From Dactylellina haptotyla (taxonomy: Eukaryota; Ascomycota; Orbiliomycetes; Orbiliales; Orbiliaceae): 64,000 nt of DNA. The notes below the pieces were generated by a model, which worked only from the letters and a program-made list of their open reading frames with translations, did not search any database and had not been told where the DNA came from. Shown here one piece after another: positions 1 to 64,000 of the stretch (the stretch's first letter is position 1; each line of letters begins with the position of its first letter). A program made the position numbers and the translations under genes. The DNA lies in the NCBI GenBank assembly GCA_031310005.1, contig CM062379.1, positions 6,758,001 through 6,822,000 on the forward strand, written 5' to 3'.

Positions 1-969
1 TCCAATTAAAGAACCCAGATGGGCACATCTCTGAGGTACGCTATAAGAAATATATTCTACATGGAAATGCCTATTCTAACACTTTCGAAATAGCTCCGTG
101 CCACACTGCCCATAATGCTCTTCATCTCGCAGCATTATTTGACGAATGAGCAGAATGAAGTGCCAATAGTCACTAATCAAGTTACATCTGAGTCCGAAGT
201 CGCAGCGCCTCCACGATATGAGCAACACCAGTTAGATGAACTGTTCGACGGTGTCGACTTGGACATGTACCTGAGCCGTACGAACTCTCCAATACTCCTC
301 AGCAGATCAGGATCCGCCGAAAACCTCCAACAACTACATAGTAGCGGCTTAACTCCTCTCAGTTCGCTTTCGGGAACCTCGTCCCCGATGTTTGGCCATG
401 ACACCACTTCGACGTCGCGCTCTAGTAATGTGTCGTCCAACTCAATGTCAGGCCCATCTCTCTTGACGGCACACGGCCATGCGGATCTCATTGCTAGGCT
501 GCAACGAGCCCATCAGCGGCCAGCGGGATCGAGTGGAAGCTTGAACGCTTTGGCGAACAGCACGTCCTGGACGAACCCATCTAGTGGAAGGGAGTCACCG
601 ACGCTGGATTCACCAGCTGATAATCTCGCATCCCTCTCATCGAGCCCCACAGCAACTGTCGACATGTTGACAATGTGCAAGGTTCCATCGTACAGCACGG
701 CTATCAAAACGCCCACCCGAAACCTTAGTTTCGAGGACTCGCCGGCGTACGAGCGGGTTGCGAGCGGTCCTCCAAGCAGAACTGGATCCTATCAAAATCT
801 TGCCGAGCTGGACGAACGGCCAGGCTTCTCCCGATCTTCTAGTGAAAGCGGGATTAGCGGGCGCGACCAAGCAGAAGATCATAGTTCTGAAGGGAGCTCG
901 CATGCAATCAGCATCGGCCATCATCCGCATGGCGCTTCGAAGATGTTTTCTCCACGATGGCGCAGCTAG
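1..969 (+). CDS. Arrestin-domain protein, CreD/ART family (3' part)
   Basis: This is the 3' end of a gene that enters from the left edge. Exons are 1-35 (codon frame starts at base 3) and 91-969. The intron 36-90 has donor GTACGC, a CTAAC branch site and a TAG end. The junction reads NPDGHISE-LRATLPIMLF, then LTNEQNEVPI, as in the end of the C-terminal arrestin lobe of fungal CreD-type adaptors. Right after the fold lies APPRYEQHQLD, a PPxY motif of the kind that binds WW domains of the Rsp5/HulA ubiquitin ligase. The remaining roughly 230 residues are Ser/Thr-rich and probably disordered. Family knowledge: these adaptors recruit the ligase to plasma-membrane transporters for ubiquitin-driven endocytosis. 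The N-terminal arrestin lobe lies outside the window, so the exact paralogue cannot be fixed. Confidence 0.8.
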
Positions 970-2118
970 AGCAATTTTCCACACTCCTACTATCCTTGCA
1001 TCTCCTCTCACTACTCGAGCGACTGTGCTATCCGGAATGGCCGTTCAGCTTCCTCACTCAACCATAATTTCTTCTCTGTAACATATTTCTCTTCTCTTCT
1101 TTTTTTTTCTTATTCTTCTTGGTACGAAACATTAAACATTGGATGGCGTCAAAGTGCTTGGTGGCTTATTTATTCTATTGTTACCTCTTTTTTTCTTTCG
1201 GACTCTTTTCATATTCTTACTTTTGCAAATTTGCATGAGGGCTTCATCAAGTTGGCGTTTTTATTTTTCGGATTTTCTTCTTTCATGGAATAGAATGGCG
1301 GTTTTTAATGGTGGTGTTAGCATGAACCTTTTGTTTAGTTAGTTTTCATAAGTACACGCTCAATTTAGGATGCAGAAACTATCTCGCTCTCTTCCTCTTT
1401 CCTTTGTTACGTTTTTTATTCCGTTCATTTTGATATCCTTCTTTTTTCTCGTTTTTCCTTGAAACCGTCTGAGTCATCGATTTTCTATTCTTTCGATTTG
1501 GTGCATAGTCGGGATACTGCAGAGCCGGATGCATATGGTCCGGCAAGGAATTGAATTTACATTACAAAGCATACAGAATGGCTTTACTTTATTTGTTCAC
1601 ATGCAAGGTTATCAGTTCGTAGGAGTTCAGTTGATTAGGCAAGAAAGCGAGGGCGTTTATGATTTAAACCGGTTGGCGGTTGTATTTAGTTCTCTTTCGG
1701 TGTTCGCCCGAGAGAGCTAGAAATCTTGAAATTGGAAGGAAGAATCAACAACAAAGTATCCCAGATAACTCAATTTTTGGACTTGCGGATCCTGGCCTAG
1801 TTTTCCATCTATAAGGTATAATGGTACAATGGTACCATGAAATATGTACACCCTATAGCAATCGAAGTGATAGAATTGATTTATTTAATTTTATTTCATA
1901 GGGAGTAGAGATCTTGTGAGTCTCAGTGGAGGTTATTTTATAAACATACATGAATACTATCGCCTAAAGCTTGGGGGCTTTCGAGGCGCAATACTCGATA
2001 TCTCGTACGGAGCAAAGCTTAGCGGAATCAGCATCTTATTTCCCACCTGCCCCAAGCGAGGCAGACGACAAGCTTGCAACACGCAAGTTTCTAATGCATT
2101 TCCGTTCTCGGATTCTAC
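970..2118. other. Gene-free gap between convergent genes
   Basis: The arrestin gene (+) and the ankyrin gene (-) converge here. The stretch is T-rich after 1080, as expected for a 3' untranslated region. I see no supported gene, repeat or RNA. Confidence 0.5.
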
Positions 2119-5100
2119 TTATGTGTACCATTTGCCGACAATATCCTTGTTCTTCTGGCTTGTCTGGGAGTAGTAGTGATACCTTCTCCTTCTCTGAACC
2201 TTCTCCTTCGCCTGTCTCTTGGCCAATCTCTCCGCAGTCTCATTCGCCTCCTTCAACGAGACTAAGACTCTGGTGCTGCGCCCGCCAGCTGTAGCTTTAC
2301 CCACCGCTTGATCAAGAACCTTCCAGACCTTGACTGATTCTGCATCTTTCTCCTCGAACTCGAAGTCCTTCTTCTCTTCCTTCTTCTTGTCGCAGGACAT
2401 GCGAGTGACCGAGCCGTTGTAAGTCCAGCTCCCCCAGCTGTTATAATCCACGCTTGGGATTTCTTTGACGATGTGCTGGTAGCGCTTCGCATCGGCGAGC
2501 TCTAGCGCCGTCATGCCGTTGGCGTTTTCGGTAAGTATGATGTCCGGGGTGGCGACCTTTACGATATGCTGGAGCATGCCGACATTGGTCTCCTTCGCCG
2601 CGGTGTGGATTGGTAAGTCGCCGAGTGAGGTGCGGAGACCGAGGTCGATGCCCTTGGAGTGTTCCAGGAGCTTTTCGATAACCTCTGGGGAAGCAGAGGA
2701 ACCGCCGCCGTAGTAGCCTGACGGGCGGCACATGTAGTATGCGAGAGGGGTGTATGCAACGTCATCGCCCAAGCCGCGCTGAGTGAAACCCCAGGCCTTG
2801 AAGTCTTCAGGGAGGATATCAAGGCACTCAGTGATTTGTTCAAGAGTTCTCTTGGCGCTGGAGTAGCTGTAGTAGTCGTCGAAGCTCTGAACACCATTAA
2901 GGATCATGTGAATGAGGTTTCGGCCTGTGTCTTGCTGTTTAGCGTGTTGGTCTGCACCAAGGTTGATGAGTGCTTGGATAGCATATTTGTTCACGACAGA
3001 GCCAGCAAACAGGAGTGGGGTGACACCAAAGCAATTATCCTTGGATTCGAGAAGTGATGGATTTTTATTGAGGAAGTACTTCATGTTACTTTCGTACCAG
3101 GTCACTTTCTCTTGATCCGTCTTCTCTTTGTCATCTCTGATGGCTATATTTGTGACAACGGCGTGGAGGAGAAGTGGGTGCTCATAGCCCATCCAACGTT
3201 TGATAGTAACCTTGTCGGCCTTCTGGAGGTTCTTGAGATATCTGTTCTCTTCTGCGTTCTTCTGGGCCTCGAGTTTCTTCTGATATTCACGAAGCGCAGC
3301 TTCAGGGGCATCAGTTTGAAGCCACTCGAAGACTTTGTGAGAACCAAAGTGCGCGGCGAATAGTGCCATCGGTTGCCTGTCGGAACTAGTATTATTATTG
3401 GTTTCATTAGGGTTCGCGGCCTTAGCCCAGTCCTTTCGCTTTTTGCCATGAATGCTGAGACCGAGATAAAACTTGGGCTTATCAGGCATTTCGTCCTCTT
3501 CCTCTTCATTGTCTTTAGTGTCCTTTTTTTCGGCAAGCAAAGCACCAATGCCGTGATGCTGAAGAAGATACTCCAAAATATCGATACGTTCGTAATGAAC
3601 AGCCGCTTCACCCTCGTGAGGGGCGAATGGAGTACAGAATGCGCTAGCGTCGTATGCCAGCGAACTCGATTTAGAACCTGCCTCCAATTTTTCGAGAGTT
3701 GAGACGATATACTTGACAAGATCAAAGTCTCCAGCCACTACAGCTTGGTACAGGATTGAAGAGTTTTGGAACAGGATTAAAGAGCTCGCAACCTAGTTAG
3801 ACATAAGTTAGAGAGTGTGTTTTCATATTTAGGGTTATTGGAGAGCCATACCTTTGTTTTATCGTACCCAGGTGCCTCTAGGACAAAGGGCACGGCTGTC
3901 CTGATGAAATCGGTTGTTTTTATACCACTCCTCACTTCCTTCCCCAAATTTGCAATATTGTCGATAGTGAGTTTTCCTTCTGTCAAATCCACTTGCTCAA
4001 CATACAGCTCAGCGTTTTCATCGTCAGATTCGTAGTCACTGCCATATTCATCCGATTCTTCATAGTATGCATTGTACTGCTTCTCGGTATCGTCTTCGGG
4101 CGATTGTTGGGCAGTTGCGATGCTCAAGATGGTATTAAGTAGCTCCTTTGGATGCTTTCGGTAGACAGCGATGGAGAACATGTTGTGCCCGAGCTGGTTT
4201 GCTGCTGTGATATGCAATGGAGTTTTATCTTTCTCCCAAGAAGTAGTAGTGTATTTCTTGATGGTTTCCTCGTCTCCATCCCAGGTAGCCTTGAATAATT
4301 CCTGATAAGCTGCAGTCAAAGATTCACTCTTATTGGCTTGGCTGAAGGTGAATTTGATTTCGAACTCGCCCGCAGGTACAGGCACTTCCTTCGAATCTGT
4401 GCTCGATTCATAATCACTATCATCATCATTCTTGTTGTTACTCTTCTTCCACATTGCGGGTTGGAGTTCTTTGTACGACTTGGCACCTTTTGATACCAAC
4501 CATTCAGCGATTTCCTTATATCGCTTAGCCAAAGCTTTGAGCTTCTCCTCTTTCTCCTTGACTTTTTCGAGATCATAAGTTTGGATATCTCCATTCTTAA
4601 TGTTCTTTTCAAGATTCTCGTTGAAAGTCTTTCGAGTTTTGTTTTCATTCTCGACGATAAGAGACGCCATCCAGTGCTCATATGTGCCTTCTTTGTATTC
4701 TGCAGGGAGGGAAACCATGTCACGTGGGGTTTGGCTCTCTTTCCGCTTCCTTTGCTCTTCCCGGAATGTTTCAAGCCCAGTATTCAAGTACTTAACCTTC
4801 TTCTTAACAAGATCTATTAAGGTCATATGCCTATATGTTTATCGGTTAGCTTCTATGTTTCGAGTTTGATTGTTAGAACTTGGGGTTAGTCTTACTTTTG
4901 ATTGTACCTGCTTCTATTTCCGGCATCATCATCCAGGGGAGCACTACCAGAAGAATAAGAAGAAGGATCAACACCGAGTTCAATACATTTGACGAAGACT
5001 TCAGGCATTTCTGCTTCCAAGGCAAGTTCTGCGGGTTGTTCGTGATAGTCAAGGAAGTTTTGATACATTGAAGCCCTGTTAGCGCTGCTATTTGGCTTCT

Positions 5101-7939
5101 TGGTCGCTTTAACAAACTCGTCAAAGGTGATCTCAGGAGATATTCCCTTTTCAAGGAGCATCAGTGCCTTATCTTGATCGCCAAGTCGAATTCTAATTGC
5201 AAGTTAGTTAGGAGAAACGATTAAGCAAGAGCAAAGGGAAGAACGTACGCGACAATGAGCGAGTTATTAGGCGTAGCCCTCCAGCTGTCAGATGAGATGA
5301 TATGCTTAGCCGCTGCCATGGCTGAAGCAGCATCCTCTTCGAAGAGGATCTTCAAGCAATCCAGATCTCCCATTTGAACGATACGCATAAAGGCGGAGAC
5401 GCCACTCATATCCGCCTGAGCTGAGGAAGCCCCGAGTTCGAGAAGAGTGCGAAGCATTCTCTCTCGCTGCTCCTTCTTTGGTAGATTGACAATTAGATGG
5501 ATTGTGAGCAAGGCAGACCTGGGGATTCCTTGATAGTCAAATCCGACTTTGACTCTATACGTAAAAAGCAGTTAGATGTCTAGATATCCAACTAGATTTC
5601 ATGAAGCAAGAACTTACGGTTGCAAGACGTCAGCACCAAACTCCGAAACAAGGAGCTCTACGACATCCTTGTGGCCATTGACAATAGCAAAATGAAGTGG
5701 AGACATTTGATAATCCCAATCTGTTAAATTGATATCAAGCACATCATCTTGCTCTTCTTCAGCTCCTAGAGCTCCAGCTTCGGGCTCCTCAGACTTCTTC
5801 TTATTGACTTCGACGAAAGAAGATGCTCCAGAGCGAGCAGTTCGGGCAGTAACTGATCCATCCTCGGATACCATCTCGATGTCTTCATCCTCGTCTTCAT
5901 CTGCCATTTCTTCGTCTTCGTCGCTATTTTCCTGTGTATTTTCCATTTCCCTATGATGATAGTGTTAAGGACGATTCAAGTTATATTCAGGTAGACATGC
6001 TTACTCGTCTTCTCCTTCCTTCTTAGCAGGGAGGCCTTTAGCGGCGCGTTCTCTATCCTCCCTCTCGTCACGAATTTCCTCATTTTCTTGACTCTTTAAC
6101 AATAGGAGTTTGACGATCTCAGGCTCTCCCCTAGCAGCCGCAATGTGTAAAGCGGTGCGACCATCAACAATACGCCAGACCATCTTAGCACCTGCATCGA
6201 GAAGGATCTTCACAATTTCCGGGGTAGATGTAAGGGCTGCGAGATGAAGAGGAGTTCTGCCAGTATGGTCTCGTCGGTTGACGTCATGACCCTCTTCGGC
6301 GGCCCACTTCCTCACTGCATCTACATCTTTAGCGACGATAGCCTTGCAAAGAGTCTCATCGTCCCCGATGTACGCCATTTCAGTCCAATCTTCCTCCGTA
6401 ACTGGGTTGAAAGAGCCAATTTCCTGACGGCCTGGGTCGTCCTTCAAGAAACTCATCTTGCCACGGACGTATGTTTTATCATCCTCGGCTTGGAGCTCCT
6501 TCTCTTCGTCATTCTTAGCCTCTGGACAATAACCGCAGCAATCTTCAATGATGTCCTTGACACTTCCAATGAACACCGGGTGGCGATGAAGATAAGCTGC
6601 GCGTTCCTTTTGAGCCCGCTTGTTCCATTCGGCATTAAGAAGCATATCCTTCTGGTAGAGAAGCTTCTCGGATCTCTTCGCATTATGTGGTTTACCGTAT
6701 GGGATCGAGATGGTGTGGTAGCTACTCTGTTCTTCTTCAGAGATCTCCCATTCTGGAATTTCGGCTTCTGCCTTTAGATCGCCGTTGAGAGTTTTCTTAC
6801 TTCTGTGGAACGTCTTTGCTGGTCGACCTCGCTCGCTACGTCTATCTTCGAGATATGTTTCACGTTCTTCAGCGTCAGGAAGACGTTCGAGAACAAGAAG
6901 CTTCGCGAGACCTTTCAACCTGTTGATGCTGCGCTCATAGATTGTAGGATCGATCTTCTCGCGTGTGAGACCGGGATAGTGAACCTCAAATCCACGGCGG
7001 CGGTACTTGCTCAAACGGAATTCATAAGACGGACTGCGACGCGTGAGGTCGACGTCGTTGCATTGGAGCATCCAGGAGGCAATAGCACGGGGGTTGGCAT
7101 ATACTTGGCTTCCATCGTAAGCAACGCAAGCACAGCTCACGTCGAAACCGGTAAGGATCTCACTGATGCTCGAGTAGAGACGAAGAACAATCTGGATGTG
7201 ACGGTTTGGATACTGTGACACAATGGTTATCGTGTTCTTGGTTCGGATGCTAGTTGTTTCCCAGAGAAGATTGTCACGAATTGTAGCTTCAATTGATTCC
7301 ATTCTCTTGATGGCGACGTCCTCATCTTTTGTCCCGTAGATGAAAAGGTCTACATCACTAGATGGGGCGATTTTCTCATGATACCAATCTCTTAGCGAAC
7401 GCTTGGTCGCCTTCTGTTCCTGTGGGACTGGAAGAATTGGAGTCAAAACGCTGCTCCCGGCAGCGATAATGTTCGTCCAATCCAGATTTTGAAGGGCACC
7501 TGTACAAAATTTCCATCTTAGCTTGTGGGTTTATTCTATAGCATTTGAATTAGGGTTTACCTTCACTGAATATAGCAAAATTCTTCTTGAACTCATCAAA
7601 GTCCACAATAGCTCTTTCACCATTCTTCTTTCGAACCTTCTCGTCGAGCTCCATCAAATATTTAGACTTAGCTTCAGGAGTCTCGGCTTCCAGGTTTCTG
7701 GCCTGGACCTTAATCGCAGATTCGAGCCCTGCGTCCCCATAGATTGGAACCAGCCCAACGGTGTTGTCTGCCAACGCCGCATTTGAAGGGTCCTGGGCGA
7801 AAAGCGCACGCAACTTGCCCTCATATTCGAGATATGGTTGAATGAGGTCTCGCACAGGCTTACCTTCGTTCTCAGCGATATAAGACAAGAACAAAGCCGG
7901 CGCCACAGGAACTGACGGGAGAGATTCAGAGCCGCTCAT
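2119..7939 (-). CDS. Large ankyrin-repeat protein with nucleotidyltransferase-like N-terminal domain
   Basis: Seven exons read from 7939 downward: 7939-7561, 7499-6005, 5950-5618, 5554-5249, 5192-4896, 4830-3852 and 3792-2119. All joins are GT-AG and keep one frame of 1820 residues. Residues 128-300 carry GSS (141-143), SSDVDLFIYG (173-182), then GFDVSCACVAYDG (244-256) and PSYEFRLSKYRRRGF (283-297). The G-S followed by D-x-D pattern resembles the polymerase-beta-type nucleotidyltransferase core. Ankyrin repeats are clear near residues 540-605 (GRTPLHLAA, GRTALHIAA) and again after an acidic linker (MSPLHFAIVNGHKDVVELL). Weaker repeats continue to the C-terminus, mixed with charged Lys/Glu segments. 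The function is unknown. Ankyrin arrays usually bind proteins, and whether the N-terminal domain is catalytic cannot be judged. The donor of the fifth exon has a nearby alternative in the same frame. Confidence 0.8.
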
Positions 7940-9548
7940 TTCGTTTGCTTGTGGTAGCGTGTTGGAGCTTGAGAATTGACGAAATCCACAAATCCGATGC
8001 TGGTCTAGGAAACCAAAGTGAGGTTGGTTGAGGATTCTATTACGACAGACACTGAAGCTAGAATCCGGCTACAGGTGTTTGTCAATTGAATTGCGTCTAG
8101 AGAATTATAATCGCCTATAATGGTTTTGACAAATTCCAAGCAAGAAAACAGGAACAGGAATCGAGCTTCCCGGATACCTTTATAGTTTGGCTAAGCCCAC
8201 GACATACTGCATCTCCAAGACGTTGGAAACAGCTAGCCCTAGCTGCAACGCTCCTCACCACAATCTCCAACATTTTCTCGTAGAAACCCGAGGAAATTCG
8301 CGTGGCCCCCTCTTTTACTTCCCCATTGAGCCCTGAACAAAAAGCTCCCTGACAATCTTACACGATCTCCAAGAAGACCCGCTTAGACCGGATTCGTCGG
8401 TAGCTCTCCGGAGAGGGCTTGGCAATGCGGTTGCAGCTGGCTGGCTTTTCTCGCTAAATTTAACGAGGGTGCAGGGGCCAAAGCTGAAGACTCACCACGG
8501 TGCACCCCACCGCCACCGAGATCATGACTCTGTTCGCTCTTAACACGTCAATTTCAGCTTAGGGGTCCGTGTAAATTGCTCACGGCTGACCGCGAAGTCA
8601 GGTGAAATGGCGCCTTTGCAACCTCCCACTCCACTTCCATGCACGCCGGTGACTGTTTCAATGGCAATTTCATTCTCAAAGTCAGCGTGGGGACTCATAA
8701 ATAGTTCGTGCACCAAGCCGAGTCCCGAAGGGGATGTCAGTCGCGATCATGGGTGATGGGCCTGACATAAACTAACGGGTTGTTTCACCAAGTGTGGTGG
8801 TACGCAGCCCATGATATCACTTTCAACTTTAAAGGTTCTGCATTCAGCCAAAATTTTGTCATGTCGTAAATTTCAGTCGTAAAAGGAAGAGGTCTATGAG
8901 ACTCCGACTACGGACAGAATAATTGACCCTGGATCTTACTTTCAATCAGTTTCTCGTATTCGTTCGGGACAAACGACTCTAAGCTGACAATGCTTATGTT
9001 GAGTTTATATTATCATTATTACACACGCGTATATTGCATATATCTGACTAACTGATCCAGACTCATCAAGCTTGCAAGTAGACAATAACTTAAGTACTTA
9101 TAAAATATTTATCTTCTAAATTTCGGAATTCATACTGTTCGGCTACATTGGCTGTCGTAACTGCTATACGACACGGCAAGACAAAATATACACTTTTGCC
9201 TATAGTGTCACTGTGGACCTCCTACTAGGAATGAATTATCTGTAAGGAAATATGAGATTTTGTACTTTTATCATAATAAGCAGCGATTGTCTGATTAAGT
9301 CGTGGGTTCCGATGGTCCGGATGTCTGAATCCGTAAACCAGCTTGCTGTATAAGAGTATTTGTTCTCAACGAGAGTCTACAGAGTCGGACAGCCCAGATT
9401 TGAATATCAGCTGGAATATTCCTGGTAATGAAAATCCAATCAACAATTTGGCATACTGGTAATATAACCATCTATTAAATTGAATGAACCGCCGAACTCG
9501 CCGAAACATTCCATCAATAATAGAAGAATATCTTTAGCGCGCCACTAA
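7940..9548. other. Gene-free stretch upstream of the ankyrin gene
   Basis: It holds the promoter of the ankyrin gene and the 3' flank of the F-box gene, both on the minus strand. Base composition shifts to AT-rich after about 8990. I see no supported gene or repeat. Confidence 0.5.
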
Positions 9549-10292
9549 TCAACTTGCGTATCTTCCCAACTTAAAGTGGTGTAACTTCACACCCATTTTG
9601 ATATCCGTCCCCACATTCAGCGCGACCCAAACCTGAACTGTCCCAAGAACTTGAAAATCGGATACCGGCACTTGATCATCCAGAAATATGTGCTCAATCA
9701 GTGTATTTAACACATCCGAGAGCCTTAAACTACTCTTCGGGACAGACACACATTTGTAACGGGAATAGTACCGCGACGGCTTGTAACACATGAAGATGTT
9801 GTAACCTTCTGGATGGAGGGGCCGACACAACTCCACATCAGGAAGGAAAGCTATCATAGGGAGATCATAGATCGCGGCTCTGCGGTAAAGGCTCCCCCAG
9901 TGGGTTTTTGGGATGTGCGATATTGACATCCAAAATTTCTGGATCCCAGGGACTATCCAGGAAGCGAATTCGAAGTTGAAGCTGCCGGGTACGCCGTATT
10001 TGGGAGGGAAGTAGAATTCACGGTCCTGTCGAACAGGTAGCGGGATCATAGACTTATCCCACCGCCAGGTTTTCCAGCGTAGGGTTGGAGAGGAATTTAA
10101 TATCCCACTCCATTTTTTGGATACCAGACGAGCCCTGGTGAGGAGGAATATCTTGTCGAGGTAAATTAAGACATTCTCGAGTAGCTCGTATGTGTTTAAT
10201 ACTTTTGAAGTTGCAGAAGCCGGTATAATATTTATTGTTACCGGATCTGGCGATCCTGAGATATCATCGTTAAGTTTTTCCGTGTTGTTCAT
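9549..10292 (-). CDS. F-box-like protein, 247 residues
   Basis: Single exon. After a disordered start, residues 32-75 (YELLENVLIYLDKIFLLTRA, then RLVSKKWSGILNSSPTLRWK) match the F-box pattern: a helix with Leu-Glu-Asn-Val-Leu, a short turn, a helix with VSKKW, and the common trailing SSPTLR. The rest is aromatic-rich and has no recognisable repeat. Family knowledge: F-box proteins bind Skp1 and choose substrates for SCF ubiquitin ligases. Fungal genomes carry many such short F-box genes of unknown target. It resembles only in kind the two tandem F-box genes at 44108-47281, which are longer and have a different downstream region. Confidence 0.7.
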   Translation of the reverse strand: MNNTEKLNDDISGSPDPVTINIIPASATSKVLNTYELLENVLIYLDKIFLLTRARLVSKKWSGILNSSPTLRWKTWRWDKSMIPLPVRQDREFYFPPKYGVPGSFNFEFASWIVPGIQKFWMSISHIPKTHWGSLYRRAAIYDLPMIAFLPDVELCRPLHPEGYNIFMCYKPSRYYSRYKCVSVPKSSLRLSDVLNTLIEHIFLDDQVPVSDFQVLGTVQVWVALNVGTDIKMGVKLHHFKLGRYAS

Positions 10293-13154
10293 CTGCGTAG
10301 CTTTCTTTTCAGGGAGCTATATACAAAATTAGCTAAGGGGCGGCGAAAATTGCATTCCAGAACCTTGGATTTGCCTCAGCCTTAGGTGACAGAGCCGCTA
10401 TCACGGGCTAGCTTAGGATTCGCACATGCCTGTTTCGGTTGTACGTGAGGTTTTTTTTCCTTCCTGGTGTTTCTTTGTTTAGAAAAACATCAGGCCGCTG
10501 ACAATCGCATTTAGCGAAAGAATGGGGTTTCCATAGGACCAGCGGTTTCCGGCGAGAGGGAGAAAAAAAAAAAAAAAAATCTTCATTTCAATTGGTCTTT
10601 GGCGGCCATGGAACAAAAATGCAAATTCAGACTTGACGTTGGTCGTGGTGGAGGCAAAAAGGTCAAAAATAACTATTGTTGCGTTCGTTTGGCACACCGT
10701 CCCGCCGCCATTTTGGCGTTCGCTTCGACTTCCCCGTGAAACCGACTGCATGAAGCGCGTAATGGCCAAAAAAAAAATAGAAAAACCACTCGGCCGGTTT
10801 TTGTTCGCCCGCCGCAGTTACACCAAGGAGACGGAACTTAGCTCCCTGGTTGTCCACGATGCCAAGGCTGTTGAAACAACCTCCAAGAGAAGACAATAAT
10901 AGGATGAGATGGTGATGCCCATGCTCCGCTTCTATAGATATGGCCTCCTAAATCAGGAAATCGAGGGGAAAAAAGTCCGCGGTGAATTTGAAATGAAGAA
11001 GAACCAGTATAGGAGGAGTCAGATTGGTTGAAGGCGACTTGCTCCATTGTCTATCTGACGTGAGGATTGGACAGCTCGAGGACGGGTGTACGTACTCCTG
11101 TGCAGGATATCGCAAAGGGTGGTGGGGTGGAAGCGAACGAGCATGGAAAAGCACACTAGCCACTATCGGGCGTCTGAAACAACATGGCCTTGCGCAGAGG
11201 CTAGAGCGAAGCAGGTTTTCCAGATGTCAGGATTGCGCCAAAGTGAAAATCAAGGACAAAATGTCATATGCGGGAAAAGACTGAAGGACTCAGCCGTCGA
11301 AGACTCGTTTATTTTTTGCTCAAAGATAGCATCAATCAATCGATCCCGTCTGCTGGAATATCAATATCGCTCCGGACTCACCCTTCCGGTCTCAAGCGCC
11401 TGCGGATCGATCCCACTTTGAGAGATATCTCGAGAACACACACTGTTGCAATCACCGAACCCGCCCGGGTTCCAAGATCAAGAAGGGAAGGGGAGGGAAA
11501 AATAGAAGAAGCACGGCGACTCTGCATGGAATCCATAGCCTATCATTGACTTGCCCGCCAGTCGCCATCGGACGATCCAAACTTGAACCTGAGAGAGAGC
11601 GAGAGAGCAGGCAAGCAAGCGTCAGGGGGGTGCATCTCTCTCTTCGTTTCTCATTCTCCGTTTCTTCTCTCGCACTGACACGGCGGGGGTAAAAATAACA
11701 TCCCATCAGTCAATCAATCAATCAAAATATATCCTATCCGTTTCTATTTTTTGAACCACTATAGTTCTATCGAACATTAACAGACACTGACTAAGCCAGC
11801 GACCCTCGTCCGGGCCTTGTCTGTGCAAGTTTCCTACTGTTGCATTGGACGGACGGTCCCTACATCATATCAGACCAGTCCGCCTGTCTGGTTTGACACG
11901 CTGACGTTTGTTTCCTGTGGGCGACGATAACAAGCTACTTACTCCTCGACCGTTGATTGAGTGACGTGACGTTCTGTCGCACATTCCCCATTCCAGATTG
12001 TCACCACCAGTATACTCCCTAGCTCTTCCTCACAGCTCTTCTGCCGCTGTCCGGTCACTGCATCGGCTGTTCTTATTATCGAATAGCCATCGCCATCCGT
12101 CGAACCTCTGGCTGTTGGGAGAACGACCCTTGCCGTTGTTCTTGCCATATTGCTCGTTCATTGCCGTTGTTTGACGCTACGGCGAAACGTCTTTCCTTCC
12201 TTTCCTTCCTTCCCTTCCTTCGAGCTCTCCACCCGCCGTAGTGCATTGGCCCCCCTTCCTCCCTTCCGTTCGAACCAGTCGGAACCGGTGCCCGATACGG
12301 CCTAATAGGTATCTACCACATGTAAGAAGCGCTCATTTGAAGGTACATGTACCTCGCCCGCATTCTTCTTCTCTCTCCCCCTTGGATTGATTGATCAACT
12401 GGATCCAATTCGTTCGATTGTGCACGGCGTAGACCGACCAATATCAAGATCGATTGGAGACTCCATCTGCATTTTTCGAAACGGTGGAACCCAGGTCGGA
12501 CGACGATTGGGTCACAATTCGGGTCTGAGAAGGAATACATACCGCAGGCTGGAAGAGGAAGCAGACAAGACCCCAACAGCCGAAAGAGAGCAGCGAGAGA
12601 ATAATTCCAGAAAATTAAAAAATAAATTAAGGAAGACGGGCAGAAAGAGACAGGAACAGGGCAGGCGGGCAGGAACGAGGAACGAGGCTTTTTTGCTCCC
12701 TTCTCCCCCCCACCTGCGGCCTTGATATTATCGACGGAACGAGGGAGGACGAGAGGACGTTCGAAGAAGGGCGTCCGTCGCAATTCGATTCACCCATCCG
12801 GCGGGCCACGAGGAGCGCCCGATCAGGAAGGGTCGCTCGCTTGCTGCTACGAGTTTTATTCTCGTTCTTCTTCTTATTATTTTATTTAACAGGGCTTTTA
12901 ATAGCATCGCAGCGCACTTGTCAGCGCCTGTTCCTACGCACTTGCTCGCTCTGAGCAGCACACAAAAAAGCAAAGGCCGGCTGAGGGTGCACAAACGACG
13001 GCCGCCGCAACAACACCATCGCCAATTTCAACCTCGTCCCCAAATTAATCCTTCCTCGAGGATTCATTCTCTCGCCCATTCATTCACTCATTCATCCGCC
13101 CATTCATTCGCTCCCACCACGACGGACAGGGAAGAGCGCCAATCTGTGACAACA
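10293..13154. other. Long upstream region and probable leader of STE20
   Basis: There are 2.86 kb without a supported gene. It contains an A-tract at about 10562-10579, a pyrimidine-rich run of TTCC repeats at about 12190-12235, and ATTC-type short repeats near 13065-13115. The neighbouring F-box gene and STE20 diverge from here. Such long regions upstream of fungal signalling genes often hold long, intron-bearing 5' leaders, but I cannot place a transcription start. Confidence 0.5.
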
Positions 13155-16100
13155 ATGCCGATGGAGGAATCCGGCGCGAAGGAGTCGGGCAGACATCACC
13201 ACCATCCTGCGGCTCCCTCCCACGCCCCTCCGCCCCCCCCTCCTCCTCTACCGCACAAGGAGAAGGAAAAGGAAGCCAAACGACGCACCTCCAAGCTGCA
13301 GAAGCCCCCTCCGCCAAAGATCACCACCTCCACCTTCGGCCACCCCAGTAACGCAGGCAAGTCGAGATCGTCCTCCTCAATCACCCGCAGCCAGAGTTCC
13401 AGGTCCCCCCGTCCCAGAGACTATCTCTCCGAAACTCCCTCCAGGTCGCCTCGGCACGAACGCACTCCCACCTCCCCCAATATTGCTGTTCCAGAATTCC
13501 CCCCCTCCTCGTCCTCCACGTCGCTCGACCGTGCTCTTCGCTTCTCCAGCGAATATACCAGGCAGCCCTTAAATCTCACAGATCCCACCGAAAGGGAGAA
13601 GAAACCGCCGAGCGGTGGGACGTTTGGGATTAGGCCAGGTCCCGTTTCAAGTGGCAGGCAATCCGAGGACGGCTTGGCTCACCATTCGTCGTCGAGACAC
13701 AACGATCTCTATAAAACATCGAACCCTGAAAATCGTACCACCTCCAGCGCCCACCGCCACAACCAACACCACCACCACACTTCCACCTCCACCTCCACCA
13801 ACTATCGCGACAAGCGCAACACCCTCCAACCCAAGAGCAATATCGTCCGCTCTCAGACTCAACCGCAGCAGCAGCAGCAGCAGCAGACTTTTCCTTATCA
13901 TCTCCCCAACCAGCAGCATTCGGATCCCTCTGTTCCCACCCTGACTCCCGCTACCTCTAATCTATCTGATGGTGGTCCTACTGGCATGACGACTTCGCAC
14001 AGCTCATCGTCGCAATCCAAGCAGTCAAAACGAGGATCCCGATCCCGACCTCCAAGCCCCGATCTTACAGGCAAGATGGCTGTTGGAACTGGCACAACTA
14101 GCCCCAAACGGCTATCAGACGAAACCCGACACCCCGCTAACCCTATCGTCAAGAAGAAGGGCGGCCTTTCTGGTTTCTTTGGATTCGGGGACAACAAACC
14201 TCTAAGGAAAGTCGAGATATCACAGCCCAGCAACCCTGTACATGTAACACACGTCGGTTATGACTTTGAAACTGGCGAATTTACAGTAAGAAACCCCTTC
14301 TTTGTAACACACGTCGGTTATGACTTTGAAACTGGCGAATTTACAGTAAGAAACCCCCCTTCTTCCACTCGTGGCATCATCTACTACATTGGGTTGCTAA
14401 TCAATTCACTCTTACAACAGGGCCTACCACCAGAATGGCAAAAACTTCTGGAGAGCAACGGCGTCAGCAAGGAGGAACAGGAGAAACACCCCGAAACTGT
14501 TATGGAAGTCGTCCGGTTCTACAACGATGCGACAAATTCAACAAGATTCGAAGAGGATGTTGTCTGGAGCAAGTTCGAAAAGGCGCAGTCCAAAGACCTG
14601 ACGATGTTGATACCCGATACAATCCCACCGGCGGAAATGAACGGCCATAGCCCCGTCAGCCCTCGATTTCCTAAAGCTCATCAGAATTTCGAGAACCCGA
14701 GGGCTGCCCCACCAATCCCCGCCAAGTCTCCTCGAACAAGTCCTCCCCAACCCTCTCCTGTTCCGACCCGACCTGCGCCAAAGCCGCCAGTCGAACAGGT
14801 AACGCTCAAGGAGCCTCTACGATCGCCCCCCGTTCCACCTAAGGAGCCTCTCGATGGAAGACCGTCAACAGATGCGACCCGGATGCCGCCTCCGACTCGG
14901 CCAGCACCCCCAATGCCCGCCGAAATGCCAGTTCCCGAAGGCAGACCTGGAGTCCCACCCGAGATCGTTAGGAAGAACTCCCTTAGAGCGGCGAATGGTA
15001 AACCCAAGGAAACTGACATTCCAGCTCTACCTGCTGGTGGGGTTCCGGACGTCTATCAAAATATTGCCGCGAGCCACCAGGCTCAAGCTCAACAGCAGCA
15101 GATCCTAGCTCAACAGCAACAAATGCTGTACTTGCAGGCACAACAGCAGCAACAGCAGGCGCAGTTGGCGAGCCAGATGAATCAACTCGGCCTCCAAAGT
15201 GCTCCAGTGGTGCCTGCCCCACTACCCCCCAATAACGCTTACGCTATGCCTGGAAGTTATCAGCAGCAACAGCAACAACAATTCGGCGGGTCTAAACTCC
15301 CACAACAGCCAGGCATCGGGCAGAGGCGACACAATCGTAATCAGAGCAAAGACGCGGATATTCTGGCGCGTTTGAAGGCCATTTGCAACCCCGCCGACCC
15401 CACCAAATTCTATCGTGGATATACAAAGATCGGACAAGGTGCCTCCGGTGGCGTCTACACCGCCTACAGGCATGGATCTAACGCGTGCGTGGCGATCAAG
15501 CAGATGAACTTGGAGCAACAACCCAAGAAAGACCTTATTATTAATGAAATATTGGTTATGAGGGAGAGCAAGCACCAGAATATCGTCAACTTTATGGACA
15601 GCTTCCTCGTTCGGGGAGATCTCTGGGTCGTGATGGAGTATATGGAGGGTGGTAGTTTGACAGATGTTGTTACCTTCAATCTTATGACCGAGGGTCAGAT
15701 TTCTGCTGTCTGCAGGGAAGTTTTGCAGGGTCTTCAGCATCTCCACTCGAAAGGTGTAATCCATCGTGACATCAAGAGCGACAACGTCCTTTTGGCTCTC
15801 GATGGTAACATCAAACTCAGTATGTTCTTGCATCCTTTTCTACTAATCATTTTATAACTTACTAATTACCCTCTCAGCCGATTTCGGATTTTGTGCGCAG
15901 ATCAATGAAACAATGCAGAAGCGAACAACCATGGTCGGAACTCCGTACTGGATGGCACCTGAAGTTGTCACCCGAAAAGAATACGGGAGGAAGGTCGATG
16001 TCTGGAGCTTGGGCATCATGACCATTGAGATGATCGAGGGAGAACCCCCGTACCTTAACGAGGCACCGCTGAGGGCACTCTACCTGATTGCAACTATCGG

Positions 16101-16364
16101 AACGCCCAAGCTCAAGGACCCAGATGACTTATCCGCCGGTATGAGAGACTTTTTGAACGCCGCATTGACGGTTGACCCCGAAGCACGAGCTTCGTCTTCC
16201 ACCCTGCTCGAGGTACGCTCTGTCCCCTAATCATTTGGATCACACTTATGCTAATTCCTTGCCAGCATCCATTTATGGCCTGCGCCGAACCTTTGATCAC
16301 CCTCGCGCCCTTGGTTAAGGCCGCTAGGCAAGCTAGAGCTCAAGAACGCGCCAATCAACGATAG
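13155..16364 (+). CDS. ste20: PAK-family Ser/Thr kinase Ste20
   Basis: Exons are 13155-14285 (or -14345), 14421-15819, 15878-16212 and 16266-16364, giving 987 residues with the first donor and 1007 with the second. The first ATG in frame is 13155. The N-terminus is His/Pro/Ser-rich and carries poly-Gln near 13866. The CRIB motif ([16 protein letters not shown], then FETGEFT joined to GLPPEW) at residues 354-383 binds Cdc42/Rac. No PH domain is seen, which favours Ste20 over Cla4. A Pro-rich and Gln-rich linker leads to the kinase domain from about residue 707: [32 protein letters not shown] and [10 protein letters not shown] are all intact. It should act in MAPK signalling and polarity downstream of Cdc42. 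A tandem duplication copies the CRIB core and its splice donor (separate entry). The 75-bp intron after it is a multiple of three with no stop, so its retention would also keep frame. Confidence 0.9.
14243..14362 (+). repeat. 60-bp tandem duplication of CRIB core plus splice donor
   Basis: Two head-to-tail copies, 14243-14302 and 14303-14362. The first 55 bases (14243-14297 and 14303-14357) are identical. After that the copies differ only by a short C-tract change before a shared TTCTT. Each copy encodes [14 protein letters not shown] and then the donor GTAAG, at 14286 and at 14346. The period is 20 codons, so the frame is kept. Confidence 0.95.
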
Positions 16365-18323
16365 AAACGGGATTCGGAAATTTGTTCTAAGCCGCTTCCA
16401 GCGCCCCCTACCCGGTTCGAAAGAATTGAAGTTTAAAAAGCAACACTTTACTCTCTATTTGATAATCGGACCATATCAATATCTCTTTCGCCTTATTGGG
16501 GGACTCCATAAAATACACGAAATACATCGAACCATTTTCCAAGTCATTCTCAAACATAGTCTTAGATCACCCATTCGGCGCACAGACATATTATTATGCG
16601 GATAAAATATTGATGCAGTTCTAACACATAAAAACGCTATCAGATATCGGAATTTCATTCACCTTTGCTACCCGGATCTAACTCTCCACATCCCGGGTTT
16701 CGTCCGCCATCACCACCATTCACCCACACAGGCGCGTGTCACGCTTTGTACATCAAATTATTCTATACATACCGTTCTGCTTTGAGAAGTAATTTGGTAC
16801 CAACCGAGGGAGTGGACATTCCAAGAACATTTGTGTTCTACAATATTGGTCTTGCCCATATTTGAGCCTTTTGATTATTCAAGCCTCGTGCGCCATATGA
16901 CACAATATTATATTTTAATGTGTGTTCGTTTAATCTCCTCTTGGTTTTTCTGGCCAATCTATTTCCGATATTTACACGGCGGAGAGAAAGCGAAAAGCGA
17001 AAAATGTTGTCTTTTTTTTGTTCCAAGGTTTATTATAATAATTACCTACGATGCGTATGACAGGTGTATTCTTTTCTTTATTTTGTTTCTATTCCACCCT
17101 TTCCTTTTTCTTTTCGTTTTCAGGTTTACAGGATTTAATGAGGATGTTTTGTTTTATAGCAACGTGGGATTTAGCAGAAGGCTTATTTTTTCCCACTTTC
17201 TGATTATTTTTCTTTCTTCTCTTCAATGCAAATATTTAGAGCGAAGAGCTCTCCCCTCCCTTTTCTAAACATCTTGCACCAGGTACTTAGTTCTATGACG
17301 AGGTCTACCGGTGGGTACCGTAGGTTCCTAATAAGACATTATTAGATGGTGATAAATAATCGGACGCGGCGGCGGAAGATCTATCTGGAGAGAAACTTGG
17401 AATATAAAACGTGGATAAACTAAGAAAAAGGTGGAGAAAACATGAGCTTGCAAGCTCCAGTACCCGCCCGATTAGTCACAAGTCACCCAGCTTACCACGA
17501 AATCTGACAAAGAGATCGTACAAGGGTGCGGAATCAAGGGAGAGATCTGAGAGCACGCCCGCATTCGGGCTAGTCCCGGCTACGGCGGTGATTACTATGC
17601 AAACACTAATGGATATGTGTTCCTCGTATCGAAGCGTCTGCAGCCATCTACTTCCAAGGAACCCCATGCGCATGCACGATCTTTGGGGAAATACACATCA
17701 TGTTCTTGAACGATTGGGTCAATTGCCTTGGAATTTGCGTGCAACTTGGGTGTGTCGAGCTGGCCGGAGTATTTCCCACCGGTTTTTAAGCTTTAAACGA
17801 CGTTGAGCCTTTTCGATCAGCCCGCCAGTCTCCGGGAGGCTGCGTTTAGCAAAGGCTACCGAAATGGAGCTATAAACGGCGGTGGTGGCCTACCTTCCCC
17901 CGCTACGAGGGGCTACGAGTAGCTCGACTTTAAGACCTGACCGGCTTCCATCTCCATCGTCAAGTTATATAAAGCCCACGAACGAGCAGTCATTTCGAGA
18001 TAGCGTTTCGAACGGTGGTCAGCTACCTTCTTCTATTTCTATCGCTCCTCGTACTCTCACTCACGAGCGTTACCTTATTCTACAACTATCAGATTTACTC
18101 GCTGCTCTTAGATCTCGAACCTCGCTTTGCCCCACCACCGCCATCTCCGTCATCGCAGCACCGCAGTGGGGGTATCGCTGTTCTCCAACACGGACAACGC
18201 AATCATTCGAGCCGCGGTAGAGCGTATCCGTACTGGCTGGAAGCTTTAGACCTAGCTACACCATATACATACTCGGATTCGATATATACTCCCCCTTGTT
18301 ATAATTCAGACGAAATCGGCAAA
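16365..18323. other. Gene-free stretch between STE20 and the SHB17-like gene
   Basis: The first part is probably the STE20 3' untranslated region, T-rich from 16830 to 17270. The second is the promoter of the downstream gene. Open frames at 17411-17806 and 18015-18323 lack ATG starts and look like chance. Confidence 0.5.
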
Positions 18324-19266
18324 ATGGCAACGTCTGATGAAGCTAGGATCAAGAAGATCAGAGACCCAAGGTTATACATTGTTCGGCAGTATGTAGATAT
18401 CCATCCCCTTTTGTCTCCCTAGTCTGTATTACCGCGCAATTGAAGAAGAAATGCGGACTCAAATTGATACTGAAATATTGTAACGTCACATCTTATAGTG
18501 GAGAAACAGAATGGTCTCTCTCCGGCCAACATACCTCAGTCACGGACCTCCCGCTCACAGACCACGGTAAATCACGCATCACAAAGACCGGCCTGGAACT
18601 CGTCGGCGCAGATAGTAAGCCTCCAAACAATATATACCCCTCCAATACATATCAAAAAAAGGGAACGAAAAGTACATAAACTAAGAAAAGTATAAACACG
18701 CAGAACTAATCGACCCAACCCGCATCGGCAAAATCTACGTCTCCCCCCGCCTCCGCGCCCAACAAACCCTCGCCCTGCTCTCCCTGCCCGCCCACATCCC
18801 CGTCGAAACAATCGAAGACCTCGCCGAATTCAACTACGGCACCTACGAAGGCCTCACCTCCAAGCAAATAAAACAGCAATCGGGAAACCCGAACTGGGAA
18901 ATCTACGTGCACGGCGGCGGCCTCCCCTCCGGCGAAACACCGCAACAGGTCTCCGACCGCGTGGATAGACTCGTGCAGAAGGTCAGAACCGAGCATCATA
19001 AAGCCGTCTACGACGCTCACGAGAAGTGTATCTCCACAGGGGAGGATTTACAGCCAGACCATCCCGTGCTGCAGACGCCTGATGTGCTGTTTGTCGCGCA
19101 CGGGCATATTCTCAGAGCGTTGGCGGCGAGGTGGTTAGGGCTGGCTATTGAGAACGGGAAAAATCTACAGTTGGATGCCGGCGGGGTGGGGCTTTTGAGT
19201 TACGAGCATCACGCGTACCAGGAGCCTGTTATCGGAAAATGGAATTGGGTGCCGTTAGGCAAGTAG
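18324..19266 (+). CDS. SHB17-like sedoheptulose-1,7-bisphosphatase (histidine phosphatase)
   Basis: Exons 18324-18388, 18499-18614 and 18704-19266 give 247 residues. The first splice rebuilds the catalytic RHGETEWSLSGQHT motif, because the His codon is split CA/T. Later come TDLPLTDHG, YVSPRLRAQQT (second catalytic Arg), LAEFNYGTYEG and VLFVAHGHILRALA (second catalytic His). This is the complete phosphoglycerate-mutase-like histidine phosphatase set at the usual length. The TEWSLSGQHT and TDLPLT signatures fit the yeast Shb17 group, which dephosphorylates sedoheptulose-1,7-bisphosphate to feed ribose synthesis. A general sugar-phosphate phosphatase remains possible. It converges with the Slm1-like gene, 287 bp away. 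Confidence 0.82.
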
Positions 19267-19553
19267 TTTAGTCTCGCTTTACTTCCTCATCTTGTATAGG
19301 GGAGAATGAGGTTTATGGCATGGTACTATTGGCCTGTTGGTTGTGTTCAGATGGGTATTAAAATTCAAGATAAATACAAAACAAGTTTTCATTAGATGCA
19401 TATATGTGCGATCGATAAACTAGGTGCTAAAATTTGAAGTGTGGCATGTGCTCGAAATGAGAAATAATATGAATTCCAACGACTTGAGGGATAGCGATAG
19501 CGTAGAATAAGGAAACCGGACCTTCCGCTCCATTAGAACACGCATTAGTATCA

Positions 19554-21438
19554 TTAAAAGAGTCCAAATTTCTTGTGTTTCTTTTCTCCCTTCTCGGACT
19601 TTTCTCCCTTCTCGGAGGTTGCAGTTTGCGGCGAAGTAACTTTTGCAGGAGAAGTGGGACCTGCTTTTGTGGCGGGTGAAGTGACAGGTTTGGAGGGGGA
19701 TGCTGCGGCACTAGCTGCTGCACTCGCCGCTGCACTTGTGGGTGCTGTCTTTGGCGTCTTCGTCCCTGTCACAACTGGAGCAACCGTAGTATCGATTGGC
19801 GGAGCAGTTGGCTTCTTCTCGCCACCGTTTACAGCCGCCGCTGTCGCCTCTTTATCCTGGGTAGCAGGCTTCTCTACTGGTTTCTCAACCGCCGCTTCCT
19901 CTGGGATAGTCTCGCCATGGACTACCTCCGAAGTCGGGGTTGTTGGAGAGGCGATGGAGTTCTGGCGGGTGAGTTTGCCAGTGGTGAATTGCTCAATGAT
20001 TGCATACCATTTCATGGCCTGTGGAGATTTGTTAGAAACTTGCTGATAATATATCCGAAGAGAGCTTACTTACCTCTTCGTGGCTTCCAGCTTTGAATGC
20101 AAACTCGTGCTTTGTGGTCAAACTCTGGATCTTGGTTGCATCCTTACCGGCGATGATGAACTTCGCTTCACCAGCTGCAGGTGGCGCTCCGATAACACAC
20201 TCGGGCAGATAGAGGGACATCTCTGATTCCGGATGTTCCTTGAAATCATTGGTTTTGCTAAACTCATGCATATACCCTGCTGGTGTGACCGCGTAGTGGT
20301 ATGTGTCATAAGACTTCATGATTTTACCCTTGCGGTTCAGAGTGCCGTTGATCATTGGCTGTGTGGACTTGTGGTCTTGGTTGGGGAACTTGATGGCCTC
20401 TAGCGTCCTGTTTGGAGATGTAGGATCGATAAGGATGTCTGCCGAGCGCACAGTGAAATTGGTCCATTCGAACTCGTCTGGGACGTTTTGGATGTTGGCG
20501 TTGATATCCGCATAGAGCGCCTTTGTCTTATCGGCTTGCCCGCCGACAATTTGGAAGAACTGGCTGATAGCGCCTCGGATGACCTATGCAAGTATTTATA
20601 TATTAGATAACAGGGTTCCAGATTCCAGGGAACCGTTGAGCTTACCTCAATGACATGCTTCTCGAACATGAGAAAGTTGTTCTGCACATCCAAAAGATCC
20701 TTCTTGTGCGCATTTTCCTCGAGAATCTGCTTGTGTAGGTGATGTTGCACCACGCGCTGGATGATGTACGGGTCATGAGCAGGCTCGATCTTGCCGCCAA
20801 CACTATCAAAGCTGGCAGTGTTCAGTCCGAGGTGCTCAATGTGCTTTTGCGTGAGGCCCCGCGACTTTTCGACCGACTTGGCGCCTTTGGCAGCTCCCGA
20901 GGTGAGCTCCTTGTGTTTGTTCTTGATTTCGGTGTGAAGGCGGTTTAACGTGGTGAGAACCTGGCCTTTGAGATTCTTTTCAGTCTCGATCTGGCTGTTG
21001 GCGAGGGCCTGGAGTACTTGTTAGCAACTGAGTTCGCAAATATATGGAGTATTTGGATGAGCCTACCAGTGTATTGGCTCTTATGTTCTCGAAAAAGGAA
21101 GATATTCCTCCGTTCGCCTGAGCAAAATGAGTGCCCTCTCGTAGTGGTTCGCTGACCGTCTAATGATAGTGATTCAAAATGTTAGTAATTTTGCATTCCC
21201 CAGCCGATTTGAGGTTCTAGGCAGAGTGGTGACTTACCTTCAACACCTTGTCGTAATCTTTCGAAAGCGACTTGTGCAAGTTCGCGGTCATCTCGACGTA
21301 GGCCTCGAGATAGCCACATGCGTGCTTCCATGCGTCCAATCGCTCGAGAAGGAGCGTGGAGATGTCGCCCTTTTCTTCGGGGATGGGGCTGGTCAGAGGG
21401 TCTTCCGCGATTGCCGGTTTCTCGACAGCTGCCGACAT
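19554..21438 (-). CDS. Slm1-like BAR and PH domain protein
   Basis: Five exons, each join in phase 0: 21438-21238, 21159-21067, 21008-20646, 20583-20074 and 20018-19554, giving 543 residues. Residues 1-280 are helical and charged (LLLERLDAWKHACGYLEAYV, IETEKNLKGQVLTTLNRLHT), as in an F-BAR-type domain. A PH domain follows at about 290-405: NGTLNRKGKIMKSY, HYAVTPAGYMHEF, then the closing AMKWYAIIEQF. The tail is Ala/Pro/Thr-rich and ends in a Lys-rich segment. Family knowledge: yeast Slm1/Slm2 bind PI(4,5)P2 at the plasma membrane, associate with eisosomes and are TORC2 effectors in actin and sphingolipid control. The order BAR-PH-disordered tail matches that family. Confidence 0.85.
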
Positions 21439-22708
21439 GCTTGTCTCGGGAACCCACGGGGTTTGCAGGGATGTGTATATGTATGGATACGCTTGTGGAA
21501 GCGTAGATAGTCAACGGCTCGCAAGTTGTGCGGCACTAAATTCAGCGAGTGTATGTGTAACGTTTGGTTTGTGAACCGATAGTGTAGCCTTGCGCTTGTA
21601 GCTTGTAGATGCGAGGGAGTTGCAGGTTAATTTGTAGCTTTGTGGGGGAGGGAAAATAACCCTTAAAATCGGGGAGATGTGATATGTCGCTCTTAATTTC
21701 GCACTTCGGACGCCGACACAGAGCGAGAAAAAGGCAGAATTGGTCGAATTACGAAGCACTCTGGGTTTTTTAATTATTATGTGATTGCTGCGCCCAAAGT
21801 CAATCAAAGCGGGGCAGGGCCGCAGAATATATATGTATGCACGATATCACGCCAGGCCAATAGAGGGGATGAACGATTGAGTGAGTGTTCTGGCTGGTGA
21901 AATTATCCAAGCCGGACTAGACGAGATCAGGGATGACGACAATCCTGGTCATGCGCATCTGCGCACATTCTCCAGCAAACGACAGACACCGGAGACAGTC
22001 ACAGCTGCAGCCGATAAGGAGTCGAGATCGCGATCGCGAGCGGGCGGCGGGGAATCCAGATGTTGGAGGAGTATCAGGATTGGAGGTGCTCCTGTGACCC
22101 AAACCAGACTAGCATGACGTCAAAACAGGCCCGCCGACGTCGAGGTGTTGCGGATCAGCGAAGACCCTGTACATCCTGTCTCGTCTCAACTTTGGGTACC
22201 GTCTGCCCGCCCGGCAAACAGCGCTGCAGCGAGTACTTGATACATGGGTCTTGCCATGATACACAGGCCCTCCGATGGGTTATTCCGGCGCCTTGAACCC
22301 ATCATACGATATTCGTCTGGACGGATGGAGGATGGTCCGGCCAGTCACGGCAACCGGTCGGAAGCTTCCCCCATTCGAGGCCTGGTGGGGCTATGCAGGA
22401 GCTTGACCACCTTAATTAATACCAAGCAATATTAACATTCTGCTCGAGCTATCTCTTCCCCCCACTAGCAATTTCGTTGTACGGGGCACCTAGCGTCTAA
22501 CCTGCTTCTAACCATTAGTCGTTCGCGAAACGGGTTTCAACAACCCAAGTGCACAGCCTCACAGTGCACCTCACGATGGGGATAGAATATCAGGGTCTTA
22601 TGAACAAAAGTTTAGGGGTTTCAATCGTATATCTATTTATCGGTCTAGGCATCAGAAATCGTTCTGGTGCGGTCCAATTTTTGTTAATCAAATTTGATAT
22701 GCCACCAT
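21439..22708. other. Gene-free stretch
   Basis: Promoter side of the Slm1-like gene and 3' flank of glyoxalase I, both on the minus strand. No supported gene or repeat was seen. Confidence 0.5.
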
Positions 22709-24164
22709 CTACCAGTTGGCCCGTTTCTTGATATGTTCATTCTGGATGACCTCGATCCAATAGCCGTCCGGATCCAGGACAAACGCAACATCCTTCATTC
22801 TCCCGTCTGTCAACCTTTTCTTCCAATTGACACCCAATTCCTCGAATCGAGCACACGCGGCATCGAGGTCGTCAACAGTGATGCAAATGTGACCGAACTT
22901 CATGTATAATAGATCAGTTATCCGTCTAGACACATCCACAGACTCAACTGAAAAGATATACTTACGCCTTGCGGCTCCGCGTTACCATTGTGGTAGCCCT
23001 TGAAATCGCTGTCCGGATCATCAGTTCCGTAGTTATAAGTCAACTCTAGCAATCCCTCTCGATCGCTGGTCAGACTCTCATTTTCAACGTCCCCCTCCCG
23101 CTTATATCCCAAAAAGTAAAGATTGAACTTTCCGGTTGGTTTCTCATTGGTGCGAAGTAGGGTCATCCCCATAACCTCAGTGTAGAATTTGATTGATTCC
23201 GTTGCGCTCTTGACACGGATCATGGAGTGGTTCATCCGATAGCTGTTAGTATCGCTGGCTGTGGTGACCTGGTCTTTTAGGCCGATGATTTCAACCCAAT
23301 AACCGTCTGGGTCCTTTGCGAATGCGATACTGTCATTGAATACAGTCAGTTAGAGCACTGTACTGTATATCAAGGGAAACGTGTTCATACTGCCTCATAC
23401 TTCCCTCCGAGAGCTTTTTCTGGAAGGCAACATTATTGTTCTCGAGACGGTCACAGGCGTCCTGGAGGTTATCAACCGAGATGGCGCTATTCCAGACCAT
23501 GGCTATATTAGCAAATTTACGGCTTTTGGACTCGCTTGATCAAAACCTACATATGACCGAACCGTATACACCGATTTTTGTCAGCAGACAGACACATTTG
23601 GAGAAGAGAAGTTTTTAGATGAACATATCTCGATGAGGCTCCGCGTTTCCATTATTAATCGTATAGTTTGGGTCCGATTCGGTTCCATAATTGTGAGTGA
23701 GCTCGACAATGCCCTCTCTGTCGGTAAAATGGTTCCCAGTGCTTTCCGCCTTCGGTCCGTCAAAGGCCAGGAAGTAAAGATCAAACTTCCATTCTGGATT
23801 TGGGAGCCTATCAACTCAGAGAGTGAGTTAGGCGCTCTATATATCTGGTATTAAGATACTTTATACTTTTGAATGACCTTCATTCCCAGAAGCTCGTAGA
23901 ATTGAACTGTTTTCAGTGTAAGCACCTGTTGAGCGCCGCGGAGGAATATGCACCAAACACATACTGCTTTTTTCGGGATCCTTCACCCGAAGCCTTTCAA
24001 AGACGATTAGAATATACCACGATATTATTCTGCCGGGGACAGAGCTATCTACATTGTATGATTGAACCTATATGAGCATTAGTCTCTATACGAAAGCAAT
24101 TGTATCGTCAGAGTAGATCAAATAATACGCACTTATAAGTGGAAGTATCTGTAGCGGTCGCCAT
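22709..24164 (-). CDS. glo1: Glyoxalase I (lactoylglutathione lyase), two-domain form
   Basis: Nine exons: 24164-24133, 24067-24053, 23993-23965, 23906-23867, 23807-23629, 23563-23551, 23486-23391, 23329-22966 and 22897-22709, giving 318 residues, close to yeast Glo1 (326). It isomerises the methylglyoxal-glutathione hemithioacetal to S-lactoylglutathione. Two tandem VOC domains are present. Metal-ligand positions are intact in both: [41 protein letters not shown] and [11 protein letters not shown], then [35 protein letters not shown] and [11 protein letters not shown]. Exons of 15 and 13 nt are needed. All introns are GT-AG except 23628-23564, which starts ATATGT and ends TAC. No canonical alternative keeps the frame, since reading on reaches a stop within a few codons. 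The matching intron in the second half (22965-22898) is GT-AG. I judge it an intact gene, not a pseudogene, because every other exon is uninterrupted. Confidence 0.88.
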
Positions 24165-25644
24165 GGTGCGATATCTGATCGATGCTGCGCGTAATGCGGA
24201 AAAGCTGTTGGAAAAGGCGGGGTTGAGGCTACGAACGAGGATTCGGGGTATCAACATTTCTTTTGGGGCGTTGGTAGACGAGGTCCAACTTTCGGCCCGA
24301 CGTCATGCGCGCACCAAATCGGTTGCACGATTCTGCTGCGCTTTTATCGATTGACCCGCCAAGCACATTTGACAGGCTGAACCCGGGTAAAGAATCAACG
24401 CAAAATATTCAACAATCCTCAGTTGCACAGAGGCCTTCTACGATTAATGTTTTTATCAGGAATTAGTTTATGGGTTTTTTCAAATATGTCTTTCATTTCG
24501 TTATACTTAATTTCGTACCTAGGCTGTTCATATTTCATAACGGCACTTCGGCATAAACCAAGCAGTAAGCTACATTATCATTATTCGTTACAGTCCCCGC
24601 ATTCAACATCGATCTCTCACATCGAACATCGAACATCCCACGTCCCTCCATTCAGCGTTCCACATACATCCCCAAGCTTCTCGTTTGCATCAGACATATC
24701 TGCCATTGCACCGATACCTCATCCCAAAATCGTCCCAAATCCTGACATTAAATCCCAAGACATGCAACCATTTCCCAACCTCACATCATAAGCCAGTAGC
24801 CTATAGCCCATAGCCCAGAAGCCAGATTTCCACCCACCAATTCGCCTAACGCCGAAAAAAAATAAAAGAATAAACCCAAAGGAAAGAAAATAGAAAAAGG
24901 AATTAAGGAAAGTGAGAAACAAACGCCCCATTGCCCCAAGTTACCATGCCCAGTCCCGATACCGTAAACCCAGAAAGCAAAGCCCATGACGATTTCCCAT
25001 GTCCTTAAACCCAAGACTCCGTCATTATGCCTTCCTGGCAACGCCGAAACCGCCCAATAACCTTACCTGTTACCCAATAGACCCATTATACTCCATCATT
25101 ACCCAAAAATAAAAAAAAATAAAAAATGAAGCCCAGATCCCGATGCGCGTACTCCAGAAAAGACGTGATGATTCCCTCCCAGTGCCCATCATTAACATTA
25201 TAAACCGTCATCCCGCCCATCCTGAACGCCGAAAGTACGCCTGAACCCGTTGAAAAATGAATGTCGTGAATGGAAACCGCCGAATATACTCCAGAAAAGT
25301 GAAAGAATGACCGAGTGAATGAAACCTGCCGAAAGAAACTCCAGAACCGTTGATTGAATGAATGAATGAATCCGCCGATTGAACTCCAGAAACCGTGAAA
25401 ATGAGTGAATAAATAAAACCTGCCGATAGTACGCCGAATCCGTTGGAAATGAATAAATGAATGAACCCCACCGATCCGAATACTCCGAGCCCAAGTCGTT
25501 TAAAAGAAATACCAGACGCCGAGGAAAAACCCAATAACCCAATTTTTTTTTATGTTTTGCCTTTCTTTTTTAAATTATTTCCCAGATTATTATTATATAT
25601 ATTTGTAAGATGAAAACCCGCGCCCGTTCAGCCGCTGTAATCGC
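24165..25644. other. Gene-free stretch with low-complexity sequence and a minisatellite
   Basis: From about 24580 the sequence is C/A-rich with short, degenerate CCCA/TAGCCC-like words. It then runs into the tandem repeat at 25221-25500. Open frames here have no family resemblance and lie in this low-complexity sequence. Confidence 0.5.
25221..25500. repeat. 47-bp minisatellite, about 5.7 copies
   Basis: Unit boundaries by eye are 25221-25276 (longer, diverged), 25277-25324, 25325-25371, 25372-25418, 25419-25465 and 25466-25500 (partial). Each unit begins CCTGCCGA or CCGCCGA, has CTCCAGAA or CGCCGAAT in the middle, then CCGTTG- or CCGTGA-like sequence. It ends in GAATGAAT/AAATAAA tetranucleotide runs. 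Three consecutive units are exactly 47 bp. Confidence 0.85.
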
Positions 25645-26166
25645 TCACTTGTGCCACCAGTTGGTCCTGATGGTAAAGTAATCAAGATGGTCAAAGTACT
25701 TGAAGTTGCCGTTGGGATTGTAAGTATTGACGTTGGTCTTGATATTTGACGCATCGCCCAGCCAGACGGTGCCAACCTCGACAATCATGTCCTTGCTGTA
25801 CTTCTGCTCAACGGTGAGTACCCAACCTCCCTGGACGAGTTCAAATCCGAACCCGAACCCTGGAGTGCTGCAGCGCGTGTAGAACGGTGCTACCGCAATT
25901 CCTGAGACTCCTTGGTAGGAAGAGTAGGAACATGTTGCAGTTTGCTTTGTGGTGGGGTTGTTGACTTTGAAGGAGATCTGAACACGGTTGGAGTGTGGGG
26001 TGCCTTGGTTGGAGAAGTCCGTGATGTAGAAGACAGGGTTGGCTGGTGGGACAAAGTTGCCAGCACGGGTTTCAAGAGTGCCATTTTCCTCTGGCGAGGC
26101 CAATGGAATTGCGGTGAGGGTGGATGCGAGGGAGAGGAGAGGGAGGAGAATCGACGTCAATTGCAT
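25645..26166 (-). CDS. Small secreted protein, possibly Alt a 1/AA1-like
   Basis: Single exon, 173 residues, ATG at 26166. A signal peptide is clear: hydrophobic residues 4-19 (TSILLPLLSLASTLTA), then a polar mature protein. The mature part has NPVFYITDFSNQGTPHSNRV, a beta-rich Ser/Thr/Tyr pattern, two cysteines at 79 and 99 that could pair, and an end in NWWHK. The opening 'YITDFS...' followed by 'F.V.N....TATCS' recalls AA1-like (Alt a 1/HRIP1) secreted proteins of plant-associated fungi, but I recognise this only loosely. It is isolated, with more than 1.4 kb of gene-free DNA on both sides, next to the minisatellite. An effector or cell-wall role would be inference. Confidence 0.7.
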   Translation of the reverse strand: MQLTSILLPLLSLASTLTAIPLASPEENGTLETRAGNFVPPANPVFYITDFSNQGTPHSNRVQISFKVNNPTTKQTATCSYSSYQGVSGIAVAPFYTRCSTPGFGFGFELVQGGWVLTVEQKYSKDMIVEVGTVWLGDASNIKTNVNTYNPNGNFKYFDHLDYFTIRTNWWHK

Positions 26167-29100
26167 GTTGAAGGTTGATTGTGTATTAATTAAGAAAGGT
26201 GTGTAGAATTATGGTGTTTAATAATTATTCTGGGAATATTGTAAGATACTTTTTGGATGCTGGAGGAAAGACATTTGAGGTGGGCATCAAGGTATGTTTA
26301 TATAGACATCGAGGACGAGGCCACGAATATTAACTGATGCGCAATTGTCTCCACGTTTACCCTAATGTTTTGCAATATTTGCGCGATCGTGAAATTACCA
26401 GAAAAACAAAAGAAAAGCCTTAAACCTGGCGACTAGCTGACTGGGGTGGCTCATTGACTAATCGAGCGATCGCGAACTTTGCCATTATAAAATTCGATCT
26501 CGTTTGCAAATTTGCCAGCTAGTCCGGCGCCCGCCTTAGGATATTAGCCCAAATTGGTCGATCGCTGAACTCCTCAACCAGGCCTCTATACTCCAAGAAG
26601 CATGCACTTCCGTGATGTGACGTTAGAAGAAACCCGTTTTTGCTTCCCCGAGGGACCCATTGGATTACGGATGGCAATCTAACGAGAATATATGTGCTAT
26701 AGTGCTATAGAACTAAACGAGTTTCGACCGAGGTGGTTGGGATCCACCTACGTACTGCAAGTTATTTTTCTTAGATAGCGCCGCTTTTCATGCAGCTCTA
26801 GTTACTTTCTAGATTTATCTTTTCGAGCAGGTCCGCGATCCGTCACGGCTTGTTTTGGGGCTTTTGACTGGGCTGGGTTAGTGTTTTCGAGGCTTTGCGC
26901 CGCGCAGGTCATTGGTCTGTGCGGGGTCGCGATATTGACAGACGACAGAGAGGCAGGTAGGCTGTAAGGAAACGTATTAAGCATACATTGGCATTTGCTT
27001 CTAAGATTAAGCTCCGAGCGGATCGTGGATTTCTCCGGTTGGTCCCGAGCTCTATAACAGACACACCCCGGCACAAAAGCTAATAGAAGGCGACAGTAAT
27101 ATAAACCAAAGGCCACACATTACGAGTATTAACGTGATACCTGGTAATAGTATTTGCTCAATCGATAAGATGATAAGATTACTATGACAGATTTATTATG
27201 ATCAGCGCAAGTGTTTGCCTACTCGCTGCGAACTGAGAATCCAAAATCGCATCTCGATCGTACTCTCTTCGACTTGTCAGTTTGGGTTGCGGTAGTTCGC
27301 AAATCAGCCGGCGGCGCCACGCGCTAGTTCCAGCTAGGATATTCCAGTCGACTACAGTCGCGATAGACATAGCTGCATGTTTACCTCACAACATCGCATC
27401 ATATAGAAAGGCAGCAATTTTGACCGACGGGAGGAAATTCATGGTGTTTCTTTTCTCGTGGTTTGCCATTTTTCTTGTTTTTTCGGGGATCGCATTGCTC
27501 GAACGACCATTCCCGTGCTCCTGACCAAAATATCCACAACGCGACGGAGATGAATTGACCTCTTTCAGACAGATGATGGGAGGATGTAGCCGACAACCAA
27601 CCCCAGCCGCACAGTGATGATCAAACGTAGACTAGAGTTTGATGGGGATAGCTTATTTGTATCCTGTTATTGCATATGCGCGAACAGTGTTTTTATGACA
27701 ACATGAAATTAAGGTAAGCGTCAAATATTGAACGATGTCGACGCCGATATCAAATTAACGCTGCAATGTAACCATCGTAAGATCAAGGCAACGGGGAGTG
27801 GCGAGAACCATCGACGTCCCGATAATCTGTGTTTGAAGCTAGTGCCGCTCGAATAGCGGAGAGATGGGATTCTCCTGATCTTGATTGATAGTCAAAAGTT
27901 GCGAGCCTAATGACCCGCTAGTTGATGATAAACCTAGACCACCGTGTAAGTACTTAAATCCGGTTTCTTAGTCTTTAGTATGCAACTCTGGCCGTATAAA
28001 AAGGAATGAAATTATGCTTAATAGAAATGTAGAAGTCTGTTCGACCGTTTAATAGTCTGTCATTTTATTGCAGGAACGTGGAGATAGTCTCAGGGAATTC
28101 GAGAAAGGGGTTCCGCAATTACACGGAACTCATCTTGTTTAATAGACTGCAGTCGACTGAGGCGAAATGAAAGCGAAATTTGTTATTTTCTTAAAAGCAT
28201 ACACGTTTTCGCTTCGATTGTTTTCGTCCCATGTTTTTCCACGTAGCCGTGGTTCCCAAAAGCTCATGCATGCACAGGTGGACGTATTGGGACTTGACAT
28301 TCGAATGAGGCTGGGGTTCGTGCAACGCAAATACTGTGTGGTAATTTGCTTCATTTGTTTGGAAGCAATTGTGTTGTCGACATAAATCAAGGAGGCTGAG
28401 GTATTCGCCGCTAGTTTCCACTTTCTGATGTTTTATGGACTCTTTCCCTTGCAATTGTTCTGTCGAAATCTAGTATTCCGCATCTAGCTTCTTTATCGTC
28501 GTTGAATTGTAATAGTACACAATCAAGCAGAGCTTCACCAATTTGTATTCTCGAGGTGTTGCGGGTTCGAGTTTGCGCATATGTTTCTCAAGTTCCAGGT
28601 TGTATCGAGCTGATTTTAACTGTGATAATGTTACAAAGGTCAGAGTCTACTGTTAACTGTGTCTATGAATCAATGTATAGAGCCCTGAACCCATATATAT
28701 TATTATGTGGGATACGTCTATGTTTTACCAATGAAACGGAGCAGACGGCGACGTTCGACCAGCGGCGCCGGACCTACCAAATCCGCGAAACGGCAATAGT
28801 ACATACACATTTGGATTTACCCGATATCCTAAATTCGTGATAACTTGCCTGCTGAAGAGCAAGCAAGGCGTCGCCTCAGCCGCAAGTGTGGTAGTTCAGA
28901 TGATCAACAGTTTCCCAGCCATTCGATTTGGTCTCTTGGTTGGCATCGGTAGCGGTGTCCCAAATAAGAGATAAGTTAGACTGTGCAGCATCGTATTCAA
29001 CACACCCATTGGTCAGCTCCCCAGTTTCGGGCAGCGGGGCTTCGGAATGACGACCGATGGATATTTTTACAGTGGGGCGCTAAATAACACTCCCAAATCT

Positions 29101-29770
29101 CTATTGACGTCAAGTACAAATTGGAAACGGAACACAGGACAAATGGGTCAAGAATAGAAGCTGATTTAGAGCAGATAAAAGCCAGCTGGTCTGGATTAGC
29201 GTCCAGTATCATAGGTCAGACAAGATGGAAGATGTGTTATCAAAACTGATGAACCCCATGTTACTAGATGCGAGGAAGAAGAAGACGAGGACGAAAGTGA
29301 AGATGAATCTAGTTGCAAGTATTGCGATCAAGGCATGGCTATCAAAAGGACGACCAGGGATTCCAAAGCGCACTGCATTGTGGCTTGATAGCATCTGAAA
29401 ATCACAGAGTTAATGATGTGATTTTACACAAGAAACTAAATTAAGAATTTGAAAACAAAATGCGCCATATATATGCATATAGGAACAGAAGGGGTTGGGC
29501 TCTTGGATGACTTGCCGTGCATAATTATTCGCGCAATTTGCGACTACACCAATTTGCACACAAATGCTGATTGGCAAGGATATTCCACACAAGAGCATCG
29601 TTATATTAGGGATGCGTTGTTGTGGTATTCCTTTAGAATAGCCGCACCAGATATTTTGTGTACAATTTCATTGATGCATCGGTCTGTGTCACAGTACACG
29701 TGCACGCGCTACATCGAATTCCAAATTCCCGATGGAATCCCATCAGGGTCTCCCCGAATAACTATACGAG
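26167..29770. other. 3.6-kb gene-free stretch
   Basis: I read both strands and found no frame with family resemblance. It may include the promoters of the secreted-protein gene (left) and the Zn2Cys6 gene (right). Sequence near 26640-26760 and 27600-28100 is AT-rich with many stops. No inverted terminal repeats or transposase-like frames were seen. Confidence 0.45.
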
Positions 29771-31803
29771 ATGTCAGCCAAGAAAAATGTCGCATGTCTC
29801 TCGTGTCGACGGAGGAAGATAAAATGCAGCCAAGAGCCCGAACGTTGCGCCAATTGTGCCAAAGCAAACTTACCATGCGTCTACAAGGTTCCCAACGCGG
29901 CCGCAGCAGGTGTAAAACGGAGACGGGGGCCTTACAAGAAACATGCCTTTAACCCTGATGAACTTGGCACTAAGGATACGCTTTCAACAGAGATATCAGA
30001 GTCTAATACTCAATTGGGAAACGCGAAGGCACCAATAAGTGCCGATTTATCGGATTCCACACCAAGTTCCCTTCAAACTCCATCAACTATAATATCTCCT
30101 CCACATTTGGGATTGAGTACCCTCGACACCGGGACACATCCCCCGTTCCATCAAATCCTGGAACTATGGCACTTGTACATTTCGAATGTCGACCCTGTGA
30201 CTAAAATTATACACTGCCCATCATTCTCTAGAAAACTCTTTGAGCTCAAATTTCATCAACTGGACGAGGGAGCAGAATCACTGATGCTGTCTATATACTA
30301 TGCAGCAGTGTCAAGTACGCCAGCAAGAGAAATTCAAGAAAGATTTAGTAAAGATAAACCAAGCTTGCAAGCCCACTATCGGAAGCTGCTGGAAGGTCAC
30401 CTGGCCATTGCGAGCGCTACAAACTACCCAAATATCAATACCCTGCAGGCACTTACTCTTTTTTTGGTATAAATTGTTACACTCAAGCTTTCTGGCTGCT
30501 GTGACTTGAAAACTAACAAACACTGTATAATTAGGTGTGTTTACACCGTTCAGATGCAGTTGGCATCCACTGGACAACCTTCGCACTCACATGTCGCATC
30601 GCTCAGCAATTAATCGATTCAACGGGTTTATCAATTTTTGAAACGCAGATGCTCCGTAGATTATGGTGGACGATTTGTAGACTCGAATTCCGTACCGCTT
30701 GCAAAGAACCTACAGTGGAACCGCCACCAACAATAATAAATTGGACTAAAGTGCCAATGCCTCTAAATTTGAATGATCTAGATCTAGATCCTTCTGCAGA
30801 AATTGAACCAGAACCAAGACAGGGAAACACAGATATGTCGTTTTGTTTGGTTAGCTTTGAGCTGAAACGTTTGGTGAATGCGGTTGTAAGATTGAAGGTG
30901 GACAATCAGAGAAGCGGTGAGAAAAATGAGATAGAGATAGCTTTACAAAGATTAGAGATGATCGAAGAATGTGAAAGGGCTGTTGACACTCAAATTCTCA
31001 GATACTGCCATGACTCTCGTCCGTTAGATTGGATGAGTCGCAGAATTAGCACCATAATGCTGGTAAGTGATTTTACGGCGCCCCATGATTTTCTTCAAGA
31101 GAAGCGAATGACTAAACTCCTTATCTAGACAAAATTGAAACTTCTAACAAGGAGCAACCTATCGTCTCCAACTAACGTTGGTAATGGGGACCTTGCGTTT
31201 CGTGATGGTGAGAAGCTTAGCATATCGCTCATTATTCTACAGAATATGTACGAATTACAAACAGACGCGCGAATAAACAGGTGGACTTGGTTTTTCCGCG
31301 ATTTTGTTCAATGGCATGCTCTGTTGTTTACTCTTTCGGAATTCTGCAAACAACCAAAGGGCTTGGAAGCGGATAGAACATGGGCCGTGCTGGAACCAAT
31401 TCTTGGAATTTGGGATACAGGATTAAAGCAACAAGGCGAATTGGAACAGTTTGCGCCAGTTACCAAGCTCGTTGCTGAAGCAAGAAGGAAGAGAGCAGAG
31501 ACTTATCAGACGGCCGCGAATCTGAATGCATATCTTCATCTACCCAGTCCAACTACGGATGCTGTGCGAGACATGGAACATACTGATCCCCAAACCAAAT
31601 TCAATAATGGACAGCAATCAAACCTATCACTGGATGTGACGCTCTTTGCTTTCGACGCTACCGATGACTTGCCGAAGTTCCAACCCGGGGCTCCAGATGC
31701 TGTAGATTTTGGGTTCGATGAAAGTATGGCAGCTTTTGACTGGGAGTCGTGGGCCAACGAAGCCCAGAACTTAGGATGGGATTTCGGTACCGTTACAACT
31801 TAG
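29771..31803 (+). CDS. Zn2Cys6 transcription factor
   Basis: Exons 29771-30466, 30535-31062 and 31129-31803, both joins in phase 0, give 632 residues. The binuclear zinc cluster is complete: cysteines 9, 12, 19, 26, 29 and 36, with the basic run RRRKIK between the second and third. A second basic stretch KRRRGPYKKH follows at residues 49-58. The middle region (HQILELWHLYISNVDPVTKI, QALTLFLV-VCLHRSDAVG, LRRLWWTICRLE) matches the fungal-specific transcription factor domain (Fungal_trans). The C-terminus is acidic and aromatic (FDESMAAFDWESW), as in activation regions. The next gene, an oxidoreductase, begins 359 bp downstream on the same strand and may be a target. Confidence 0.9.
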
Positions 31804-31913
31804 CTAATCACCGATTATCCAATGCTATCGCCATTTTCAGTATAGTTCTGAAGATTTTCGCGTCCGAATGTTTAAAACCGACTCGGCCGTATATATGCAT
31901 CGTGAATGCGTGA

Positions 31914-31957
31914 TGACGTCATACCTATTTCGCGACCGAAATTTCGGCTCCGAAATT
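31914..31957. promoter_or_regulatory. CRE palindrome and CCG/CGG palindromes
   Basis: Within the 359-bp gap before the oxidoreductase gene lie TGACGTCA (31914-31921, a perfect ATF/CREB site) and CCGAAATTTCGG (31936-31947, a perfect 12-bp palindrome of CCG-N6-CGG form). A second inverted repeat, TTTCGG-CT-CCGAAA (31942-31955), overlaps it. CCG/CGG pairs are the half-sites read by Zn2Cys6 dimers. The sites are seen directly; their use is inference. Confidence 0.55.
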
Positions 31958-32162
31958 CAATTCGCAGGGCCAGTAACAACACAAATGACCGAGTCGACGA
32001 ATTGGGAATACCATATAAGGGTCGCAAGTCGGAGACTGATGGACTCGAAATAATCAATATCAAAGCCATAGCAATAATCGCATCTATAATCTTCCTTCTA
32101 CTATATATTTTACGCCCATTAAGCTTCAAACTTTTCGAACTTACTTCAATCAAACTCTCAAA

Positions 32163-33080
32163 ATGCATATCGCCCAAGTTGCCCAGTGGGGAGAAACTCC
32201 CAAATATATCGAAATCGACACCCCAGAGGAGCCATCTCCGGAATCTGATCTTGTCAGGATTAAAGTTATAGCTAGTGGTGTACATCAAATTGTCCGCTCC
32301 CGCGCTGCCGGTACACATTATTCATCTAAAACCCTCCCACATGTTCCAGGCACGGATGGCGTGGGAATCACATCAACAGGACAACACGTCTTCTTTACCG
32401 CAATGGGATCTGGTGCATTTCGAGAATACACCGTAATCCCTAAAAATACAGTCTTTCCTCTCCCAGAAGGTATCGATCCGCTTCAAGCCGCTGCATTTGT
32501 CAATCCTGGTTTAGCATCTTGGATGGCATTCAGAACCCGCACTGAGAATCTGCCAAAGGACTTCTCTGTCCTCATTATGGGCGTTACCTCGGCGTCGGGC
32601 ACAGTTGCGGTTCCCTTTGCCCGTGCGTTGGGTGCGAAGAGGGTTATTGGCATGGCCCGAAATCCTGCCACGATGGCGGAACTGGATTTAGATGATACCA
32701 TTGTTTTGAAGGAAGATATATCGGAGACCGATTTCTCAAAAGCCAACGAGGTTGATGTCATCCTCGACTTTTTGTACGGTCCTGTGGCAGAGCAGCTGCT
32801 TCAAAAAATTAAGCCGAGCAAACCTCTTCAATACGTCCATATCGGCGGCCTAACGGGAGTGGAGATCAATCTTCCCGGAAGCGTTTTGCGATCTAATGAT
32901 CTTACTATTCGTGGCGCCGGGCCTGGGAGCTGGAGTATGAAAAGACTGGGACAGGAACTTCCCGGCTTACTACAAGCTTTTACAACTGTCAAGCCCAAGG
33001 ATATCAGGGTTGTGCCTCTCAGTCAGATTGAACAGGAATGGGAGAAAAAGGATGGCCAGAGACTTGTATTCACGCCTTGA
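32163..33080 (+). CDS. Quinone oxidoreductase-like MDR family enzyme
   Basis: Single exon, 305 residues. It opens with a GroES-like fold (VRIKVIASGVHQIVRSRAAG, LPHVPGTDGVG) and has a Rossmann domain from about residue 135 (VLIMGVTSASGTVAVPFARA, then LGAKRVIGMARN). The catalytic-zinc Cys and His of alcohol dehydrogenases and the structural zinc Cys cluster are absent. This places it with zinc-independent NADPH quinone or enone reductases. It is a little short (family usually about 320-335). The substrate cannot be told. Its promoter carries a CRE and CCG/CGG palindromes, and the upstream neighbour is a Zn2Cys6 regulator on the same strand. A stress- or metabolite-responsive pair is a fair guess. 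Confidence 0.8.
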   Translation: MHIAQVAQWGETPKYIEIDTPEEPSPESDLVRIKVIASGVHQIVRSRAAGTHYSSKTLPHVPGTDGVGITSTGQHVFFTAMGSGAFREYTVIPKNTVFPLPEGIDPLQAAAFVNPGLASWMAFRTRTENLPKDFSVLIMGVTSASGTVAVPFARALGAKRVIGMARNPATMAELDLDDTIVLKEDISETDFSKANEVDVILDFLYGPVAEQLLQKIKPSKPLQYVHIGGLTGVEINLPGSVLRSNDLTIRGAGPGSWSMKRLGQELPGLLQAFTTVKPKDIRVVPLSQIEQEWEKKDGQRLVFTP

Positions 33081-33694
33081 ATTTGATAAACTTGCCTACC
33101 GTACTTAAATCATTTTTACAACTCTTCCTATTAATATTCTTAATCGTCTCCTGCATGCCATAATTAATTCAGATAGCATTGTTCTTTTAGCTTGTGCTTC
33201 AATGTAAACTCTATGGAGAACTATTATAATTTATTTCTTTATCTTAATTCCGATATACTGATATGGTAATTCGTTCAAGTTTCACACAATCCTAGTTTCG
33301 GCTGCCGTAGCGCTCATTTTCCAATTTCTGTGATCTCTATATAGAGAGGGCAGGGATCTTCATGATCATTTTATGCGTCCTCTAAGGCTGAGGTTTGGAG
33401 GTCTAGTCATCATACAAACAATCTCACATCCCGTGTCGTTTTAGCGCACCTTGAAATAAGGGATTGTAGATCCTCACAGCTTGACTCTGTATTTTTGAAC
33501 GCTCTATTAGGAGAACGTGATTACCGTAGTAGTGAGATGATATTTAAATAAATATGTGCCTTCGAGATATCTTATTCGCCAAACTAATCACATTAAGTTC
33601 GTTTAACTTTCTCTTACACCCTGCTGCCAGTTGTGTCGCTGGTCGACAATAGCTGCGCGTTTCCCACGTATCTCGGTCTAAACTATCTGCGATA
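33081..33694. other. Gene-free stretch, probable promoter of the DUF3431 gene
   Basis: AT-rich. No supported gene or repeat. Confidence 0.5.
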
Positions 33695-34815
33695 ATGTTT
33701 ACGAGATATAACCTTCGAATCCTAATCTTGCTCTCAATAGTAATTATTATTGGTTGTGAGGTGCTACAGAAATATCAGGCAATCTTTCAGCATCACTCTG
33801 ACATCTTTGGCTCAGAGGATTATGGCAATGAGAATGTCACTAAAGCACTAGCTGATATAACGTCAATAGATATTGATTTGGACATTGTGGTCTCTCATTA
33901 TGATGAAAATATCTGGACGACTCGGCAAATTCTAGATGACATTCAGTCAGTCCCTTCTATCAGGAGTTTATCGCGAAGGATATTTATATACACGAAGAAC
34001 GAAGCATACAGAAATAAAACTGAGTATCTTAACACGTCTTTTAATGCAACACGAACCACATACTTAAGAAACGAGGGAAGAGAGGGAGGTAAGTCCTTCT
34101 AATAAATGATATATTTGCAAATTCTTCTAATAGCTAATTCAGACTTCTGATATGCCCAGGAACTTATTTACAACATATTGTTGACAACTACGAAACATTA
34201 GCTCACCATACCCTCTTCATACAAGCCACTCCCCACAACCCATACCGTTTCTTTAAGACTCTCGAGAATTATTTCTTTGCAGATACCGGCGTTTTATCGA
34301 TGGGACGATACAGAACATGTTCATGTAATGGGTGTACAGTTGACGGTCATCTCTGGAAACGAGTTCCACGAATTTATACTTCTAGCCGCGAGCAACCATG
34401 CCCTAATGGAGGTCTTCTTTTGACTACTAAGGGGCAAGTTATAGCTAGCAAAGAGAACATCCGGAGCACGAGCCGCAAAGCATACCAAGATATACTGTAT
34501 ACGCTAATTAATTCGGTTGGAATGGACGAGATAACGGTCCCGTGGTTTCAAAACAAGGACTCAGCGAGCTCGCCCTTTTATGGATATTCGCTGGAGTACG
34601 CTTGGATGATACTCTTCGATTGCGTGGAACCAAGATTAGCCCTTACGTGTAACGTTCTACGAAAACATGGCCGATTCTCCCGGGAATCTTGTCAATGCCT
34701 TCGTCCGAAACACAGGAAGTCTTTAGGACATCAAAATCCTCTTCATAATTTTGGGATAGAGCGAGTGCCGGTGGAACAACTTCATGGGCTCCATGGGCAG
34801 CTTGGCCGAAAATAG
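33695..34815 (+). CDS. DUF3431 protein, type II membrane, glycosyltransferase-like
   Basis: Exons 33695-34088 and 34160-34815 give 349 residues. The join reads REG-GTYLQHIVDNYETLA. A single membrane anchor lies at residues 8-24 (ILILLSIVIIIGCEVL), consistent with a type II membrane or secreted-path protein. The core motifs VVSHYDENIWTTRQIL, IFIYTKN, NEGREGGTYLQHIVDNY and TLFIQATPHNPY match the DUF3431 pattern (VxxYDExLxWL, NxGREGxTYLxHIxxNYxxL, FxQ). A Cys-rich patch TCSCNGC follows. Members are found near secondary-metabolite and wall genes in fungi, and the fold is thought to be glycosyltransferase-like, but no activity is established. The C-terminal 40 residues are basic and unlike the family core, so a missed last intron is possible. 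Confidence 0.75.
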
Positions 34816-35155
34816 TAGCTCAAAAAAAGGAACTGGATATTTCCAAAGTCTTTGGTCTTCCGGCGGGGAGAGAGATTGACACCTCAATAGGTACACTTTT
34901 ACGATAACCTTACTCTAGAATTCGCACTGAATACGATAGTATAAAAAAGTATAATATACACAGGCTCTCTATCCTACATACACCTCCAGAGCCATCTCTA
35001 TGTAACATTTAGAACATTTGTAGAGCCTAGCGTATGATTTCCAAAATATGAATGACGAAGAAAATCTCAAACGCTAATTGAAGTAAATATACACCACCCA
35101 ATGATAATATAAAACAATTAAACAAAACCAAAAAACTTCGCGCCACTGTAATGCT
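34816..35155. other. Short gap between convergent genes
   Basis: AT-rich 3' flanks of the DUF3431 gene (+) and the CSC1-like gene (-). Nothing else was seen. Confidence 0.5.
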
Positions 35156-38100
35156 TTAGCCTTTTCTATAAGATTCGTAGCCTGACGGGCCCTGACCTTT
35201 AGTATTCCATCCTCCAGTACCTGGTGGAAGTGGCGGACGCTGTTGCGGCGACCCATTTCCTTGGTCTTGGCTGTGGTTTGAGGCAGCCCTCGAGGTAGGT
35301 CTTGAAGTAGCACGAGATTCGTATCCTTCAGCCGGTGTCATCGACCTCCCCATCGCCTGCGAGGCCCGTAGCAATGCAGCAAGGTCGCTTTCACTTTCAG
35401 TACCCGCCGTTTGCGGCCTTTGATCAAAATATCCGCCTGGACGTCCAACTGGGCTATCCGCAGGTAGTTCAACTGGAGCATCCCCACTAGCCAATGGCGA
35501 CCTTCCAGTGCTGAAATTCAACCTCTTGGGTCCGAGACTTGGACTTCCAAGATTCGATTGTGGCTCTCGCCTTGTCGGTGTAATGTAGAAAGGTCCTGGC
35601 GTTCCTGGTGGCGGTGGTGTACCGAAATCGCGTCCTGGTGTTCTAGGTCCTCCAGGAGTTCCTGGTCTCGACGACGATTCATACATCATACTCATAGGTC
35701 TTGAATCAAATAGATATCCGAATTCTCGCTTCTGGTGTCCGCTCAGACTGTTGTAATCTAGTTGATGTTCTTTCAAGAAGCCGTAATGCTCCAGTCCAGT
35801 AGCCGGGACTCCCGGAACTCCATCCTGCATGGTATCCATGCCCACACCTTCGACATTATCTCGGCCGGCGACATACGCTCCAGCGGACAGCGGCTCTGCC
35901 TCATCACGTCTCTCCGTGTATACTCTTGCGAGAAGATGCTTGACTTTATCGTGCACCAAAGGTTTCATCAACTTCTTCGTTAACGCCGGGTGTCCGTATC
36001 TGTCTGACAAGTGATCATTCCTGTGTCGCTTCAAAGCTTCCTCTGAAATCTCACCTACACCTTCCATAACTTCGGTTTCGGTTGAGAAGTTCATCTTATC
36101 GTCGAATACCTTGACGCAGTAAAATTTGAACAAGATCAATCCCAAAATAGGTACCAAAGCAGCAGCCGTTGTCGGACTCGCTCTAGGACTGAACTTCACC
36201 CAAACGAGACCTGCCGTCACGAAATTTCCGAAACTCGCAGCGACCAACGTCCTGTTAACGAGTATTCTCCAGAACATGCCGCCGCTCTCATACTTCGTCA
36301 CAAACATATACATAAAAGCATATTTGCGGAAGAAACTGTCGAGGGCAAAGTATAGGCATGCGACAGGGACAACCAACGGATGCACAGGCGCGAAAGAAAA
36401 TACAATAGTAGCGTAAAACAGAAAATAGTTGTAGTAACTAGCAAAATCCATCGGTTGCGGTGCAGACCACTCGATCATTTCGCGAGGCGTGGGGTTGCGG
36501 AATTTGCGATAAAACCACCGCAGGGAAAGTGCGTATAACTGAATCAGATCGAGGAAGGCTCCCATGTTTCGCTGCAGCAGATACACAACCCAGAATCGAG
36601 AAACGTTAAAGACGGCAGTAATCGTCGAGTCTGCGAAGCTGAATTTTTTGAGAGCTTGTTGCAAGGGAGTCTTCTTGATACCAGTTTCGTTGACTATCAC
36701 AGCGACGAAACCCCATAAAGTACCGAAAATTGTAAAAATGACCAAGTTGTTGAAGACGAAAAAGGAGAAGAGCTTTGCTGTTGCGTGACGCTCTCGTGCA
36801 GTCTTCGAGATGTCTCCCTGGCGAGCAGAAATTCCTCGCATAAGGTAAGGGAGACACAAGAATATCAAAGAGGTGAGACCCGGTGCAGCAACACCCTGTA
36901 CGATAGACCAGAACGTCCGGTGCCTATCAACTGTTGCTTGGAACTCGGGCCAAAAGGCGCCGATTGTAGAGAAGTTGGCAAGGAATGTGGCGATAAATGC
37001 GTTTGGCACGATCCATGCGACAGTTAAGAAGATATATAGCACCCATCCCCAAGTTCTGTTCCAGCGACGCTGGCGTTTGGATTTGCTGTTGAGATTTCAG
37101 TTAGCTCACCAATCTAATACTAACATCAATTAGAGATGAAACACATACGCAAGGTTCTTCCAGATTAAGTCTGTTGGTCTCGGTGCCAACTTGATCTTTG
37201 TCCCTTCGACTTTCTTTTGCTTGGACGCCTTGAATGCCACAGTGTGCGCATTCTCGACAGTTGAAAAACTGACGAACCCATACGGTAAAGGAGCCTTTAG
37301 ATCGATGCTACTTCTGACTTCTTTAATCCTTGTCTCGAATAACTTCAATCTCTGATCCAGATACTCAATGGCGTCAACCTTTCCTCTCCCCTTTGTTTTT
37401 CTGTCATCCTTGAATGGTGTCATAACTGGCCGGTTCGGTGGTAATCGATCCGGGTACCTCAAATATTTTGCGAGCACACTTTCCAACTCTCGAACAGTTT
37501 TTTCGTGCTCGTGAACCAGCTTTGGCAATTCTTTGACGTCCCTTGCAATTCTAGCTTTCATGTCGTCGGCAATTCTTGGGTCCAGCTGGATTGCAGCAAT
37601 TATATCGGCAAGTCCGTTGTTACTCTGCAGAGGTCCAGGGACATCCGTGACCATAACTGTCTTTGCATAAAGAGCAGATCGGTATTCCTCGGTTTTGAAC
37701 CAGTCTGTCTTTAATTTGACAAGCTTGCGGTAACTCGACCAGATGAAATAACAGATGACAATATTGAATATCCAAGTTTGTAAGATATGGGCGCCGATAC
37801 AGCGGCCGAAAACGAATTGTGGTGACATGTAAACGAACGGATCGACACCGTCGGGCACAGAGCCGGGCACTTTATCTCGAAGATGGGCGGTACAGCCAGC
37901 ATTGACAGCAATCATTATAACTGCCAAAATAGATAGCACCGCTAACATATTCCTCATCATCCGGATGAAGCGTAGAAATACAATGGCGTCGAGGCCGATT
38001 TTTTCAACCAGATCATCTTCCTTGGCTTTGAAGACAGGAAGGAGCCAAGTCAAGTATCCCTTCTCGATCGGTGGCGGGGCATGTTTTTCGTCGGAGTGTT

Positions 38101-38389
38101 TGAGGCGAGGAGCGTAGACGATGGTATTGAGCGGACGGATAAAACAGAAAATGGCAAAAATTGTGAGTGAGACAAGTAACGAAGTGATTATAGCGGCGGC
38201 GAAGGAACCTTTATCAAGTTGTTTTCTTCATACAAAAACACAGAGTTAGCGACAATACTTTGTTACAAATTCGAGAAGACTGGTTCGAACATACTTGAAT
38301 GGATTGCTCAGGTATTTCAGAAGCAGGTCGATGTTCTTGTCACGCTTGAAGAGCAACCCCGACGATGACCACGGGCATTCTGGATCCAT
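35156..38389 (-). CDS. CSC1/OSCA/TMEM63-like stress-gated cation channel
   Basis: Exons 38389-38295, 38225-37149 and 37085-35156 give 1033 residues. The N-terminal part has a first membrane segment (AAAIITSLLVSLTIFAIF) and two more (MLAVLSILAVIMIAV, ILQTWIFNIVICYFI). A cytosolic RNA-binding-like domain follows with YAKTVMVTDVPG and YGFVSFSTVENAHT. The second and third exons join as NLA-KSKRQRRWNRTWGWVLYI, leading into the seven-membrane-segment core (WIVPNAFIATFLANFSTIGA, FNNLVIFTIFGTLWGFVAVI, FVTAGLVWVKFSPRA). The tail of about 330 residues is Pro/Ser/Gly-rich. This is the domain order of fungal RSN1/PHM7/CSC1 proteins. Family knowledge: OSCA/TMEM63 channels pass cations, including Ca2+, on osmotic or mechanical stress. 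Which yeast paralogue is closest cannot be judged here. Confidence 0.88.
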
Positions 38390-40791
38390 GGCTTTTGGAT
38401 CGCTGCACACACGTTACCCAAACGTGGTGACTCTCAATATGTAAAACTCGTATCAATTCTCCCTTCGGTCCCGATTTCGAAGCTGTGCAACAAAGATGTG
38501 TTGCGTCTACAGTGCGAGCATTTGTCGTTAGGTGTCAACAACAAATGCAGTGCCTGCGTTTGCTCGTGTGGTAAATTGGTTGCAGAACAGCTAGAGAAAC
38601 GCTGCAGAAGGCGTCTGCCTGTCGCGATTCGGAATCCGATGCTGCCTCTGTCGATATGTCGGGAGAATGCGTCGACTGATTGTTGAAATGGTGTTTCGAC
38701 GATGATTTCGAGAAAGTAGAGCGAGAGAATGAGAGAAAGGATATCAAGTCCTTTCCCAAGATTTGGTCCCAAGAAACGCCTGGGAAGCAACCTGATCAAT
38801 TGTCAGAGGATAATGCACTCAAGTGGTCATTAATGGGGTCTGGCAGATGCAATATATGGCGCTGCCTACACCTGCCAAAAGTTGCTTGATATCTCGGATA
38901 TGAGCACCCTTATCACTCCTGCTACTGCAATGTCGAAGCCGGACTTGGAAAAAACCCGAGCTATCCGGCAATAGCTAATGGAAAATCAGAATACGATAGT
39001 CTGGCAGAATTATAATACAATATCCTTCTTATTTTGCTTAATGTTAGGTATTATTGCCAAGAAAATGAATGCGGGCGGGATGCGGGATGCGAGTGGTGCT
39101 TCTGGTGATAGTGTTGAATGTGCTGAAAGAGAGTAAAGAACAAGATTCGAAGCAGGCTTCGGGAAGCAGGAATATTTTATTCGATAAAATATGTAAACTA
39201 AAATTTCGGAAAGTCTAAAGGTTAATCATCATGAAAGAAAAAGAGAATTCAAATTTTTTATTCACCAAAAACTAACTCGACTGCGAGGCGGGCAGGGTCA
39301 TGACTTAAAAGAGAACCAGGGGGTAGCCCACCGAGATCGAGCGTGGAGGGATGAATGACGAACAAGAACGCCCCTCGATCTCCTAATTCATGCCATCCTG
39401 CACTGGCATGCCGGCCTGCCGTAAACAAAAAATTTAAAAATGACGCTTCTTTAGTGCTGCGGGGAGCCTCACCCTGGCTCGCCACGGGATATAGAGCGGG
39501 AAAATGTTGTGGAATTCCATATCGACGAGTCCCGACCTGCCCCAATGGTATATGGATCCCATCCTTTTATCACCGGACCGCCCTCACTGTTCTACAGGAT
39601 TCTCGTCTGTTTCACCGGATCTTGTGCAAGTTCTCGACGGCAAAGGCAGCAGATCTGTAAGAGAGAAAAATCGAAAACTCTTTTTCTTTCCTGTACGGAA
39701 GGGAAAAAAAAACAAATTTTCTTGGCTTCGCTCTGTTCTCTTGACCGATTCCCAAATGTAACCAACCGAACCCACTTTGGCCACCAATTCCACAGCAACA
39801 CCAAGCGGCCTTATTTTTTGGGTCCATTTCGATATTCATCCCAAACTACAAGCCTCCCTCTATGCCTTTAGCTCTCTGATATGACACTTGATAGCGCACC
39901 GGGAACACGACGAATTGCGATCGTTTTCCTGCGTCCGCCTCCCCGAATAAACTACCCTGTAAACCGACTACCAAGCTACACCAGCTTACATTGGTTTCTT
40001 CCCAGCTTTGTGTTGAGCACTCGCTTCTAAATTTGGACATTCTAGCCTCAGACTCCGTCACGGCTTGACTGATCGGCTAACTTGGGGGTGAACGGGAAAC
40101 AAAAATCATGAAGCGTGTCCCAAAGGAAAGACGTTTTGTTACATTAGTTTTGGAGTTAGTCTAAATCGCGCGCCACAAGCAAATTTGTTCTTTGCAAATG
40201 TAAACAAGACGAAGATCCTATGCCATTGAAAGTAAAAGGCTGGTTTCAACCATGTCTAACATTGGCAATGATCTCTGAACTACCCGGAACCTGGGGCTAG
40301 GCATTAATCTGCTGTGAAATGTAATTACTGCTTTACGGAGTTTATAAAGTTCCGAACACTCCGTGCTTTGGAACGCCGCGATGCCATCACTTCTGTTTCG
40401 AAATTTCGCGTCCATTTAAACATTGACCTGTCACAAATCATCATTGACGGCTGCAAAAGGCACGTAGACGGCTTCTCTTTACTATGTTTAATTTTTGCTG
40501 CGCAATATATCCCAAAGAAGAGAACGGTATCGGTTTCCCTGTTATTCCCAAAGCTACCTGTGGCATCAATAACCGCTATAGACAGGCATCAAGGTGAATA
40601 AAACAAAAGAAAAATGAAAGCTTCACAAGGCGCATCGGCAAGGTGACCAATGATCTCAATTACAGCACCATTCTCCAGCCATTGTACAACCCTAAACTAG
40701 AGACTTACAAGGCCAAGGCTAAAAAAAAAAAGGTCAGGTCGCGGTCTAGTCATCCCATATCCTCAAAACTTTTGTTGCCGTCAAAAACGGT
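38390..40791. other. 2.4-kb gene-free stretch
   Basis: Promoter of the CSC1-like gene on the left and 3' flank of the aldolase gene on the right. Open frames around 39250-39870 overlap each other in several phases and match nothing I know. Confidence 0.5.
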
Positions 40792-42115
40792 TTACAGCTG
40801 TCCAGCAGTGTTGAAATCAACCAAAGCCTCTTTAACTCTAGTAGACATAGTCTTCTCGCCTTCGCGGACCCAGACACGAGGGTCGAAGTACTTCTTGTTT
40901 GGCTTGTCGTCACCTGTATAAAGCAGTCAGCTACCTGTCGCGCTACAAAAATAAAACTCGCGTATAGTTGCTAAGAAGGACAAAAACGTACCGTCAGGGT
41001 TGCCAACTTGTGTCTTGATATAATCCTTCTTGGTCAAGACGTAGTCTCGGATACCAGTCAAGTATGCCCACTGGAGATCAGTGTCAAGATTGACCTTGAC
41101 GACACCGTAGCTGATGGCCTCGGTAAACTCCTCCTTTGTGCTACCGGAACCACCGTGGAAGACCAAGAAGAGTGGCTTGTCATCGGTGGTACCAATCTTC
41201 TCCTTGGCGTAGGCCTGGTGCTTGGACAAGAGCTCTGGGTGGAGCTTGACGTTTCCGGGCTTGTACACACCGTGGACGTTACCGAAAGCGGCAGCGATGG
41301 AGAAGTACGGGCTGATTGGCGACAGAGCAGAGTACACTTCGTAGATGTCTTCTGGCTGCGTGTAGAGGGAGGCGTTGTCGACATCTTCATTGTTGACACC
41401 GTCTTCCTCACCACCAGTGATACCGATTTCCATCTCGAGCCACTGCTTCATTGGAGCAGCCCGCTTCAAGTACTTGGCGGTGTGGGCAATGTTCTCGTCC
41501 TTTGGCTCCTCGGACAAATCGATCATGTGAGAAGAGAAGAGAGGTTCGCCGTGAGTCTTGAAATAAGCCTCGTCGGCGTCCAACATGCCATCGAGCCATG
41601 GCAAGAGCTTCTTGGCGCAATGATCTGTGTGGAGGACGACGGGGATGCCGTAGGCTGGGGCAATTGCGCGGATGTAGTGGGCGGCGGCGATGGCACCCTG
41701 GATGGAGGCGTTTTGGTTTACGGGTTCAGTGTTGGAGACACCCTTTCCAGCGAAGTAGGCAGCACCACCTTGCGAGGTTTGGAGGATGATTGGCGATTTC
41801 GAATCGCGGGCAGCTTCGAGAGCGGCAACAACAGTCGAGGAGGAGGTGACGTTCTACCGCCAATCAGCGTCAAAATATCTTTGAAATAGAGTCTAGATCA
41901 TTACAAATTACATACGATGGCTGGAATAGCGAACTTTTTCTCTCTAGCGTACTCAAAGAGCTATGAAGCGGAAATCCGGTCAGTATGTGGTCCTTTCACT
42001 GTAGCATGGCGGGGTAAATTTTCGCCGATAGTGGGGGCAGAGTTTGACACACCTTGAGAACGTCGTCGCCGGTGATGACACCGACTTTTCGGGTAAGAAC
42101 GTCTTGGGCGCCCAT
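40792..42115 (-). CDS. fba1: Fructose-1,6-bisphosphate aldolase, class II
   Basis: Exons 42115-42053, 41960-41916, 41853-40992 and 40913-40792 give 363 residues (fungal class II aldolases are about 360). It opens MGAQDVLTRKVGVITGDDVL. Zinc-site and phosphate-site motifs are intact: IPVVLHTDHCAKKLLPWLDG, GGEEDGVNNE, FGNVHGVYKPGN, LVFHGGSGSTKEE and GVVKVNLDTDLQWA. It ends in NTAGQL. The enzyme cleaves fructose-1,6-bisphosphate in glycolysis and is metal-dependent, cytosolic and absent from animals. The two short 5' exons (63 and 45 nt) before one long exon are typical of highly expressed filamentous-fungus genes. Confidence 0.96.
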
Positions 42116-44107
42116 GGCTGCTATTTACGTGATTGATTGATTGGATTGGAGGATAGTGAACGCTTGTAGATGCTATTACGTGTAGATATTAGTCTCGCTG
42201 GTCCGAGGATTTTGAAGTTGTTGAGAGAAAGAAGAAAAGTATGAGGACCGAAGAGCTCTCAACAAATATTAACGAAAGGACAGCCAAATCCACACCGAAC
42301 TATATATCGAAGAGATCCTCCAATTACAAACGAATAAGAGGACGGCATCTCGTGTGAGACCTGCTTGTTCGATAGTCCGCTGCTCCCGGCGACCACTGTC
42401 TCGCAACTATCGGAGAACACTCTTTACACCAGATGCATGCCTGCCTGCCTGCCTGCAGTATACGCCGTATGTGCGCTGCAACAGTCGGGTTGTCACGGAA
42501 AGTGACGCTGCCAGCCCCCGACTAATCATCTGAACGAGCATCCCGCAGCAAGCAATTGAGCGAGATGGGAGCAGTATCGTGGTGACGTCCCGAGGCCCGA
42601 GTGATTGAGCGGGTCGCTCATCGTCCGCTGTTCGGTTCTTTCGTTCCTTCCTGGCGGGGTGTAGCACAGCTTGCTATTGAACGAGGGGCAACAGGGCGCC
42701 ACCCCGCACCCATACAAAACCACATATCCAAGCCCGCTTCCGAGTCCGGGCTGCTCACCCGAGCGAAATAGATACATCGATAAGACGGCAACAGTAAAAC
42801 CAAAGGCAGCAAAACCAATGAAAAAATATTAAACATACCTTGAGGGCGGTAACGGGTATCTGAGAATCGACGACGTGGGAAGGGTATAGGACACAGCAAT
42901 CAATTGAAAAAAAGAAGGCTTCGGACGGGCGGGGCAGTCCGCATCCTTCTTATACTTGTCCGTTCGGGGACCAAATACGTCAAGAACAAGACCTTCAGTA
43001 CCCGGCCAAGAGAGGAGTTCCACATCCCGATGACCTGACCGATTGATACGCCCTTTTCCGGAGCCCCAAAGAGTAAGAATGCCTGAAAAAGTGAGGGGGG
43101 TTTCTTCGCTGCTGCTGCTTGCATCCCGCTAGCCTGGTGTGCACGTCCTGGCAAAAGAGAGCATTCCGCGTACACGTTTCTCGCTGCAGCGATTACAATT
43201 ACAATTGATAAACGGCGATATCCTCACTGGTGGGTTTATTTTCTTCTTCCATCTTGGTCCCCTCAAGGGATTTCGGCAACCCGAAGAATTCTCGCGTACT
43301 TTCGGCTGACCGGTGCACCGGTGGCGGAAAAAGAGTGATTTTTTTTTCACTCCATGCCTCGCCGCCCTGGTCGTCCATCGGCATCGCTTGCTGTCGCCCT
43401 GAACTTTTCGGGCAGTGTGCGACTTTTTGTGAACCCCCATGTTTTCCATCACGTCACTAGCTTGTACAGATAAGTTCACCGCGAAAGTGGCTAGCCATTT
43501 AAGCTAATATGCATCGTATTGGGAAATCTGCTTAATTCTACAGCAAAAAGGTTGACGGACTTAGTATTGAGATGGCCCTTTTGCTAGTTTGGTTTAGAAT
43601 TGATAGATGATTTTGGAACGCCAGCTGGTGTCAGCTACCCATCGGAATATTCAATGCCGCCGTGCTGCAAATTTTGGCCTAGCCTGACTGCGCAGGTTGC
43701 CAAGATTCCGCGAGATCCTATCGGCCTGGGAAATTTGATCAACGTCAACCCCGAGATCTCGTGACCAAACTTGAGCCAGAATAAAAATATGCTAGCGATA
43801 GTATACCGAAAGGTTTTTACGACACACATGCTGACCTCCAAGATCCAAGCCTATCTTATTGGTTTGGCTACGATATTAGTTGCTGTCAGCTTCGAAGTGC
43901 TTCGTCCAATCTCAAGAACACAACGCCTTCGCCAATACTGTGCCGCATACAAACATGTAAGCAGGCATTGATCAATGGGTGTGACTCTGCTTCCATGATC
44001 ACCTTATGTATATAAACGTTAGATACAATTTGCAGATGATTCTGTTTTTTATTTTCCCAAGACACAAAATTGCTCCTTTTGCCGCAGCAAACCTATCGGA
44101 AAAGACG
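42116..44107. other. 2-kb gene-free region between divergent genes
   Basis: Promoter of the aldolase gene on the left and of the first tandem F-box gene on the right. Around 42435-42465 there is a short TGCC repeat. No supported gene was seen. Confidence 0.5.
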
Positions 44108-45337
44108 ATGCCCAATATCACTGGTCTCCCGTTCGAGCTTTTGCAAAACATTTTCCAATATCTCGATTTTCAGGGAGGCGATCTTGGCAGATTGAAGGCC
44201 TCTTGTAAAACCTTCCACCAAGTTGCCCAGCAGATTCCACTCCGTTCCTATACTCTAAAACTATACGAGAACTTCGCTTGGAAATTCGCTCGATACCTAC
44301 TTTTTAACCCAATAGCCTGTAAGAATCTAAAGGAACTTCGTGTCGTATGGCCCGGGAACCACTCTCAAAAGCAGCCTATACGCTGGGTGTGGTCAAAACA
44401 AGAAGTACGACTCCTCAAAAAATTCAGTTGTTCCTCTACATACCCAACTTCACGAATTACCCTCGATACATTCAAAGCGGTAGTGCTCGGAGTCAACCCT
44501 GAAGCTCTATTCCCATTTATTCTTTGCTTGGCCCCGAGGCTTGAGTACCTAGAATTAGGACGCTTTGAGATAGATACTATAAGAATCTATTTGGATACCC
44601 ACCGACCTTCTCAGCCCCAAATACTCAAATACTTCTTATCCGATCATGAAGGCGAGACCGAGGAGTACAGCGATTGGACGGAAGATGACAGTGAAAGCGT
44701 CGTGATCGATAATAATCTTCACTACCCCCCTGAATACTTCATCCTATGGTTCCATGTAAACATGGGAGGGCAAGGAAACTACCTGCCAGGTCTCGCAAAT
44801 CTCAGAACTTTAATCCACGGCATTCTCGACAAATATGAAGATTTCGGTTGCGACGCTAGATGGATAGGCACCTACCTCCCACCGCTCTTTTTCCTACCTC
44901 GAATAGAGTATTTGAAGGTTGATATGTGCTCAACGGAGGAGGAGGAGGAGTACAAACGGTATTCTTTGAACTTCGAAGGCTTCATTGGCATGTCAAACGT
45001 GAAAAGTTTGGTCTTTTCAGGTGCTAGCATGGTGACGGAAGATTTTATTGCCATAGCGAAGATAACAAGCGACCTTACTTACCTTTATCTATACCCTGAT
45101 GATTCGCGATATACTTACTACAACGAATACAGAATCTTGGGCTGGTTTCGGAAGTATAACCAGAGCCTAAGATTAAAGGATAGTTTCGTCGGTGGAAAGG
45201 ATGGCAAGAAAATAATCATAGAAGAGTTTAGTCGTTCTCTAAGTGATAAAGCTGCTCGATATCAGTCCGATAATTATGTCGATAACAACAGTGATTACGG
45301 TAACTGGGAAGATGACAATGATAGCTGCCGCGATTAG
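44108..45337 (+). CDS. F-box protein, tandem paralogue A
   Basis: Single exon, 409 residues from the ATG at 44108. That ATG is chosen because it aligns with the start of paralogue B; another in-frame ATG lies at 44036. The F-box is at the extreme N-terminus: ITGLPFELLQNIFQYLDF, then LKASCKTFHQVAQQIPL. The body has Leu-rich strands (FILCLAPRLEYLELGRFEID, LPGLANLRTLIHGILDKY) as in a loose LRR fold. It also has an acidic insert (HEGETEEYSDWTEDDSESV) and an acidic Asn/Asp-rich tail with DNNSDYGNWEDDNDS. By family it should be an SCF ubiquitin-ligase substrate receptor. The substrate is unknown. Confidence 0.8.
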   Translation: MPNITGLPFELLQNIFQYLDFQGGDLGRLKASCKTFHQVAQQIPLRSYTLKLYENFAWKFARYLLFNPIACKNLKELRVVWPGNHSQKQPIRWVWSKQEVRLLKKFSCSSTYPTSRITLDTFKAVVLGVNPEALFPFILCLAPRLEYLELGRFEIDTIRIYLDTHRPSQPQILKYFLSDHEGETEEYSDWTEDDSESVVIDNNLHYPPEYFILWFHVNMGGQGNYLPGLANLRTLIHGILDKYEDFGCDARWIGTYLPPLFFLPRIEYLKVDMCSTEEEEEYKRYSLNFEGFIGMSNVKSLVFSGASMVTEDFIAIAKITSDLTYLYLYPDDSRYTYYNEYRILGWFRKYNQSLRLKDSFVGGKDGKKIIIEEFSRSLSDKAARYQSDNYVDNNSDYGNWEDDNDSCRD

Positions 45338-45934
45338 GAAGATGTTGAAAATGACTAAGCATAGATAGATCTATGGAGCTGAGTGAAGAGGATATAACGG
45401 AATCCAGAGGACATTCCTGGGGAAGGGTTTGAAATGGACAAATAATAATAATACTTTTGTGATTTTAGCTACTAAACTTCGTATTGATACATGCTTTCCT
45501 TTTACTGCCCAGATTTTGAAATTTCTAGAATTATTGAAACTAGTAGGCGGTTATTCAGTTTGAGTTGGTGCGCAAGTAACGCGGATACAGTCTAGACAAC
45601 CACAAACAGGCATACTATTTAAAATTTAATATTGTAGCTCCTTATGTGTAGCAGTGTATTTTCAATACCGTCTGGTATACTCCTTAACCATGTCTGAATT
45701 TATAAATACATAGGGCAAGGGACTAAGGCTCAATTGCTGGGTGTATATATAAAGATATTCCAGGACACCAACTGCCAGAAATGGCTGCTAGGTTCAGATC
45801 CCACAACCCTGCGCTTTTGTACTTGTAATTAAGTCCACTGCTCGTTTCTCTAAGTGCCCAAACCGCATTTAAAAAGGGTTGAATAGAACTTCCCACAGCA
45901 CACGCTCCGAAACATTACTATATCTCCTTAGTGA
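45338..45934. other. Gap between tandem F-box genes
   Basis: AT-rich 597-bp spacer. No gene was seen. Confidence 0.5.
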
Positions 45935-47281
45935 ATGATGGCTAATATTACCGTCCTCCCAATTGAGCTTCTCTTCGATATTTTTCGCCGTCTTGAGCAC
46001 CACGATCTCGCCAGGTGTAAACGCGCATGTAAAAGCTTTAACGAAACCGCCCAACAGATCCCGCTTACCTCTCTTACGCTGAAATTGCATCTGAACCAAC
46101 ACGCATGGAAATTCGCCCGATATCTTCTGTTTAAACCAGAAGCGTGTGACCAATTAAAGGAGCTTCGCGTCAAATGGGGCGTCAATACGCCTTCCAGCGA
46201 ATCCCATAGCATATCTGTGCGCCGTTGGATATGGTCCAAACGAGAAATACGGCGGTTCAGGCAGCTCAGCGATTCGTCTGAGTCGCCCGCATCAAGACTT
46301 ACCCTAGATACGTTCAAAACGATAGTACTCGGTATAGATGCTGAAGCCTTAGTTCCGTTTATACTTTGCTTCGCCAAGAATCTCGAATACTTGAAACTGG
46401 GAGATTTCGAAACAAACTTTTGGGAGCGTCACAGCCTCGAGGCGGACGATAGGCTTCCACACCGATCCAAAGTCCTCAGTTACTTCTTACGGCACGCAGA
46501 CCACGGTGGTTCAGACATTGGTGTCTCGGGAGATTTCAATGATGTTACAACGGGAGATGAAGACAGCGAATACAGCGATAGCGACAGCAGCCACGATGAT
46601 GAGGATGGGATATTTCACCCATCCGAATATCTTGCTCTGTGGTTCCATATGAATATGGGCGAACCAGGAGATTATTTACCTGGCCTTGCGAATCTCAAAA
46701 CCTTAATCCACGGAAACAACGACATAGATGAAAACGACAACTGGTATTCAGTCAACATCTGGAACGCTGGGTTTCTCATAGACTTACTGTACTTGCCTAA
46801 ATTAAAGCGTTTATGGATAGACCGCTGCGGAAGTTGTGCTCATGACGGCAGGGAGTTTGAAATTGCTCCCGAAGACATTGAGGGTAAATCAACCGTTGAA
46901 GATTTGAACCTTTGGGAATGTTCTCTGCGAGACCGGGATTTCATTGAGCTCGCGAGATACACAAAAAACCTTACTGTCCTTAATTTGCGGAACCAAGACT
47001 ACTCGGGACTGATCGATGACCCAGCCGGGTTGGTACGCGCGTTTCGGAAGCGCAATCGGAAACTCAAGTTAGACAAAATAACCGTTGAAGGTTCTAATGG
47101 CGTGGAGGCTTTTGTAGATGCAATTGCGGACGAGAGGTATCTAGATGACCCCAAGGTAACGATTGTGAGAAACGGGGATGAAGGGCCTGATTATCACTGC
47201 CGATACGATTCTGATAGTTACACCGATAACAACAGCGATTATGAGGGTGATAGCGACAGCGCTAGTAGTGAACCAGTATAA
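45935..47281 (+). CDS. F-box protein, tandem paralogue B
   Basis: Single exon, 448 residues. It is collinear with paralogue A through its length: ITVLPIELLFDIFRRLE, CKRACKSFNETAQQIPL, AWKFARYLLFKPEACDQLKE, RLTLDTFKTIVLGIDAEALV, LALWFHMNMGEPGDYLPGLA and a tail with DNNSDYEGDSDSASS. Insertions relative to A include a longer acidic linker around residues 200-225 (GDEDSEYSDSDSSHDDED). Both copies are open, so neither looks like a pseudogene, and divergence is high enough that the duplication is not recent. It converges with the bL9m gene, 299 bp away. Confidence 0.8.
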   Translation: MMANITVLPIELLFDIFRRLEHHDLARCKRACKSFNETAQQIPLTSLTLKLHLNQHAWKFARYLLFKPEACDQLKELRVKWGVNTPSSESHSISVRRWIWSKREIRRFRQLSDSSESPASRLTLDTFKTIVLGIDAEALVPFILCFAKNLEYLKLGDFETNFWERHSLEADDRLPHRSKVLSYFLRHADHGGSDIGVSGDFNDVTTGDEDSEYSDSDSSHDDEDGIFHPSEYLALWFHMNMGEPGDYLPGLANLKTLIHGNNDIDENDNWYSVNIWNAGFLIDLLYLPKLKRLWIDRCGSCAHDGREFEIAPEDIEGKSTVEDLNLWECSLRDRDFIELARYTKNLTVLNLRNQDYSGLIDDPAGLVRAFRKRNRKLKLDKITVEGSNGVEAFVDAIADERYLDDPKVTIVRNGDEGPDYHCRYDSDSYTDNNSDYEGDSDSASSEPV

Positions 47282-47580
47282 ATGCACAAGGTGTAGGAAC
47301 GTAAAGGCGGAATATGGTATTATAATAATTATTATAACTAAATTCATAAAGATACTCGGCACTCTCGTAACCAGACCTTTGTTGCCGAGTACAAAAATCT
47401 CAAATACTCGGAAGGAATATATAATATAGATGTGCGTTTACAAGTTGCTACCTTGCGATCTCATCTCGGTAATTCTCCCTGAGGGGTATATTTCAATAGA
47501 AGATACCTTGTCTCGCAAGCTAGATGCCGTGAAGGCACCAAGTTTCTTAGTATATACAAGTTTTGTACAGATATCTACAA

Positions 47581-48871
47581 TTACAGCTTCTGTCCCCCTC
47601 GTTGGAACATGTTGCTTCTGGTTACACCTGCCCCTCCAAATACTTCTTCCTTTCTGCTGCCGCCAAATATACTACCGGTTTGTGCAGGCATCTCCTGTTG
47701 GACAACCGGCGGGACATCGCTCGTGCTAACGCTCTCCACAACATTGTCCTCTTCGCGCATGATAGCTATACTCCTCTTAACTGTTTCCTCTTCACCTTTA
47801 TAGCTGATGACTACTTCGTACTCGCCAAGCTCCTTCACACGCCCGTTTGAACCGCCGTCATGTGTGAACCCAACGTTCTCAGCTATGACGACAACCCTGT
47901 TACCGTCGGGATGCTGCGAGGCACTAGCAATCATCTTGATAGCGCTCGCCACGTCCGCTGTTGTCACCGAACCGTGAAGGGCGTCCGAAGTAGGTGTGAT
48001 TGTCGCCCTGTAGAAGCGGATAGATGGTGGGAGGACCGAACTCAGAATTGCGAGGTTCTCAGCAGCCTGTATTGTTTCATCTTTCGTTAGTTTCTTTTGC
48101 TTCCGCATAGAAATTCGGCAGAACGAGGGGAATAAATAGGAGGACTGTAATATCAGTAGGAACAATTGGAGTTATAAAATTATAAAATTTTGAAGCAATC
48201 CACACAGTCCAGATTCGGATAAGCGTATTAATCAAAATCTTCATCATAATAACAAGTCCTCCTAGAATGATAGAATACTAAAAGGGATCAGATAAGCAGT
48301 GAGAATAGCACATACCGGTAGAACAGTCTGTTCAACCTCGCCTTGGAGGTGGTATTCGCCCCATCCGTCCAGCTGCTTCGCCTGAACCTTCTCCTCTGGC
48401 ACGAATGGCATGAATCCCGGATCTCGCTCGACCAGCGTGTATTTTCCAATACTCTTCTCGAGTTCTCGGGTTAGATATTCAGCTTCGCCGCGTTGGTACC
48501 AGATGGTGCGCATACGACCAGGTGCGACCATCAATATCGCGCCTGTGTGGAACGAGTATGTTAGCCAACGAACGAGATCAATTGAAGTGAATTGGGGCAA
48601 CTTGGTTGAGGTAAACATATGGGAATATACCTTTAGGTCCATATTTAGGAATATCCTTCAATAACCTGACTTTAATACCAATAGCCTTAGGAAGCTTCTT
48701 CTTCCCTCTGACAAAGGTCGTCTGCCCGAGGGACCGCAGACAGTCACCGCATATCGACAGGTTCAGACCCGCAGTCGGTCTCGATCGTACCGCGGCGGAT
48801 AACGAAGACGCGAAGAGAGCGGTTCCACGGCTGGATACCGCGGCGCTGAAGAGAGGTAGTGGTGGTGACAT
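47581..48871 (-). CDS. Mitochondrial large-subunit ribosomal protein bL9m
   Basis: Exons 48871-48631, 48542-48316 and 48066-47581 give 317 residues. A basic, Ser/Ala/Arg-rich N-terminus (MSPPLPLFSAAVSSRGTALF and on) looks like a mitochondrial presequence. The bL9 N-domain follows: IKVRLLKDIPKYGPKG, spliced into AILMVAPGRMRTIWYQRGEA. After a linker come a second alpha/beta part (LPPSIRFYRATITPTSDALH, HGSVTTADVASAIK) and a C-terminal extension not found in bacterial bL9. The second intron is 249 bp, long for this region. The gene is divergent from REX2, whose ATG is only 168 bp away. Confidence 0.9.
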
Positions 48872-49039
48872 TACATCGGAAGGAAAGAGGAACGGAGGTT
48901 GGGTGGTGGTAGAAATTTATAGTGTGGGTTTTCTTGGGTGGTCAAATTCTTCGCCTGCACACAAAAATCAACCTGCCATTGTTGGAAGCGAGACAACGCA
49001 GAAAAACGCCGACGTCCAGACTTCGATGGAGACGAAAGG
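48872..49039. promoter_or_regulatory. Shared divergent promoter of bL9m and REX2
   Basis: The 168 bp between the two start codons must hold both 5' leaders and any promoter elements. Both flanking proteins begin with mitochondrial-type presequences. No TATA-like element stands out. Confidence 0.6.
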
Positions 49040-49925
49040 ATGTTGCGAGCTGTTGCATTACAAGCGACCCGGCGGAGTTGCACAGTGCGGAGTGCGCCAA
49101 CGATAGCGAAGCCCAGGCTGATATCGCCACTTGGTCAGTTCCCAATACGGTGTATATCCACCTCGGTCGCAAGAATGAGTGCCGAGGATACTTCAATCCC
49201 TCCAGAGGACGTCCAGGCGACCATCGCGGGTGTCCAGGTTGCGGTTCAGCAACCAGAGCCCCTCGAGTTGGAGGCGACGCCTAAGGGCTCGTTGAAATCT
49301 GACCATCCCCTCGTGTGGATCGATTGTGAGGTATGTGCACTTGCAATTACATACTTTATCAGGTATAAAATGTCGAAATATTAATTAATATATTTTCTAG
49401 ATGACGGGCTTGAACCCTCCTCACGATAAACTGCTCCAGGTCGCCTGCTTTATCACTGACGCCCAGTTGAAGCTCCTCGACACCACCGGTTTTGAGACCG
49501 TGATTTCTCGCCCAAAGTCTCTTCTTGACGGCATGGATCAGTGGTGCATCGACACTCACGGTCGAAATGGCCTAACCGCCCGGGTCCTCGAAACTGACGT
49601 CACAGTGGAAGACGCATCGACGGCACTTTTAGAATATATCAAGCAATACGTGCCGCTACCGCAAACTGCAATCATGTGTGGAAATAGCATACATTTTGAC
49701 AAAGTATTCCTGTCGCTGGAGATGCCAGAGGTGGTGAAATATCTGCACTATAGGATTGGGGACGTTAGTAGCATCAAGGAGTTTGCGAAGCGGTGGTGTA
49801 ATAACGATTTTCTGATTGACCTTCCCCCGAAGAAGTATACACACGAAGCCAAACAGGACATCTTGGAGAGTATCGAAGAAGCAAGGTACTATCGGAGGGT
49901 TTTATTTAGACAAAGGGATAATTAG
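49040..49925 (+). CDS. Oligoribonuclease (REX2/Orn family), mitochondrial
   Basis: Exons 49040-49330 and 49401-49925 give 271 residues. Residues 1-45 are Arg/Ser-rich without acidic residues (MLRAVALQATRRSCTVRSAP, FPIRCISTSVAR), which predicts mitochondrial import. The DEDDh exonuclease motifs are intact: HPLVWIDCEMTGLNPPHDKL across the splice (ExoI, D and E), IMCGNSIHFDKVFL (ExoII), RIGDVSSIKEFAKRW, and HEAKQDILESIEEARYYR (ExoIII, H and D). It should degrade 2-5-nt RNA fragments left by other nucleases. A second in-frame ATG at 49175 (MSAEDTS) would give a form without the presequence. Confidence 0.93.
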
Positions 49926-50149
49926 GAGGTGGACAATACGTCTAACGACTAGTTTTTGTTTGTGTTGGTTATGATATGAAGTCAATTCTGGATAATGATA
50001 CCCTGGTCTCGATGATACTCTAAGATTCGTATTCATTAAGGTAATCGTAAGTATCGTGCGTGGGTACATAGACTCTCTTATAGATCACCCAAGATACCCT
50101 CATGCGTTAAGTCTGCCTTTATAAATAATACATAAAAATGTTCGAAAGT

Positions 50150-51487
50150 TCAATCTTTCTTCTTGAAAAATGCGGTCATCTTCTTCATGCCGCTTGTATC
50201 CGCCTTTTCTAACTTTTTGACCGCATGGCTTTTCTTCGCGTCAGCTTCTTTCTTCTTGCGCTTCTTCTCCCTATCGGTATCTTCCTTGCTTACACCGCCC
50301 TCCAAATCTTCAATTGTTCGCTTGGTATGCGATATCGAGAAGTCCATGGCAGTGTTTGCGGCGGCACGAAGGGATTTAAGCTCTTCTTGGTAGGCCTCTA
50401 GCGGTTCTAAGGGGTGGATTTTGTGGATTTCTGTGACTAGAGACGTGTATAACGGAATGGGAAGGTAATTTTTCATAATTTGTACTGCGTGGGCAAGTTG
50501 AGAGATGTACAATATTTCGGGCGGAGGTAGTAGCGATTCCTCCACGACTTTCGTAGTAACAGTATCGCCTTCTGCAGGGGTATTGGTGCCTGATTCTTCC
50601 TCGTTTATGTTTAATCGTGACGCCTCACGGCGTAGCTGGGATTCGACTTCTTGTGATTCAACGTCTTTATTATCGTCTTCGAGTTCCGCATCGTTTATGA
50701 TACCTCCTGTTTTATCCGCCTCAGGCTGCGCCTGACGTTTCCAGGCTGTAGATGCTTGGAGGGAGAGAGGTTTCGACAGTTTACGGGTTATGAGGTTTGT
50801 TAAGCTTGGGGGTAGGACCTTGGCGACGGATTCCACACGAGAGACTAAGAGATCGATGACTTTCTTGTTGCTGACGCGGTACATGACTTCATCACCGGCT
50901 TCCACTGTGTCGCATATCGGTAACAATCGGGATTGCAGAAGCTTTTCGGCCGGGGGGTGGAGCTTGAAGATTTTGGTCCATGTTGAGAATTCAGGGTGGC
51001 TTTCCAAGAGGTCATCGAACGAGAGGAAATTCCGTGATGTTTTGTCGGATGTTAAGTAGGAAAGGAGGAGGTAGATTGGGTCGATCGGTGTTGTGAGAAA
51101 GAGATGGGCGTCTTTGATGACGAGCGAAGATTTATCGCCCTTCCGGTCTGGCGGGTCTTGCGGTTCTTCCTTCTCCTCGTCAGCCTTTTCTTTGCTATCC
51201 TCGTCCCCCCCTTCGTCTGAGCGCTCTTTCTCCAATTCTTTGGGCAGTTTCAGAGGGGGCAAATCCGGTGTCATAAGCCATGACCTCGGTTCGGATATCT
51301 GATTCGCGATCTTGAGGATTTCGTAGAGGAACGGGGTCGAGGTGCCCTCGCTCTTGGGCGGGTGGTGGAGTAGGTACCGGGTCGGTACGCCCGTGTTCGG
51401 GTGCTTCAGGCTGAGGATAGTGTGCGATACGGCGCTGCCATCGGAGCCCTCGCCAGCGGGCAGGATGAAGACCCTCGGGGAGGCCAT
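50150..51487 (-). CDS. Ribonuclease H2 subunit B (Rnh202/Ydr279 family)
   Basis: Single exon from the ATG at 51487, 445 residues: MASPRVFILPAGEGSDG. The frame stays open about 190 nt further upstream without an ATG, so an extra 5' exon is possible. The N-terminal triple-barrel part (FILPAG, ILSLKHPNTGVPTRYLLHHP, LYEILKI) and VIKDAHLFLTTPIDPIYLLL fit the Ydr279p/RNASEH2B family. This non-catalytic subunit helps assemble RNase H2, which removes ribonucleotides and RNA:DNA hybrids from DNA. The helical middle (QLAHAVQIMKNYLPIPLYTS) and a Lys-rich tail end in KKMTAFFKKKD, which resembles a PCNA-binding PIP box. MCM10 is divergently transcribed 742 bp away. Confidence 0.85.
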   Translation of the reverse strand: MASPRVFILPAGEGSDGSAVSHTILSLKHPNTGVPTRYLLHHPPKSEGTSTPFLYEILKIANQISEPRSWLMTPDLPPLKLPKELEKERSDEGGDEDSKEKADEEKEEPQDPPDRKGDKSSLVIKDAHLFLTTPIDPIYLLLSYLTSDKTSRNFLSFDDLLESHPEFSTWTKIFKLHPPAEKLLQSRLLPICDTVEAGDEVMYRVSNKKVIDLLVSRVESVAKVLPPSLTNLITRKLSKPLSLQASTAWKRQAQPEADKTGGIINDAELEDDNKDVESQEVESQLRREASRLNINEEESGTNTPAEGDTVTTKVVEESLLPPPEILYISQLAHAVQIMKNYLPIPLYTSLVTEIHKIHPLEPLEAYQEELKSLRAAANTAMDFSISHTKRTIEDLEGGVSKEDTDREKKRKKKEADAKKSHAVKKLEKADTSGMKKMTAFFKKKD

Positions 51488-52229
51488 TGTCCGGTCGTAA
51501 GGCCCTCGGACGCTGTCTGAAGAACCCTCGTCGTTGGGGACGTTGTTGCGGGTGAGGTTGCGGACGGTGGCACGCGTGTTGTGCGACCTTGCCCGTTTGG
51601 GAACGTCGCCCGAAAGGAGAAGCCGCAACGACGTGAAATCGAAGGAACCGTTTTCCGTCTCGCCAACTTGCTTCAATTTTCGCCCTCCAAATTAACTAAA
51701 CCCACCGTCGACATCGTCACCATCCCCTCGAAGTCGCCCCGCTCGAACCTTCGTCTGCCCCCTCCGGTAGGGTTTCGTACGCCTCAGCGCTAGCAGAGCA
51801 GTCAAGTAGCCCTCCGCCCGCCAAATCCAATCCGTCCCCATTGCCCGCGAAGGCCGCGTGCCAATCCAGGGGATTCCTTTCACCAGCCTTTGGTCGCAAA
51901 CCCCCATCGCATCACCTACCATCGATACCTGGTGCCTTGGTTCCCGTCATATTTGCCCGCCTTATCACTAAGTGGAGACCGAATACAGTGCGGTTTCTGT
52001 GGTGTTTGAAATTGCCTGGCATTGGAATTCAAATATCAGCCGGCCCTACCGTTTTGGGGTACACTTTGGAACCTCAGTTCCAATAAATACTTCTCGACCA
52101 TACCGTAATATTGACTCGATTGGTGGCGGTTTCCAAGTCATCGCAACGCCATCTCAACAGCGAATGACTTGAATACTGGGATTGACAGAGACGAGCAATC
52201 GACCTTGTCTTTTGCGAGAGTGTGCCACG
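51488..52229. promoter_or_regulatory. Divergent promoter region of RNase H2B and MCM10
   Basis: The 742-bp gap between two DNA-replication genes contains ACGCGT at 51572-51577, the MluI cell-cycle box recognised by MBF in yeasts, 85 bp from the RNase H2B ATG. If the RNase H2B protein starts further upstream, this site would be coding. Confidence 0.45.
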
Positions 52230-54902
52230 ATGGCTAACAATAATGGTACTTCCCTTCTACCCCGGACAGTTAGATTCGGTCACTAACATATCACAGATGT
52301 GGCCGCACAATGGCCTCCAGCATCTCCCAAAGACGTCCTCCGTCTGACACCCCGAAAGACACCCATCAATCTGATCCACTCCTCTCCCCTCCGAAACGCT
52401 ACAAATGTCTCTCCGACCCGTGGCCGGCGCGGCGCCCCTCCAATCGAAGAAGAGGACAGTGACGCAACAACATCTGAGGAAGACGAGGAAGCCCTTCAAT
52501 TACAACTCAAAGCGATTGAAATGAAATTGAAATTGAAACGGCTCCAGAAAGAAAAGAAGCGGAAAGCAGAAAAGGCCACTGGTAGCGCCCAAGACACCAT
52601 CGCCAGCGGCCGGACCACCCCTCCTCCTAGTTTTGAAAGAGCCGCTCCAGATGTCCAAGTCCCCGTTAGCCCATCGCCACGCAAGAAAACTATGGCAATC
52701 GACGATGCAAACCCGCCTGCCTCCCCCTCCAGAGTTCTCCTAGGTATCGACAAAGGTCTGAAAGCTAGAGACATCTCGCTCAAGCGCGCCCCAGGCATGA
52801 CCAATCTTATCGCAGAACCTCCTCGGAAACCACAATTTACTTCCAGCACGTCGAGCACATCTTCCGCCCTGCGAAACGTGACCAAAGAGACCTCAGATCC
52901 TTTCGGTTCAAAGTCCATCCCAGCGGCAAAATCATTCTCAGAGCGAATAGCGGAACAGAGGGCGGGCATAACGGCAAAGGAAACTAGGGCGAAAGAAAAC
53001 GAGAAACTACGGAGTAAAGGATGGAACTTGGAAAGCAGTGATAGCACCGTATCCACAACGGTTACATCGAGTACCGTCACGAAACAAGAATCCCATGCTA
53101 TGGTACTCTCTAGAACTACCTCGTTGGCTTCATCTCGACCAACGGGTGTACAGCAGCAGCCCACTGGCCGATTACAAACGCAGCGAACACAATCCTCCAG
53201 CTCGGCCTCAACTTCCTCAACTTTCAAGCCAGCAGAGCCACCCAAATCTACGGCTTTGACTTCTATCGGTAACCCCGCAGCTAGTACTTCCGTCACAACC
53301 CCGACAACTACAGAATCAAATGCAGCAGGGGCCACAGACCAAGGCGCGGGCTTCGACTCCTTCTCCAGTCTCCACCTCACGCGTCGCCTACTCGCCCACA
53401 CCCAACTCGCCCGCCACCTCAACGAAAAAGAAATCTTCCATCTTCCGCGCCTCCTCAAGACCGTGCACTCGCCAGATTACGACCCCCCCGACGTCGCAGG
53501 AGACTGGGTGGTAATGGGCATCGTAGCCTCCAAATCGGAACCGCGCGACGTCGCTCGCGAAGGCGCGGGGAAATACATCGTAATCCAAATCACCGACCTA
53601 AAATGGGAAATCGAACTCTTCTGCTTTGGCAGCGCCTTCCAGAAATACTACCGTCTCCGCGTCGGCACCGTTCTAGCGATCTTGAACCCCAACATCATGA
53701 AGCCTCGAAACCAGGATTCCGGCAAGTTCTCTCTCACGCTTTCCGATAACAACGACACCCTTCTGGAAATCGGAACGGCACGCGACTTGGGAGCTTGCAA
53801 AGCGCGCAAAAGGGACGGGAAGGAATGCGGCACTTGGGTCGATAAACGGCGCACCGAGTTTTGTGATTTCCATGTTGAACAGACGATTTCAAAAGTACGA
53901 TCGAGCAGACCTGAGGTTATGACTATGGGTAAATTATACTCTCCACCAAGAAAGGGGGAAGGATTGCGACCGAAAAGAAACTTCATGAGAGGCGGGAAAC
54001 AAGAGCGAGACGATGGATTGCTGCCTCTCAAGGAAGGGATTATTCCTGACTTACCAGTCAAAGCTGGTGGCGGTGGTGGCAACGTTTACGTGACCAAGTT
54101 CTCAACGGCAAAGCTGATCGATAATCACAATATAACCGGGGATCCGAGCTGGCAGAGGGAGAAAGAAGAAAAATTAAAGAGGATGTTAGCGAGAAGAGAG
54201 AAGGAGAGAGAGATCACGAGGGGGTTGTTAGCCGTGGGAAACGCGAATACCGGAATGGATTATTTGAAAGCGAACCTTGAAGATGAGAATGGGAAAGGAG
54301 TGGCGCTGATGGGCGTTAGGCGCTCCACAGCAGACGGGAGAGGGGTTAACACCCTGGCGGCAGTAGGAGGGGGTACTTCGGCCGCCGATGCGAGGGCGGC
54401 TGCGATCGAAGAATTCAAATCGCACGCTGCAAAGTCTGCGGCGGATGTATCGCTCTCCCCAATTAAGTCCAAACGCAAGTCAGCAGATATCACCGCCAGG
54501 GATGCGGGTTCGCCTTCCCCACCTCCCGGGGCGGGCGAGGAGAGGGCGATTAAGAGAAGTAGACCGGATAGCGGGGGGGTAGGATGGGCGCAACGGGGCG
54601 TGAAAAAGCATCTCGAGAGGAATGTGGCCCTCACTAGCACTGGTGGGTTGAAACAGACTCAATTGGGTTGGAAGACCAGAAGCCGGAGTAGGAGTCCTGT
54701 TAAACGTCTTCCGCCTACGCAGGAGGTAGATGATACTGCTGCAGCACAGGCAGATGTACTGCTAGAGCGGCCAAGCTCTCCGAATAAGAGCAACTTGAAG
54801 AATTCTAGCTTCGAGAGGAGAGATTCCAAGTCTGTCAAGTTCGCGCCCATTCCGCAAGTGGATGATGATAGCGATGACGATTTGGAAATCTTGGGGATGT
54901 AA
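52230..54902 (+). CDS. mcm10: DNA replication factor Mcm10
   Basis: A 16-nt first coding exon, 52230-52245 (MANNN plus one base), joins 52297-54902, giving 873 residues. The N-terminal 360 residues are disordered, with a coiled stretch near 65-90 (LQLQLKAIEMKLKLKRLQKE). The conserved centre has an OB-fold (GDWVVMGIVASKSEPRD, YIVIQITDLKWEIELFCFGS, YYRLRVGTVLAILNPNIMKP), then the Mcm10 zinc finger at about 506-531: C-x9-C-x11-C-x2-H (CKARKRDGKEC to CDFH). KLYSPPRKGEG follows. The C-terminus is basic and ends in an acidic DDDSDDDLEILGM. Mcm10 activates the CMG helicase and helps load polymerase alpha at origins. Confidence 0.93.
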
Positions 54903-55425
54903 AAGTCGTTTTTTCTGCCTAATCGGGTGCATATACGAAGAAGTAGGATGCACGATCGGGGAAAAGTAACTTTGAGAGATTGCGTATTCCTTTTGTTTGG
55001 ATTCTAAGCGGGGCGTTTTCTTTTGTCAGGTAGCTGTATTACAATATTACAGCGGCGGAGGTGTTCAGGAGTTGTATTATTTCATCATATTCATACATAG
55101 CGAAACCGAATTAAAAATATCATTACCACATTATTCATATCATCGCTATCCGAACTGTCCAAAGACTAGAAACTATCTTACATGGGATAACACCCGGCGC
55201 AGAGCCAAGAAAATGTAAAACAAACGCTAAATCCTTACAAGTAGAAAGAGATAAAACTCGCTGCAAACCGTTCTGATATAAAAGTCCAGCTTATCGGCCA
55301 AGATCGTGAAAGTACAATAGTGAAGCAACGGTATAAATGGATATAGTGGTTTCCTGATAAAAACGCCAGCACATAATCCTCTAACCAAGACTATGCAATC
55401 TCTCAAATACGGAAATACGAAGGAT
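54903..55425. other. Gap between convergent genes
   Basis: 3' flanks of MCM10 (+) and the K+ channel gene (-). Nothing else was seen. Confidence 0.5.
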
Positions 55426-58297
55426 TTAAAACCTCGGGGGTCTCATAGAGATGCTACTATGATGCTCTTGGACAAGCTTTTCGAGCCCCCGAGTCAGTCT
55501 ATCCTGAACCCAGGCAGGCTCTCGCCCTTCGTATAACAACGGACTGTCCTCGCCTATAAACAATCGATTTGGTTAGCTTTTGGAGAAGCAGTTGTAGAAA
55601 TGTAGAATTCAGCACTTACCGATCCAATCCCACAGAACGAACCCTTCTTCGTTATCAATATTATCCTGCGTTATTTCTTCACCAGGTTTTACACCTTTCA
55701 GTCGATGAGGCTTCACAAGCTCGCACGCTCGGATCAACCTCGTGAACTCTACCCAGTCCTCGTAATCATACGCTCGTTTTGGATCAACGCACACTTGTCG
55801 CCCGACATCTCGTATCGCAGCGGCCAACGCCATGAGTAGTTCTTGGAAAGTATAGTCCTCGGGTAGAGTCTTTAGGTTTTCTTCTTGCTGTGGGTCCGTT
55901 TCGTCGACCTGCTGCCGTTGTTGTTCGGGATCGCTATCATCGCTGATCTGGAAAATAGGTATCCGTTGCGATCCCGGTCTTTCGTCCTGTTCTTGGATAC
56001 CGCCGAGGGATGAACGTCGGGCTGCATTGGGTGAACTCGTATTACTCCTCCCACTCATAGCACTCGCCGCATAACTCGACCTCGGTCGGCCTTTTTCGTC
56101 ATTGTCGTGCTTCTTGCCAGTTCGTTCTTGTTTCCATCGCTTATAAATCTCTCGTAAACTCTCACGGATTCCCTCCTTGGGTAAAATCGTAAACTCTGCA
56201 AGTCGTAATGTAGCATTTTGGAAGCGTTCGATAACCGTGGAACCCATACTCGAGATGAGAATAGTGATAGTAGGAACGGACCAGATACTCCATAGGAGAA
56301 AGAATGCTTTCCCAGCATTGCTTCGAGGACTGAGGTCACCGTATCCGATGGTAAGAAGCGACACGTAGCAGAAATAGAGAGCTTGAAAATAGGTTAAGTG
56401 CTGGGTGTCCCTTTCTGCAATCATAAAAATCACAGCGCCCAAGAGCCACAAGGTAAGAAAAGCGACTGAAGATGACACCAACGCCGTCCACTGCTTAAAC
56501 TTCAACGTGTGTCTCTGAATCTTCCGCATGGCTTCAAATCGATCACGAGAAGCGCGAAGAAGGATGGGGCGAGACCGCCGTTTTCTAGTAATCGTATCGA
56601 TAATCTGTTTGGGTATGCTACGGATGCTGTTGGTATGTCGCAAACCATGGGTCGAAGAGATACTACGCGAACTACTATTATGTCGCAGACCCTGGGTAGA
56701 CACACTGCCAAAGCGATTAGTAGATGGGCTGTCAAAACGCGGAGTTACTGGTGTATCAGCGAAGCGGATAGTCGTAGGACTCAGGGAGTCATCGTCCGGC
56801 GGCGGTTGTACAAATTCGGTGAGGGTTGGGTCTCCACGGTGTAGCTCCGAAGAAGTGGTGACAGCGCGGTTAGCAACGTCCTGGCGTCGATGGGTGATAT
56901 GCCTTGTAAATTTTAGTTATGGTTTAATATAGAGAAAGAAACTATGGATGATTACTCACTGCCCGACGACTTGTTTCTCGCCTATTTCGATGACAAAGCC
57001 GTGTATACTGTTGACTACGAGACCCAACATGATGATACCGATCACAGAGAACGGAAAAACGAATCCTCTTGCAGCATTAGATGTAGCAGCGATATCTAGA
57101 ATCCAGTCAGCATAGGTTCCAAAATAATACCAATAACAATTTGATGTTTGCAAACTTACCGCCAAAACCGACAGTCAACAAAGTCACGTTACAGAAATAA
57201 ACAGAATCAGAATAACTCCATCCCTCAATCTTACAAAAGATCAAGGCTCCAATACCCAGCCATGCGAAGAAGAATATGGTCTGCAACATCAAATTCTTTT
57301 CTGCCCTTGAAGACTCGATATGGGCCGGATAGTGTCGCTTGAGAAATCCTGCGATATTGACAAACAGTATGGTGGCAGCAAATAGGTACAGTCCAGCTGA
57401 TATCACGCCAAACCAGAAGGCTTGAGTGTAAACTTGGGTTGGACTAACAGGTCGTGCATAGACGTGCAAGGCGATCAAAATACTTGAGAGAAGACCAAAA
57501 GCGATATACCAGCATATTATCGTGAAGGGCATGGCAACCGCATATCGAATACGCCTGGAATAGTTGCACATGAGAAAGAAGTTTCCAACAAAGCCAAATA
57601 CTAGAGAGGCTGCATTGATGCCAATTGCCCTGTAGACGATCGCATTTGGTGTCAGTTTTGAAATCATCTCAGCAATATAGAGCAGGTTTCGTACCATTTT
57701 GGATCAGCGAAGGGATTATCAAATCGTTCGTCAAATGCATGGTCGCCATCAATGTCGAGATTCGCACGCCAGGGACTGACCAAGGCGGCAACCGACGTAA
57801 GGTTCGCCTTAAATTCGTGTGAGCAAAATTACCGTCTGTATAGGATTAGAACAATGGTTTCTTACTAAGGGTCCTACGGTAGCAGCGACTAATGGAATTC
57901 CCTTTGCTGCGAACCACCATTTCCTGCGTATATGTTAACAAACGAAACTCAGGAATAGGTGCATTGTGTTGCGATGGACCTACATGGGCGGTTCGTCATT
58001 CTGCTCGAACTCCTCGGCATATTCTTCCAAGCGGGCGTCGGTCTCGTCCGGGTCGTCGTCGTTGGGCTTATTAGCTAATTCGTTATCATTATCGGTATCC
58101 GCTCCTGCAGATTTGCTACTGCTCGGTTCGCTAGACTTTTCACCATCGAGGCTTGTGTTGGACATCGGATCATCCGCAGGCCGTGGGGTTGATGTTGGTA
58201 TTGATGCTGGTGTTGTAGGTCGTGACGGTCTGATCGAATTTCTGGACGACGTTCTGTTGATAGCCTCCCCGAGCAATCGCATACGGATGTGATTCAT
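55426..58297 (-). CDS. TOK1-like outward-rectifier K+ channel
   Basis: Seven exons: 58297-57984, 57923-57866, 57807-57695, 57629-57160, 57095-56960, 56902-55620 and 55553-55426, giving 833 residues. The cytosolic acidic N-terminus is followed by membrane segments (KWWFAAKGIPLVAATVGPLA, AIGINAASLVFGFVGNFFLM, and more). The first pore loop, TLLTVGFGD at about 311-319, is rebuilt by a splice. The second, SLLTIGYGD at about 544-552, follows a long cytosolic loop rich in short GLRH/NSI repeats. Two pore loops with eight predicted membrane segments define fungal TOK channels. They let K+ out when the plasma membrane depolarises. The C-terminal tail is cytosolic and Gln/Asp-rich. The third exon uses an acceptor AAG at 57808, because the upstream ACAG would lead to a stop. 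Confidence 0.92.
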
Positions 58298-59709
58298 CTC
58301 GAAGAGATTTATATTTGGCCCCGAGGCCGAAATATTTGCTCCAAGTGCCGAACGGGTAGGTGTTTTGTGTGTAATCCCAGGCTGGCCAATGCGATACGTT
58401 GTGGGTTGGTGATGTCAGTTACATGTTCGCCAACATTGACAAAAGTGAACGGGGGAAAAATCAGTACGCTGTTCACCTGGAGAACTTCAAACCAACTTCT
58501 TGATCGGTCGAGTAGATCAAAAAACCATGTTTGTTGGAAAATTCCCGATTTGGCTTTTCGGCCGGCGAGCTCTCGGATTGTAAGTAAAATGTCAGCGGTA
58601 AGCTGTAGCGGTTGGAGGATCCGGCATGGCAGGTAGGTTGAAAGAAAGGATATGCGAATTCCACGTCCGAGCCTTCGGACGAGAAGGGTATTAAGTTGTC
58701 TCCGGATGTCGGGATCTTTGGGGTGGGTTCTGTTTCTTTTTTAAAAAATAAAATACAGCCAGAAAACAGACGAGGGCCCTTTTAGCATTTAGTGATCAAT
58801 CGCACTCCGCCAAACCATGGCCTGGAGTGGCATGTGTGTGGATTCGAGGTTGAAAAATCAAGGCTAGCGCTGATAGCGGTGCATGGGACTAAACTATGCA
58901 ATGATTAGCGAACCACAGACCGCCGACGAGCCAATAGTGATCCCGGCACATGGCGGGCTTCACTGATAGGCGGGCTGGGTGTGGTTCAGCCCAGCGCTCC
59001 TCTGCTGTGCGACAAACTGCCCGATGCATCGAAGGATGGCGTCCGGCCACGGGCTGTTAAGACCCCTCTGGCACTCGATCTGTGCAGGATGATGCAGGAA
59101 TGGCAGGATGCCCTTCGCTATCTGTGCCAAGCTGGGTGGGCTTCCGGACGCATGCCAGCTGACCGGCAAAACGCGTCAGTTGGCCAGGCCCGCAAAGGCG
59201 AATCATGCGGGAGAGGAGGGTCTTGAGGTATTGATATCTTATAATGCGGATTCGGGTCGGTTCCTGAAGGTCCATTCCTCGAGCCCACCGGAATGCGGGG
59301 AATTAGGTTTTAAGTAGGACATCGTCTGCCCTCCGTCGACGCCTCGATCAGGCCATTTCCACATAGTATACCGCAATCGATTAATCGAATCTGGAAAGTT
59401 TTGAGGTTGGAGATATCGGCACACCGCAACGCATACTGTTAGCAACACCCCCACGCGCCGCCGTTGTCGTCGCTGGTTGGACTGATCTCGATCCGTCGAC
59501 GCTCTCTCGCAGCTGCAGCTGAAGCGTCAGATACGTCAAGACTAGCCTGCTAGATCGGTGCGGCGAATTTTGTGTGGTCAAGCCTGCAAGTAGCTGATAG
59601 CTGAGGAGATAAACGAAAGCAGGAACCCACGTACGTGCGGTATCATCCGTCCATCCGTTCCAAAACCGCGAAGCTGTATTCGACAGCAGCCTGGGTCTCG
59701 CAGCTCAGG
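58298..59709. other. Divergent promoter region, 1.4 kb
   Basis: Lies between the K+ channel gene (-) and the EI24-like gene (+). Open frames in 58960-59320 occur on both strands and match no family. No supported gene was seen. Confidence 0.5.
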
Positions 59710-60888
59710 ATGCCTGGCACCAGCAGGTACCCCGATATGCCCCAGCCGGTCCCCTACACTCACGTCGTCGAGACGCCTCCTTCTGAGCGGCCCGAGGAAG
59801 ACGCTCTCCTGCCGGACTCCTACTTCGAGGGCAACCAGAGCTCCAGCACCCTCAACTCGCGAAAGTTCGACCCCAGCAGAAAGCGCATACACACACCCGC
59901 CGTCCTCTATCCCGTTCGTGTATGTGTCTGATCATTCTGTGTATCAAGTCCGTCGAGATATCGAATATTGAGCATTTTTGGTGTTTTTACTCTTTAGGGC
60001 ATAATATATCTTTACTACAACCCGGTGCTATGGCGAATCATCAGAGGGAGGGTCGTCCCGTGCCTTGTGCTCAGTCTCTGCGTTACAGTAGTGCTCTTCT
60101 TGCTTCTCTACATCCCTCTCGCTGCCATCATGTCCTTCCTCTCAGGCCCGGTGGCTTTTATCAATGCCGCTATCACAATCTTGACTTTGGCCGCCAACCT
60201 GAACTCCGCCCTTTGTGAAGGTTTCTTGTTGGAGGAAGCGCTGGTCAACATGTTTGACGCAGTCCTACTGTTGGAGAAGCATTCAGAACTGGTGGATGTA
60301 GGCCAGGAAATCAAGCCTGACGCCCAAGATGCTGTGTCTGCTCTGGGAGAATACAAGATCTCACCAAACTTTCGACCTTCGTTTAAAGTTATCTGCGAGC
60401 TTATATTCTTCATGCCAATATCGTTCATTCCCATAGGTCAGTTTTCAAAATGGAGCGAAAGAAGATCTATTGAAAATGGAATTGTATGCTGATTATGCCT
60501 AGTCGGCCCGTTTATATACCTTGCAATCCAAGGAAACCGAGCCGGGCCTATCGCTCATTATTGGTATTTCCGCTTGAAAGGCATGGACAAGAAGCAGCAA
60601 AAGGCGTTCATCAAGAACTACCATTGGTCGTATCTTAAGTAAGCATCTAAGTTAATCTAGGAAACGTGCCCGCAGATTCTAATGCGAATAAACAACTGTA
60701 GCTTCGGAACCATGGCCCTCGGCCTTCAATTCATCCCAATGCTGTCAATCCTTGTCGCCTTTACAAACGCTATTGGTGCTGCTCTCTGGGCACTCCGTCT
60801 GGAATACCGAGAAAAGAAACACCGGCAATTCGTTGCCGCCAACCATCCTCATCGTCCTGAAGAAACTCACTATACCCAATATGCTTAA
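59710..60888 (+). CDS. EI24-domain membrane protein, RRT8/LDS-like
   Basis: Exons 59710-59919, 59998-60436, 60503-60638 and 60702-60888 give 323 residues. The first join is placed at CGT|GTATGT, reading AVLYPVR-GIIYLYYNPVLWRII. Several hydrophobic segments follow: VVPCLVLSLCVTVVLFLLLY, SGPVAFINAAITILTLAANL, CELIFFMPISFIPIVGPFIY, and FGTMALGLQFIPMLSILVAF. Between them is a soluble EEALVNMFDAVLLLEKHSEL part, then HYWYFRLKGMDKKQQKAFIK. The layout fits fungal EI24/CysZ-domain proteins related to yeast Rrt8 and Lds1/Lds2, which sit on lipid droplets and act in outer spore wall formation. The role in filamentous fungi is not settled. Confidence 0.78.
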
Positions 60889-61309
60889 TGATAAAATTCT
60901 GCACAACAACTTGTTTTCCCTTGGTTGAAAGATTTTCGCGCATGAAATTGACATTCCACACATATCTGGTGCATTTCATGTTTCTTGTGACCAGCGTGCG
61001 GCTGCTCTATTCCAGTACTTTCGGGCGCCCTCACCGCGGTGCCAAGGAATTTCGAGCATCAAATAACGACGTCAACATCTTAGTCCGTGCCACTATTCTG
61101 TCCATTCCTTTTTTCCTTTCCTTCCAACCTCCAACCTCATCCTCATCCAATCAATAGCTCCTTTTGCCTTCGGCCTATAATCGCATATCAATATACCTTC
61201 CCAGAATCTCAAGTCTATACCCGTTTGTTTTCTAGCCCCTCCATAACTTCCGCCAGGGGTATCGAAATTCCAACATTGTCCAACACATCTGTTCAGCATC
61301 GAAAACAGA
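60889..61309. other. Short gap, probable promoter of the next gene
   Basis: Includes a C/T-rich part from 61080 to 61150 ahead of the next start codon. Nothing else was seen. Confidence 0.5.
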
Positions 61310-61906
61310 ATGCCTTCCTTCGCAACCTTTCGACAGCCCGACACGAAATTCACCCCTGCATCTGCTTCCCTCCCGCCGCTAAAACCACAAGACCTCCTCA
61401 AAACATGGTGGGTAACGACATCTACCCTTCCCATGTGGAAGTCCGCAAAGAATATCACGATAACATACACCCCCGTCCCTTCGTCTAATTACATTGACGA
61501 TATCATCCACTATAATCCTCGAGACTCTCCTCCTGCCTCCGAAGAAGGAGCTAAGCCTACAGTCAAATCAATCCACGGTGTAGATTATCCGTTATCTGAG
61601 ACCCCGACCGATCTGTCCTACAAATGGCGCGGGAAAGGGTGGTTGTTTATCGCGACTTCGAGGTGGCAGGTGGTCGGTTATGGTGGGAGAGATGTAAAGG
61701 AGGTAGACGGTGTTCTGGAAGGCGTAGAGTGGGTTCTTACTTTCTTCGAGAAGAGTTTGTTTACACCGGCTGGGGTGGATATAATGACGGTAGCGAAAGA
61801 GGGTGTGGACGAGGAGACTAGGAGGGCTATCGACGAAGGATTGAAGGGGTGTGGAGGTACGCTAGAGGAGTTACAGCCGCAAATGTTTGAGATTCCAAGG
61901 GACTAG
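61310..61906 (+). CDS. Calycin/lipocalin-like conserved fungal protein
   Basis: Single exon, 198 residues. Motifs in order are DLLKTWWVTTSTLPMWKSAK, NITITYTPVPS, YKWRGKGWLFIATSRWQVVG, GVEWVLTFFEKSLFTPAGVD and a helical end (EETRRAIDEGLKGCGGTLEE). The opening GTW-like Trp pair, alternating strands with one short intervening acidic loop, and WRGKGWL..A...W.V.G recall lipocalin-like proteins of fungi. I recognise the pattern but no named function. No signal peptide or membrane segment is seen, so it is probably cytosolic. Confidence 0.7.
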   Translation: MPSFATFRQPDTKFTPASASLPPLKPQDLLKTWWVTTSTLPMWKSAKNITITYTPVPSSNYIDDIIHYNPRDSPPASEEGAKPTVKSIHGVDYPLSETPTDLSYKWRGKGWLFIATSRWQVVGYGGRDVKEVDGVLEGVEWVLTFFEKSLFTPAGVDIMTVAKEGVDEETRRAIDEGLKGCGGTLEELQPQMFEIPRD

Positions 61907-62161
61907 GAGAATACTGGTTTTATGTGGAAGTCTGTTTCGTATTTTTTATTGCGTGGGAGCGAGGATTTAGTTATTTTTATTTTTTGGTTTTTATACACGC
62001 ATACTTTTTATCATTTTAAGATCGAGGGCGTTGGATCTTGCAATGCAAATTTCTTGATTTTTGGATTTTATTTTGATATACACCTGATAAACTCTACATG
62101 TCTAGAATTTATTTTTTGAGATACTCTCCTTCTCATACAGTTAGTTCCACAAAATAAGCTC

Positions 62162-62359
62162 TTATTTACCGGTAGTACCGTTTCCCCAGCGGATCCACGA
62201 TCTCCAATCTACCGATAGATCTAAAAACCTATCCTTCCTCTCCTTTGACATTTGCTGCCAGAGCTTATATTGAATATATTGCACAGGCAGCCCCACCAGC
62301 AGCGGTATCAAAACATAAGTAAAAATACCAGAAAATAGTTCTTTCGCCATCATAACCAT
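62162..62359 (-). CDS. Small single-pass membrane protein, 65 residues
   Basis: ATG at 62359, 44 bp downstream of the stop codon of the next gene on the same strand. It has one hydrophobic segment (residues 8-26, LFSGIFTYVLIPLLVGLPV). A basic, Trp-rich tail follows: YKLWQQMSKERKDRF, then DWRSWIRWGNGTTGK. Composition and the clear membrane segment argue for a real gene, but I recognise no family. It could instead be a chance frame in the 3' flank of the neighbour. Confidence 0.45.
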   Translation of the reverse strand: MVMMAKELFSGIFTYVLIPLLVGLPVQYIQYKLWQQMSKERKDRFLDLSVDWRSWIRWGNGTTGK

Positions 62360-62403
62360 GTGTCTTCTGCGTGCTTTTAAAAAAACAACTCCGTCAGCCC
62401 CGA

Positions 62404-64000
62404 TCAGGAGCTCGTGCCTGGTGCGTCAGCCATCGCATCATCATCGTCTCTAGGCACAAGTAGATCTGCAAGATCGGATGATTCTCGCGGGCGCTTAACA
62501 CCCCGAGGACCATCTGTGGAACTAGTGCTTTCTTCAGCGGCGGGGGCAGATTCACCTTCTGCATCATTCGCGTCTTGATTCTCTTTAGCCGCCTCGCCTG
62601 GGGCATCGTCGTCGTCACTGCCGTTCTCATCATCGTCATCCCCACCAAGTTTTGGGCGGCCCATTTTGCGGAATGTGGCGATGGGCTCGAAACCTGGTTG
62701 ACCTTCTACCCATTCTTCCCACTCGCTGTTGCCGAAGTTGAGTCCCTCATGCCAGTACATGATCTCAGGCGGATGTTTCGAGTTATTATCCTCGCGATAG
62801 CTATTGTGGGCTTCATACTGGTATCCACGACTGAGAGAGCTTTGTTAGAAATCTATAAAACACCAAACCATTTCTCTCTAGGAATATACATACTAAATAT
62901 GTACCGGACGCTCCATCAACCATTTGGTGAATAGGTACTCATCACGCTCGTTTGGAATGGTTAAGGGGTTGATATCTTCTGGTACTTGGGCTTCTATAAA
63001 CTCGCTAGGCGTTCTGGCTTCTTCTTCTTCTGCAGTCTCAGCATCCCTTGGACCTGGCTTGTTTTCCACTCTTGCTATGCCGAGTTGCTGAATCGAAAGT
63101 TTTGTGACTCTTCGGAGGAGGAGGGATGCTACGAGATCGTAATACTCGCTCGCGCCATCTTGACGAGAACCGTAACCAAGACTGTAATCTGAAACCAAGT
63201 CGTTGGTTAAGGAGAGATTCCACAATACTTCAAATATTCTGCTTAATGTTAGCTCACATTTACTACGTGACATAGCTAAAGGTAGGCAGGTAGAAATAAA
63301 CTAACTCATCGATTCGCCTATCGAGGCCTGCCCAGATCGTAGTTGAGTCAATGACCCAATATCTCAAATTTTCCTCGTCGGTCTCAGAAAGATCAGGGAT
63401 AAAGCCATCTCCCATACCAGGCTTGTGCACTGGAATCAAGATTTCATGATTGTTGCTTGGTATTCCCGCATCATCGAGAGCTTGGGCAAACGTTTCTTTG
63501 ATATATTCTTCCAGTTTGAAAGGTACAAATACCGGAAGAACGATCTGGAACCGATCGACGAGTTCGTTAATATCCTTTCCGTACATAATTCTTCGGATGC
63601 GGCGGGTAAGGTATCCTTTCACTAGGAAGTGCAATCTGGTGAGCCATCTGTTCTATTTTTAGATTATAGCCGGAAATGAAAGACTAACAATGCGATTTCC
63701 AATTATTTCCGAAGTATCTTGGGGCAGCTGTTATATCAGTGGAACTTTCTTGAACCTGTGGGTCCATCCCTATGGCGTCGCAGAGTTTGTGGAATAGATT
63801 ATCATTGTAATGATCAATGGTTTGGAGGAAGCTTTTGTGCTTAAACTCTTCGTTCCAGTTGTACATTGGCAGCATATCATAACTTTCCGTATCATAACTT
63901 GTTTCCGCAAGGCTATCGTAGTCGACAAGCATTTTCTTTTCGTGATCGAACCGAAACAATGCGCAGTGTCGAGCATGCATTTCGAGTGATCCCAAGCCAC
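62404..64000 (-). CDS. Unrecognised protein, 3' part, runs off the right edge
   Basis: Exons read leftward from the edge: 64000-63756 (end uncertain), 63651/63652-63306, 63238-62894 and 62830-62404. The last two joins are clear: RRIDE-IFEVLWNLSLTNDL, and ERPVHIY-RGYQYEAHNSYRED across donor GTATGT. Visible parts are MEMHARHCALFRFDHEKK-like sequence at the edge, FQIVLPVFVPFKLEEYIKET, LIPVHKPGMGDGFIPDL, MYWHEGLNFGNSEWEEWVEG and an acidic tail with GVKRPRESSDL. No domain is recognised. The first join is awkward. The obvious donor GTTAGT at 63688 would give a 36-bp intron in the wrong phase, whereas GTTCAA at 63755 gives 103 bp in phase 0. Confidence 0.6.

Follow-up and report, generated by a model that had tools for sequence, protein, structure and literature searches.

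A probable AT-AC intron with U2-type signals in the glyoxalase I gene of Dactylellina haptotyla and its apparent counterparts in the Orbiliaceae

The gene for the detoxification enzyme glyoxalase I (lactoylglutathione lyase) of Dactylellina haptotyla, a nematode-trapping fungus, which lies on the minus strand at 22709..24164 of the 64,000-nucleotide stretch of DNA analysed here (the window), raises the question of how an intron that starts with AT and ends with AC is removed from a coding sequence in which all seven other introns are GT-AG (length, 58-68 nt), and whether such ends are a private mutation or an old property of the gene. According to the spliced model and its homologues, the gene has the two-domain fungal form and runs from the ATG at 24164 to the stop at 22709 through nine exons and eight introns, with a coding sequence of 957 nt (318 aa). 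Its predicted membership of the glyoxalase I family is based on a full-length match to fungal lactoylglutathione lyases and on the presence of the GFGH motif in both domains. It seems to be the sole gene of its kind in the genome; among three candidate places scored, the next-best protein match shares only 35% identity.

Intron 5 (23564..23628, minus strand as are all features of the gene; 65 nt, phase 1) follows exon 5 (23629..23807; 179 nt, 3' end ...CATCGAG) and precedes exon 6 (23551..23563), a 13-nt microexon, GGTTCGGTCATAT, that encodes GFGH and the start of the following I, and that was absent from the first-pass annotation. The microexon is in turn followed by intron 6 (23487..23550; GT-AG, 64 nt, phase 2). 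The coordinates and the AT-AC ends first assigned to intron 5 proved exact to the base, with GAG of exon 5 followed by ATATGTTC ... CTGACAAAAATCGGTGTATAC and then by GG of the next exon, so that the 3' end of the intron reads GTATAC. The 5' splice site ATATGT (23623..23628) has one mismatch to GTATGT, the 3' splice site in the spliced model is TAC (23564..23566), and the branch site CTGAC (23580..23584), the sole YTRAY match within the intron, is normal as had been described, with its A at 23581 and 17 nt after it. The intron of the second half of the gene that had been presented as equivalent (intron 8, 22898..22965) is indeed GT-AG, but its place corresponds only closely, not exactly, to that of intron 5 since it is in phase 0 after the glycine codon, whereas intron 5 is in phase 1 inside it.

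The consequences of splicing or retention are those predicted in the first-pass annotation. Retention of intron 5 leads to PHR-DMFI-stop, with the stop after four codons, while use of the AT-AC ends together with removal of intron 6 yields EPHRGFGHIAISV, a family-like product with fitting exon phases. The ends cannot be shifted, because exon 5 contributes the first G of the glycine codon and the next exon its GG, and a one-base slip changes the residue. Enumeration of GT or GC donors with AG acceptors around the intron gave eight pairs that leave an open frame, none of which keeps GFGH; HRGFGHIAISV is obtained from the AT-AC junction only. The microexon residues are the rule in the family, with FGH found at this place in 115 of the best 120 of 7438 homologues. 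The five others are P0002, P0003, P0006 and P0019, all orbiliaceous, and P0111, which has GFGN. We take the histidine of GFGH to be a metal ligand, namely His126 of human GLO1. Intron 5 contains no AG, as opposed to two to six in each of the seven other introns, and the first AG ends at position 82 counted from the intron start, past the microexon; given that 691 of 20,000 shuffles of the intron letters also lack AG, this state is only mildly unusual. An origin of intron 5 as a copy of a sibling intron was also considered by computing its local similarity to the seven other introns (200 shuffles each); intron 8 came nearest, with 13 of 200 shuffles scoring as high, which is unconvincing after seven tests.

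Deposited proteins of relatives bear on the age of the AT-AC ends. Among the matches listed, the best are from Orbiliaceae, namely O. oligospora (83% identity over 99% of the query), D. dactyloides (80% over 99%) and D. stenobrocha (79% over 99%), with the separately deposited D. haptotyla record showing 98% identity over the 69% that it covers. Five of the six named orbiliaceous orthologues among these matches are broken exactly at intron 5: three lack the microexon, one is split into two genes and one starts inside the intron. P0002 (D. dactyloides) and P0003 (D. stenobrocha) have HRDIAISV, and P0006 (Dactylella cylindrospora) GRDIAISV, in place of HRGFGHIAISV; their aspartate codon requires that an A follows the G of exon 5. 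The D. haptotyla record consists of H072_4607 (P0222), which ends PHRDMFP, and H072_4608 (P0019), which starts around intron 6; a single glyoxalase I gene, cut in two at intron 5, probably underlies both. If P0222 is a read-through product, its end implies an intron start AYATGTTYCC, that is, G then A at the border. The A. entomopaga protein P0196 starts MMLTNSIRFGHICISV and reads IRFGHICISV, with FGHI intact; the arginine codon before FGH means that the G of the exon is preceded by C or A rather than by G, and a CTGAC branch site is compatible with the L-T pair of this protein. The relatives were compared as proteins alone, with intron bases deduced by back-translation on the assumption that exon 5 ends alike in all and that the odd ends reflect read-through or gene-caller choice; taken in this way, the records imply that the first intron base is A in four species and that the last is not G in one.

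Two further records keep the motif. O. oligospora P0001, the representative of a cluster of 20 sequences, has an intact GFGH (RGFGHICISV), and its site could be GT-AG, intron-less or a correctly modelled AT-AC intron. P0004, from a JGI contig of 1,363 nt, shares 90% identity with P0006 and has KGFGHIAISV at this site. No break occurs in it where introns 4 to 8 would lie, so that it is suggested to derive from spliced RNA and is probably, as assumed here, the transcript of a relative; it would thereby lend indirect support to splicing at the AT-AC ends in vivo. A protein search with P0222 returned no further named orbiliaceous records among the best 120 of 231 matches. Taken together, these records make the AT-AC ends look conserved within the Orbiliaceae. 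The initial description was of a single natural case; the annotations of relatives suggest that the ends are common to the family.

The same records can be read differently, as evidence that the microexon is skipped. A GT is nested at positions +5/+6 of intron 5 (23623..23624) and is the only enumerated GT donor that leaves exon 5 intact and skips the microexon in frame, with nothing else altered. Joined to the acceptor of intron 6 (GATAT/GTTCAT, the slash marking the cut), it gives HRDIAISV, which might be the main product or an isoform and would lack the histidine that GFGH supplies to the first domain. The frame is open in the window, and the identical reading has been deposited for P0002, P0003 and P0006. 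However, GTTCAT is a poor donor, the prevalence of FGH among the homologues noted above speaks for inclusion, the microexon is intact in the window, as is FGHI in A. entomopaga, and P0004 contains GFGH. Moreover, the gene models of D. stenobrocha came from EVidenceModeler, which was given a Fusarium reference, and no RNA evidence is named in the passages of PMC3924618 that describe them. Skipping, as main product or isoform, is thus judged very unlikely.

An even less likely explanation is an error of the assembly, the true ends being GT and AG, or a dead allele or strain pseudogene. Two independent substitutions precisely at both end bases would be needed, the seven other introns and the whole frame are intact, and the separate record of D. 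haptotyla is broken at the same place.

AT-AC ends and a donor that begins ATAT would also be expected of a U12-type intron removed by the minor spliceosome, of which the consensus is ATATCCTT for the donor and TCCTTAAC for the branch. Neither signal is present, as already claimed in the first reading: by comparison with this generally known consensus, the donor has three mismatches in eight positions (only one to GTATGT), and within the last 30 nt even the most branch-like stretch departs from it at four of eight. Rfam families were searched against the whole genome (39.8 Mb in 11 contigs) with a tool whose control genomes are prokaryotic. Under these conditions U12, U4atac and U11 gave no match at E<=1, and U6atac gave none over its cut-off of 33 but two weak matches of 21.5 and 20.4 bits, the second of which overlaps a U6-like locus; U11, U12, U4atac and U6atac are therefore all without a locus over cut-off. 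The same search of the genome placed five U2 loci and two U6 loci over cut-off, and three U1 loci, all under the curated cut-off of Rfam (best E = 2.6e-13). An altered U1 fitted to an A at +1 was not seen, ACTTACC being kept in all three U1-like loci, and the ACAGAGA box is present in both U6-like loci. Published surveys have not revealed convincing minor introns among Ascomycota and Basidiomycota (PMC10639083), and Ascomycota are counted among groups lacking U12 splicing in PMC2846911. On these grounds removal by the minor spliceosome is barely credible. The intron combines the ends of the U2-type AT-AC class with ATATGT as donor (+2 to +6), CTGAC as branch and no U12 signals, and the earlier U2-type reading is, as far as can be judged from sequence, the best one. 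As for the U6 loci themselves, the better one (contig C3, 3497926-3498034) carries an apparent mRNA-type intron, GTAAGT...GCTAAC...TTACAG, directly before the ACAGAGA box, and this intron contains GTTCGAATCC, a B-box-like stretch; a similar intron arrangement is found in fission yeast U6. The second U6-like locus (contig C1, 6867785-6867885) keeps the core ACAGAGAAGATTAGCATGGCCCCTGCACAAGGATGA with a different upstream part, and is either a gene or a pseudogene.

A stwintron (nested introns, described in filamentous fungi) spanning introns 5 and 6 has next to no probability: the two introns are only 13 nt apart, but these 13 nt are conserved coding sequence, and the 65 nt of intron 5, with one YTRAY and no AG, cannot hold an internal GT-AG intron.

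Further AT-AC introns were sought in the 260 kb surrounding the gene, where a hexamer model with relaxed thresholds served to pick out introns flanked by coding sequence. This yielded 36 GT-AG and seven AT-AC candidates along with three to 17 for each of 32 other end pairs, and two GT-AG and two AT-AC candidates at scores >30, while stricter thresholds gave at least eight GT-AG candidates. No AT-AC rate is claimed, because the scan is powerless for rare classes and would miss intron 5 itself owing to the microexon. One of the two top AT-AC candidates lies at C1:6,850,147-6,850,214 and the other within the GT-AG intron 8 of glyoxalase I, where a nested AT...AC pair, ATATCTTT...CTGATCTATTATAC, is found at 22904-22959. 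Its use would add an in-frame insert of four residues; the aligned homologues have no such insert. Elsewhere in the window, a perfect 60-bp tandem duplication (14243-14357; 1.9 copies, 100% match) lies in frame within the ORF 12726-15857. The protein stretch in which it lies presumably resembles the CRIB motif of a PAK-type kinase.

We thus regard it as highly probable that the AT-AC ends of intron 5 are genuine, that the major spliceosome removes this intron, and that such ends are an old feature of the glyoxalase I gene of Orbiliaceae rather than a private mutation; splicing in vivo, the A-C contact and the shared ancestry of the AT-AC ends are the parts of this explanation that we infer. 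From established splicing biochemistry, U1 and U6 would recognize the ATATGT donor through bases other than the first, with U1 pairing with AG/.TA.GT (the slash marking the exon border; mismatch at the first intron base) and U6 pairing through ACA of its ACAGAGA box with TGT at +4 to +6. U2 would pair with CTGAC. In the second step, the A at +1 and the terminal C would stand in for the G-G contact of ordinary introns and thereby allow joining at TAC, there being no competing AG within the intron, and the outcome would be the inclusion of the 13-nt microexon with its GFGH motif. Such a contact has experimental precedent in yeast, where, according to passages of PMC6726248, a first-base A is rescued by a last-base C and, in a mutated intron, only GT-AG is more efficient than AT-AC. 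A more elaborate proposal, which we consider improbable, is that the AT-AC ends were kept because they are useful: ATATGT overlays a weak GT donor, and the cell could choose between microexon inclusion and in-frame skipping. If so, inclusion would give an active enzyme and skipping (HRDIAISV) would lose the first active site, and glyoxalase I activity would come to depend on how well an A-C pair is handled by the major spliceosome.

Introns of this kind are not new. AT-AC type II (U2-type AT-AC) introns were reportedly described by Wu and Krainer in 1997. The class is named in passages of PMC7072748, and cited in passages of PMC6726248. Intron 5 resembles its members in having AT-AC ends with U2-type donor and branch signals, and differs in occurring in a fungus with no detectable minor spliceosome RNAs, in its length of 65 nt next to a 13-nt microexon, and in ends that are apparently family-wide. 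Close ascomycete parallels appear in PMC6726248, where the major spliceosome of yeast joins AT-AC ends both in the SUT635 protointron and in mutants of a standard intron; however, SUT635 is non-coding and is spliced at GT-AG as well as at AT-AC, whereas intron 5 is in a protein gene and its removal is needed for the frame. For species that have no U12-type RNAs, AT-AC introns lacking U12 signals have been counted from ESTs (for example, 10 in Monosiga and 13 in Thalassiosira; PMC2846911, Table 2), but that table gives counts only and includes no ascomycete. A GFP reporter in Arabidopsis, described in part of PMC5473141, also has a U2-type AT-AC intron overlapping a GT-AG alternative, with the differences that it is a transgene and that the AT-AC form makes up approximately 17.5% of GFP transcripts in the starting line. 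The AT-AC share of splice-site combinations in fungi is given as 0.019% in Table 1 of PMC7072748, the main text of which mentions neither Orbilia nor Arthrobotrys nor Dactylellina, and the intronIC table in PMC7367187 lists zero U2-type AT-AC introns for both S. cerevisiae and S. pombe. Among the titles and first parts of abstracts listed from the open-licence literature, none concerned AT-AC introns of Orbiliomycetes or of glyoxalase I. Intron 5 joins an already known class, within which it stands out because its ends look conserved, because no minor spliceosome was detected in the genome and because of the microexon.

With respect to its origin, a tree built from the C-terminal part of this one gene (11 rows, 213 columns) gives support of 97/97 to the Orbiliaceae (8 rows) and of 99/96 to the pairing of the window with D. 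haptotyla, but six of its eight inner branches are open, so that the order of change cannot be read from it. A GT-AG ancestor may have undergone a double change of the ends, or the intron may have been born as AT-AC. If the AT-AC ends are indeed common to Drechslerella, Dactylella, Dactylellina and Arthrobotrys, they are older than much of the family.

Nature seldom offers a test of the first-last base contact in the major spliceosome, least of all in organisms that have no minor spliceosome and in which splicing by the U12 route cannot confound the result. Genes with AT-AC introns can be broken unnoticed by gene prediction, as indicated here by the mis-modelling of most of the named orbiliaceous orthologues listed, and more such introns could be sought by their signature, an orthologue that in several genomes is split, or misses a short motif, at the same place. 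Interest would rise with regulated skipping in RNA or with more AT-AC introns in Orbiliaceae. If the explanation favoured here is true, the A-C pair would in effect have been kept working by evolution, since the ends look conserved across the family and are needed for the catalytic motif, and AT-AC introns in ascomycetes can be stable, not merely transient.
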